NCBI GenBank assembly: GCA_905250025.1
Contig: CAJNOJ010000040.1
Coordinates: forward strand, 1 to 64,000
Direction: 5' to 3'
From: Adineta ricciae
Taxonomy: Eukaryota > Rotifera > Eurotatoria > Adinetida > Adinetidae
Length of the DNA: 64,000 bases
The notes below the pieces were generated by a model, which was not told the DNA's origin, did no database searches, and saw only the letters and a program-made list of their open reading frames with translations. Of this stretch, positions 1 through 64,000 are shown piece by piece. Numbering within the stretch: position 1 is the first letter of the stretch; the number at the start of each line of letters is the position of its first letter. A program made the translations under genes and the position numbers.

Positions 1-1158
1 TTACGCTCTTAGGCGACTAGATATCCAAAACAAACAATAGCTCAAATAGAATGAACGATGTATTGTCGTTTTATATGAGATAAAGTGGCTTGTCGGTAGC
101 GGTCATCTAAAGAAATTCTAGCGTGAATTATGAAAAAATAATGGATGATTTTGTCATTCAACCGAAAAGCAGCCGGATGTTGTTGTTGTTAAAATGGCGA
201 TACTTGTTCTAATTTCATTTCTACTTTTCAATATAATGTGGGCTAATAGAGTTCTCTGCATATTGAATTACTGTACGTCATGAAAAAGTAATAAAGTTAA
301 TAATCGTTTTTTTGTATTACTGAACAATTCTGTACTGAGACAGGTAAATTTTATCGAAAAATTATATCAAAGCGTCGTCATTTCACATGAACCATCATGT
401 CTCAACTTTAATTGAACTATAGTCGAGGAGAGGAGATGAAATTAATGCTTACCTTTATGTTCTAGCCGCTAATATTCTGGTCTAATTTTCTTAATTTTTC
501 CGTCTCTTTTTTAATGTCTAAAAATAAGATCTTTGAGTACGTTCTCTTAGAACTCCGCTTTCAGAATATTATTTATGTTCTTTAAAAACCTCTGAATCAT
601 GAAACCTTACTGATGAACTTAATTTCTGTATTCAAGAAACAACCGGATTGTTCGTTACATATGCTGAATTCTACATCAACATGGAAAAACAGAATTCAAG
701 TGCACCGGCAACCAATTACACAACCACATGTTGGATAGTGGAAGCAATCTTACTTTTTTTTATGAACATTCATTTACCATACGTTTGATTGAACATCTAG
801 AAGTGCTCAAAATATTTGTAACTTAGTATTTTGAAGTATGCTCGGGTAGCAGGCGTTGGCAATTGCTCAATGAATTCTCTACAGGATTCTCATCAAAGGT
901 GCAGCTTCAATAAGGATCAACGGTATCTTCTCGCTATGAACAGTCATTCTAATTCTGTTTAATGTATTCACAATGGGCTCAAAATCTTTGAAGGTTTGGA
1001 TATGATACAAATGTTCCTTAGTCATCTTCAGCCTCTATCAAAGGTTTAAACGAAAAGATATCGATAAGATATAAAGATAAACTTGCAATTTTCGAATGTC
1101 GTCTGTATTGATTAGTATAAAGTGAAACAATATTCATAAAAAAAATCGGCAACAAATT
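1..1158. other. Intergenic, no gene supported
   Basis: No multi-exon gene could be assembled here. One short minus-strand reading frame (ATG at 1025, stop at 879, 48 codons) has a fairly protein-like composition, and a 35-codon plus-strand frame starting at 680 ends in a hydrophobic stretch. Both are too short and unsupported to call genes; they may be remnants. Confidence 0.5.
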
Positions 1159-1541
1159 AAATGATCAGTATTTTATACTGAATGATCAGTATTTTTTGCG
1201 AATGATTAGTTTGATTTGTTGATCAATAGAAGACTTATTTTTGATCAGTGTATTATTTCAGATGTGGGTGAAGATGTGGTTCAGATTGTCTCATAGTTTT
1301 CTGTCCACCATACTATCTCTGGAACCTTATATAGAATCACCGTCTATCGATTTGTTGGTAAGTAATTCCTAAGCTCTAGGGATTATTTCCGTAAATTGAC
1401 AGAGATGTTTAGGATGCACTAACGATTGGTAAAAACCTGTTTAAATTGTTAAGATAAGAAGTATATATAACAGTTTTCAACACGAAATAATATACTGATC
1501 AACAAATCAAACTAATCCTTCGCAAAAAATACTGATCATTT
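1159..1541. mobile_element. MITE-like element with long terminal inverted repeats
   Basis: A stretch of about 48 bases at 1181-1228 is repeated as its reverse complement at 1493-1541 with only two or three mismatches. The first 16 or so bases of the left arm are also present directly upstream at 1159-1174, so that end is partly duplicated. The interior (about 265 bases) has no coding potential. Long near-identical arms around a short non-coding core are what a non-autonomous DNA transposon (MITE) or foldback element looks like. No clear target-site duplication was identified, and the outer boundaries are approximate. Confidence 0.6.
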
Positions 1542-1672
1542 AAATACAACCCGAAAAATCGTTAAGCTTCGCTCGCTGTTAATAGACTATGTATATGTCC
1601 TGGATTGGTACGATGTTCATTTGCTGAAATATTCCAATCTTCATTGTTCAATCCTACAATGAATAATAACTT

Positions 1673-2747
1673 TCAGAGTGTCAGACGATATACATGAATG
1701 AATAACGTACGTTGATTTACTGGTTGAATACGAAAACGTCTGGTTCGATCACTATTGCTTGAGATTTGGTAGTCTGCTCCTCCTGGCTGTTGATGGAAAT
1801 CTTCCAAGATAACGGGATCAATAGGTGAGGTGGCTCGATTTGGGTGCACATCCGATGGAGCCGTTGGCGCCGGACTTATTCGAGATGATGTTTTATGCTT
1901 ACCTATTTCAAATGATCCTCACTTGAATCATTGATAAGTAAACATCTATGTTACTTACCACACCATATAAAGATATAATCGAACAAAAGAGTCGAAATAA
2001 TTATACATGCCGCAGCGACAATTGCTGACCAGTAACCTTAATGGAGAGAAAACATGCATGATTTCAATGAAAGACAAAATATCGAAAGATTTACTGTAGT
2101 CCAAAAATGTACTGATAAATTTGAGATTAAATACACAATGTAATGTGATTAGAGCCTGTGCAGCAAAGCATGCAGCTTGTAATAAAAGTAAAACAACGAT
2201 AAATATGAATAAACAGCGTTGATAACGAGCTTCCACATGAAATGCTTGGATAGTAACAATAAATATTGATATCCATTGAATAATCAAAGTTGATAACTGT
2301 ACGGCAATGATCAGAAGAGGAAATAAACGTGTATTCAAATCTAGAATTTATAATTCAAACTAAACTAAAGTTCATTTGTCGAACTTACTACGAAATATGA
2401 AAAGAATAATTGATGCGATAATGAAAATAAACGATAACATCCATGTTATAAATGGCCACCAAAATCCACTTCGATCTAAAATCAATGAACATCGAATAGC
2501 TCATCTTTAACATTGAAGTGCATTTACTTCGGTGATGGTTCAAAATATAAAGTGTTCCACTTGATAAAAGGAAAAAATGAATGAGATTGATTAAATAAGT
2601 TAACCATAGTAATGAACGTGTACATTTGCCGTACGGTGCATAAGGATTGACTGAATCCGAATCTGTGATATATCCAATAGAAACGAAATAATCGAACCAA
2701 TACAATTTATAGTTTTCATTTGTTGAGTCTGTACAATTATCACCCAT
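1673..2747 (-). CDS. Multi-pass membrane protein, unknown function
   Basis: Five exons were assembled on the minus strand (2747-2528, 2475-2389, 2340-2113, 2036-1959, 1902-1673), with GT..AG introns of about 48-76 bases and phases that all agree, giving 280 residues. The N-terminus is hydrophilic with NCT and Cys residues and no clear signal peptide. About five hydrophobic segments follow, around residues 45-65, 78-100, 104-125, 138-162 and 181-203. A polar, Pro/Arg/Ser-rich tail of about 75 residues comes last. No family was recognised; it is shorter than a typical seven-helix receptor. The last exon contains a possible GTACGT donor near 1707, so the true C-terminus could differ. Confidence 0.6.
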
Positions 2748-4318
2748 AAAAGAATCAAGTTTTACAACTTTTTGCTAAAGGAAAACGCGCAATAATGAAT
2801 AGGAAGCGGAGAAACTCCAAATACTTAGGATTAGATATTTTGCCTTTCCGGTTATAATGAGTTCATTAAGGTTCATGACTGAAATATTTTATACGCAAAA
2901 GATTTCTAGGTATTGGAAATGTAACGTTAGTTACGAAGAAGAAACCAATTGCGTCTGTGCTGGGTTCTTTCCATCTCAATTATATTATAAAATGTTTTAT
3001 TTGCCGATAAACAATAACAAATTAGATGCCTTGACTAAAATATTACCGAGAAACTCCGGTGAATTACAAAACACAATGCATCTATATTCATCTGAGAATT
3101 GATACAAATAATAGGAAATTGTAAACAATTAGTGAATGGCATTGAACTGCATGGATAGAAATAGTCAAAAATCTGAACTGAAGAAAAGCGTTCGACGCCT
3201 TAGAGCACTTCGTTGCACTTCAAGAAAAAGAACGGAGGAAGAGAAAGTTCTAGTCTTTATTAATAATAGCCATTGAAATAATGATAATATTTTCTTCATT
3301 CTATCGTTATTCAACGAGCATCATCTGTAAACTGAAAGAACGTTTTCTCTTGTCATTCAACGCATTTGTCCTTGGGATACCATCTAAATTCTACTTCATC
3401 GATTTGTACGTTTGAATTTTTTGATTTTATTATGAACGTAAGTGATGACATTTTTTCCATGAGAATAAAGATTGTACTTGAAGAAAGAGGTGACTGTACG
3501 TAATAGAAACAATTTTATGCGTTAATTGTTTGTATTACAAGCCACAAAGAAAGTAAAACTTTCGTCAGTTTTCATTCTTAGGGTTTCTGTAAGCAACATT
3601 TTTCGTCTATTTTTCTCTTCTCGGTCTATTACACGTTCTGCAATGAAACAACTAAATCATCATGATAAATCAGCAATAAAAGTGAAAAAGATTCTCTACA
3701 TCGTCATACTCTAATTTGACATCATGTCATAGATATTGATGAAAACTTCGTTATGCGTTTTTTTGTTTTTCGACTTTCGCTCTTTCCCTCCTTTTATGAT
3801 GTCTGTCTACAACAAATATATCGTTGGCTCGTTAATCAAAGTAGATGTGTTATGTATACGAGACTTTTTGTTTCTTTGCCGACCTCGATCGTACAAGTCA
3901 GAACGATCTGTGGGATATAATAGGATATGACGTATGTTCGCAAGCGAGATATTATCTTTTATGCCCGATGTGTAGACTGGCACGATCGGCATCATTATCA
4001 ACATTATCCACTAGTAAAAATACGGATGATGTTAGTAGTTCGTGTTACATTCATTGATGGACGTTTTTCTTCGTCGATTCTTTCTTCTCCATTTTCCTTC
4101 ATTCGTTTGAGTCTATCTCTCTCATCCGGTTTGTCCTGCAGGTAGAAATAGAAGAAGAAGAAAACGTCGGTTATGTCGAAACGAGAAGAAAGAGAACAAA
4201 TCGTCTCCTAGTCTCCCATATGCATCATCAACAACAAACGCCTACCCTATAAAAAAAAACTAAAGAAAAATTTGACAAATGCAATGGCGAGAAAAAGATC
4301 CCCCATTTGTTGCCAACT

Positions 4319-4321
<3 letters not shown>

Positions 4322-4374
<53 letters not shown>
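4322..4374. repeat. CT dinucleotide microsatellite
   Basis: About 26 uninterrupted copies of CT on the plus strand. It is the longest simple repeat in the window and creates the Arg-Glu and Ser-Leu pseudo-reading frames that cross it. Confidence 0.95.
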
Positions 4375-4379
<5 letters not shown>

Positions 4380-6582
4380 CTTCTGCTATTACTCTTTTCT
4401 CTTGTACTACATGACGTCGAAGAGAGAGTATCATGATTATACAACACATACATATTGCTTGGCTATTATTGATTGAATTCATACTGATGGTTATGGTTAT
4501 AGTGCCGTTTGCATACATTCCTCACGAATGTGCGTCAAAAAAATGCCGACAGAAAAATGAATAAATAAAAGAAAAAGAGAAAAGAATCGAAATCAAAACT
4601 TATAAAATAGCAAAATCTCGATCTGTCTTTTTGTTTCTCGACTATGTATGATACGTGTACTTCGTAGATTTATAAGTGTTAAACAAAATATAGGAGAAAA
4701 GGAACACCGAACTGGAATGACAAATGATTGACAACTTCGTTTTTTTTTGTTCTTTGACAATTGTATTTATATGTTAGTTTTCTAGCTGACATTACAGGTG
4801 TCCTATGAAATAAAAATATGCTTCATTCAAAAGCTATTTGATTCAATAGAGAATGAAAAAGTGAATATTTGATATACATCCACCTACATGATGAGTGATG
4901 ATGAAAGGATAGTTCTAATATGGAAGTACTGTCAAGTTATTACATCATTACGTCAACCGTCTTTCTTTCACATTCTTTTATTTTTCAGCTTTGTTTTTTT
5001 CTTTTTTGTTGACGAATGTGACAGCGTCATTTTCACTAATTGAAAGCAGACTGACACCATGCAAGTCAACTGATGATACTAGTACAAGCAAGTTCTATGT
5101 GTAAATGTTGTTTTCTTTCGAATGCTTTCCTCAAAATTTGTTCTTCTAGTTTGTCGCTTATCGTTATTTTCTGCACAAATTATACACTTTGAAAAAATTC
5201 ATCAGAAATTACAAAAATAAAGACCTTGACCCTAAGGAAGACGGAAAAAAAACATATGTAATGAGACACATAGTGTATGGCAGATAGGCACTTTGTGTTT
5301 TTATGTGTCAGAAAGACATAGATATTGACGTATTTTAGATTTCTTTTTTCTTTCTACCTTCTAATAACTGACTTTGTTTGTCTGTCTCATCGTCTTCTAC
5401 TCACTTGTTGCTCCCCTTTCTCTTTCTGTCTTCTTTCATCGTGTTATTATTGTTGTTATTGTCGTCAGCGTTGCTATTACTACTATTCATTCGGTTATTT
5501 TTTTTCTCAACGTCTTAATACTTTAGTTCTAATAATAACATCGTCGACAAGTATTGTGTCTATCGACATTCCTTCTCCCCGCCTCTTTGACTTTATTTGA
5601 GAAACGAAGATATTTCATTTCCAATAAGTTAGATCTTCAATATTTTCACGAAGTTTCTCTCTCTCGTTTATGGATAAAATCGTTTGCATGAAATGAAGAT
5701 AAATATTCAGATGGCAATAGACCTTGAAAAACTTTCGAGTAAGAAGAAAAACCACTTGATATTCGATGTTTGCTCACTGAGCAGCACGTGATAAACCATT
5801 GGAGAACAAGAAATGCGAAGTTTTTTAAGAGCAGAAGAGAATTATGACAAGGCATTAAATATACTAATCGTTTCTTTTCTTTTATCACTACCAGCTCAAT
5901 TATTAGTAGAATACAGAGTTTCTTATTACTTTCGATGAGCATCTACGTTAAGACGTAAGAGAGATATTCGAACGTTGAGATATCGAGACTTGTGCAAGAG
6001 ATAAAGGGTCAATCACCGAACTATAGGTCAATATTTTTTTCTCTCACTCAATCATATGTCATATTGAAACTGTGGCGATGACCTCTCCTTTCCATCTATT
6101 CTCACTCCATACAATACCTCAGCAAACAACAACAATGATGGTGACGACCTCATCCTCGTTCTTCTTTCGTTCTGTTTCTCTCACTGGCCGATGCCCTATC
6201 TTTCACCTAACCACTCATATAAGAGTTCAACAAAATAGAGATTAAATAAATCAGCGTGTCCGCTGCAAAAAGAACGATTGAAATGTTTAAAATATAGGTA
6301 AAAAAATATATCGAATTGATATTTTTTTTTCGATTATTATAGCAACGTCAAATAGCAAGGTAGTTCTTGCAAGTAAGAAACGGTTGTTATCGATGAAAAA
6401 ATCAGTCAGATGACTTTCTGCCCGTTTCGCTGCTTTCTTTCTCTCTTCCTCTCTTCGTTTCACATTTGAATAGCAAGTAAATGCAAACGGAGGACAAGTA
6501 CACATCGCCTACTGCTATACGACCATTATTATTCGATGTGCAACAAACATAGATGAAGAACAAGCACAAGAACAGGAATTTT

Positions 6583-6609
6583 TTCTTTCCTTTCCTTTCC
6601 TTTCCTTTC
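6583..6609. repeat. CTTTC pentanucleotide repeat
   Basis: About five tandem copies of a CTTTC unit lie about 580 bases upstream of the Gln-rich gene. The run is short and may be a promoter-proximal polypyrimidine tract or simple slippage. Confidence 0.8.
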
Positions 6610-7161
6610 GTCGTTCGTTGATATAGGCTGACGGAGCAACGCGAGCTTTTGATAGTTTTGATCGGTTACATTTCTCTTTCTCTTTTCTTTGGCTGCTGTC
6701 TATCGAGAAAAGAACGAGACCATTGACAGTGACATATCGACGCCGAAAGAAAGAGAGAGGTACCTATCTACAATTCGCGAATCGTCGACGAGAAAGAAAG
6801 AAAGAAAGGAAAGGAGGAAACATCTAACATCACCATCAACACAAAAGAGAAAGACAGATAGACGTTTGACTGGTGCAAGTGATTCTTTCCCATTTTTTTC
6901 TTCCGTTCGCTTGCTTCTTTACTGCTATTGCTTGCAGTACGACGTTTTGACGTGTGTCTTTCCCTATTCCTCTTCTCCCCTCTCTGTCTCTGTCTCTCTC
7001 TCTCTCTGTAGTCTGTTGTACTTCGACCAGTTTCTCTCTTTCCGTTACACACAGACACGATTATTACCCTTTTGGACGATTTACTCGATTATTATAATAG
7101 TTTTTAAATAGAAAAACTGAGTAGATTGATAAACTTCGAAACAGCTGATCTAGTTTTTTCT

Positions 7162-7163
7162 AG
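7162..7163 (+). promoter_or_regulatory. Candidate splice or trans-splice acceptor before ATG
   Basis: A T-rich run ends in CTAG 28 bases upstream of the ATG at 7192. It could be the acceptor of a 5' UTR intron or of spliced-leader addition, which is known in rotifers. No experimental support is visible in the sequence. Confidence 0.3.
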
Positions 7164-7191
7164 ATTTATTTTCTTTCGTCCAATTGTCTGA

Positions 7192-9176
7192 ATGGATGAA
7201 TGGCGCATACAACAGCAAACACATAGAATGATGCCAGGTGGCGTAGGTCCTGTTCTCAACTATCATTCTATACGTTCAAGATCATCTCCGTATCCTACAA
7301 CACATCAAATGAGTGATTTAAAACAATCATATCAATATCCACCAAATCCACCTCCAACATCTTCAAATCCTTTATCACCTGTGCCAACGTCGGCAACTAC
7401 ACCAAATCCAACTTCAAGTACAACGCCAATATCGACTCAGAACGATTCAAGTGATACGATACCCGCATCATCTGACGAAGTTTCGACGGCGACTTCAAAT
7501 TCTGTAAGTTTACAAATCAGCTGTTTTCATGAATCGTATTATCAACTGATATTTGTGTTTTGAAGGATGTTTATACACCTAACAATACCACTATGCCTTA
7601 TACACCTGCTCAGATGGATCAAATCCAACAACAGCAACAACATCAACGAATGATGAATGCTAAATCATCAATCGGTCCGATGGTAGGTTACAATGCTGGT
7701 CAACAGCAAATGATGGCAGCACGATCTCGTTCAATGCCATATCCAATGCCACCGCCATCTCAATCACATCATCATCATCATCATCATGCACCGATGTATC
7801 CGCATTCGCATCCGGCAGGTCCCGTCTGTCAATGTGGACCGCATATGCATCCAGCGAGCGGCCACTATCCGATGCATCCATCGCAACATCCCATGTATTA
7901 TCATCAACAGCAACAACAGCAACAACAGCAGCAGCAGCAGCACCAACAAGAAGCATGGTTTCGGTACCACCAGCAAGCTGTTTGGAGACAACAGCAGCAA
8001 CATTTACAATCTCATTCGCAACCAATTCCTATTCAACAAAGTTATGATGCAATTTTAGCTGAGACAACATCTACAACAAAATTAAAGGCATCAAAAGCGA
8101 AATCGAAAAAGAAATCAACTAGTATACCAGCATATAACGAAGAGCCATTAATGAAATATCAACCAATACCACCTCCGCCGGTAAACTTATCATTACAGCA
8201 GCAGCAGCAGCAACAACAACAACAACACTACCATCAGCAACGCGTATACATGCCACCGCAATCTGCTACATACTATCCATCAGTTCACTCAGCACCTAAT
8301 ACTTATGTACCAGCTCAACAATTGCCACCACCACCTTCATCACAACAATCATCTTCATCTATTCCACAAGAACATCCATTGTACGCTCAAACATCTCCAT
8401 CAACACTTTCTCATCATCAATCTCAAATCTTCACCAGTCCACTGAGTAATCCAAGTACACCGCATCAACTACATAGCAACGGCGAATTCAATGGTACTAG
8501 TGAGTTCGGTGTGCCATACCATCACGGTGCTCCAGGCTCAGTGAATTCATTAACGGATGCGCTATGCCCTGTTGGTGATACAACGGATCGACAAATGACA
8601 CCTGGTCCACCGGTAAGTTACACAAGCATTTCAATTTTTAAAAACTCTTTCTACTTTTCATATATCTTTCCTCTAGAGTGTTGGCACACCTCGTGTTGCT
8701 GTACATCAATACTCATTTCCACATACACCATTGACTCCTCAAACAATCAATAATCAAAATATGAATCCTCACACACCAGTCATGATGCCACCAACGCCAA
8801 ATCCTCTTTCGGCTCCGCCTACACCTCTGACACGTCCGCGATCATCAAGTGAACAAACACAATCAACAACAAATCAGTATCAACAATATGAACAAAACAA
8901 ACCAATGACAAATGTTGATGATCTAGCTGCTTACCTGAAGGATCCAACAAATGTATATTTAACTGATGATGTATCATCGGTAAGTGAAAAAATGATTTTC
9001 AAAACTTCCGAAAATATTCGTTTCGTTCTCATTAGACATTTTTCGATGATATCGATGCTTTGGCTGATACTTATCTTGGGCAACAATCTAATGCAACTCA
9101 ATCAACAAACATTGATCAGAATTCAGTCGATGACATTCTTTTAAATTTCCTTTGTTCGGATGATCTTACTAGCTGA
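7192..9176 (+). CDS. Gln/His/Pro-rich putative transcriptional regulator
   Basis: Four exons (7192-7503, 7566-8612, 8677-8979, 9036-9176), all joined in phase 0 with GTAAGT/GTAAGTG donors, encode 600 residues. The N-terminal exon is Ser/Thr/Pro-rich. The long second exon carries a seven-His run, two polyglutamine tracts of 12 and 10 residues, a Cys/His cluster around HPAGPVCQCGPHMH, and a basic Lys/Ser patch (KASKAKSKKKS) that could be a nuclear localisation signal. The third exon is rich in TP and PP dipeptides. The C-terminus is acidic and hydrophobic (FFDDIDALADTYL and DDILLNFLCSDDL), resembling an activation domain. No DNA-binding fold was recognised. The family is unknown; the composition suggests a nuclear co-regulator, which is inference. 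Confidence 0.75.
7903..7944 (+). repeat. CAG/CAA polyglutamine tract in coding exon
   Basis: A mixed CAA/CAG run encodes about 12 consecutive Gln, interrupted near its end by His. A second, similar tract of about 10 Gln lies at 8197-8226. The mixed codons argue for a maintained amino-acid tract rather than recent pure-triplet expansion. Confidence 0.85.
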
Positions 9177-9843
9177 AGTTTTCCTACGAAAAATTTCAAA
9201 CTCCTGTACGTTTCTTTGTTTTTAAATTAGTTCTGAAACATATTGAAAATTTCTCTGTTTTTGGTCAATGTATATGTGCGATCGTTTATTTGCTTTCAAA
9301 ATTTGTTTCGTTTCATAAACAAAAGATTTTTTTGTCTGTGTACGCTACTGCGTTGTTCATTGTACGAAATCATTTTGAAGAAGAGTTCTCTCTGTATAGT
9401 TCTCTCTCTTGAATCACTCGTTTTCTCTCTGTTCATCTGGTCTTTCTCTTTCTTGCTCTCTCTCTCTCTGTCTGCCTCTTGATTATTTATTGTGTATGTG
9501 CTAGAATTTTCTCTCAAATCATTCTAATACTAATTATTATATTATCTATACAAAGTTTTCTTTTTTGTTTTGTTCTTATTGTGAGTATGATGAATTCTTT
9601 TTTTTTCGTCTCTTCAAGTTTTTTTTCTGTTTCAGAAGAGAGAGAGAGAAGGAGAGACATCGAGCAGAGCTATTTTCGTATTTAATACAAATAATGATGA
9701 AAGATATGCAAAATGATTAGTTTCATTATGACTTCATATGTTGATGATCAGATTGATAATAGAAAAGTAGTAAAATAATGCACGAACAATATCTAGAAGT
9801 ACATCATTAGTAGTTATTATATGAAAAACTACGTCTCAATTCT
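9177..9843. other. 3' flank of Gln-rich gene and intergenic, CT-rich
   Basis: T-rich sequence with short CT and GAGA runs around 9400-9480 and 9640-9650. No reading frame looks protein-like. It probably holds the 3' UTR of the Gln-rich gene and the convergent 3' end of the dynein light-chain gene. Confidence 0.5.
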
Positions 9844-10218
9844 TTACATTTGTCCATTATGTTTTGTAATTATGAAACATTTATCTGTTCGTTGATCGAA
9901 ACGATATGAAACATATACTTGGAAATTCTTCTTCTCATCGGATAGTTTACCAACAAATGTTTGGATAATGATTTTATAAAATGGAGACTTCTCCGCAAGT
10001 TCTTGGCAAAGAGTTTTTGATATGTTCTGTGATATTTGCATGCCTAAGGGAGAATTATAAACTTTACCGTCGAGTTCATCAAGAATGCATTTCGATGCAA
10101 GATTTTCTATTCGATTATCATCGATTCGATGTTGTTTTTGATAATTAAGAAATTTTTCAAAGTCTTTGTCGTCTAGTTTCCATACTTGAATATCTAATTC
10201 AGTTTCGATCGTGAACAT
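9844..10218 (-). CDS. Tctex1-type dynein light chain
   Basis: A single exon of 124 residues from the ATG at 10218; a longer frame exists only with a GTG start. The body matches the Tctex1 fold: an N-terminal helical region (ENLASKCILDEL), a central helix ending around LCQELAEKS, then the characteristic beta strands with FYKIIIQTFVGKL and a Y-x-S-x-x-F-D-x-x-T-D-K motif in place of the usual S-x-x-W-D-x-x-x-D. Family members are non-catalytic cargo-adaptor light chains of cytoplasmic or ciliary dynein. The length is normal, although the last strand after the FIIT segment is short and ends early. Whether it belongs to the DYNLT or the TCTEX1D branch cannot be decided by eye. Confidence 0.75.
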   Translation of the reverse strand: MFTIETELDIQVWKLDDKDFEKFLNYQKQHRIDDNRIENLASKCILDELDGKVYNSPLGMQISQNISKTLCQELAEKSPFYKIIIQTFVGKLSDEKKNFQVYVSYRFDQRTDKCFIITKHNGQM

Positions 10219-10502
10219 GTTAAATAGATAATAAATACGAAATAAAATCTCAAAGCGCACAATTAATTTATCATTTTAATTAATTGTAGTGAGTAGAACA
10301 AGGCGAGGTGTTTTTTTATTTTTGCCATACGGTGAAGCGAAAGAAAAGAACGCTGTTGACTTAACACCATAGTATTTACCCTTTTTCTTTGTTCGAAATA
10401 AACGTCCCATCAAGTTTTGTTGATAAGTTGTTCTTCTAGCTTCTTTTTTTTTTCGTGTTTATTTCAAGGCTATGATAATCAATTCTTATCTAGGAAGTCT
10501 CT

Positions 10503-10512
10503 TATATATAAA
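10503..10512 (+). promoter_or_regulatory. TATA box of first ependymin-related gene
   Basis: TATATATAAA lies about 80 bases upstream of the ATG at 10587. The other two members of the array have matching boxes at similar distances, which supports it as a real core promoter element. Confidence 0.65.
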
Positions 10513-10586
10513 GACATCTTTGTTTCATGAGCAATGAATAGAAATTCATTTTCGATTTCTTGTCATTTACATTTGAAACACACACG

Positions 10587-11291
10587 ATGTTTGCTATTCT
10601 TGTTCTTTGCTTTGTTGCTTTGACCGCAGCACAACAACCAAAACCATGCACTACTCCACCGCAATGGGAAGCGAATATTTTTGATTACAATCAACAACAG
10701 AAATTCATGGTACGTGGACGATTAAGTTATGATGCTGTATATCGTCGTGAACGTATTATCGAAGAAGTTAATTTCGGTAGTCAGGGTGATGCTTTTGATG
10801 TCGTTGCTTTATTTGATTCCCAAACTGAATACATCTATGACTTCAAAGCTCGCAACTGCACACGCCGTCGAATTGAACGACCATGGCGTGATTTTGGCAT
10901 TCCACAAGATGCCCGTTCATTCGGCGAAAGTTATATTGGTTCATCAGCTGCGCCAGGTTTAGGTTTATTAGTTACACTTTGGTAAGTCTTTCTTCTTTCT
11001 ATTATTTCTCTGTATAATTCAATTCTATTGATCAGGGGTGGAAATCACACAACACCATCGAATGACACTGTTCGCACCTTCGGAACATGGACATATCAAG
11101 CATGTCTTCCTGTTCGATTCATCAGTCATAGTCAACGATTTGGTCGCACAGAAACATCATTTTTTGATATTACTGCTGGTATTAGTGATCCAAATGTGTT
11201 CATTCCACGACGTGAATGTCTTACAGAAAAAGAATATGCTATGCGAGACATCCTTTTTGGTAAACCATCGAAACAAATTCAACAACAATAG
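10587..11291 (+). CDS. Ependymin-related secreted protein, copy 1
   Basis: Two exons (10587-10981 and 11036-11291) encode 216 residues. A hydrophobic signal peptide (MFAILVLCFVALTAAQ) precedes the mature protein, which starts with a CTTPPQW motif typical of ependymin-related proteins. The family pattern continues with a Y-D motif (LSYDAVYRRERI), a DFKARNCTRR segment around a conserved Cys, and a C-terminal half with TWTYQACLP and DPNVFIPRREC. The conserved cysteines fit the disulfide pattern of the family, a secreted lipid- or calcium-binding beta-sandwich fold. An in-frame ATG-less extension upstream of 10587 was ignored because the signal peptide starts at this ATG. It is the first of three tandem copies; an AATAAA lies at 11355-11360. 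Confidence 0.88.
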
Positions 11292-11354
11292 ACAAGTGTT
11301 TTTTTTCTTCTTTTCAATCATTTCTTTCTTTTGATGTAAACGTATTTTTTACCC

Positions 11355-11360
11355 AATAAA
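11355..11360 (+). terminator. Polyadenylation signal AATAAA
   Basis: AATAAA lies 64 bases after the stop codon of ependymin-related copy 1, in a suitable position to direct 3' end formation. Confidence 0.55.
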
Positions 11361-12353
11361 AGAAAAGATAAAATATATTCGACATCTTTCATCTTGCTTG
11401 AGAAACTCGTTTTTTCATACTTCATTGGATAGCATATGACACGCTTGATATTCGGAACTCTGTCTTGCTGTTCATATTCTGTATGTACATAGATCATCAC
11501 GTAAAACTTTAAGAAACGTTTTGGTTAATTATTGACAGAAGATAATCACAGTAAATAAATGATTATCCAATGTTTTATTTATTCGTACTTCAATAACCTT
11601 TCGTAACGTATTTTGATGCCGGTTAGATAACATGTATTTATATAACAGATTTGTTCTATTTTCGCATTCAGCTCAAGGTGAGAAAATGCTGTACTGAAGT
11701 TGCGTTTCTTGGATTGATAAAAAAGAACACAAGTGTCCTATACTTGGAAAGCATTGTCGCTCGATATTCGCTTATCTGTGTAGAGGTTATTGCGGTTCTT
11801 CGTTTTCCAGATCGAGAAGACGAAGCGCGCAAAAAATTGAGTGCACTATTATGTTTATGATCTGTTTAACAAATATCTTTTGAATGCATAATCTATCGAT
11901 TTTGATGTTGCTTCAAACATTTAATTACTAGGAAAATCAGATTAGCAGGCACTTCTTGCGTTAATTTAATATCAAATGATAAGTGATGAATTCGTATTTA
12001 AGTTTTGAATGATGATTCTCACTTGTCCGGAAAGTACGCGCAACTCATATGTTACGAAACGACCGGACGATAAATGTTGTATCTCGAGTATTAATATTTT
12101 ACAACAGATGAGTTGCACGAACTTTCCGGACAAGAGAATATCACCAAATCTTGTTTCTTTTCTCACAAAAAAAGATAATTATGAAACACAATATTATTTT
12201 ATTTATTCCTTGTTTAGCCGGTGTTGCTTTATTATCTCCGACTATTCTGCATATGATAACAACAAGCTGCACTGATATTTTACAGTCTCTCTCTCTCCTC
12301 TCGCTAAGTCAAGGTAAGTGACAACAATGTTGACCAAACTTCTCTCTTAACGG
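11361..12353. other. Spacer between ependymin-related copies 1 and 2
   Basis: No supported gene. A 69-codon plus-strand frame near 11651-11860 has no recognisable features. The spacer contains the foldback structure described separately at about 12007-12147. Confidence 0.5.
12007..12147. repeat. Foldback inverted repeat
   Basis: The segment 12013-12048 is matched by the reverse complement of about 12105-12143. Both arms contain CTTGTCCGGAAAGT and GCAACTCAT with a few substitutions and small gaps between them. The loop is about 55-60 bases and itself contains another CCGGAC. This is either a small foldback/MITE remnant or a strong RNA hairpin in the spacer between two ependymin-related genes. 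Confidence 0.75.
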
Positions 12354-12363
12354 TATATATAAA
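12354..12363 (+). promoter_or_regulatory. TATA box of second ependymin-related gene
   Basis: TATATATAAA lies about 70 bases before the ATG at 12424. It is the same ten bases as in front of copy 1. Confidence 0.65.
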
Positions 12364-12423
12364 GAGAGATATTTTTTCAAAATATGCATCACAATTTTTT
12401 TTTCTCTCTATTAACAAGACAAA

Positions 12424-13125
12424 ATGTTTGCTGCTCTTCTTCTGTGTTTGGTCGGCATTGCTGTAGCTCAAAGACCACAACCGTGCACGACACCACCACA
12501 ATGGGAAGGTCGCGTCTTCGACATCAATGAACAACAAAAATTTTCTTTGGAAGGAAAACTAAGCTACGATGCAGTGTATCATCGCGAACGAATCGTTGAC
12601 GAAATCGATGAAGGCTCAACAGCAGATTACTATGATGTGCTCTCTCTTTTCGATAGCCGAGTTGAATTTGTTTACAACTTCAAAGCCCGCAATTGCACAC
12701 GACGTGAAATCCAACGACCATGGCGTGACTTCGGTATTCGCCCAACAGATCGATCGTACGGTGAAGCTTACATCGGCTCATCCGTTTTTCCAAGCACGGG
12801 TGTCTTAGTTACAATTTGGTAAGTCATATCATTACTCGACTCAGCAAATGTAATTTTGTTCTTCTCGTTAACCAGGGCTGGCAACTTCACATTACCATCC
12901 AATGACACAATTGATTATGTTTCCACATGGACATATACAGGATGTCTTCCAGTGTCTCGCACAACCTACAGTGACAAATTTGGTAGCTCACATTTATCGT
13001 TTTATGATATTACAGTTGGCATTAGCGATCCAAATGTGTTCATTCCACGACGTGAATGTGTCTCAGCCGAAGAATGGGAAAACCGATATGCTCTTTTCGA
13101 CGTACCTCATAAGAAAATTCACTAA
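12424..13125 (+). CDS. Ependymin-related secreted protein, copy 2
   Basis: Two exons (12424-12818 and 12876-13125) encode 214 residues. Exon 1 has exactly the same length (395 bases) as in copies 1 and 3, and the intron falls inside the same Trp codon. The signal peptide is MFAALLLCLVGIAVAQ, followed by CTTPPQWEGRVFD, LSYDAVYHRERI, NFKARNCTRRE and RPWRDFGI. The second half contains TWTYTGCLPV and DPNVFIPRREC. An NFT glycosylation site lies at the start of exon 2. By family it is a secreted extracellular protein; its exact ligand is unknown. An AATAAA is found at 13180-13185. It is closer to copy 3 than to copy 1 in the signal peptide. Confidence 0.88.
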
Positions 13126-13179
13126 CTTTGCATTTTCCCTATTTCATATATGATAAGTTTCTTTTTCTTCCATTTCCAA

Positions 13180-13185
13180 AATAAA
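13180..13185 (+). terminator. Polyadenylation signal AATAAA
   Basis: AATAAA lies 55 bases after the stop of ependymin-related copy 2. Confidence 0.55.
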
Positions 13186-13904
13186 GCAATTCTGTAATAG
13201 CATTCAATATGTGAACAGAATCTTTCCAATGTTTTAGAATAGGGCAAAAAGGATACATAGCGATCTGCAGCTCATTTCTAACTTGTTCATCAGTTTACCG
13301 AATGCGGAAGTGTATAAGAGTAAAAATTGATCTGACTCTTCTTCTTCGAGCTGTGACGACTGTGTTAATCGATTAATAAAATACTTTCTGTATACTTACT
13401 TAGTTAATTAATCAATTAAATAATCCATACTGTCGTGAATTACGATCGATGACACAGCAGTTCTTATCTCATTAGCCTAGCATCGTTTATTTGGAGTCTT
13501 CTTGAAGCGTAGTATTCTGTCGTGAGCTGTGACTGGCTAGCAATGAACGATCATTATAGAGCGCGATACGTATAATATTGAAGATAGTCATAGTCACCGC
13601 TGTTTTTCACATTTCTTTGTTGACATAAACATATTTCGATCAACACGAAGAAATGTTACTTAAACAGGCGATATATCTTTCTTTGATACTAAACCAACGA
13701 ATATACCATTTATTGTTCAGTAACCAGCTTAGTATCATCTTGAAGATCGCTACATCAACTACGAAAAATAGAAACATGTAAATATTCGTCATGTTATTAT
13801 CTAGATGGTATAACCACTTTCTGTGTCATTTTCTTTACTTTTGCTATCTACGCGCCCGTAGAATCAACACTGATAATCGTCATTCTTTTTGGCACAGGTC
13901 TGAG
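13186..13904. other. Spacer between ependymin-related copies 2 and 3
   Basis: AT-rich, with short palindromic AT stretches near 13371-13425. No reading frame with coding character was found. Confidence 0.5.
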
Positions 13905-13913
13905 TATATAAAG
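13905..13913 (+). promoter_or_regulatory. TATA box of third ependymin-related gene
   Basis: TATATAAAG lies 82 bases before the ATG at 13987, matching the placement in the other two copies. Confidence 0.65.
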
Positions 13914-13986
13914 AGTTGCCAGTGGTTCCAAATTTCATTCGAAATCTTCACAATTCTTATATTACCAGTCTAACGATACCATTCCA

Positions 13987-14682
13987 ATGTTCATCATTGC
14001 TCTTCTCTGTTTGGTTGGCATAGCAGTAGCACAACAACCACATCCATGTACATCGCCACCACAATGGGAAGGTCGTATATTTTCTAGCAATGAGAAACAA
14101 CATGACACCATGAGAGGAAAGATCAGCTATGACGCTACATATCGCCGTGTTCGAATCATTGAAGACTTTGAAGTCGGTGACGACGAATATGCTTTCGATA
14201 TACTGTCCCTCTTCGATTCTGGACTTGAATTTGTTTACGATCTGAAAGCACACAACTGCACACGCCGTCCAATAACTGAACAATGGCGTGATTTTGGCAT
14301 TCCACAAAATGCTCGTTCATATGGTGAAGCTTACATCGGTTCATCATCATTCCCAGACGCTGGCGTTCTTATTACTATTTGGTCAGTAAAATCTGTTTTA
14401 AGTTGACAAATATTCATCTAATATCTGTTTAGGGGTGGCAATTTCACTATTCCATCCGTAAACGTAACTCTTTCGTATGTTTCTACATGGACATACAAAG
14501 GATGTCTTCCAGTTTCTCGTACTGTCTACAGTGACACATATGGGAACGACGTTCTGTCAATTTACGATGTGACTGTTGGCATCAGCGACCCGAATGTGTT
14601 TATTCCACGAAGAGAATGTCTCACGGCCGAAGAATACACTATGCGACAAGCTTTGTTTGGTACACCAAACAAAAAGAACTAA
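13987..14682 (+). CDS. Ependymin-related secreted protein, copy 3
   Basis: Two exons (13987-14381 and 14433-14682) encode 214 residues. The signal peptide MFIIALLCLVGIAVAQ is followed by CTSPPQWEGRIF, ISYDATYRRVRI, DLKAHNCTRRP and QWRDFGI; the second half has TWTYKGCLPVS and DPNVFIPRREC. The intron interrupts the same Trp codon as in copies 1 and 2 but uses a GTCAGT donor instead of GTAAGT. NFT and NVT glycosylation sites lie in exon 2. The reading frame is intact, with the family Cys residues kept, so it is probably functional. No AATAAA was seen close downstream. Confidence 0.87.
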
Positions 14683-15399
14683 ATAATTTTTAGTCTTTGT
14701 TTTATTGTCTTCAATTTTCTTATTCCTAAGATACAATATCGGTTATGATGTGTGGCACGCACATCGTTTAATTCAGAACAAAATTAGATGTGTATTCGTT
14801 AAGCAGCTAAGGATTCCAATGCGATTTCGTCATACATTTTAATTTCATCAAGATTTTGAATCATGTTCTTCTTGCTCACTTGTTATAGTTTATAGATAAC
14901 TATTCCACTATCATAGGATAAGTACAAAAGACCATCTTCGCGCTCTAATTGACCCTCGATTGCGGCTGTTGCATTAGAATTATCACCTGAGATTGATGGT
15001 TTAGCAGTTGTCATCATCATAAAAATATTACAATGAAAAACAATATATGCCATTTAACATCGCATACAATCTGTCTGTGATGTGGAAATTCGTTTTCATC
15101 ATTCACCAACTGAACTACAGCAAAATCTAGGCGTTCCAGAGAATGTATGTTCATATACTCGAGCTGAAATTGGTACCTCAGCTCTGTTAGCTACTGTTTC
15201 TTCTATCAGTTTCCTTTAAGACAATTTCTTATTTGTAACGATACAATAAATAGTTTGCCATGAACTTCTTTCACTTCGAGATGCACACACTTAGCACCAT
15301 CTATAAATCTTTTTTTTGGATTGGCAATCATCTCTTTTCGAATCTTAAACGCACATTATTTATAAAAAAAAACTTTTTTCTTCTCTTTCGTTATGTATT
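14683..15399. other. Intergenic with two short opposed reading frames
   Basis: A minus-strand frame from an ATG at 15053 to a stop at 14883 encodes 56 residues ending in a protein-like segment (EGQLEREDGLLYLSYDSG). A plus-strand frame immediately next to it (about 15059-15220) has no ATG. Neither could be joined to other exons. They may be remnants of a gene broken by rearrangement. Confidence 0.4.
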
Positions 15400-15864
15400 A
15401 TGGATTCTAAATTTCCACAGACACACACCGTAAGGCTTAGTAATTTTAACTTATTTTCTCTTAGAATTTCTTATTTTTAGGCCCAAACAACATTGAACAA
15501 TCACGTTACTGATCTTGTTATAAGTAATTTTAATAACAAACTTTTTATATCTGTAACACAGTTTGGAAAAATCGGCAGTTTAGTAAGTTTTACTATAGTT
15601 ATTGTCATCAGTGTTATGATTGATTAACAGGTTCTTGTCCGTCGTGACGTTAATCTAAACGAAGATTCATCTCCGGTGTATTCAGTGAAATCTCTTCTAG
15701 GAAAAGATCAAGCTGAATATCATATTCTTGCTCGTCATCTTTACGAACGTTTACAATTGAAGAAACAGCTTCTCTTTGGCTTTGCATTACATTCATTCGC
15801 TAAAAAAGATCTCGAAACCATCGAAGACTTCATTTGTTCAAATATTCAACAAATTAATCTATGA
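15400..15864 (+). CDS. PSMG3: Proteasome assembly chaperone 3
   Basis: Three exons (15400-15429, 15481-15582, 15631-15864), joined in phase 0, encode 121 residues, very close to the length of animal PSMG3. The diagnostic segments are ISVTQFGKIGSLV, where the family has VTQFGK-x-G-T/S-L, then a short variable loop, then VKSLLGKDQAEYHILARHL, and finally a strand with an acidic C-terminal helix (DLETIEDFI). PSMG3 pairs with PSMG4 and acts in the cytoplasm on the alpha-ring of the 20S proteasome during assembly. Its stop codon overlaps the start codon of COX16 in the sequence ATGA, so the two probably share a primary transcript. The ten-codon first exon was chosen because it gives the only in-frame ATG with a good donor. 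Confidence 0.82.
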
Positions 15865-16136
15865 TTAACAAACGATTCGTCAAAAACTTCCTTCCATACA
15901 TTGCATTAATGGGTGTTATCTATGTGACATTACGTAGTGCAACGTGGGTACGTTATGAACGTCGACGACAACATGTTAAGACATATTCACGCGATGAAAT
16001 CAAAGCGAAAGGTCTTGATTATAGTGAGCCAACATCATTGGAAGAAGAATATGAAGAAATGGTTAAAAATCAAAATTTAAGCACATGGAAACAACAACGA
16101 ATTCAACGACCATGGGCAGAAGATCCAGATCGATGA
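15861..16136 (+). CDS. COX16: Cytochrome c oxidase assembly protein COX16
   Basis: A single exon of 91 residues. One membrane helix (about residues 10-25, LPYIALMGVIYVTL) follows a short basic N-terminus. The C-terminal half has the COX16 signature: SLEEEYEEMVK, then W-K-x-x-R-x-x-RPW and EDPD. COX16 is an inner mitochondrial membrane protein that helps assemble copper centre A of COX2 in complex IV. The length and end-to-end similarity suggest that the ATG at 15861 is the true start. That ATG overlaps the PSMG3 stop by four bases, an unusual arrangement for an animal gene. An AATAAA lies at 16193-16198. Confidence 0.82.
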   Translation: MINKRFVKNFLPYIALMGVIYVTLRSATWVRYERRRQHVKTYSRDEIKAKGLDYSEPTSLEEEYEEMVKNQNLSTWKQQRIQRPWAEDPDR

Positions 16137-16192
16137 TCATCATTATTCTTGTTTTTAATATTTTTTTCTATGAAAATAATCTTTTTCACGAG

Positions 16193-16198
16193 AATAAA
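16193..16198 (+). terminator. Polyadenylation signal after COX16
   Basis: AATAAA lies 57 bases after the COX16 stop. None is seen between PSMG3 and COX16 because the frames overlap, so this signal would serve both. Confidence 0.6.
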
Positions 16199-16554
16199 AC
16201 TCCTAAATCAAGATCATACATCGAAAATCCGTCGATATGAAAGATAAATATGCAAATGTCTGGAGCAGTTATGCACTACGAGTGGAGTAGCGTTGATAAA
16301 GAACGGTAAAATAGGAGGCGAGCGTTATTGTAACCAACACTGTAATGGTAAAACTACTAATGTGAAGCAATGTTGTTTGTCAACGTTGTAACTATGTGTG
16401 TTTCGATTGCCGATAGGAGGCAAAGAAAATAATGTTAACTCGACACTCAGATGAAGTATAATAAAGAAAAACATATTGACTTTTTCCCTACAGAAACGAT
16501 TTGTTCTAATAAAAAAGATGTGAAAACTTTCATTCGTTCGCTTTATTACATTTT
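16199..16554. other. Intergenic between COX16 and CIMAP2
   Basis: No reading frame or repeat of note. The part next to 16555 is T-rich and ends in a TTTTAG. Confidence 0.5.
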
Positions 16555-16556
16555 AG
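16555..16556 (+). promoter_or_regulatory. Candidate trans-splice or 5' UTR acceptor
   Basis: TACATTTTAG ends 18 bases before the CIMAP2-like ATG at 16575. Similar TTTTAG or TTGTAG sites precede the TMEM45-like and PGAP2IP-like genes. Confidence 0.3.
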
Positions 16557-16574
16557 TTCATTTATCTGTATAAA

Positions 16575-18135
16575 ATGGCTGCTGCTGATGTTGCTAAACC
16601 TTCCCCATTGGCATTCGCTAGCCAGACAGCTAGGTATGATCTAATCGTGTATTGATTGACTTTTGTAAATTATGAAAATCTAGATTTCAAACCACTGGTA
16701 TGCATCCAGAATTACTGACTACTATGCAACTTCAGAGTTCACCTTATGTTGGACCAGGTTCTTATGACTTAACGCAATATGGCGATTTCAGCGCAAAGAC
16801 TCTAGAAAATCGTATGAAAGGTCCTAATTGGCAGCATGCATTGTATACAGAACAAATGGCGAAGATTCCTCATTCATCTTTCAAAGAAACGTATGAAAAA
16901 CGAAAAGAAACTGAAAGACGGATTGGTCCTGGTACTTATCCAGTTAACGACTTTTTAACGGAAGCTGATCGTCGACCACATTGCGCACGCGGTGCACTCG
17001 ATCAATTAACTCCTCGATTTCCAAAAGAAAATTTGGTTTGTAACAACATAATCCAAACATTAATACTTATTACTCTTGTGTCTTTTTCTTTTCTCGAACT
17101 AGAATCGAGCGCCGCCGCCCGGTGCATATGGTATACCTGATGAGAAGCTCCAAGAAAAACGCTGGAAACAAGGAAGTAATGTTCCTTCATTCGATTGGAG
17201 TAGTGGAACAAGAACATTACCACTTGAGGTATGACAGAAATGGAAACTCACAAAAATGATTTCTTTCGTACGGATTCCTAGGGTTCAAAAATTGGTCCAG
17301 GAACGTATAATATTAAGAGTTCAATCAATGAACTACTTGAAAAACGTGTCAGTGAAAAAGGGCCCTATCAACTATTTACGACGAGTCGGTCAGCACCAAT
17401 ATCAACTGGACATCATGCAGTTCTTGACCGATGGGATCTATCACCGGACTTTCCATCGAAAAACTTTCCTGAATCTATCTCGTCAACTTATTTATTGACC
17501 AAAACAAAACATGGTACATTTAGTAAACTAAGCAGATTTCAAAAGAAGCCAACAGATCGAATATCCATCGATCATCCAGGTACCTACTCGGAAAGTAATC
17601 AGTTCGTTTCGTTCTATTCTACTTTTGAAAACAGGTCTCGAACCCAAAAATGTCGATTTTCCTGGTCCAGGTGCCTATGCAACCACACGAACGTGGGAAC
17701 AAGAGGATTTTCATAAGAAAAAAGTACCATTTAACACGTCATCATCAAGAAATGATAAACGCTCATTCACTAACATCGGCGGCAATCAAGTATATGAATT
17801 CATATGTTTTCCTATTCATATAGTCCCTACTTATTATTATTGCTTTTTATCTAGACCATAGGTGTCGGTCGATACAATCTTGTCTCACCTGTTCGAGACG
17901 AAACAGTAGCTGATAGACGTAAACGATCAAGACGACGAAATGTTGCCTTCTCTTCCACGACGTCACGCTTCACTTCAGCCGATAGAGAATCATTGCTAAC
18001 GTAGGCTATTCTCTTCATAAATAAAATTCAGATATATATATGTTTATCTATTACTGTAGTGAGCGGCTAAAGCCGCGAAACCTTCGATCCGAACAACGAA
18101 CACAATTATATACGAAAGGTCATATAACAGCGTAA
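16575..18135 (+). CDS. CIMAP2: CIMAP2/LEXM-like sperm-tail PG-repeat protein
   Basis: Seven exons (16575-16633, 16684-17035, 17103-17228, 17282-17579, 17635-17789, 17855-18000, 18060-18135) give 403 residues, close to the vertebrate protein once called lymphocyte expansion molecule (C1orf177). Sperm-tail PG-rich motifs appear repeatedly: YVGPGSYDL, RIGPGTYPV, PPPGAYGIP, KIGPGTYNI and DFPGPGAYAT, plus a weaker IGVGRYNLV. Such proteins are microtubule-associated components of cilia and flagella. The C-terminus is very basic (DRRKRSRRR). All intron phases are consistent and no stop interrupts the chain. Assignment within the PG-repeat group rests on length and the order of motifs. Confidence 0.8.
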
Positions 18136-19568
18136 ATTCTTATGCAATTTTCCAAACAAATATTATCTCTTACCAGTGTGTGCTTCCTTATAAATACTTT
18201 TTCAAGCATTTTTGTAGTATGGAAACTTTCAATCGCATATTAATATGTTTTCTTTTTGAAATAAAATTTATTATCACCCAATTATGCAAAGTATACCTTA
18301 CATACCAACATTATGGTATCATCATAGGGCTTTATTTCCAAGCATTCGCCTAACAGGTGCGGCAAACGCTCTTCGCAATACTTTAGTGTAATTTTCATCA
18401 GAGTCATTATGATTATTAGTTTAACGAGATGCAGCAACCCAAACTTAAACGGATGAAGGATATAATAAGACAAATCCCTTGAATGTCACAAAATCATAGC
18501 ATGATTCTCAATGATACTGTTTCTATTCTATACTAAAAAAAACAATTTAATACAACAATTTTAGTGTGATAGTTTTAAATATTGATATTACAGTTTTTCT
18601 ATCACGATCCAATAACAAAATCGTCTATACCAGTTGATTTGAACAGCTGTGATAATGTTTGGTATCGAAATCAAAATCAACCGCAAATACCATTCCTTAA
18701 TATTCATCTGATGTTATAGATTCAGATAAACATGAAACGAGGTTACTTATAATAAGATTTTGCACTTTCGCTTCATACTTTGCCGTTCTGTTCTACGAGT
18801 TTTTTCAAGCGAGTTCAGGGATAATTCTATAGAAAGAAAAAACACATAGTCGGAGGCTTTTCATAACACATAATTGGCATAATAGTCTTGGATAATGTCT
18901 CTGATTAAAATTTTTTAAAATAACCATCCATTCTCGGCGGATTATTTCATATATTTGATTTCACTTCCACGACTTTCTTTGATCCGAACGATTCACATAT
19001 CCTCCATTGACAGTTTCTAGTCTTCTCAGCTTGCAGCATGTCTCGAAGTACGTCAACTTACTTACGACAACTTTGTACTCGCTTCAACGTTCTTCGCTGT
19101 AATATTGGAGCAAGGGCCGTAACTTTTCCTGCCGTTCTTCGTCCGTTGAGAACGAGAACACGGCTTACGCGTCATTTTTTGCTTCGTCATCATGTTATTC
19201 GAGAGTAAAGTATAAATAAACGAGCAAAAATCTATGTAAAAAATCGATTGCTACGCATACAATCATTTCACCTGTATCATGGATTATATCCTACACTAAT
19301 GATCGACGAGAATGGGTAAAAACAAGCGATCAACTTCAAGACTTTTGTCAAAATTAGCTAGCTTTCATGCGAAATATGTAATGCGGAAAGTCGTTGATAA
19401 TAATTCACATGTCATGATACGATCTCGTGTAGATATTGATCTAATAATGTCGTTTCTTTTGCTATTTTTTTCCCTTTCGGCTTGAAAGTCTATCGTATAG
19501 CAGTATCAAATCATACTTTTTTCTCAAAGACACCTATATATATACATTTAACTTGTATATTTTGTTTT
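18136..19568. other. Intergenic, possible small or broken reading frames
   Basis: An AATAAA near 18259 could end the CIMAP2 transcript. After a TTACAG at 18587-18592, a frame of about 42 codons looks exon-like (it includes SSIPVDLNSCDNVWYRN) but could not be joined to anything. A 56-codon ORF at 19038-19208 is listed separately. The rest has no visible features. Confidence 0.4.
19038..19208 (+). CDS. Short Arg-rich ORF, doubtful
   Basis: An ATG-started frame of 56 residues, rich in Arg, Ser, Leu and Thr and with almost no acidic residues, resembling a mitochondrial targeting sequence or a fragment of an organellar ribosomal protein. A short T/C-rich stretch ending in CAG lies just upstream and could be an acceptor. 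No downstream exon was found and no family was recognised, so it may be chance. Confidence 0.2.
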   Translation: MSRSTSTYLRQLCTRFNVLRCNIGARAVTFPAVLRPLRTRTRLTRHFLLRHHVIRE

Positions 19569-19570
19569 AG
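19569..19570 (+). promoter_or_regulatory. Candidate trans-splice or 5' UTR acceptor
   Basis: TTTTGTTTTAG ends 20 bases before the TMEM45-like ATG at 19591. Confidence 0.3.
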
Positions 19571-19590
19571 ATTGATACAAATCTGACAAA

Positions 19591-20519
19591 ATGGGCACTT
19601 GGATTGGACATATTGCACCTGGTATGATTGAATAAATGTTTTGTTTTTGATTTCGACATTTTCTTTAGGTGTATTTTTCGCGTTATTCGCTATATGGTGG
19701 CATGTGAACAACTGTGTAAATTATTTCAAATCACTCAGGAATGAAAGCGATAGGAAGACAAAATCTTCGAATACTTTTCGAGGTTCAACAACATATTATT
19801 GTCAGTGTTTACCAAGTAAGACGCTTCGCGGAGCGCCGATTGAGAGTATTCTCAAAATTTTAATAACATCAATTCATTTTTCCATCGAATTAATAACCGG
19901 TTATGATACAAATCCAACACCTCATATTGGCGATGAAAATGCTCATCACACTGCGATGCTTTTTGGCTTCTTTCTTGGTGCATGGATTGAAATTCTCGTT
20001 CATTTCAAAGTTCCATTTCCCAAAGGCACCACACAAGTCATGGGTTTCTTGGCTTTTACGATCGAAGGCTTAATGATGGTTTTTCATTTACATGCTCGAA
20101 ATATGGTAGATGCTCATATACATCAACTACTTGGTATAACAATTGTCTGTTCGATGATCGGTGCGTTAGGTGAATGTTATAATCCAAATAGTTTCTGGTT
20201 AATCGTTTCCAGAAGCTATTTTACGTTAATTCAGGCTACATGGCTTATCCAAGCAGCTTATGTCCTCTGGCCAAAAACAACGAACCCCTTGTTTCTCTGG
20301 GATCCGGAGTCACATCGATCAGTATCATTGCTAACTATGTCCTTTGCTTATCATTTATCAGGAGATGCATTTATACTGATTATGATATATCTTTTTGTTT
20401 ATAAGTTCTTCTCGGCAAATGTAAGAATCAATAATGATGATCAAGGCGACAATGAAGAGTTGGCAGCAGGCTACAAATTGATATTGAATCTGAATGAAGA
20501 AGACAGTTGTATTCAATGA
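19591..20519 (+). CDS. TMEM45-like multi-pass membrane protein
   Basis: Two exons (19591-19621 and 19669-20519) encode 293 residues. The N-terminus MGTWIGHIAPG followed by FFALFAIWWHV matches the start of TMEM45A/B (G-H-x-x-P-G then a hydrophobic helix). About seven hydrophobic segments follow. The family motifs H-x-x-M-x-x-F-F, an E-G-x-x-M-x-F-H-x-H segment (FTIEGLMMVFHLHAR) and H-x-H-Q-L-L are present, as is a helix with Q-A-T-W-L-I-Q-A-A-Y-V-L-W-P. The cytoplasmic tail is acidic. TMEM45 proteins (DUF716) are integral membrane proteins of poorly defined function, reported in the Golgi and endosomal system of mammals. Confidence 0.82.
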
Positions 20520-20639
20520 ATCGTTTTTTTTTTATTCAAGAAACTATGAAATCTAATGCGTTAGATATGTGTATTCTAGTGATATTGTGTTGTAAGCAAA
20601 TGTATTTCACGTAAAAATTGTTGTTCTAGTTAATTCAAA

Positions 20640-21110
20640 GATTTTGCTCATTACAATAATCCTTGTTGAAAAAAGTGAGTTCGACGAGTGTTAGTTGATT
20701 AATAGTCTTTTTTCACAAGTACCAATGATGAGTTGCTGATTAACGGGTTGTAATTTTCATCCTCTCTGTCTCTACATCCCATTCGACAAGTCATACTTGT
20801 TGGAATATAATTCAAAACATGCTGCCTACTGGAAATTAATACTTAATTAACGGTGACTTAAAGTCGTAATGGCGTCTATCAGTGTCATGTGATTGATGAC
20901 GCATCGATATTGCGTAGTATTTTTTATCTTTTCCAATGGTAAATTTGAGATTCACCGATGGAGAGGTTATAATGAGACGCATCTGATAGTGTTTCATAAT
21001 GGCTTGACGACGACTTGTCGAGCAGTATATTTTAATTGTGGATTTGATGAAGAGTTCATTGAGTTGATCGATACCGAACATACTGTCTACTCTTCGAGGT
21101 AGTTGTAAAA
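20640..21110 (+). pseudogene. Truncated copy of the neighbouring Ig-domain gene
   Basis: This stretch is clearly similar to 21840-22430, the first three exons of the intact Ig gene downstream. Matching blocks include the first donor (AAAGTGAG), the region with ATTCGACAAGTCATACTTG, the FYQCYV-like segment around 20876-20900, and the block encoding FNYGFNEELIELIDTEQ. It is broken: the start codon and most of the signal peptide are deleted, the acceptor CAG before exon 2 has become CAA, part of the Ig core is missing, and the frame is shifted with in-frame stops. Similarity fades after about 21110. Confidence 0.8.
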
Positions 21111-21868
21111 TATTTGTTGTGCAACAAAATTGTGGAAAATGCGATATTCATAACATACGATTTTTCAAAGGACATGAGATAAGTCTCGCATTATATATAA
21201 CCTATGGATCGCGTGACATAGTGGAAATCTTAGGTGTTTTCATACGATCTGGATCTTTATTTATAAGACAGCAGAGAAAGTACTTTTTCTCCTATATAAA
21301 TGCATACGATGTCGAACTTATTCATTATACATCATCATCATAGAACTCGAGATTAAATTAATGGAGTATTCTTGTCGTAGCTTCTATAAATATTTCTATT
21401 CATAATCTACAAAATAAGAGATCAGACTAATGATTAAAAAAGCGTTTCCTTTGATAAAACAATGAAACAAATTTTACAAATACACAAGCTCACAATAAAA
21501 CAGCACATACGTCAAAGTTTTTTTTCGATTTATATCGTCATTTTACTTAGTATTTGATTTCAATTTTAGATATGAAAACGCTGTCAGACACTTACAAAAT
21601 CAATACGAGAAATGTTGTATAATGCATAAATGAAACGAAAATCTTTCATGTAACGCGTCTGTTACTCAAGAGTAGCTCTACAAACTAAAGAAAAATAACA
21701 GGTACATATTCCTTTCTCTATGTTGACTCATAATTACTGCAATTCGGATTTAATCACCCGTATATTCATCGTTCATTGATCCTTTTGCTCTGAAGAAGAC
21801 AACGTTCCAAATGAGAGTCTTTGTTATAGTTACAATGATTTTGCGCATTACACGAATACTAATTGAAA
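21111..21868. other. Intergenic upstream of Ig gene
   Basis: Possibly holds a further decayed piece of the pseudogene (to about 21345) and the promoter of the Ig gene. No coding frame could be joined. Confidence 0.4.
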
Positions 21869-23545
21869 ATGATTCTCATCTTTGTTTATCTCTTTACAAC
21901 AATCCTTGTTGTAAAAAGTGAGTTCAACTTCTTTAAACTGATTAATAATCTCTGTTCGCAGGTATCGATGATGAATTGCTGCTTAATGGATCGCAATTTC
22001 CACCTTCTCTCTACATTCCATTAGACAAGTCGTATTTGTTAGAGTGCAATTCGAAATATGCTGTTCATTGGAAAGTATACTTGATCAATGGTAAAATCGA
22101 AATAATTAATGATAAACTAATACGTCTGAATGAACTCGATAAGAATCGTGATGGTTTCTATCAGTGTTATGTGACCGATGATGCATCGATGTTTCGTAAT
22201 ATTTTTATCTTTTCTAATGGTAATTCTGAGATTCATCGATGGATGATTGAATGTTCTGAATCTCTTAATGATAGGTGCACAGTCGATTGCCCGTAATTGG
22301 ACGCAACTGACAGTATTTCATGACGACTTGTTAACAGTTTGTCGACCAGTATATTTCAACTATGGATTTAATGAAGAGCTCATTGAATTGATTGATACTG
22401 AACAAACCATTCGATATAATCGAAGTGCTATATTAGTAAAACATATTCGTAGTACGACGCATTTATTCTGTAAATTGTATCTTGATACAACATGCGTCGG
22501 AGTACGAGTACAGATATTAATTAAGAAAAGTAGTTTAGCAACATGTCATAAATGGCAATTTCTGCAAAGATTCATTGTAGATTTCAACCATTCAGTATTG
22601 TTAGATAACGATCTGAAAAAGAATGAGTATCTGGATATGGAGGGTGATGAACGCGATGTCTATCAAATTGCTTTCCAAGGTAATTGGAAAGTATCGATCT
22701 TTTGTCTAGTTAGAACAATCTGAGCTTCTAGGTGATTCGGTTTATTTTCATTGTCCAACGAATGTAACATCATCGGTTCAATGGTCTTATCTTTCATACA
22801 ATTATTATCTAATGAAAACTCTTCCAACAATTTATGAGAAAGACATGAAAATCAGATCGGTTGATATTAGCGATTCGGGAATGTATATCTGTCGAACAGA
22901 AAAGATGATTTACAAGAGAATTATTTTGACCATTATTCGTACGTTTACATGTGATTTCTAGAGAGAGAAAAATGTTATTGTCGTTTAGATCCTCCAAAAT
23001 CACCTGATGGAATCTATGATCATATTCTCACTGTAGATTTCAACTCCAAATATTTAGTCTGTTGCCATTTAGACGGTGTACCTTATCCAACCTACGCATG
23101 GTCAATGAATATTCCATTGGAAAGCACAGCGTTCATTTGGTGTTCGAAGCGATGCTGTTGGTTACATGTCATATATGACAATTATAATAATGTTACATGT
23201 ACAGCAAGAAACCAACTGGGAATAGCAAAATATACTCTTAATTTGGTTGTTCAAAATAGTGAGTAACGAACTTAATGTTTTATGTCTGATTTGTTCGCTG
23301 GAATAGATGCTGATCTGAAAAGCACGATTGTTTATGATAGACTACGAATTTATGATTATTTGTATACAATTCATCATCTGACTGTGATTCGCAAAACAGA
23401 AGAGAATTCTAATAGTGGAGCAATTGTGACCATTGCAAATATGGAGTAAGTTTTAGAAGGTTAAATTGTTCGAACCTAAAATCAAATATTTGATAGAACG
23501 ACTTCAGTGGATTCGAAAGTAAATGTTGGCACGATGAAGTTGTGA
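21869..23545 (+). CDS. Secreted immunoglobulin-domain protein
   Basis: Seven exons (21869-21917, 21962-22219, 22275-22679, 22732-22938, 22989-23258, 23307-23445, 23497-23545) encode 458 residues with consistent phases. A signal peptide (MILIFVYLFTTILVV) is followed by an Ig-like domain (C-x-W and D-x-x-G-F-Y-Q-C-Y), a divergent Cys-containing module, a typical Ig domain in exon 4 (HCPTNVTSSVQW and DISDSGMYICR), and a fourth Ig-like module in exon 5 (VCCHLDG, YAWS, NVTCTARNQLG). Most internal introns are phase 1, as usual for Ig domains. No membrane helix is seen, so it is probably secreted. The 3' end is uncertain: an alternative acceptor at about 23564 would add a different tail. The ligand is unknown; adhesion or recognition is inference. 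Confidence 0.7.
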
Positions 23546-23726
23546 ACATATTATTAATTTTACAGAACAACAAATGAAACGATTGTGAATGTCAGCGTGA
23601 TTATCAAATGAAAAAGAAATCGTATCGGGTTTCTTCTTTATTGACATTACAATTTATTAATGAGAACATATATACTTATAGACATGAACGAGTGAAATAT
23701 GAGAAAAGAAATGAACTGTCTTCGCT

Positions 23727-24692
23727 TCAATCCCAAACAGTTTTGTGTTGTACTTGCTCTGAATTGAGTGACGATGCTCTGGTAAATTCAGTGTTAATTA
23801 TGTTCTTGCTAAATACATAAGAAAGTGCCAGAGAATTCTGTTTTATGAATCGTGCGTGGGTTGTTGCGACGCGATGTTTACTGTTCGATACGATTTGTTC
23901 GGATGTTGAACGTGCCATAGGTAAAGAAGATGTCGAGAGAAAATCAAACGAGATTTGACCGCTCTCCGTTGTATTTGGTGCGTCACTTGCTGGATAATCT
24001 AGCGATGACTGCGAGAGATCATTGATGCGGGCTGAAATGAGATGTTCGCGATTGTTTGCTTGAAATGGATTCGATATGTGAGAACTTCGAGGAGTGATTA
24101 CAGGTGGTAGTTTAGGTAAACAAGGTTCTTTATTGGGATGAGAATATGAACTTTTATCAATTATTGATTCGTTTGATTGATGTAATTTGGTCTTTCGAGG
24201 AGAAATTATTGGAGGTAGATTGTGTTGAATAGTTTCTTGCTGTACAGGCTCTGTTCGTTCGCTGGGTTCATTAGAAGTAGCTGATGGAACTATTTGATCA
24301 AGCGAAGATGTTTGTTTTTTCATTGTGTTCAATGTTTGGACTGGTTTTTCTCTTTCAAGAACTGCTTCCATTGAGTGACTTTTAATGGCTTGTTCTAGTG
24401 CAGGCGTAGGGCGAACTTTTTTCTCAATTATTTCAGGATTTCGTTTCTTATTCACATCATCCGTCTGCAATGTCTCCTGCCTTTTTACCATTGCTGATGA
24501 TCTTAATGTTACTGAGTGATTTGTTTGCTTGCTTGGCGTTCGTTCAGGTGACCGTGATATTGTTGAGTTATTCTTTATTATAGCAATATCTAAACTTTCA
24601 GAACTTTTGCCTAAACCATTTTCAATGCGTATTTGGCGTCGTCGATTTAATCGATCTGCTAAATTAGCGTTCTGACTGCTGTTTGTATGCAT
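23727..24692 (-). CDS. Disordered Ser/Gln/Pro-rich protein, unknown
   Basis: One uninterrupted minus-strand frame of 321 residues starting with ATG at 24692. It is hydrophilic and rich in Ser, Asn, Gln, Glu and Pro, with a basic N-terminal motif (ADRLNRRRQIRIENG) and two similar short motifs, LPPIISPRKTK and LPPVITPRSSH, about 45 residues apart. No fold or family was recognised. It is convergent with the Ig gene. The long open frame in an AT-rich genome supports it as coding; additional upstream exons cannot be excluded. Confidence 0.6.
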   Translation of the reverse strand: MHTNSSQNANLADRLNRRRQIRIENGLGKSSESLDIAIIKNNSTISRSPERTPSKQTNHSVTLRSSAMVKRQETLQTDDVNKKRNPEIIEKKVRPTPALEQAIKSHSMEAVLEREKPVQTLNTMKKQTSSLDQIVPSATSNEPSERTEPVQQETIQHNLPPIISPRKTKLHQSNESIIDKSSYSHPNKEPCLPKLPPVITPRSSHISNPFQANNREHLISARINDLSQSSLDYPASDAPNTTESGQISFDFLSTSSLPMARSTSEQIVSNSKHRVATTHARFIKQNSLALSYVFSKNIINTEFTRASSLNSEQVQHKTVWD

Positions 24693-25573
24693 TCACGTAT
24701 CTGAAAGTAAAACCAACTCTCTTTGTTGTTATTGCCTTTTGAAAAGAATGTAAAGAAGAAGAACTTATTGGTAAACTTGAAACTAAACGAACTGACATAA
24801 TAATAAAAAGATTACATAAATAAAGAGCTGATGCGTGAATCCGTTCAATAATGTGAATACTGATGAAGCTTAGAATATAAAACGAATGAACATCATTGTG
24901 AATGAGTGAGCACATAAAAGTTACTTTCTTTTTCTCCACTTCAACATAGAAGTACAAAACCTTTCATTCCTCTCCTTTTGTCTTTCAATGATAATTGAAC
25001 TCGAAAATGATTCGAGGGTGACAGGATCTTTTGTAATATCAGGAAAACTTGAGATAAAAGCTCATAAATGTTTTTCAAAATTGAAAAACTGAAAAGTATC
25101 GAGAAAAGAGCGAACGTAAGTTAAACATATTTCACGTGTCATTGACAATGCATCCCAAGAAGAAGTACATCATTATTAAAGAGAATATAAAAAAAGAAAC
25201 TGAATCTCTCGTACTTTACTGACATTTCTTACGAAAAACTTCAATGTTCGTTCAGTCGAACTAATCTTATATTCGAATTATATTTAACAGCAATGCAGAC
25301 TAATGAAATCAATGAAAATACAAAAGCACTTGTTCATTCAAGGTAACATCAATTCCATCAGTGAATCAATCAATATAACATGTCCTTGAATTGACGAATG
25401 ATCACATATATACATATGCATACCTTCATCAGCTAAGCATGCAAGAAGAATGCAAGTCTATTAAACACGCACTATACTGTTTATTCTATGATAAACGTTA
25501 GAATTTCTCTTTCGATTCTTTCTTTTTTTTTCTTGTCATGATTATATAATTCCTAAGTCGTGCATATGTAAAT
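24693..25573. other. Intergenic between divergent genes
   Basis: A 97-codon minus-strand frame at 24664-24957 is mostly hydrophobic and overlaps the start of the disordered protein in another frame; it is not convincing. The rest is AT-rich promoter-type sequence for the divergent genes at 24692 (minus) and 25661 (plus). Confidence 0.45.
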
Positions 25574-25660
25574 ATGACTTTCATCTCGATCAACATCATT
25601 TTTTCTTCTTCTCTTCTTCTTATTCAGATATTGACATTAATCGATGTCTCATTATTTCAC

Positions 25661-26323
25661 ATGTCATTAGTATCTGTATTCATCCCCTTGATTATTTTCT
25701 CCATGTCAATTATTTGCCTTTCAAATCATCGTCGACAACATTTACAAATCTACTGGAATTCTTCAAATCGATTCTTCCATTCTTCAGGATACTTGCCTGT
25801 ATACCTCGGCGATCTCCTTGATTTTGTTTGTCCTTATTATGAGAATGAAAATTTCGATCAGCCTATTGAATACAATACACTTTATCTCGTGAATGAAAAC
25901 GATTACTATCATTGTAATACTACCAATCATCATCCATTAATCAAATGTAATAAACCATTCGATACCCAACGATTGATTTACACATTATCTGTATCGAATT
26001 ATTTACCCTATCCGAATCTTCCGGAATTCGAAGATGAACATTATTATTATTTTATCTCGACATCATCGGGAGAACTCGACGGTCTCGATCAACGTTCGAA
26101 TGGACTGTGTTATACGAAAAATATGAAATTAACTTTGCACGTGCAAAAGTATGTCCGACATGGATATGATCAACGAAGAAAGGCATCGAAATTGATCATT
26201 GCTAAACGAACGAATTTCACGCATCTCGACTCGACAAAACGTCCGTTTTCTCATGCTAGTCGAAATTCTCCTTTCGTTTATCTCTTCTTTCTATTTTGTT
26301 TATTGACGAAATCGAAAATTTAA
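25661..26323 (+). CDS. Ephrin, GPI-anchor type
   Basis: A single exon of 220 residues from the ATG at 25661; an upstream in-frame ATG at 25574 would add 29 hydrophobic residues, but the shorter start gives a normal signal peptide (MSLVSVFIPLIIFSMSIIC). The ephrin receptor-binding domain follows: IYWNSSNRFF, VYLGDLLDFVCPYYE, LYLVNENDYYHCN, IKCNKPFDTQRLIYT, YYYFISTSSGELDGLDQ and GLCYTKNMKLTLHV, keeping the four conserved Cys. The C-terminus ends in a hydrophobic run (FVYLFFLFCLL) with only a few residues after it, as in GPI-anchored class A ephrins, and has no cytoplasmic tail. Ephrins are cell-surface ligands of Eph receptor tyrosine kinases. No intron interrupts the domain. Confidence 0.88.
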   Translation: MSLVSVFIPLIIFSMSIICLSNHRRQHLQIYWNSSNRFFHSSGYLPVYLGDLLDFVCPYYENENFDQPIEYNTLYLVNENDYYHCNTTNHHPLIKCNKPFDTQRLIYTLSVSNYLPYPNLPEFEDEHYYYFISTSSGELDGLDQRSNGLCYTKNMKLTLHVQKYVRHGYDQRRKASKLIIAKRTNFTHLDSTKRPFSHASRNSPFVYLFFLFCLLTKSKI

Positions 26324-26507
26324 TTAACCGCCTGCTTTTTCTATTCATGTACGTTTCGTAATTTTCACTTGAAGAGCTAGGTAATCTGATCGGTTGAAAT
26401 ATTTTTCTGTAGACAACTGTTGAAAAGAACGGCAAAAGAAGAAACAAATGTCTGTTGAGATTTGATCTTTGTTTTGATTCATCACTTCATTCATAAACAT
26501 TCTCATC

Positions 26508-28530
26508 ATGAATCTTCCATCATTGATTCTCGTCATCAGTTTATTATTTCCTTTAATTACTTCAAATTCCATATTCTATCATACAGAAACGCGTTCAACA
26601 CGTTTGATTAACCGAACATTACTAGGTCCAACAACTGAATGTAGCATCCGTCTCGGTGGCAAACAATTTACATTGAAGTTTTATCGAATGATTACCTGTC
26701 GTTATGTCGATAATCTTGCAACAATTTATCCATATTTACTCAAATATTCCAATGACATCACTGCTCTGGAAATAACTGATTCATATATAAAAAATTTCAA
26801 TTTAAAATTGCATTTAAAAGTCTTTCGTAAACTGGAATTTTTAATTTTCCATCGTACAACACTCCAGACGAAAACATTGTGTCCGTTGAATAGTTTAGCT
26901 AATCATCTACTGTATCTTCATTTAACACATTTTTCTCCAAGTTTGGACACGTTTTTCAACAGTTCATCTTGCACGATTATGAAGCGTCTTCACGTTCTCA
27001 TCCTTGATCATACTGATCTAGGCAACGAAAATATACTTCACAGTAAATTTCCTAATCTACATATCTTACGTTTGAATTACTCGTCATTTCATCAGCCATT
27101 GAATTATTCTTACATGCGTTCATTTTCTTATCTACAAGACTTTTTCTTAAAAGTCAATGATGATTGTCATCGGTGTGAATACGAATGGTTAAAATATGCA
27201 ACACGTGATGACAAATACATTCTTTTTCATGTTAGTTCCAATTCTGGTTGTATGGATTGGAACCGAGGAGGAAAATTCATTCCTTGGCAACACGCTCCAC
27301 TCTGTGGTTCATGCTCATTACCATTAGTTATTGATCGAATGCGAACGAAGCAAATATGTCAAATGGAGGATGGCATTACCGAACATTATTGTAAAGCATT
27401 CTACGGACGAGAAAGTATTTTTCAACCTTGGACAAATCGATTTCCAAGCTCGACAAATCAATTCATAGAATATCCATCGACGAAACGAACGAATCAACAA
27501 TTTATGAAGTCCAAATATACAACAATTAGTACTCGTTTAAAGAGAGAACTTAATAGTACAGTAAGTGAAATATTTCCTAATAAAACAATTCAATTTTGAA
27601 CTATTTTTCATTTAGATTCCCATGACGCCTCGACCTATGCTGACGAGCAATGTTTCCATTCCCGTTTCACCCCCACCAGTGACAAATCGAACAACGTTTC
27701 AAACTTCTACAATGTCCCATTGGCAGTCTCGACATGTCGTTACTCGAGCTCCAATTGATCTATTCAATCGATCCCATTGCAATCCAATTCAAAATAATAC
27801 TCATCGTCCAAAAATTCGCTCTAATTTGCCATCGCTAATCGAGCAACTATACAATATTTCCCAACAATATTCATTCAACTGTTCGAATCTTCAATGTCAT
27901 ATCCTTCAAGCTGATTACCTCGGTCCTCTGTGTTTAAAAACAGGTTTTACTTATGCAAATATATGCGAAATCTTATTCGAATTATGCACTAAACAACTCG
28001 ATATAGAAGATGTCGAAATCGACTATTTTGGTTCATGTGTACACAACTGTTCGTTAGTATCACGTTGTTTTTCGGATAATGAAATTTGTGTTATGACTCC
28101 CAAACCACACTGCATACCACGTCAACGAAATTGTACCGGTTTTTCACCTGTTTGTGATACTTATGGTAAAACATTTGTTAATCAATGTCATCTATCGAAT
28201 TCGATAGTATTGAATCAACCACGACAGTTGGCGTATCGTGGACCTTGCCGATTGAATCGTCGCTGTCAAAGGAGACTGTGTCAAGCGAATCAAACGTGCG
28301 TTCAAACACAAGATAAATATCATTATCCTGTTTGTATTAATTGTCAACTTGATGCAACAATGAAGACGTGTCCATTTGAGTTGTTCTGTGGTGATAATAA
28401 ACGACAATATATCAATCGATGCCAATTACATTACGAACGTTGTCAAACGAGAACATTTATTCAAATTGAATACTTTGGATTATGCCATACAAACACAAAT
28501 CATGATGACAATGATGATGTTACTCATTAA
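26508..28530 (+). CDS. Secreted LRR plus follistatin/Kazal protein
   Basis: Two exons (26508-27560 and 27616-28530) encode 655 residues. A signal peptide (MNLPSLILVISLLFPLITS) is followed by irregular leucine-rich repeats at about residues 70-215 (for example LEFLIFHRTTL, LHVLILDHTDL, LHILRLNYSSF) and a Cys-rich LRR C-terminal cap (DDCHRCEYEWLKY to CGSC). A Ser/Thr-rich linker spans the intron. The second half carries three Kazal-like units, each ending in a Y-x-G-x-C motif (IDYFGSC, LAYRGPC, IEYFGLC); the later ones are preceded by short Cys hairpins as in follistatin domains. No membrane helix or GPI signal follows. Family functions suggest extracellular protease or growth-factor binding; the target is unknown. 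Confidence 0.72.
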
Positions 28531-31435
28531 TCGAAAGAAAACCTAGACGATTTTACTTTTTATGTTAACACCTCTTTTTTACAATTGATGACACTGTTGA
28601 CAGCTAGTTGTATGATTAGTTAATACATATGAATGATAGTCTGTATTTAAATATAATTGAAAAAAAACGACTTATTATTTTTTTTCATTCTTCTTCTCGT
28701 TCTATGGTAGAACTACTTATACTATTCAAATAGTCAGTGAATAGAAGTAATCAAAGAATCGATTACGGACTGATGTATAAAATTGATTTATTCAGGTAGG
28801 ACAAATAATAATCAACTACAACTTAGTAAAAACTCCTATTTAGAAATAATGATTAACTTCATTTTGTCGATCTTTTTGTATCAAATCCGAAATCTAAAAT
28901 AGTTTAAATAAGTAAGACAAGCCTAATTCATCTCGCACAGAATTTGCTGTCTATCGGGCCGACCGTGACATTGAAAATGATTGTTAGTAATTGTCAGAAA
29001 TAAGGCTTCCTCCGAAAACTGATATCTTTCTGTATCAGAGGCCGATTTTATGTTTATCGAACTCAAGGCGACGATGAAAAAAATTCTGTGCTCGATTTGT
29101 TGAGAGTGTGGACGAGAAAATCTGGCAGCTGAATCAATAAATACTCGATTTGCTACGAATATTCAAAAGTATTACCCATCTGTGAATATCAGAGTATACC
29201 ATACGAGTTCGTTTTTTTCTCTTTCGATCGAATTCGTGATATTTAGTTGGGACTTTTTTTAAATATTTACAATATTTGACGAGCTTACTCGAGGTAGATC
29301 AGCCTGTTCGATAGTATTCAGTTGTGAATTACGCGCATTTATTCTTGTTGCTTACTATGATTTAGTAGAACAGGGCGAGAGTGATCGAAATAAGTATGAT
29401 TATTGTGATTTTTATTCATGTGCTTTGAGTACACATTTAATTAATGTTTCTCCATGATGTAAAATTTACTATGAGAATATATGTTTACTGGCATTTTGTA
29501 TCAATGTTCGATTTATTATGGCAAATTGCCCTTTAGTTATTATGATATCGTCATAGTTTACACATAGGAGCAAAATGATAATGAATAAGTATAGTCTCGA
29601 AGTTAGGTTTTTCACGATAATTATAAGGAGAAATGAATTGAAGCGTAGCGATCATTGGTCAGAGGCAATCTGTCAATTGTCATCAGTTAATTTTACAATA
29701 GAGTTGTTCGGTTTATAATGATTATGTACATTACGCATTGAAATTGATGAGTTATACATTTATTTACGCAGAGAGAAAAAAATAGGCATGTGCACCATCG
29801 GAACAAAAATAGATCGAGAGAAATTAATATGCATTCGCGTTAAGTATAGTAGAGTTTTAATATATGCAGTGAGCATAAACATAGGCATAGAACTTGTTTG
29901 ATGAGCACGATAATTTAAGAGAACTGTTTTTTTGGTCGTCTATACTGTGCTGATCAATTTTTTTCTGATTAATTATGCTCGTTTTCTTCGTGTATAGCCA
30001 GTCGAAAGTTCTGGTGTTATTCCCATCCATCATATATAGACATGACATCTGCCAACACGAGTCTTTTTTTTCTATGGACGTAAATTACATATCCTCAACG
30101 GATCAAAACTTCAGTCGGACGCATTCAGAAGCGCACGTTTTCACCGTATCAACGTACGCTCTTTGAAGAAAAACGTTTCTCACGGTCGTTAAAATGAGCG
30201 ACATTTAACACGCTTTCTCGTGCTTATTTGTCTGAGCAATATATTTGAGCAGTTTATCTTTGATACACAGGATGTATTTATGTACTCAGTATAGATTTTA
30301 ACGCGCACGTCTTTTTCTCTTCGTTAGTTTTCCTCGTGTGAGCATATTTTCCTTTCTTGACTCGCGTTCGTAGCTTTATAATAAAAATCCATATGACTAG
30401 ATTTACATCTAGTCGTTTGAAATTGACAACACAACGTTATCAAATGGAATTGATTAGCTACTTACATGGCATTTCCATAAAGTTTTATTGGATTATGACG
30501 TACAAGTTTGCAGAATTATCGTATATGCCAGTTATGAGTATTGAAAAAGATTTGTTCGCCAGGTATTATAAAATTTTTATTCAGTATATTATACAAAGGA
30601 AAAATTCGAGTAAAAGATAATGGAATATCTATTCCTATCGATCGGCGCTTTCGGATCCATTTTCATGTCGTGATAATTGACTTTTCTTTACAGCTCGTCT
30701 ATTAAAAAAAAAAGTTGAAAGATACTGGATCTGAGAAGAAGTCAAAAGTCTGTAAGTTTTCTTTTATGTAGGAGATTTTTTCACGAGATTGGATAGAAAA
30801 TGAGGTCTTTTCTTCTTAGCTATTCTAAGATAAAAATAGCCTTGAGGAACAAATGAAAAAAAAACCAGCCTCTAAGATCAGAAGACTTTGCTATTAGGAG
30901 CAAAAGTTTAAAAATAGGAGATTTCTGAGCGCATCAGAAGATTTAGTAGCCCTATATTTTAGCGTGAGATTCTTTTACTGTTCTTTCTCTCACTTTGTGA
31001 CAGCCGGCTGAAGAGTTACATTCTTCATAGGAAGAAATAAGAGATCTTTTTTTAAATTCACACAAAGTCGACCACTTTCATAGCAACATATAAGTTTCAT
31101 TAGAAATTTAATACATTTAAGTCTGATTTCACTACCATCGTACAGTACATGTAATGTTTGATCTAGAAACAAAGCAAAAGATCGTGGCAATTACTCAATG
31201 TAACAGACATTTGTATATACGCACTTTATCTGTTCTATAAGGTCGAATATCCTATCATTGGCACATGCGTGTTTTTTGCTTGTAGAACGCTTTGTTTCTC
31301 TGTGACCTTATTGTTCGTTCGACATTAGTGAAGACGTAATGAAGCGAACAGAAGGCAAGAAGTAACAGACGACAATTGTCAAGATACTTACTTGGAACAG
31401 AAAGATTCTGTATCGACAAATTCACATACAATTTA
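28531..31435. other. Intergenic, about 2.9 kb, no gene found
   Basis: AT-rich on both strands. Reading frames of 60-90 codons exist (for example 30357-30620) but lack coding character and splice partners. Short repeated phrases such as ATCAGAAGA and AGGAGATTT occur at 30760-30950 without a clear unit. The region holds the 3' flank of the LRR-Kazal gene and the promoter of the fucosyltransferase gene. Confidence 0.5.
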
Positions 31436-32762
31436 ATGTATCGCACTTATCATAAATTGTACATTCGTTTTCGATGGTGTCGACAATCAGTTCGTTTATT
31501 ACGAATATCTATTCTATGGCTAATCTGTACATTGATTTGTATTATCCTTGCACCTAGTCTATTTTCGTCGCAATACAATCGAATATCTATTAATGATAAT
31601 GTCCAATGGGATGGCATCAGTGAAATTCTACATCTCAAAGATCAGGTAAGGCGCGACAATGATTCAATGTAAAATCTCGATTACGTTGTTCTCTCTTTAG
31701 ATTCTTCGAAATGATGCAGAGTTCAGTACGATCAAAGTTGTGCAGCATAGGAGTTCTGAGAGCGCAACGACTTCTACCATTTTGATTGTTCTATATACGA
31801 CAATATTTCGTGATAAAAAATTTTGCGCGTTTTCGATCGACCAAATCTTTGGCAAATCTTGTCCGTCAAAAAATCGTTGCCGGTGGTCATGTGATGATAC
31901 GAAATATCGCGAAGCTGATGCGTTGATTTTCCATGCATATGATATTCCATTATCCCGAACATCCATGCCAACTCGTTCGGAAACTAAACCAAATTCCGTT
32001 TGGATTCTCTGGTCAGACGAACCGCCAACAATTATCGATTATTCGCGCTTAAAATCGTATCAATTCAATTGGACAATTAGCTATAAATTAAATAGTGAAA
32101 TATCCATTGGTTCATACGGTTTATTTACTAAACGAAATCAACCGCTATCAGATCACGAATATCATCGATGGATTCAAGATGGATATTCCAGTCGGTCGAA
32201 AGGTGCTCTCTGGTTCGTATCGAACTGCTACGCCAAAAAGCGTCTAGAATTATTTTATCATCTAAAACAAGTCTCAAACATCATCATCGAAGGCTATGGT
32301 CGATGTGTTGATTACTATCCTTTACATCTATGTACTTCATACACACAATGTGAATACAATTACATGTCAGACTTCAAATTTTACTTAAGTTTCGAATCGA
32401 ATACATGTCGTGACTATATCACAGAGAAGTTTTACAAAGCATTTTATTATGGTTTAATACCGATTGTTTATGGACCAGAGAAAACGGATTATGCTCGTCT
32501 CGCACCAAAGAATTCTTTTCTTTATATCGATGATTTCGATAAGGATATGACGAAACTCGCGCATCATATAGAAAGCATTCATTCAAATTTAACTTTATTT
32601 TCCATGTATCATGAATGGCGAAAACAGTACGAGATTATCATCGATGGCAAAGCATTAGAACGTATACGAATGTGCGAGTTATGTCAAAGACTAAGTAATC
32701 TACGGATAGGTGATATGACTTACTATAGAGATATCGAGAAATTCTATAAAGAAGGATGTTGA
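31436..32762 (+). CDS. GT10 alpha-1,3-fucosyltransferase-like protein
   Basis: Two exons (31436-31645 and 31701-32762) encode 423 residues. It is a type II membrane protein: a short basic cytoplasmic tail, one helix at about residues 22-42 (ISILWLICTLICIILAP), then a stem and a luminal catalytic domain. The GT10 signature lies at about residues 295-330: FYLSFESN, then DYITEKFYKAF and PIVYGP, the GDP-fucose-binding region. Other family elements are WILWSDEPP and IEGYGRC, the latter resembling the V-D-x-Y-G-x-C motif. The enzyme would transfer fucose from GDP-fucose to N-acetyllactosamine-type glycans in the Golgi. The start at 31436 was preferred to an upstream in-frame TTG. An AATAAA lies at 32864-32869. 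Confidence 0.85.
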
Positions 32763-32863
32763 TGTTTGTTTTGATTATATCACTCCATAAGACAGCTATT
32801 TATCACACCGATGAAACTATTTTAATAATGTGATCGCAATACTTTTGTTGACTATGCTTGTCA

Positions 32864-32869
32864 AATAAA
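32864..32869 (+). terminator. Polyadenylation signal of the fucosyltransferase gene
   Basis: AATAAA lies 102 bases after the stop. A minus-strand AATAAA at about 32889-32894 would serve the convergent GABA-B-type receptor gene, so the two 3' ends nearly meet. Confidence 0.5.
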
Positions 32870-32932
32870 TTCGACTCTTTTTTTTAAATTTATTTCTATA
32901 CAAGTTTTAGAAAATCTAACTAATAAATCAAT

Positions 32933-35900
32933 TTAACTGTTCGTTGATGATACAAGATCAGTTTCAATCATATCATTCAGGCGATGTTCATCAAGTGTAA
33001 TTAAGCCATCGTAAGTAGATTTCGTCGCATTCGGTGCAGTTTCTAAGAGTCGAGAATTGTCTTTGTCGGTATCACTCGAAGTTTGGTATGTTTGACGAAA
33101 GAATATTCTTCGTGCAGATGATGACGACGACGAAACATGATATTGATCATTTTGTGAAGGAATTGAATAACGACCGACGCCGACAGTTTCGGGCCAATAC
33201 AGTTGTTTCATTTGAACTTTGTTGAGTAAACATAAACTAACTGCGCGAGCAACGTGCTTTGACTTTGTTAAACTAGAATTGAGATCGCAAATCAAGACTG
33301 TTCAGAAGATATCAACAAATCTTACGGATAGTTTTGGATCGATTCTATACTACTATGCTCATGATCATCATCCTCTTCTGTGTCTTCATCTTCTCTATCC
33401 GATATGATCAAACGATCGAGTTCGACTGTTTCCGAATCTAAATATTGCAAATTGTAACATATTTCCTCCTTAATCATTGTTGAATTTCTTACCGGAGAGT
33501 GTGTCCTTTCTTATCTGTGGATTATTTAGTTCTTCGCATAAACGAGCGATTGTTTGTTCTTGCTAAAAACAAAACAAAAACTCATTTTATTATGTGAATT
33601 CTGTCGAATACCATGGCCAAAACTAATTTTAAATCGTGGTTATCTGCCAAAGCGGCGTTCAATTGTTGTTTCGTAACGACAGCTGAACGCTTGGCTCTGT
33701 CATGAAAACGACTTGTTACTCTTGGTTGTCTTTTTCTTGAATGTGGATCACGATAGACTTCGACAATCTAAATTCAGTCCATACATACGTCTATTCCCTG
33801 GATTTTATCTGAGTAGTTCTTACTTTAGGAACAAATACTAAACAAACTGTAGCCGTGGTACATGTGCCAATAAAAAACGCTCGAAGAAAATATGAAAATT
33901 GAATTTGTTCAGAAGGAATAAAAGCAACCAGTGATCCAAGTGTGCAACAGATGAATACAATGTAAACACTTAAACCAATGTAACGTGAGTCATTTAATCC
34001 CGAGATGGTCACATGTCGAGTTTTCCATGCAAGAAATGATCCATAAAACTAATATCAATTTGATCATGCATGAATAGAATGTGAACAAAGAACTTTTCTT
34101 ACCATTAACAAACCTTTGTAGATGATCAAAATAACAAACCATAAACTCATGTTTTTGCTTCGACATGCTTCGCGATAGGGAATAATATCGATATCAGGAT
34201 TACTCTTTGAAGAACAAAGAAGAACAAAGTGATTCGAATGAACTCAGTAGAATCTCAAACTTTTGAACGAATTGGTAAATTATAAATCAATTGTTGATGA
34301 ATTGGATCAAATACTTGCCAAGAAATTAGAAATGTCAAGTCGGTTAAGAGAAGAATACCAACCAATGCAAGTAATCGCGAATCATGAATACCCTAAAACG
34401 TTGATCGTTTTCGTTTTGTCTCTCAATTCTTGTTTTACCTTTTTCGTTATATTAATATTCGTAAATATTGAATGTACTCGCCAAGTCTTACTAAACATTG
34501 AACCAAAAGCTAAGGTAAAACTAATGCATAGTATCCAAACACGAATCTAAACCGCCGAAAGTTTCATTTTACTCTCTACGACAATCTTTCGAGTTTAATT
34601 TACCGGACAAACGATATTCATAATCATTTTCGTGTATGATTTCCTTGCAAACAAAGATGAATTGATACCCATTAGGATAACACTTGCATAAGCTAACATA
34701 CAGCCACATAGAATTAAGTTATTCAACAATGGACTTGACATTCGGATATATCTGAATAGAGAGAAAAAAAACATACTAAAAAACGTTTTCCTTTTCGATT
34801 TTCTACCGATGTGATCGAAATTGAATATTAAAAGTCAGAAAAGCACATGAGATGAACAATCCAATGCCACTGCAGATTGATATAGATATAAATACTGATA
34901 AATACACATGTTGAAATTCGATTGTTTGATTGGTTCGATCCCGCGGTGGACCATTACCTATAGAAATCGATAAAGCAACTTTCGAGCAATTTAAAATAAC
35001 AAACCATGCCACAGAATTGGATTGAGTTTATATAAAGTCGGTGGATCATCTTTCGAATCTGAATTTTTAGCAAGAAAAACTTTCACAACTGTTATATTAC
35101 AATCGTTTTCTTCTTCATAACATGGAATTGAACATGTACCATCGCTCATCTGTCGACATGCTGAAAATCCATCACAAAAATCTTCGTATCATTCAATCTA
35201 CTCTCACTTACCAACGAATTGTTCGACAAGTATCTCACCAATTCGTTCACCATTTGCATATCTCACTCTTCCCTAGAATTCAATCACAAACAACTCGTTT
35301 TCTTCTCACAATTCTACATACAGTAGCACCAATGAAATCGATATCTTGAAAATGTTCTCGAAAGAGTTCAGTACTCGATAGATTATTGACTGATTGAGAA
35401 TAATACAAATATCCCAGACTCCATATGGTATCATAAGCGTAACCATCGAAATATCCTTGCTCGATATTCGAAAAGTTTTTTAAATATTCCAAAACATCAT
35501 TCGATCGATTCTAAAAAACACAACATTCACTCACACACATTGATTTTCCAACGTAAAACTTCTTCATACTTGAGCATCATCGACTGATAAACGTGGTACA
35601 CGCGTTTGCAAAGTTCCATTTATTGCACGAATCAGTTCTTGTTGAGAACAATCACTTGATTCGTACCACCATGCCGATGACGATGGATATCCAAGTATAA
35701 TCCATTGATAACGAGATCCATAGACATGTTCCCGAGCTGCCTGTTGATCATTTTTCATCGTTCAGATAGAATCTTCATGAAAATTCGTTAACTTACATGA
35801 CAAAACATATTAATAGCAATGGTTTGATTGAAATTAGCAATGATTATTCGAACATCACGTTCCTTTGCACAAAGAAATCAATACGAATAGCATTTTGTTA

Positions 35901-37170
35901 TAAACTTGACATAATTACTTTGAAATCTCTCAACAATGACTGAATATATCTTGCATTATCATCGTGCCATTCTGGCCCATGCCGATAAGCCAAACCACGT
36001 GTTAAATTCACTTCAAATTGTCGTACATCCATCACAGTTAAGTTCGAAAAATCATTGGCTACCTGGAAGATATTTAACAGTGTTCATTCAATCTCGACTA
36101 ATCTGTTTGAATTAAACGGAATTCTACTCTGAACGTCACTAGAAGACATGTTCCTACCTAGTAGAATGAGAAATTAATGGAATTTCCTTTTTCGTTTTTG
36201 ATTACGTACGCAAAGGCACAAATTTTAGCACGACACGACTACACAGCAAATCCTCAGTCGAATCCGGACTGTCGTGGAAATTGCACTTTGATCTGAGAGA
36301 ATGCTAAGAAGAATATGCTTATCGATCAGATGCATAATCAATTTCGAAGTGTATACACAGAGGAATATGCGAAAGCACTAATAAGTCAAATCACAAACTG
36401 AAAAGCATCGATGAACTATGTTAATCAAACTAATCTTTCTCTTATTCTTTTTAAGTGTGCCAGAGTGTCTCTGTGTTCTTGAACACCGACATCTAATGAA
36501 ACGAGTTTCTTATACGAACCAGAGTATATCTTGACCCGTGCTGATAAATTAACCCAAATCGTGTCCAATTAAAATATTGTAAAAGTTCCTTACGAACTAA
36601 ATTATGTGCATGATCTGATGGTACAACATGATAAAAATACGGATAACGATCTTTAGCTAACAACGAAAGATCATTATCAGTGAACGAAATCTAAACAAAA
36701 CCATAGATATGCATTCGATGAGAAATATTTGAGAATTTTTACAATAGGCAAATGAAAATAAGTTGCTGTTTCGGAAATGTAACTGAGAACATGTTGACAA
36801 GTATCAGTAAACAAGACATTCAATGATGAAGACTGGTGAAGCATGTCAAAAAATGTTTTTATGCCAGTCCCCACATCACACTAAGAGAAGAGAAGAGAAG
36901 AGATGTCTTATTCGACGATGAGTAATTAAAATTCTTTACTGTAATCATGCTCTCTGTTCCATTCAGATACAACTCGCGGTTGATTTGAGATAACAATTGC
37001 GAATTGACTTGTTCAAGGGCGAAATGTACCGATGGATAATGCGAATGTGTAAATAAACTTCGCAGAACGATACGTTGTCGATTGACATTTCCTGGAAAGG
37101 AACATTCATCAACATGTACATAAGACAGGAAAATAACCAGAAGAAATAATCGAAATGATTTGGTTCCCAT
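32933..37170 (-). CDS. GABA-B-type class C G-protein-coupled receptor
   Basis: Nineteen exons on the minus strand, introns mostly 45-60 bases, give about 955 residues, the size of GABA-B subunits. A signal peptide is followed by a Venus-flytrap ligand-binding domain: LHQ-type segments after CDVGTGIKTFF, YPYFYHVVPSDHAHN, YQWIILGYPSSSAWW, AYDTIWSLGYL and GRVRYANGERIG. The stretch GNGPPRDRT leads into seven helices with SSPLLNNLILCG, FGSMFSKTWRVHSIF and a cytoplasmic basic/coiled segment with QEQTIARLCEEL. Several of these motifs are closer to GABA-B2 than to GABA-B1, and the position of the GABA-contacting Ser of B1 appears not to be Ser (CQHVLS). So it could be a GABBR2-like partner or a receptor for another ligand. 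It signals through Gi/o in known animals. Confidence 0.85.
36884..36905. repeat. AGAAG short tandem repeat in receptor intron
   Basis: About four AGAAG units on the plus strand form the TCTTC polypyrimidine tract directly before the exon 2 acceptor of the receptor gene. Length change here could affect splicing. Confidence 0.7.
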
Positions 37171-39338
37171 TCATTTCAATTCAACTCATCTATCTACACG
37201 AGAAAAGTAAATCAATATATGGATCGAAATATTTTGCTTACTCATACACGAGAGAGAGAGAGAGAGAGAGATCAAACAGAATGAATATAGAATGATATTT
37301 ATAGAACATCGGATGGTTCTCTTCTTGCATTCATCTTTTCTTACATCAACTTGTTTTCATTCGCCCCAACATTATCTAATCGGCAGATTTGTTCTACATT
37401 TTGCCAATCTTTCGGTATTTTCCTATTCACTGAAAAACATTTCGCTTTGTCCTTTTCCCTACCATACAATCAATCAATTATGAACCTGAACAATACGAAT
37501 GAAAGCACTTGAATCAAAGCGGGATGATACCATAAGTGCATCGAATCAGAAGTATTTGAATACTTCTCGCTGATGAAAACAAATGATAAAAATAGAATAC
37601 GAACTATTTTAGTGATTGTTGATGGCATTATCGTCGATCTCCGTACACTTAGATTTTGCGCTTTCTTTCAAGAATCGCTGTCGGTAGTCGGAAGAAATGA
37701 GAATAGAATATAAAATATTTTAATAAAGAAAAATGTCTAGGAGTTGATGAGTCGAAGAAAACGCCATGGGTTGGCAGAAGACAATGCATTATTCGCGTTG
37801 ACTAATCGCATCTTTATGAAGTGAGCTTCTCGTCATTACTCTTCAGCTAGGCAAATTTGTAGAAACATGAGTTGACAGTCGGTTTCCTGTCGGAGTTAAT
37901 AAATATATATAGCTACTTCCATTGTCTTACTCGTTTTATTTGACGTTGTAACATGTTTAAAAGCTAAAAATAAGGTTTTAAACCATAGGTTAATTGACAT
38001 CTTTTTTTTTTCTTCTCAACTAATCCTCATAAAAAAGACCAAAGATTTCTCATTAAGGGTATAGAAGAGAAGGAAAACTGATTGATTACTTGTTCAAACA
38101 TGTGGCATAAATCGATGAGATTATATGACGGATAAACCACCAAAGATAGATGGTAAATTCAACTAACTCAATACAACTCTAGATTAGATCTTTGTCGTCT
38201 CTCTTGACAGTCTCGGAATGTGTTTACGACGCAAGTGAATCCATTTGTGAAAGAAAGATAGAAACTGTGATTATTACTCGTGGACGGAGGGGAAAATCGT
38301 TTGATGAAATCTATAAAAGAATGACAAATAAACTATGCTAAGTGTCTCTCAGTTTTCTTTTTTGATAGAAAAAATGTTTTCCAAATGTAAATAATTCTAA
38401 TCATAGACGCGAATAAAAACAACATTTGACGAACAATTTCTCGCGAGAGAGAACTCTCGAATATGAACATTTCTAATAGCACTACGAATAGCAACAGGGA
38501 CATGAGTAGAGAACAAATTCAATTAGCAAATTTGGACGATGTTAATACGAAATAGAACTGGGTTTATCGATAATATAATCAAAATACACAATGAAATGTT
38601 ATGATTAGATAGTTAATCAAGCCGATAGTTGCACGAAAAATGTTGATGTCCTCGTTAGGAAGATTCCAAACTGATGAAAACACAGTAAGATGGAAGAAAA
38701 AAACAACAAGTTTCTGACGAGATATGTGCGATTTACTTGGCAACTAGACGTAATTAGTTTTTCTCTATGGAGATTTGTTTGAAAGTAGATTTAGTCTGGA
38801 ATTGTCTCGAAAGATTTGCATTTTTTTTTGACTGAGATTTAAAATATCTGGAATGACGTTCTATTAATGTTCCTGCAATACTTGCACAGTTCATTCGATC
38901 CTTCTAATTATATCGACAAAACTAAAGACTGATAATTATTTTTAGAGGAAATCCGATAGGACTGGAAAATCTTCTTCTCTGCACGTTTAATTGTCAATAT
39001 CATATGCAGTTCTCATCGATGTACTGGTCTCAAATGATCAGGCCGTGCTATTAGGAGATTAACACAAGTCGTATTATTGACGGAAATTTATTAAAAACCT
39101 TTTGAGAACATATATGCAAAGCGAGTGTGTGTGTGTGTGCACTTGTTTGAACAGATGTCGCTTATTTCAATTGATCAGAGTATGACAATGATGGTACGCG
39201 ATGAGTCATTTGAAAGAGAAAAATTTTGTCTGTCGTCGTTTTTCTTTTCATTCATTGAGTTCGCTTGTTTGAAAGTCCATACATTATCATTTGGAAACGA
39301 AACTTCGCGAGAGTTATTCAAAATTTTCGTTGTTTTGT
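37171..39338. other. Intergenic between divergent receptor and PGAP2IP genes
   Basis: About 2.2 kb with no supported gene. It contains a GA repeat at 37250-37270 close to the receptor start and a GT repeat at 39125-39138. It should hold both divergent promoters; no TATA box with convincing position was noticed. Confidence 0.5.
37250..37270. repeat. GA dinucleotide repeat near receptor 5' end
   Basis: About ten GA units, 80-100 bases upstream of the receptor start codon, in the likely promoter or 5' UTR. Confidence 0.85.
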
Positions 39339-39374
39339 AGTTCCGCTTCATTGACCGAAGAACGAATCTTACAG

Positions 39375-42300
39375 ATGGATGAAAGTACTCTTCGTTCAAG
39401 GCAAAAGAAATCAAGTGAAACTAGCGATCAAGATAAAGACCCAATGCTCATTAAAAAACGCAAACAAACGTCGGAAAATTATGAGTTTGGTGATGTTCAA
39501 AAGATTCCTAACAACATACGAGATATCATGGAAAAGAACTTTTCTCGTATATTCGCGTGGGAGTTATATTTTGGTGCGACTTTTGTTTGTATCTTTTAAT
39601 TGAAATTTACGAATTTATTCTAGGATATATTTTTTGGACGATTTTCTTCGGTATTGGCCCAATGGTGATGTTCTTTCCCATGGTCAAATTGGCTATTGAC
39701 GGTTATGAAATCTTGATTCTTTGCTTAGCAAGTCCGATCATACTTAGTTCTTCAATTATTAGAAATATTGCTGAGGTACCAATTTCGTAGGATCAGGTTT
39801 TCGTTTGTAAATCGTGTTTATAGAGCACTGTGGGCAAATTAATAACTCGGATCATTATCATCATTAGTTTACTATCGTTTCAATTTGAAAATCCTGTTCT
39901 ACGATTGTTCATACTTTCAATAGGAACTGGCGCTGCTATGATTGATCTTTGTACGAGTCTCAGTGCACGATATCATTCATACCGGTAGATTTTGTGATGA
40001 AAAAGTAGGAAGAATGGAAAAGTTTATGTTGTATTTAGATCAATCATTGTTTGGACATTGACGATCAGTTTGTTCTACTTTCTCAGTCTTCGCGTTTGTT
40101 TTAAAAGTATAATGCCAGCTTGGTCAGGTGTTCTTGCCAACGTAGTACATGTCATAATTGGATTTCTTGTCATTGTTGATCAATTTATGCGGGGTAAACT
40201 TTCGATTTTCTACACCTAAAAACTTTTATGTCGCTTTCTAGACAATACCATGTGGCAACTACTTCCATCGATCTCGCTTACTGCAACTCCACACACATCT
40301 TCACTTGGTAGGATATGAAAGCTTTTTCTGTGGTTCGCTCGTACTGATGTTCATCGCAGGTTTCAATCCATTACGATCAGCACCACACGAAAGTGTTTTA
40401 CAACCACATTGGTTATTACTTTCGATTGGATTTGGTAGTCTATTATTTAATCTGCATTGGGTATTTGGTGATCTATCAGTTGTGAGTCGATGGGCTTCGA
40501 ATGGCTTTCCAGATCAAGCACCGGAACCGATCCCATACGGGTAAATTACGCGAATCTGGAGTAAAATTGTAACTGAAGAGATTTGTCATTTATAGACTTC
40601 TCGTTTGGATTGGTTTATTTGGTGGTGTATTAACCATCAATCGTCTCAGCATCGTTACAAATCGATGGTGGGCATCAATCGGATTTGTTGGTTATGGTTT
40701 ATTATATTTCAATCGTGGAAATGTTGCATTTGCTGGTACAACGAAGCTTTCATACTCGAACTTTGATTTCATTCTTTACATAGGTGGTGTTGCACTAAGT
40801 TTATTCATTGGATCTGTCATTCCATTGATATTCGACAAAGTTGCTCGTGGCCTTTCGTCGCGTATCGTTGTCATCGGTGCTTTTGTCTACATTCTTCATG
40901 TTTTGTATGCTGTTTGGACAAGTGCTTATAATTTCGTTCCGTTTGGTGGAACATTATTACGAGAAACATCTCACGTTTTGGTATTCTTCAACTTTCTCGG
41001 CATTTATTTTGGCGTTTACACTGCTAGTAAGTTCATTTCTGCAATTTACTTTCAATTAGACGTGAACATTTTCTTCTCTCAGAGCCTAACTTAGGAACAT
41101 ATATACGTGGGTACATTTCGTCGATTAGTTTACCAAATCGTCGGATTTGGTCACGTAAGAGAATTTAAAATTGCTTGGTAACAATAAGCATAGTCATTGT
41201 TGGAAATTTAGTCTTTGGTATTGCCTTTATTATTGCGTGTGCTGGTACTTTTTCACGTTTTCTTAATTTACCATCGAAATCATTACGTCTATCAGAAGAT
41301 GTTCGTTTCTTTCTTTTTCACATTATTGATCTATGATCTCATTCCTGTTCTTCTTAAAATAGCCAACTCATATCTCTGCTGCTATTTGGACAGTGCACTT
41401 CGGCTATGACAATGACGCACGACCAAGTCTGGATCGTGCTGCAGCTGTTCTTGCTGATACAAGTAGATAAGCGAGTTGTGATTTTTTATGTTTTTCGACA
41501 ATGCGTTGATTTAGATGCGGATGTTATCGGTCTGTTGGAAACAGATTCAGCAAAACCATTCTTTGGAAATAATGATTTGACATCGTATCTTGGAGAAAAA
41601 TTGCATATGTTTACGGACTTCGGTCCATCAACAAAAGATCATACTTGGGGGTAAGGACAATTCACATTCAAGTTCGAAATCTTCACATAGGCATTTAGTT
41701 GTATTATTCTTTCTAAATATCCAATTGTTCGATCGGTGCATTACTTATTACCATCACCCGAAGGTAAGAGTTTCTGCGGAGATCAAACTGGTCACGTATC
41801 TCCGATAAATTCAGGTGAACTTGCGCCGGCTATACTTGCAACAGTTCAAACAGCAAGCAAATTAGTCGATGTACTCGTCGTTCACATGGGCAATGATCGA
41901 GATGATTTAGATCGAAAACTACAAGCTGAAAAACTACGAGAGATTATGGCAAATAGGTGAAATTATTCTTCGTTAAATTATTCACATGTGCTAAGAATTC
42001 TGTTCTATTCATAGTACTAATCCATTGATTTTCCTCGGCTATGTCACATCGCAACCATTCAGTCGAGATTATCAGGTGTTAACTTCAGCTGCAAAGGACA
42101 TCGATGCCACTGACCGCGATCGGTGGTGTGAATATATTCTATACAAAAACTTCATTCGGTAAATCTGAATTTCATCCAGGTTTATCAATAACAAAATAAA
42201 ACAATTGTATTTTAGTGCGGGTTATGCACGAATCACACATGCTGGTCTGACTGACACAGAAATTCAGATGGCTAAATTCAAGTTCCCGACTAATGCAGAT

Positions 42301-42576
42301 TTCAATGATCATCCAGTTTTAGTGACTGATCCATCCGCTGTCACTGACCAATCAGTTCTTTTCAATTCAAAGTAAGCAGTGCAGTCTAGAGACACGTATA
42401 ATTAGTTTGTGTTTTCGAGTAGATTCGGCTCATTCTATCGAGGCCATGGACGCTTCAATACTCATCGCTTTCACATGGATACACCTGTATGTGTTTTTTT
42501 TCTTCTATTGTCATTATTGTACATAGTTTCACATTTTTAGAAATATTTTCTTCCCAACGGACCTAAAACCAAATAA
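39375..42576 (+). CDS. PGAP2IP: PGAP2-interacting protein / CWH43-like
   Basis: Eighteen exons, beginning 39375-39573 and 39624-39775 and ending 42216-42371, 42423-42486 and 42541-42576, join with consistent phases into 772 residues. A hydrophilic Lys-rich N-terminus precedes a multi-pass membrane region (about a dozen helices, residues 65-440). The C-terminal half is the endonuclease/exonuclease/phosphatase-like domain of CWH43: [110 protein letters not shown] and RFHMDTPKYFLP. In yeast and animals this protein remodels the lipid part of GPI anchors. At the 41651-41698 intron the second of two TAG acceptors was needed to keep the frame. Confidence 0.88.
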
Positions 42577-42952
42577 TCATTTGATCAAAACGACTGTGAT
42601 GACATACTGAAGATATCTATTCTGGCTTTCTTCAATCAAAACTCTATTTCTCTATTTGTGAAAGATATACGTGCAACACACCTTTTTCTATACTTGCTGT
42701 TTCGTCTATATTTCGACTAAAAATATAATCTTTCTGAAGCAACAAACAGATTTTGGTTTTTTTTCCTGCAGTTTACAACATCTATGACATTGCCTAATCA
42801 ATATTTGCTACTTGATACAATTAACAATCTAGTTTTTCATATTCGAATAAACTGATAACCTTCACACAAACGATATTTATTATTTGTTCATGATAAATAA
42901 GCCTTCGTTTAAGACGAACGAGGGAGTAATAACTTGCAAATAACTGGATCAT
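42577..42952. other. Convergent 3' ends of PGAP2IP and EF-hand genes
   Basis: AT-rich sequence without open frames, probably both 3' UTRs. It contains AATAAA-type words on both strands. Confidence 0.5.
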
Positions 42953-43852
42953 TCATACATCTAATACAGAGAAGAAAGCAATGCTGATATTGTTTTTAGG
43001 AATCGAATTATCATACCCAGTCACAAATTCTTCTTTGCTTAATTTTTTGTCACCACTCATATCTAATTTAGCAATGATTTCTTTTGCACGTTTCTTCGGA
43101 TCCCAATCGCCTTTTTGTTCTGTAATACCAGCACGATCGTACTAAAACGACATTAAACAGCTGAGCCAAATGAGGGAAGATCGCGGCAATAATCTTTACC
43201 ATGGCGGATATCAAATTCGTCAGTTCTTTCTTGTCGATTTTTCCATCTTCCGAATCATCCCATCTAGATAAACAAGTATTTAATCGAATTAAACATCAAT
43301 CACTTATATTTACAAATCAAACACAAATTCAAGTCTCTTTTCTAAACTTCCCAATTGATTGCGAATAGCAATCAACGCCAAAAGTTCGTTAAAATCAATC
43401 GTACCATCCTCATTTACATCAATTCGATCAAATAAATCTCTAAAGATTGTTCATCGAATGATGTTACTAACAAAAAGTTTTCATCTTACTCAACATTCCC
43501 TTGTTCTTGAGGATGCACCTTCGCATAATAATCGATGAATGATTTCTTGTCCAATTGACCAGATGGATACTCACGGAGAAAGTCCTGAAAATTAGATGTT
43601 CACACCGGACTGATCTACAAAACATTGACTCACTGCATGCCATCGTTGAATTTCTGTTTTACAAACAAAAAGTTCTTATTAACAACTCTCACACTAAAAA
43701 AAACCAACGTTACCTTCTTCGTTAAGTTTAGCATTTGCAGATAATAAATCACATTCTAAAGGAGGCGACCGATAATATATTTTAAAATGCGCTTTTTTTA
43801 GGGTCGTACCGCGTGGTGTTAACTCACAGCCAGTTCGATTTTTTCTTGGCAT
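42953..43852 (-). CDS. Neuronal calcium sensor-like EF-hand protein
   Basis: Six exons on the minus strand (43852-43714, 43653-43634, 43584-43490, 43439-43314, 43263-43200, 43141-42953) encode 210 residues. The layout follows the recoverin/NCS family: IQRWHADFLREYPSGQL, where the family has a degenerate first EF-hand with PSG, then an EF-hand DVNEDGTIDFNE, a second DDSEDGKIDKKE and a third DMSGDKKLSKEE. The first two loops keep acidic residues at the Ca-binding positions; the last is shorter of acidic groups. The N-terminus is basic and does not start with the MGxxxS myristoylation signal usual in this family, so membrane switching may be absent. It is probably a cytosolic calcium sensor. Confidence 0.8.
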
Positions 43853-44571
43853 TGTTTCGATTGTACTTGTCGATATTCTCGTACGAAACAGAACCTGAAA
43901 TAAATCGAAAATGACAGTGCTTTTTTGTATGAATTGAGGAACGAACAAGAGTAAAATAAAATAAAATCAACTAATCCAGCTGATATATATATATATAGGC
44001 TGTAGGTATTAATCATTCAAAGCTTCAGTATGTCTTCCGCGTCATCCAAACTTGTGTTTCAAACTGACAGGAAGAAAAATGTCTGCACTGCATTGTTAAG
44101 AACAATTTTTCTTTGCGAAGTTTGTTGGTATCTCCAAGACAATTTCCTACGATGACGTCATTGACAATCTCGTTTACTTTTCTCAATATAAATAATATAT
44201 AAATTGATGTTCTCGTGAGTTTTTCAAAAAGCGGAACCTAGGCTCGGAAAAGTGTAAAGATTTTTTCCTGAAACACTCCGTATATTGTGTTCCTGATGAA
44301 TCAGCATGTGCTAAAGAAAAGAGCAGAATGAAATATTCGTTCTTGAAAGTTTGATATATTTGTATACAAAAAGAAGAAGCATACACATGCAAGAGAAAAA
44401 GAGAAGCTTGAAAGAAATCCAATTCACGTCATTAGAACTAGCAAAATGTTTAATGCAACGAATAATCTAATGTTCACTGTTGATTGACGGAAAAAGAACA
44501 ACAACAGAATAAATAGTCACTGATAAACATGCTGAACAAGGATAATATGTAGAAAGAGAAGGAGAAAGTGT
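43853..44571. other. Intergenic between EF-hand and spectrin-repeat genes
   Basis: Includes a TA repeat near 43981-43998 (TATATATATATATATA) that may be the promoter TATA of the EF-hand gene. A hydrophobic minus-strand frame at 44183-44422 lies just downstream of the spectrin-repeat stop; see findings for the possibility that it is an alternative last exon. Confidence 0.4.
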
Positions 44572-47500
44572 TCATTTCGATTTTTTCTTCACGTAAAGAT
44601 TGCTATTCGATGAGCGAAGTGCAGGAAGATTGGCTAAGGAGAAAGTTTCCTGAACTTCAACTTTGGCGAGAATTTTTTCCATACGTTCGAGGTAAATTTT
44701 CACAATTCGTTTCATTGAATTCAAACGTTCAGAGACAAGTTTGAAATCATTTCTCATGCGTAGATGATCACCAGAGAGAAGATGCAATGAACGTTCACTA
44801 ACGTGTACCAAACGTTCATTGAGTAAGTTCAAATCATCTTGTATACGAAGGAAACGATGAAGTTTTGTACGATTTGTATTCGTGTGTAAATCTGTTTCGT
44901 CAACTGGTTCTAAAGATTTATTCAATGATTCGAGACGATCTAATTGACAGCTGATGTCTTTTATTTCTTGCTTGACGTCCTCAGCTTGAACGAGAGTTGT
45001 CTAGTAGAAGAGAAAAGAGCGGTTGTTTCGAGTTCAAGATAGGTTTTACTTTGATTTCTCGATGTTCGCGATTGGATTTGACGAATAGGAAATTGAAACT
45101 GTCCTGTATGGATTGAAGGCGGTGTTCGATAAGTAACCATTCACTTGTATCATCGTTGAATTGATTCGCTGCGTTTCTCACAGCTTGTAGTAGCGATTGT
45201 AAATCATCTAGAAGCATTTCGAAATGAAATTCAACTGCAAGTCAATGTTATAGAATTCGATAAACGAACCTAATCGCTGGACTTGAGTACGATGAATATC
45301 TGCTCTGGAGTAAACTGTTTGCGGTACTGATAAAATAGAGAAAATGTGATAGAAGAACGAAACCGAATCGATTTACCAGCATGGTTCAAAGATGTAAATT
45401 CTTGGATAGCTAATTCAAGATCTTCGAGTTGACGTTTGAAACCTTTCCATTGTTTACGATTTTCTTTTAAAAGTCCGTCTTTTTCACGTGCCAATATTTG
45501 CAAACGGTTCCATTTCTCCATGATATCTATGAAATTACCGTCAATGGAATCAAAATCTCAATATTCAACTTTACCGATCACGACGGGATCATTGTTGAGG
45601 TCATCAACCAACAAGGGACTTAATTCAGTTTGAATGAGTTTGATGATGTCACGTAATGCTTCAATCTTTCGTCGTGTCGTTGTCAATATTCGAGTCTATG
45701 AGCAAATAGATGTGTTTCTTTCTCTCGTCTTTCGAAATCGCTGTTCTTACATAGGTGAAATCATGAGAAACATTTTCAAGATGAATACCACGTGCAATTT
45801 CCGAACGAATCGTATCCTCTTTAGCAAGAAAATCTCCGTTTATCTGTAAAAGAATATCTTCGAAATCGGAGAATAGTTGTTGAGCACGTTGATATTGATC
45901 TCCCCATTCGATCTGATGATATGAACGCAAAAATCGATCTCGTGAGCGAAGGTAACGTTGTGGGGATCGAGTTCCTATGAAAATATTCACACACTCCCCG
46001 AAATTCAATTCGAATTCTACGTCGACTTACTTGGCGATGACGGAGATGCGACACGTTTTGATCCAACATGAGTTGGAACAATGATATCCAAAGAATCCTT
46101 TCAACAAAGATAGAATAGTAGAATTTTCTTAGGCTCAAGACTTACATCAGCAGGTTTCATCAGTTTCTTTTTAAGTTTATTGATACGTTTTCTTAAGTCA
46201 TCTAATTGTTGACAAAATTTCGTTAATTCATTCATATTAACTGTTAAACCCTTCGCATCAGCCGTTTTACTCAACAAATAATTGGCACATGTTCGAACAT
46301 GTTCAATTTTGCTTTGTTTTTCTCGAATCTCATTCTCCATTTCCTACGATCAAAAAAACAAGTCGAAACAAGTTCTCTTTTTCTTCTTCTTCTCAAACTT
46401 ACATCTAATTGTCTAATCTTTTCGTTCGATGGTGCTTCAGATAAATGCTCGAGATTTGTTAAAACAACATCAAGATCAGTTAACCATAATGTCAGTGTGT
46501 CTTGTGTTAATTGAAAATCACCATGCACACTTAACATGTATTTAAGCTAAAGAGAAGGATGGGTGTGGAAAGTAGATAAATGTTTAGTTTAGTTTACATT
46601 TTTTGTCATTTCGTTGACAGTGTTGATTAGTGATTCCCAACGTTTATCGAGTTCTTTGAGTTTTGCTCGGATCTCTCCTGATGTGTCAGTGGATGAATTT
46701 TCTCGTACGATTTCTGCATAGTTGGTTTTGAGTTGTTGAAGATCTTTTTCATCATCTTCCAAAGTTCGTTTGAAATTCTAAGAAAATATCGAAGATATTC
46801 ACGGAAATTTCGAAATAATGTCATCAACCTCTAAAGTTTTATATTCAGTTCGCATTCCTTGTAGATCTTGTGCACTTGTTCGCCGAAGGTCGACAAGGAA
46901 CTTCTCATGATCGATTATCATTTTCACAACACGTTTAACTCCATCGTCAATATCTCGCCATGACAGATCGACGTTCTCCAATCTATTGAATTGATGTAAA
47001 AATAAAAATCAGCTGAACTAACTAACGTATGTTCTTACTCAAGTTTTCGTTTTTTCAGCAAATCTTTCAAAGCTTTCCAACGCTGTTCAATGGATTCGAG
47101 TGTACGGGGAATCGACTCGACATTTCTTGGGCGACATTCACTTTCATTCAATAAAGTCTGTCCGAGAGCAAGGACGTTAGTCAGAAGAGAACCACGATTC
47201 TCAATCTCGGCTTCGATTGTCTACAAAAGAAGCAAATTTAACTGTTTTTAATGAAATCAAGTCGAACATACGGTGACGGTTTGTTGGTAATTTTGTAATT
47301 CATTTCTTTTGCAAGTCGCAGCTGAGAATGGCTTCTGTAGATGTGCTTCCGTAGTATCCATCCACGTACGTAAATTCTCTAAGTGATGTTCGAAATCATG
47401 AAAAATTTTCAACGTCCCTTCCGTCTTCTTGATTCTATATAAAATGAATCGATTTACCAACGTGTGACGAAGAAAATCAAAGGCAAACCTTCTGCCCAGT

Positions 47501-50500
47501 TGTTCTTCGGTTTTTTTCAGCATATGTTCTAATTGCTCGATTTGTTGTTTCATTGTCTGTACTCGTGTTTGATCCGTCGAGTAAGCTTGTAGAACACGCG
47601 CTGCTGCAATTAAATCATTGACATGTCGTCGTTTATCGCCGATCAGATTTCGAATTTCGTTTGTCAAAATATCCAGACTAGCTTCAAGTGTTAAACCATC
47701 GATACGATAGTTCATTTCATGATTGAGGAAATTATCAAACCATTCATGAACTCGTTTATATTTCTGTTCAAAATCATGAAATTCCGACCGTTTCTTCGTA
47801 GCACCATCGATCAGCATCGTTAGAATACGTTCAGTATCACTCCATTGAATGTCCAACAGACTAAAATCAATCGAAATTCTCAACATCCTATCTTTCTTTT
47901 TCCTATTACTTCAATTTTTGCATCAACTGACGAGTATCATCAGGATGTAATTGTGGAGACAACTAAGAAGAGAATGTCAAGCGAGATTTGCCTTGAAGAA
48001 TGCAAATTACTTCGGTGATTGTCTGTCGTGCACGTTGTAATTCATATCGATTTTGAGTGAGTTCATGATCTTTATTCTAAATTTCAATTGTTGATTATCA
48101 ATCATTCGAAAGGCTTCATTTACTTGACATTGCAGAATGAATTGCTCGAGTTCATCCGTTGGAAGTTGCTGTTCTTGAAGAGCTCGAATAGATTTGATCC
48201 AAACAGTCAGATTGTCCAATGTTCGATCGACTTCATTGTAACGAAGAAGTAACTATTCGAGAAAAAAAGTAGACAAATGTTAATAATGTGTCAAATTATC
48301 AGACAGATTCGAATTCATCTGGTTTTCTATGGGGAAATATGTGTCAATATTCTATCTGATACAGAAATCCTAGGATAAGCAACAAAGCCAAACTAAAAAA
48401 AGACTAAGCTAGAAATCCAAGCATCATGCATTTTTTCAAAGAACAAAGAGCAAATCAATAAACATGCACAAACGTTGGTATCTATAAACAAAGAAATCTT
48501 ATATATGAGCTAAAATAAATGATAGAACGGCATTATGTTTTGTTGTTTCTAATCTCAGCTAATCATGCGATCATTGATTCTACTACGGATTACCTTCTCC
48601 TGTGGCGGATATTTTCGATGCTAGAATGAAAGAATCGATTTGTTTGTTCGATTGAGATTATGTGAAACAAAGGTGAACGTAAAGAAAAGAAACAAGATAT
48701 GTCTTACTGCTAATAATGTATCTGATCGTTGTTGAATATTTGCCGTCATTTCCTTAGCGCATTTTTGTAAATCATTCCATTCTGTTTCTAAGACAAGTTG
48801 AGTTTTCGCATCCGAATGGCTGATTAGTTTTCGATTGATATCATAGATTTTGTTCAATAAATCTTTCAATTCTTCGTTTTGAAGTTCACTTGAGTATACT
48901 CCTTGTTTGATCTGTTCGATAAAATGAACGTTTGGTGTTTGTAGTTGTTCTTGTTCACGTTCGTATTTAGCTTTCAATAAACGATAATAATGATCCAACG
49001 AATTTTGATAAGATATCCACAATTTGATCACATTTTTCACTTCCTGATGTTTGGCCAATGCACTTTTTGTTATCGTTTGCCAACGTTGTTCAAGTTTAGT
49101 AAATGTATGTTGATCAACAATCAAGTTTTCTTCAATTAGTTTCTTGCCTTCGCTGATCAATTGAAGTAATTCTTGCTGACGTTGATTGAAATCGTTGATT
49201 TTGTTCGATAAGTTCATATCGATTTCGATTAAACCTTGATAATTTGTACGCATATTTTGTTCGATGATCGAGAGATTTTGTTCCATCGCTTGGACATATT
49301 CATTCCATTTCTGGCAGCGTTTATCGAAATTAAGCTTATTGTATTGATTACTTTCGAGTTGTTTTATTCGATTTTTAATTGATTCGATCGAACGAGAATA
49401 CTCGTTAGTCACTTCGTGGAATTGTTTAGCTCGTTTGAAATACGGAATGAACTCATTTGAGTTTAATCGTTCGATTAAATGACGCTTGGATTGTAGCAGA
49501 TGGAGAATTTCGTGAAGTTGTTTTAAATTGTTAGTTTCATTTTCCTCATTGATTTGTTGCGAATTTAGTGTTGTTTGACTTTGACTGATCGCTTGCGTTA
49601 ATTCATTGATATATTCGACGTAGACTTTTTCACGTTGTTTTAGTTCATTGCAATCCAAGAGAAGTTTGTCCTTAAATGAGCATAGTTCGGTATATTGATG
49701 CTTGATAACAGAATATTGAGTATCGATTTTCTTCGCAGCGATCGGAGGTAGTTGAGTGGATAAATTCTGAGAACGCTGATGTAATTTTGTGATTTCCGTA
49801 TCCAATTGTTGTAAGCGTTGTTGAAAATCCTAAAATTTCATTGAATTTAATCGAAATCTCTTCTGAAACATCTCACTTTGATTTTGTCTACAAGTGTTTG
49901 TATATCGAACGTGAGTTTTTCTCGTTGAATGGTGTACCATCTATCTTCCAGTTCACTCAATCGATCGAGTAAGTTCACATATGAAGTATTGAATTGTCTC
50001 CAATCATCAACAATTTCTCGTGATGGTCTGATAATTCCTTGCAAACGTTGTTCTACTGTAGTCCATTGTTGTTGAATACGTTGCGTGATTGTATTGATTT
50101 TCAATGACGTTTCCTCATCACAGTGGCTCGACAATTGATGGCTTTGTGAGATGATTTGCTCGAGTTCGTATCGACGCATTTCCATGATTTTCAAATGTTC
50201 CTACATGAAAACTTCTGGAGAAGATTTTGAGGAAAATCTTCGCTTATACCTGTGCTTTTCTTGTACACATTTCATACGTTTCCACGTTCACAGCATTGGC
50301 TTCGACACGATCGATTTCCGTTTCAGCTTCGCGTAAGATTTTTTCCATTTGAAGCAAAACTCGATTATATTCTTGCCATTCCGATAGGATAGTTTTTGAT
50401 TTCACTTTCAATTGCTCAATCGCTGGTGATAAATGATCGAGCATGTGACGTAGATTTTGGATCATACCATCTTGATCAGAGATATGAAATGTTGCCGATG

Positions 50501-53500
50501 AAGATGACATTCGATGTGAATAAGATTTTAATGAAATTAAGATCTGTTGTTTGGATGTTAGTTGATATTCGAGTTCCTAATCCAATCGAAAGTTTATTTG
50601 AGAAAATCGAAAGAAAAATGGAAGGAATTACATTGCATCTTCGGAGATTATCTTTAACACCAGCTTCCAGGTGACGGGAACGCATAAATTCAATGTCAGA
50701 TGTTTGCTCATGAAGCCAATCAGATAAAGTACGAATTGATTGGTCAAATTCATAGAATTGATCGTTCAATTGTTCCAAAGTCTAGAATGAAACGAACGTT
50801 TCTAACAGATATCAAAATCTTTGAATTCTTACATCAATACGAGATGAAATTAATGATTTTATTCTAATCCAATCAATATTCATTTGTTTTATCGTTTCCA
50901 TATGATCTATGTCTGCTTCTTGCTGAAACGATTCATTCAAATAATCAACAATTTTCTGATGGTTGAGGACATCCACACGCATATCCTAAAATATAAATTC
51001 GAATGATAAATTTCAAAACACAATCAATTTACTCGATAACGCTTAAGTAGTTTTTGTGCAATTTCTTTATTATTCACAGGTACACCATGATCTTCATCTA
51101 ACGAACGTTTGATCATTTCCATAAACGCCAGAATTTCTTTACAAGCTTGTCGCGATGGCAAACTGTTTAGGATATTTTCATGAAGAATATTCTCATTTCG
51201 TACAACATTCGTCTGAAGAAAAAAACAAAAATCGATCATGCATTGATCGGTCTGTTCAGTTTACCTTCATTGTTGCCCATTTCTGATGAAAGTTTTCTAA
51301 GATTTGTTCGATTGATTGTAGATCGTACAGATGGTATGTTTTCAAGCGTTTGACGAGAGAATTTGTGTTGGAATAGACATCCGCGATGTTTTCAAGACGT
51401 TTTTCCACATCCTAAAGATGAAATGATTGAGTTAGTTAAAAAAGAGAATCATTGCTTTTCACCGTCATTTTGTCGAGTTGAGCTTTCATTTCAGTTGCAT
51501 TTCCATCGAGCTTCGCTTGAGAATCAATCGAACATTGATTGAGTGTTTCTTCGAGATTCTCCAAGTTGTGTTTGATATCGTTTTCAATCATTATCGCACT
51601 CTTGTGACTAAACCAACAAGATTGAAATGCAAGTTTCGTGAGTAATACGATATTTACCTGTCGAAGTTTTCTCGAATCTCAGTAGACATTTTCGTAAAAA
51701 CGTCTTTTAAATGAACAATGTCATTTTGTAAGGAAGTGACATTCAATTCTTTGCAAAGAGTTTCGATTTCATCGCTTAAATGTAATAATTCTGATTCAGT
51801 GGTAACCAAACGTTGTTTTAAACCCTAAATAACGCAAAACGTATGAACAATTCGTATCGAAATGCAAATTCTTCGAACTTTATAGAGTGTAAAAGCAGTT
51901 TGTATTTGTTCAAAAGTCCATAATCGTTGTGTGGATTTCAACTGGTTTTGAATTTCATTAGTTTGATGTCTCACATCTTCTAATCTCATTTCATATTCTT
52001 TCCACATGCGCAATAAATGTTCCGAGTGTATTATTTGTTGAATAATTTTATCTTGTAACTCATTCGAACGTTTTTCCAAATCATAATGTTGTTTTGAATA
52101 ACGTGTACGTGTACTTTGATCTAACTGATCATATAATTGATTTATATGGCGACGTTTTTCATCAATTCGTTCATTTTGAGTCTTATGTTCGGTTAGTTGA
52201 CGAGCATACTGTTCACTTGACGATGCAGTTTGAATGGAACGATTCAAACGCTCCATGGTGGAATTGCACGTGTCTTCGTATAATTTACATTCGTTGAGAT
52301 AGATATCGCGACAACGTTCGGCTTGAACTAACGATTGACGACGTTGTTCAAACTAAAATAGGTGAGAGGTGTTTCGAATGATTGAATGATCAAGATCGAG
52401 ATTTTCAAACTTGATCTTTCAGGAAAGTTATCATCGATTGTAAGAGATGAATTTCCGATGGTAGTGGCATGGAATTACCATCTTCGATACACATCGTCTG
52501 TCCGTACTGTTTTAATTGAGATAAATCTTCTTGATATTGATCCAATTCTCGATCTTGATTCTACAAAAGATAAACGAAATGAAACTTTCTATTGTTGCAA
52601 TTCAATTCCTTACTCGTATGAAATGCAATTGCTCTTCGATTGAATCTTTTCCATTGACTTTTCGTTGCTTAAATGCATTCAACTTCTCTTCTAAAAGGTT
52701 GATTTCATCCATGAACAAATGCCATTCACGTTCACGTTGACGTTTACGTCGTTCGCGTTCCTCGTTTTCATGTTCGAACTTGAGCATTTGTTCATCAAGA
52801 GATTTCAATGCATCTTCGATCGACTAAAACAGCAGAAAGTTCACTCAAAGTTTACACAACTGCGAATCCTCACTCGTTCCGGTGCAGGTTGATCATGCTG
52901 TACAAGTGAACTAAGATCATTCAATGATTGCTGGTAACTGCGTTGTTTACGTTGTTGTTCTTCTACGTCCTATAAGAGATACGTGATATACATGCGATAC
53001 TATGCGTGTGTCGGCTCTTACGTTGATTGTTTTCTTGATAAAAGATGACCGAGTATCAAGTTCTGTGATGGATTCGGTAAAACGTTCTTTCATATGTTCA
53101 ACTTCCTGTCGTAATCGTTGCAGTGAATCATTCGGTAGATTCGAACTGAATAGAAAAATCTCAGAAATCGATGTATGTGCAAATTAATCGTTTACCTATG
53201 GAGATTTTGTAGTAAAACATCGATGTCGTTTAATTTAATATCAATCTGTTGACGATTGCTCATTAAACGTTTATGTTCTCGTTGAAGAGAATCTGCATCA
53301 CGTTTATCACTGAGTGGTTCGTAGCGATGTGTATCTTTGAGCCATTCGAATAAAATCTCGATCTGAATGCGATACTGCTTTTGTTGATGATTCTGATTTT
53401 CGTATTCCTTTGAAAAGACAATATTCGAGTTAAGTATGAAATTACCCATGGAAATTTACTTCTTGTTTTCGAGTTATAGTTTCCTTTAATCGTTCAATAT

Positions 53501-56500
53501 CTGCAATCAATTGTTGAACAGCAGGAGTGATCTCTTGTGCAATTTGTGGATAATCATGTGTCAATGTACTGAGGACTTGTTTTCGTTTATCCAATTCTAG
53601 TTGAATATCATGATATCGTTGTAGTTTTTCATTGATGGTCAATGTTTGTTCGGTAAGTGTTTGATAAGTTCGTTGGATATTGTCAAACCATTGTTCATAA
53701 AAGAGAAATTGATTATTAAATTCACTTAATTGTAAGTGAATTTTCTGACTGAGGTCGAGGCGTTGTTCGAGGTTTTCACGTGTTCGTGTTAAATCAGCCA
53801 GGAGTCGATCGATTTCATTCAACTAAAATAAAATACGATTAGAACGATTGCCGATGGTAAATATCAAGTTATCAATACTTTTTGCGTTGCTTCAGGTGTT
53901 TTGTTTGTTTGAACTACTCGATTCAAACGATTTCTCAGTCTTTGTATTTGTTCAAACAATGTTTGATATTCGAAAAACACATTCTTCCCTTTCGGTATCA
54001 ATTGCTCGAAGATTTCGACATTTCGAGCTTGAATCAATTGTTGAATGAGATCTTGAGCTTGTTTCATCCATCGTTCGCAAGTGGTACTATTGTTGTGAAA
54101 CAATTCGGAAAGATTTTTCACTTCTTCCATCGTCTCTTCTTCATTGAGAATATCTTGTTCGAGTTCTGTCCATCGATGTGTGATTTCATTCAGACGACGT
54201 CGAATACATTCGCGCTCATTCGAGTCTGTCAGTTGTGAGGATAGGTTGGAAGAAAGTAATTGCAAACGATCGATTAATGAACGATGAATTTGCATTTCGT
54301 TCGCGAGATCCTGAAGTAAAAATGGCAAATAAGGGGATTTTTATATGTTTGGAATTTACTTTGAAGAGGTTCAGATTCTGTTGGAGATCGTTTTCATGTT
54401 TTCGCTTCGATTTATTTTCCATCGTTTGAATGATTCTAGTGATGTCTTCAACTATTGTGTCGTATTCTTCACGAGTTACATTATAGGTTTCCAGTTCTGC
54501 ATGTTTTTCGTCAAGACGAGTTCGTGTTTCAGTCATATCTTCAAAAACACGTGCAATCAGCTTGTCTATATCATCGGAGATATTGCCGTAATTATGACGG
54601 TAATCATCTAATGTTTGTTCGAATAATTGAAAATTGGCGGTGAGATCATTGGAAATGTCCTAGAGAAAGTGAATGTAGGAAAAGACTTTCAGATTTATTG
54701 AAACGAACTTGAAGTTTGTCATCAGCTTCGTGGTTGACTGTTGGATGTAATTCTATCAATTGAACCTTTGTGTGTTGAATGATCGATAAAACTGAACGAG
54801 CATGTTGACGGAGTTTATCTTCTTGTTGAATCTGCACATCGAGATTCTGAATTGCTGTTGAAGTTTCATTTTTTAAACTAAAACCAAAAGACAAGTTCGG
54901 ATGAAATCTCTCTACAATCACCATACCCTTGAAGATCGTTCAGAATATCCTGATGTTTCTTTTCCACTGCACGAATAATTTGCTGGTCACATCTTCTCTC
55001 ACCTAAAGTTGATATTAATTCCGTGACTTCGGACAGATGACTTGTTTCCAAATCAATATCTCTGATAAAACTCTACAACAACAAACTTATCAAATTCATT
55101 TGATCTAAGGACGAATTACCTTGATTTCAACTGATCGTCTCGATAGATCAATACTAGCATATGCACTGTCAGTGCTTTGATTTAATTCCAGTCGTTTTCT
55201 ATGAATAAAACTTTTGATACCATTCAGCAGTTTCTCGATACGTTCACGAATAGCTTCATTTTCCTAGAAAGAAAAGATCATTTTGCCTTTCGGAAAATGT
55301 TTCTCGCCGTACTTCATAGGATTTCTTTGCGCGATCGAGACTATCGCGAACGCTTTCAACTGAACTGGCCATGTCCTTCAATTCTCGATCGATATCCGTC
55401 GAACTTGAGATATCTAATGATTTCTTCAAATCTCTGCCAAGATATTGCAATGCTGAAAACGTCGAATCGATTTCCGACACGAGTGTGTCTGCATTCTAAG
55501 AAAAAGACCAAGAATTCCTAAAATGACAAATTAACTTGTTCTTCTCACATCTGGTGCTTTTTCGATCATATGTAAAAGTAGACCAGTATTCGATTGTAGA
55601 TGAGCGATGCTTGAATTGAATCGGTTTGATTTCTGCCGAATATCATCTAATTCTTTACGCCGTTGTCGAATACGAGTTTCTACCAAGCAAAAAGATACTC
55701 CAATTCATTCCATCCTGTCCACAAAAAAGTGTTCAGCTCACCAAGATCTTCCACAGTCTGATGAAAATTTCTCAATTGATTATCGCATAAATCTTTCGCA
55801 CTATTTCTCAAATATGATCGAAACATATCCAGTAATCGATGGGCTTCGACTAATCGAGTCATCTGTTCGTTGCACAGTTGTTCCAGTGTCTAAATGTTTC
55901 AGTTTTACAAATAAGTCTCAATTCTAACAAAAAAAAAGTGAAGTACATTCAGTTCTCGTTCATGTTCGTCCAATCGGTTCCGATCGTATCCATCGAAAAA
56001 CGGTGCGAGTTTAAAATCCGCGTTACTAAAAGGAAGAGGAATACGCATCGATCGTGTACGAAATCTCACTTACCAAATGACAGTTTTTACATCGGTAGTC
56101 AGTTTAATGTAGTGATTCATATGTTGTTCAGTTTCGTTTAGAATCTCTCGACGTTTATTAACATGGCTCTATCATAAAACAAAGTGATCGATGAGAAAAC
56201 ATTTTGACCGTATGTACTTTGAATTGGTGTTTCAGTTCTTCGAGAGTGTTTAATCTTCCACGAATTTCTTTCTCTCCCGAATTCATTAGATTCGATCCGT
56301 CGTGATACGATTCATTAAGTTGTGTTAAACGTTGATCAATCGAAGCATCAAGTTGCTAAATTTTGAAAAAGTAAAATTGATTCTTTTTCATTCAAATTCA
56401 ATCTCAACTAACTGAAATCGAAGTTTGCATTTCGTGAACGTTATTCAACGATAAATTCAGGTCGATTGGTTGAGACAATTCCTGAATGAGTCGTTTGAGC

Positions 56501-59500
56501 CAATCATTGATAGAGATAACTTCTTCATTGAATTTATTTTGTGTTTTAACCATCTGTTCATGTTCATCACGTGCTTGTTGGTAAGATTTTTGCAATGATT
56601 GAAACTGTTCTTGATGTTGATGAATTACCTGTTGAAATTGTTCATATTGAGAACGTGGTAGATCATTTTTCAGACGTTCTGCTAATTGACTTAATTTATT
56701 CAGTTCGTGTTCGCCTTGTTGTAAACGATCGAATACATTCTGAAATAATTCAACGTGGAAATCAATCGTTTGGAAAAGAAAGTATACAACGCACTTGATA
56801 CGAGATATGTTTATCTCGATGTTGTTGAGCGGATTTCAATTGTTCAGATGATATCTGTAGATATGTTTCAAGTTCATTCTGTGTATGATGAAAATCCTTT
56901 TCTGTTTGTAAAGCTTTCTCAACTCGTTCGATTTCAGTATGAATTTGCTCATCCAGATTTCTGATATTTGTATTCAATTCACCACTGGTACGAGAATGAA
57001 TACGATGTCCTTTGCTAGTTAATAAACGTTGGATACGAGTTGCTTCTTTTAGACGGTTGGCGATCTCATCAAGACGTTTTAGTAATTGTTTGAATTGTTC
57101 TAAACGTCTGTCATTGGATGGGAGTTCCGCGTGATGAGTAGTTTCTGTTGGAGATGATTGTTGTTTAAGTTGGAGAAAATCGGTTCGTAGTTGATCGTAG
57201 AAGTTTTGAATTTGTTCGATTTGAGTATCGAATTCACTGCGTTCCTCTGAGAAACGGAAAGAAAAGTTTCATGAAAGTGAAGAAAATCTATTGACATACG
57301 ATTGGCTTCATCGAGAAGATTGAGGCGTTCGGTTAAATGATCGAATAAACGATTGTATTTATCTTTTAGAACAGTATATTTCTCGTCTAACGTCATCCGA
57401 TCCGTTTCATTCAATGTTGAAGATACAACCGTATAAACACGCGTTAAATCATCGAATTCATTCGTACGATCTCGCGCAGATTGTAACAACAACTGAAATG
57501 TGAATGCAAGATATGCTCTCCAACTAGTCGTCTTTACTTACCTGTATGTTTCGATATTTATCTTTGAGACCCATCGTTGTCTGTTGAAGATCATTCGTCA
57601 GATGATCTTTTGCTTGTTGTTCGGTAGTTTTAATCCAGTCATTGAATTGATTCATCATTCGTTCAAGTTCTCGTCTTTGTTCATTCGCACCGTTCAATTG
57701 TCGCTGACGTTGGTGAATAGATTCTTCTAAAGTGTTCAATTTACGTTGTAAATCTGTCAGAAGAAGAGCGAGAGAGAAATTATTTTAATGTTTAAATAAA
57801 CTTCTCGATTACGACATACCGTCCATTTGAAGATTAACATCTGTTTGACCTTCGTGTAAATAGCCTTGTTTAACGTCTTCACTTAGTTTAACAACGTTTT
57901 CGAATGTAATTCGTTGGAATTTCAATTCATTTAGAGTATCCTAGAAGAAATTGGAAATCATAATCAAATGAACGAAGTGTCTTCGTTTTTATTACATTGA
58001 ACTTCTTTTGTAGACGTTCGATTTCACTTGTTTTCAATGGAATCATCTGATCGGGTGCGATTGAACGTTGTTTATCTTCGTGCCAGAAGTTTAAACGTTG
58101 ACAAGCTTGGTCTAATTCTTGTCGTTGATGTTTCAATGTATTCAAACGGTCTTTTCGCGTCACAAATTGATGTTGTAATTGTTCGAGTTCCGTCTGCAAG
58201 ACAATGTCTCGTTCGAATTTCAACAAAATGTGAAAATTTACTTCGATCTTATTGATAACATTTTCGACTTCTTCTCGCTGTTGATTATTCAAATCAGGTG
58301 CTAATAATTTGTATTTACCGCGTATGGCGATCAAATTCGTCTCTTCACTCTGAATCTCTCGATTCAAGTTCTAAACGTAAGTGTCAACATTCGACAGAAA
58401 TCAAAAGCTTTTCTCTCCGAAAGATATTAGTTTATCGCTTATTCATGTTCTATGCCCATAGATAATATGTGTGTGTATGTGCAACAGGTACAACTAGCGT
58501 GTAATTCATTCGACAACAAGCACGAGAAAACAGTTCTACATACGATTAGTTGAGATAAGAAAACCCACTTTTCTACATTACCGTCTAAAATACGAAGCAC
58601 AGCGAGCAGTAGAATAAGCAATGGAACAAACACACAGGTTATTAGATTTTTTTCATATTCTAGTTCAATGAAAACCAACGCCAATCAGAATTTGTGCGTT
58701 TTGGTTTTCAAAATACATAATCATCATAAAATTACGGGCATTGAATGAATCAGCATTTTATATTTGGACATGATTATTCAATTTTCTCCTTCGAAAATCA
58801 GAAGACTTACGTCGAGACTTCGTATATCGTCGATCGTTATCTCCATCAGACGCGTTCCTAATGTTTGTTTGAATGTATCAATGTTGATTTTGAATCCTTG
58901 AAGATTTTCCTCGAAATGCTTGTATTTTGTTTGGTTTTCAATTGTAATCTGCTGGATGTCAAGTAAACGTTGCTTCACATCGGCGATTTGATGTTCAACG
59001 GATCTGAAAACAGGTAGACGGTAAAGATTGATATAATGGAGAGGAAACGGAATCTCACCGAATGTGATTGGTATACTCATTTCGATCGCTGTCATTTAGA
59101 TTCGATTGAAGTTCATTCAACGCATCGGAACAGAGTTTCAGCTGTGTTTCTTCATGATTTAATGTTTCCGATAAATTCTTAAACAAACAGATTTGATAGC
59201 AATCGAGATTCTTCCGCACGCCTTACTTGAAATTCGTCAGGATTCTCGTTCGATAATCGATAATGCTCAAGATTTGTTCGAATCGACTTAACATTCTGAT
59301 TGATGATTGAAACAGTTCGATCAACAGTTTGCGCAGATGTTTGTATTTGCTCGCGATCGCTTATCAAATGAGTTATATTCTCCCGAGTGTTTTCAAAATG
59401 TGTGAGTAGTTGCAGATAATTCTGTTCGAATGATGAATCATTCGCTCGCATTAAATTAATTTGTTGAATTTCGGAGAATTTAACTTGGACCTCATTGAAC

Positions 59501-62500
59501 ATATCTTTTAATCGGTTCAGAGTTTGATCGTATTGGATGGAGATTGGCTCGACAGACATAGAACTCAAATGTTTCATGAGATCGAGAAGCCACGTTAACG
59601 AAGATTCAAGCAAGTCATTTAGAGTTTGTTTTTCTAGGAGAATTGGACGGAGAGTATCGCGATGTTGTTGGTTCTTTACACGATCGGAAAATGTGAAGAG
59701 GAAAAGGAGAAGGAAAGTGTCTTACTCGGCTGTATACAGTTTGTAAATGTTCTTGAATGTCATTGATAGCAGATACTTGTCGATGATCAACTTGTGATAC
59801 GAGAGAATTGAGTTGTTGACGAACCGTTTCGAGATGGCCACTCATTTCCTGAAGAGACAATAAGAAAAAAAACTCGTATTTCACAATGATTTACTTCGTA
59901 TGTTTGATCCAAGGTTTGTAAATCATCTAATTCGGCTGTTTGATTTACAGCTTGTTCTAGATTGATTACTTGTCTTTGGAGATTTTCGATCATTTTCTCT
60001 TGTTCCTGTCGCATCTCCACAGCAGCTGAATAGATTTTCTACAAAGAAGAAGGAAAAGTAAATGAGGAAATCTACGAAAGTGGACGAGTGGATATACGTC
60101 GATTTCGATCATGGCAGCTTCGAATGTCTGACGATTTTGTTCGTTTGATGCAAGTGCTGCTCGAATCGATTGACAGACTTGAATATATTGTGAGTAATCT
60201 TCAAGTAAACGATCACCCATTGATGATGTTCTATGAAAAGATGTTGAAATCAGTTCTGCTGATTGTTTAGTTTGCTAGAAAGATAGAGTACAGCTTTCTT
60301 TCATTACAGACACGATGAATATTACTTGATAATCTTCATTGGAAAGTGACGGATCAGGGCGTTGAGAAAGAGAACGAGCATTATTATCTGTTTGTATCAT
60401 TTCATTTATAAATTGAGTGTAAAGAGATTGTAGTGATTCTCGTTGGTTGATTTCGTTCTGTAAGAAGCGTTCGAATCAATGTAATGCGACAATTTTAATG
60501 GATGAACAACTTACGGAAATATTGGTTTTCAACTGATTACTTTCATTTGTTAATCGTTCGATTTGCACATCATTCATCTGTGTTTCTTTCTTCATTTCTC
60601 TCAATGTTTCAACCATCGGATCTGTTTTGGTCTCTACATCTTTACGTAATGTTTTCAAAAGTTGAATCTGTTGATTTAGATGATCCAATAAAATGTTCTG
60701 ATTATTCTCGAGTAATTGTTCGAATAGTCCTCGTTGCTCTCGTATTTGATATTCAATCTCTTGACAATTATCCTGAAACTTATTCACATCCATTTGTATT
60801 CGTCGCAATGTGCTTATTGTTTCGATGTAAGTCGAATCGCACGTTTTCAATTGTTCCTGATAACTTTCGAGTAACATCGATACCATTCGACTGTCTTCGT
60901 CTGTATTGATCGCTTGTAGTTCATTTTGAATCATTTCGATTGATTTTAGAAGTGTGTAACCATCACACATGGTCTCGTATTCGTTCTGGATTTCAGTTAG
61001 TTGGCGTTCGAGAGTACGAGAATCGTTTTCGTCGATTGATTGAAAAAGATTTGAGAAAGAATTTTGTTTCGATTCGATCCAATTTGTTAATTGAGTAAGA
61101 AGAACATCACGTTCTTCTTTTTTCGCATGAAATTTATTCAAATAACCGGATGTTTCCTAAAATAATCACACCATATTTATCCACGAATAAACAACAAGAG
61201 AATCTCTACTTGAACGAGTCGGAAAACACGTTGCATACGAAATTGAATATCTTTCATTTGAGTCTGATGCGATGGTAGAAAATACTCTTGTTCAACCCTT
61301 TGACATTGATTATTTAAATCATCAAATATCGATTCTATCTGTGCCAACATCGTCTGTACTTCCTAGAAAATCAATGAACTTCCATTTAAAGGTTTTTTTT
61401 TATGAAGAGCTGTACTTTTAATTTCTCTTCTAATTGATCTTCTTTCATCATGATTGTATTTGTTAACTGATTTTCACAATGATCCAACTTTTCGATGACT
61501 TGATTCAATTTACCTTGTAGAATTATATCTTCAGACAGACCCTGACGAAGATGTTCGATTTGCTGTTGATTAGCTGATTGAAGACTCTGAATTTGTTCGC
61601 GAAATTGATTCAATTGCTGAGTGTACTGACGAAGTAAACCATGATCGGAGAATTGTTCAATGGTTGATTCAAGTTCGCTTTGGAAATGCTGAAGAGTTTG
61701 ACAGAAATTTCGTGATAAATTTTCAAAGATTTCCAATGATTCATCAGTTAAAATGGAAGAGAATGTTGGTTGACGAGTAACTTCGTTTTGTAGAGTTTCA
61801 ATTAATCGATCGACCTTCAGTTGTATTGATGTGGTTTCCGTTTCTTTGTCGAGAATTGACTCGATTTCGTCTTGTAATGTTCTTACATCTTCACGTAGTT
61901 GTTCCAGACGTTCTTGAAGGAATTTCGATGACGATGTTGGGTGATGTTCGACAAGATCAAGTTGTTCTTGAATTTGAAGCCGATAGATGTTTAACTGAAC
62001 GAGTTGTTCAGTGGGAGAACGATGTTCAAGTTCAGGCGAAACCATTCGGGAACGATGATCGGCATACATAGAAATGTTTATGATACATTCGTCAACTTGT
62101 TCTTTTAATTCGCTATAGCTTAGTGAAAATTGAGTGAGAGTTTTATAGTCGTTGATCCAACGATTGATATAATTGAATTCTTCATTCGAAGTGCTTTGTA
62201 AGATTTGAAGTTTCGAGTTTAGGAGTTCAGCAGGATGATCTGCGGGAAGTTGGGCGATGGTTTTGGAAGATTTTATCAAATCATTTTGAATCTGCTCGAT
62301 TTGTTGAAGTAATTGAGAGAGATTATCAAAGATCGATTCGTCGTCTAATTGACGTTGGTAAGTAATGAGATGCAAGTTTTTCTCATGAATATCGAGATCT
62401 TCTTCAATGGATTTCACCAAAAGTTTCAGTCGTTCGGATTTGAGGTTACTAGCTGTTATCTGCTCGATTTGTTGAGTGACTTCATCGAGTTTATGACGAG

Positions 62501-64000
62501 AATTGTTTTGCAATTGAAATAAATCATGTTCAATGTTTGTATCCAAGAAAAACAAAGTATCTGTTGATGTCGAAGCTCCGAAACGCGTCGCTTTTGCTCG
62601 TAAAAGTTCGTCAAGATGATCCTGAAGGTTAATTAATTCATTCTGCATATCCTAAATACACCGAGACATGTAATGGAAAGTCGAAAGTTTTAAAATACTT
62701 TTAGTTCATCCAATTCTACTTGGTCTCTTTGGTACTTTTCAGTTGAATGTTGAAATGACAAACAAACTGCATCAAATCGATGTTTAAATTCATTCCAAAG
62801 CTGCTGTTTCTCCAGGCATGTTGAATGAATTGTTGATAGTTGGTTCTCTAGTGATTGTAATGCATCGAAAAGAAATTGATTCTCGTCTAAGAGCTTTTGT
62901 AGTCCATCGGGTGCGGTACATTTTTTAATATGATCAAGCATCGACTGTAATTCATCATAGCGAACTTTTAATTGTTGAACTTGAGAAACTTTCGACTAAA
63001 CAAAGAGAAACATTACGTCAAAAACACAAATAACTTTCGAAAAACGTCTCCGTTCAGTTAATTAGACGATTCTGCGTTTCATATGTTGACAAAGAACCCG
63101 CTGAAATGTGTCATCCCTCTTCTAGAGCTTCATGTCAAGTTATTCAGGGGGGAGGGTGGGTAGGTGTGATTAGTAAAAGTCTTACTTCAATGAATTCTTT
63201 TGTTTCTTCAACCATTGAAATAGGTTTCTTCTCCAAATTGCATAATTCCGTTGTGACATCGGTTATGAACGATCGTAACGTTCGTGCACTTTCGCCGTAG
63301 TTGAAATGCTCATTAAAGTGTAGATTGGTATTTTGAACTTGTTCCTATTCATAGAAACAGATCAGAGATTCGTTGTGTTCTTTGGGAAAAGATTTACTTT
63401 GAATTCATTGAGCATTTGTTCATGTTGAAGTTTGATTTCATTTAGACTACGCAAGTTGTCCGATGAGGTCTCTAATGTATTTTCAGCATCACGATTTAAT
63501 TCTGTGATTGTGGAATCCATCAACTCCAAATCGTTGAAAACCGTCTGAGCAAACAAACAAGAACAGTTTTTCGAATTTATTTGAAGAGAAAATCTTACCA
63601 CAGCTGATTCTGCGCGAATACGCTTATCGGAAACTGTGCTTGGTACTTCGGTTTTCAGTCGATGAAGATCATTTTCATAGAGAACTAATTTTCGTTTGAT
63701 TTGTCGAATATTATCATCAAGTTTTTCGTTAATTGACAGCGATACATTGACATGTTCCTAGGAAGAACAATAGATCGTTGTTATTCTTTCGAGAAACTAA
63801 TCCTAACATACGCGTAAATGTTGAACCTTTTGTTCGAAATTCAAATGCAGTTCTTTCAAATGATTATACCGCTCTTGAAAGTACTCCGTTGCTTTTGCAT
63901 CTGAGATTAAGAGAAGATTATGGTCGGATAATTTCTGTAAATCGATCAGAATCGCACGTTGATTTGTGTAATACTCCTAAAAACGAATGTTCCAGAAGAA
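44572..64000 (-). CDS. Giant spectrin-repeat protein, 3' part (5' end outside window)
   Basis: A chain of several dozen minus-strand exons separated by introns of about 45-60 bases runs from the right edge to a stop at 44572, encoding more than 5,000 residues. Nearly all of it is alpha-helical, rich in Glu, Gln, Leu and Lys, with Trp recurring in heptad context as in spectrin repeats (for example WLHEQTSDIEF, WQTITKSALAKHQEV, WDDLQ-type and WIESKQNSF segments). The longest exons are near 48710-49830, 60510-61155 and 61415-62655. This fits nesprin (SYNE), plakin (MACF/dystonin) or a related cytoskeletal linker. No actin-binding CH domain, KASH, GAS2 or EF-hand module is visible in the window, so the subfamily is open. 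The last exon, 44572-45000, ends in a Ser/Lys tail. Confidence 0.75.
48594..48620 (-). other. 27-base phase-0 microexon of the spectrin-repeat gene
   Basis: CTAG before and GTAATC after delimit 27 bases encoding HRKYPPQEK. The exons on either side both end and begin in phase 0, so inclusion or skipping keeps the frame. The next intron (48253-48593) is 341 bases, much longer than usual in this gene, which fits regulated splicing. Inclusion in the transcript is inferred from splice sites only. Confidence 0.5.
58371..58810 (-). other. 440-base intron within the spectrin-repeat gene
   Basis: The longest intron seen in the giant gene, bounded by GTAAGT at 58810 and TTTAG at 58371. It contains an 81-codon frame without coding character. 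Nothing else was recognised inside. Confidence 0.6.
63147..63164 (+). other. G-rich tract in an intron of the spectrin-repeat gene
   Basis: Runs of six, three, three and two G separated by one or two bases, in the 190-base intron 62996-63185. It is strikingly G-rich for this AT-rich sequence and could form a quadruplex on the plus strand; the pre-mRNA carries the C-rich complement. Confidence 0.6.

Follow-up and report, generated by a model that had tools for sequence, protein, structure and literature searches.

Within the window (the whole stretch of 64,000 nucleotides analysed here), the genes PSMG3 and COX16 follow one another on the plus strand of contig C40 at 15400-16136, and they overlap in such a manner that the stop codon of the first and the start codon of the second share the bases ATGA. 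Moreover, once PSMG3 is spliced as modelled, not a single ATG is left in any frame between its own start and that of COX16. In our estimation there is about an even chance that both genes are carried by a common mRNA and that COX16 is reached by ribosomal subunits which scan through PSMG3. The initial annotation, which had proposed a bicistronic mRNA for this locus, did not mention the absence of AUGs from PSMG3, and it is this feature that guides much of the following argument.

The overlapping gene pair and its second copy

The assembly containing the window has 130.5 Mb in 1033 contigs, and the GC content of the window is 35.1%. As modelled from the DNA sequence, PSMG3 would consist of three exons (15400..15429, 15481..15582 and 15631..15864) separated by two short GT..AG introns at 15430-15480 (51 bases) and 15583-15630 (48 bases), giving a spliced coding sequence of 366 nt and a protein of 121 aa, while COX16 lies in one exon at 15861..16136 with 91 aa. 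The PSMG3 protein is recognised as Pfam PAC3 (1.6e-17) and the COX16 protein as Pfam COX16 (6.9e-12), each match passing its curated cut-off. In a search of the PDB, the former also matches a solved PSMG3 chain of 122 aa (2z5e_A, 7.6e-8), and for the latter no solved chain was found at E<=1.

The ATG at 15861-15863 that begins COX16 and the TGA at 15862-15864 that ends PSMG3 have the four bases 15861..15864 in common. An earlier start for COX16 within the same exon is impossible because a TAA stands in its frame at 15855-15857, two codons ahead of its ATG, and this TAA, together with the AG-free stretch 15827-15860, also rules out a coding exon upstream of COX16. A fusion of the two proteins by -1 frameshifting was considered as well, COX16 being in the -1 frame, but no sequence of the form X_XXY_YYZ could be seen by eye near the stop; a scan of 13000-18000 with Rfam at the gathering thresholds returned no matches.

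An overlap of open frames is by itself weak evidence. When 114 kb were scanned for ATGA overlaps between an open frame of at least 60 codons and an ATG-initiated frame of at least 75 aa, 3 were found with PSMG3/COX16 counted among them, whereas 20 Markov shuffles gave 0.4 on average. The overlap noticed in the initial annotation is nevertheless borne out as a real one, because both of its frames belong to known protein families and because it is retained in a second genomic copy.

This second copy is situated on a homologous segment of contig C283, which carries both genes and is collinear with 2554-29497 of the window, with an identity of 91.9-95.1% in the four largest blocks of the alignment. 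This segment retains an identical ATGA, both introns, both reading frames and the AATAAA polyadenylation signal that follows COX16 at 16193..16198. PSMG3 differs between the copies by 7 synonymous codon changes and 0 amino-acid changes, with 0 of the 102 bases of exon 2 different, while in COX16 there are 6 synonymous changes and 3 amino-acid replacements, with a pN/pS of about 0.13; thus, from the pattern of substitution, both frames look to be under purifying selection. At E<=1, the assembly yielded no copy of PSMG3 or COX16 beyond those on C40 and C283.

As for the signals of mRNA processing, AATAAA occurs within 15240-16300 only at 15245 and 16193, and ATTAAA was not found there; neither of them lies inside the gene pair or anywhere else in 15246-16192. 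Among 11 further poly(A) variants scanned, only AAAAAG at 15803, within PSMG3, falls inside the pair. As the initial annotation had stated, the AATAAA stands after COX16, with this weak variant as the sole addition among those scanned. The last AG before the COX16 ATG, which the initial annotation had placed about 30 bases inside PSMG3, is at 15825-15826 with 34 bases in between.

PSMG3 without internal ATG and the sequence ahead of it

In the spliced PSMG3 an ATG is found at the first codon and the next one is the start of COX16, which holds for both copies; exon 2 is free of ATG in every frame, and so is exon 3 before 15861. Given the PSMG3 protein, 2.9-3.3 off-frame ATGs are expected and 0 are observed. 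The chance of having none is 0.009 if synonymous codons are shuffled within the gene, 0.0022 with the codon usage of 11 long frames of the window and 0.0043 with that of 59 open frames taken from 114 kb, these p-values being post hoc and concerning one gene in two closely related, non-independent copies. In addition, the PSMG3 protein has no internal Met, for which the chance is about 0.09. As a control, open frames were divided into 82 non-overlapping pieces of 363 nt, of which 2 were without off-frame ATG and 1 was without ATG in every frame, this one coming from a frame whose coding status is doubtful by its look; when the 11 window frames were cut into 230 overlapping pieces, 0 of these were free of ATG in all frames and 1 was free of it off-frame. 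Elsewhere at the locus ATGs do occur, namely in intron 2 (15616) and upstream of the pair (15260, 15281 and 15393), and COX16 has as many as 11 of them in its 276 nt, the start included.

The upstream ATG at 15393 opens a candidate uORF of 5 codons (15393..15410), seen in the DNA as MYYGF in the window and MHYGF in C283, which overlaps the PSMG3 start and terminates just beyond the PSMG3 ATG. Its ATG and its stop (15408-15410) are both retained in the two copies, and the 351 spliced bases that follow this stop contain no AUG until the COX16 start is reached. It would act as a uORF only if the 5' end of the mRNA precedes 15393. With regard to start contexts, that of PSMG3 is strong (ATTATGG, with A at -3 and G at +4) and the same in both copies, that of COX16 is weak (TCTATGA, with T at -3), and that of the uORF reads GTTATGT. 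For reference, among 17 long frames whose starts were picked mechanically, 11 have a purine and 1 has a T at -3.

Further upstream, the stretch 15263..15378 comprises 116 positions without substitution between the window and C283, interrupted by one inserted A in the latter, and is the longest of the 13 runs of at least 60 within 13800-18100; other unsubstituted runs are present between COX16 and the next gene downstream. By comparison, the copies differ at 55/560 positions (9.8%) in 14700-15261, at 3/51 in intron 1 and at 8/48 in intron 2. We regard this stretch as a putative promoter or 5' leader of PSMG3, in which TATAAA at 15302 and ATTGG (of the CCAAT type) near 15320 are presumably promoter motifs. 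It could instead be coding on the minus strand, where an open frame of 49 codons covers 15263-15355; a Pfam match for this frame was not found. Four short protein-like open frames were observed on the minus strand in 14883-15355, which gave no Pfam match at E<=1 and are perhaps what is left of a decayed gene.

Possible routes to the COX16 start

In the reading that we prefer, PSMG3 and COX16 would share one mRNA, for which the promoter is placed upstream of 15393 and the poly(A) site beyond 16198. PSMG3 would be translated from its strong AUG at 15400, and COX16 by 40S subunits that scan across PSMG3, which would be kept AUG-free in all frames for them. The PSMG3 AUG might be bypassed in two ways, either by translation of the 5-codon uORF at 15393 followed by reinitiation at the COX16 AUG, or by leaky scanning. 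The common mRNA is supported by the overlap, by the lack of an internal AATAAA and by the unsubstituted upstream stretch as opposed to the diverging introns, and this anatomy lends support to the candidate bicistronic mRNA of the initial annotation, though scanning, with or without the uORF, seems to fit better than the two mechanisms proposed there. Simple leaky scanning is made less likely by the strong context of PSMG3 and the weak one of COX16, which point rather to the uORF route; taken on its own, this route can be held only tentatively. More speculatively, the uORF lying across the first start may be a switch that divides ribosomes between PSMG3 and COX16, so that the use of the uORF, and hence the status of eIF2, for example on drying, would set the ratio of the two proteins; we hold this to be rather improbable.

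The main rival of this reading is that COX16 has 5' ends of its own inside PSMG3, which the absence of AUGs fits equally well. An mRNA for COX16 alone might arise from an internal promoter, or through addition of a spliced leader at an acceptor within PSMG3 such as that of exon 2 or 3, and the PSMG3 sequence would then be an AUG-free 5' UTR in which the COX16 AUG is the first on any such mRNA. With a published rotifer spliced-leader sequence as the query (PMC3795323), 44 genomic occurrences with <=2 mismatches were obtained and 0 in the reversed control. All 44 begin with T in place of the G of the published consensus, 41 of them are identical, and among 30 loci read, GT stands directly after the leader in 17/17 forward-sense copies. 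Trans-splicing is thus likely to operate in this animal. Candidate acceptors within PSMG3 are those of exon 2, with 15/20 pyrimidines, and of exon 3, with 10/20, besides other AGs. However, the AG nearest to the COX16 start (15825), 34 bases upstream of it, has a poor tract with 8/20, and an acceptor with a pyrimidine tract just before this start was not found; intron 2 has diverged to such a degree that a conserved internal promoter is not visible in it, and neither AATAAA nor ATTAAA was found that would end a separate PSMG3 mRNA. Trans-splicing, which was one of the two mechanisms offered in the initial annotation, is a serious candidate, and we consider a COX16-specific mRNA to be somewhat unlikely, though it is the foremost of the alternatives.

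As to the leader sequences themselves, 34 of the 44 form 17 divergent pairs, in most of which the two starts are separated by 151-154 bases (by 371 on C79 and by 467 on C146), and the contigs bearing copies include C2, C6, C8, C43, C76, C77, C79, C99, C112 and C146.

The other mechanism offered was coupled termination-reinitiation, where ribosomes that end PSMG3 restart at the overlapping COX16 AUG through ATGA. The retention of the stop/start overlap in both copies agrees with it, and a ribosome brought to the COX16 start by termination would depend less on the weak context found there. It does not predict, however, that AUG should be absent along all 121 codons, and it is not favoured because this absence in every frame is left unexplained; an AUG-free first cistron points to scanning 40S subunits and not to stop-coupled reinitiation. 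To our knowledge, animal ribosomes seldom reinitiate after a long ORF, and stop-coupled reinitiation in viruses involves a ribosome-binding sequence upstream of the stop. We therefore judge this mechanism to be quite unlikely.

Finally, it is very improbable that the overlap is a bystander of a compact genome, having separate promoters and poly(A) sites hidden from consensus motifs and lacking AUGs by chance, for while the p-values of 0.002-0.009 are post hoc, 2/82 control pieces are likewise without off-frame ATG and AAAAAG at 15803 might act as a weak signal, the pair contains neither AATAAA nor ATTAAA, and the 34 bases directly ahead of the COX16 ATG are free of AG. PSMG3/COX16 lends itself to a direct test of trans-splicing, leaky scanning, uORF bypass and stop-coupled reinitiation against one another, since they predict different outcomes for small changes in a reporter.

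Known systems and the ohnologous loci

Dicistronic mRNAs of animals are already established, and the arrangement with a uORF would be a more interesting variant if confirmed. For Drosophila, FlyBase is described as containing 159 such pairs, and dicistronic transcripts are apparently the only source for 45 of them (PMC4528330). With such a number, it is a weak argument that the pairing of a proteasome chaperone with a mitochondrial oxidase assembly factor is functionally unexpected, as the initial annotation had put it.

Scanning through PSMG3 with the help of a uORF would resemble the case of KSHV ORF35/ORF36, where a uORF lies over the first start, 332 nt are scanned, the cistrons overlap, and ORF36 is reported to be expressed via the uORF and reinitiation (PMC3561293). 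The two systems have in common a short uORF over a favourable first start, a span of about 330-350 nt with few or no AUGs and overlapping cistrons. The KSHV pair differs in that it is viral, the function of its uORF has been demonstrated experimentally, it has two uORFs and one AUG is present inside its first cistron, whereas the PSMG3/COX16 pair has a candidate uORF of 5 codons, seen in the DNA, and no AUG inside the first cistron. In Drosophila, stoned and Snapin are described as having dicistronic mRNAs with a first cistron poor in internal AUGs and a second one reached by leaky scanning (PMC11892635, PMC3372440). Like them, PSMG3/COX16 are animal nuclear genes with internal AUGs absent from the first cistron, the common mRNA being a presumed one here; unlike them, where the first start is reported to have diverged from the consensus, PSMG3 has a strong start. 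Similarly, the bicistronic loci of green algae are reported to be depleted of AUGs before ORF2 and to have weak ORF1 and stronger ORF2 contexts, leaky scanning having been shown for them (PMC11892635). The depletion of AUGs is common to these loci and to PSMG3/COX16, but the strengths of the start contexts are reversed.

Operons without intercistronic region are also described for tunicates, in which addition of a spliced leader yields separate mRNAs (PMC7986045). PSMG3/COX16 share with them the lack of a spacer and the presence of a spliced leader in the genome; they differ in that no good acceptor adjoins the COX16 start and that AATAAA is absent between the two frames. For rotifers, operons were entered as not determined in a table of 2008 (PMC2481426). 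In the literature searched, we found no paper on the PSMG3-COX16 pair, joint mentions being on cancer by their titles, and none combining COX16 with bicistronic; a search for operons in bdelloids or Adineta ricciae gave no title on the topic. If true, the present arrangement would be a small and clean example, from an animal, of a single mRNA on which two housekeeping proteins unrelated to each other both rely, and this where a spliced leader in the genome might have made separate mRNAs an easy solution. An AUG-free first cistron could then be used as a criterion for seeking other dicistronic genes of rotifers.

The genome is bdelloid-like in its spliced leader and in having homologous and ohnologous segments paired, and both the GC content of the window and the divergence of several per cent between the copies resemble the values given for Adineta ricciae (35.6% GC and a median divergence of 4.55%; PMC5916493). 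The gene next downstream of the pair is 71% identical in ohnologous loci on C96 and C79. In these loci (3.3 kb each), neither PSMG3 nor COX16 was found by tblastn with both proteins, the best match having E=0.44; a possible relic of PSMG3, NVNVTDLVM against NNHVTDLVI of the protein, was rejected as too weak (E 2.5). Over the 10 kb compared of the C96 segment, the neighbouring genes have the same order as in the window, and the interval opposite 14700-16560 of the window is occupied by a minus-strand phosphoglycerate kinase gene (Pfam PGK, 6.1e-50; 4168-5705 of the C96 stretch). Judging from these matches, the gene content of the C96 locus is different from that of the window after the ancient duplication, and PSMG3 and COX16, which are jointly absent there, may have been lost or may have arrived only in the other lineage. 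Besides, three tandem ependymin-like genes are located at 10542-14679 of the window, all matching one and the same part of the C96 segment (about 3000-3660 of the stretch compared); the third of them (13987-14406), which is the only one that was put to Pfam, matches Ependymin with 2.2e-13.
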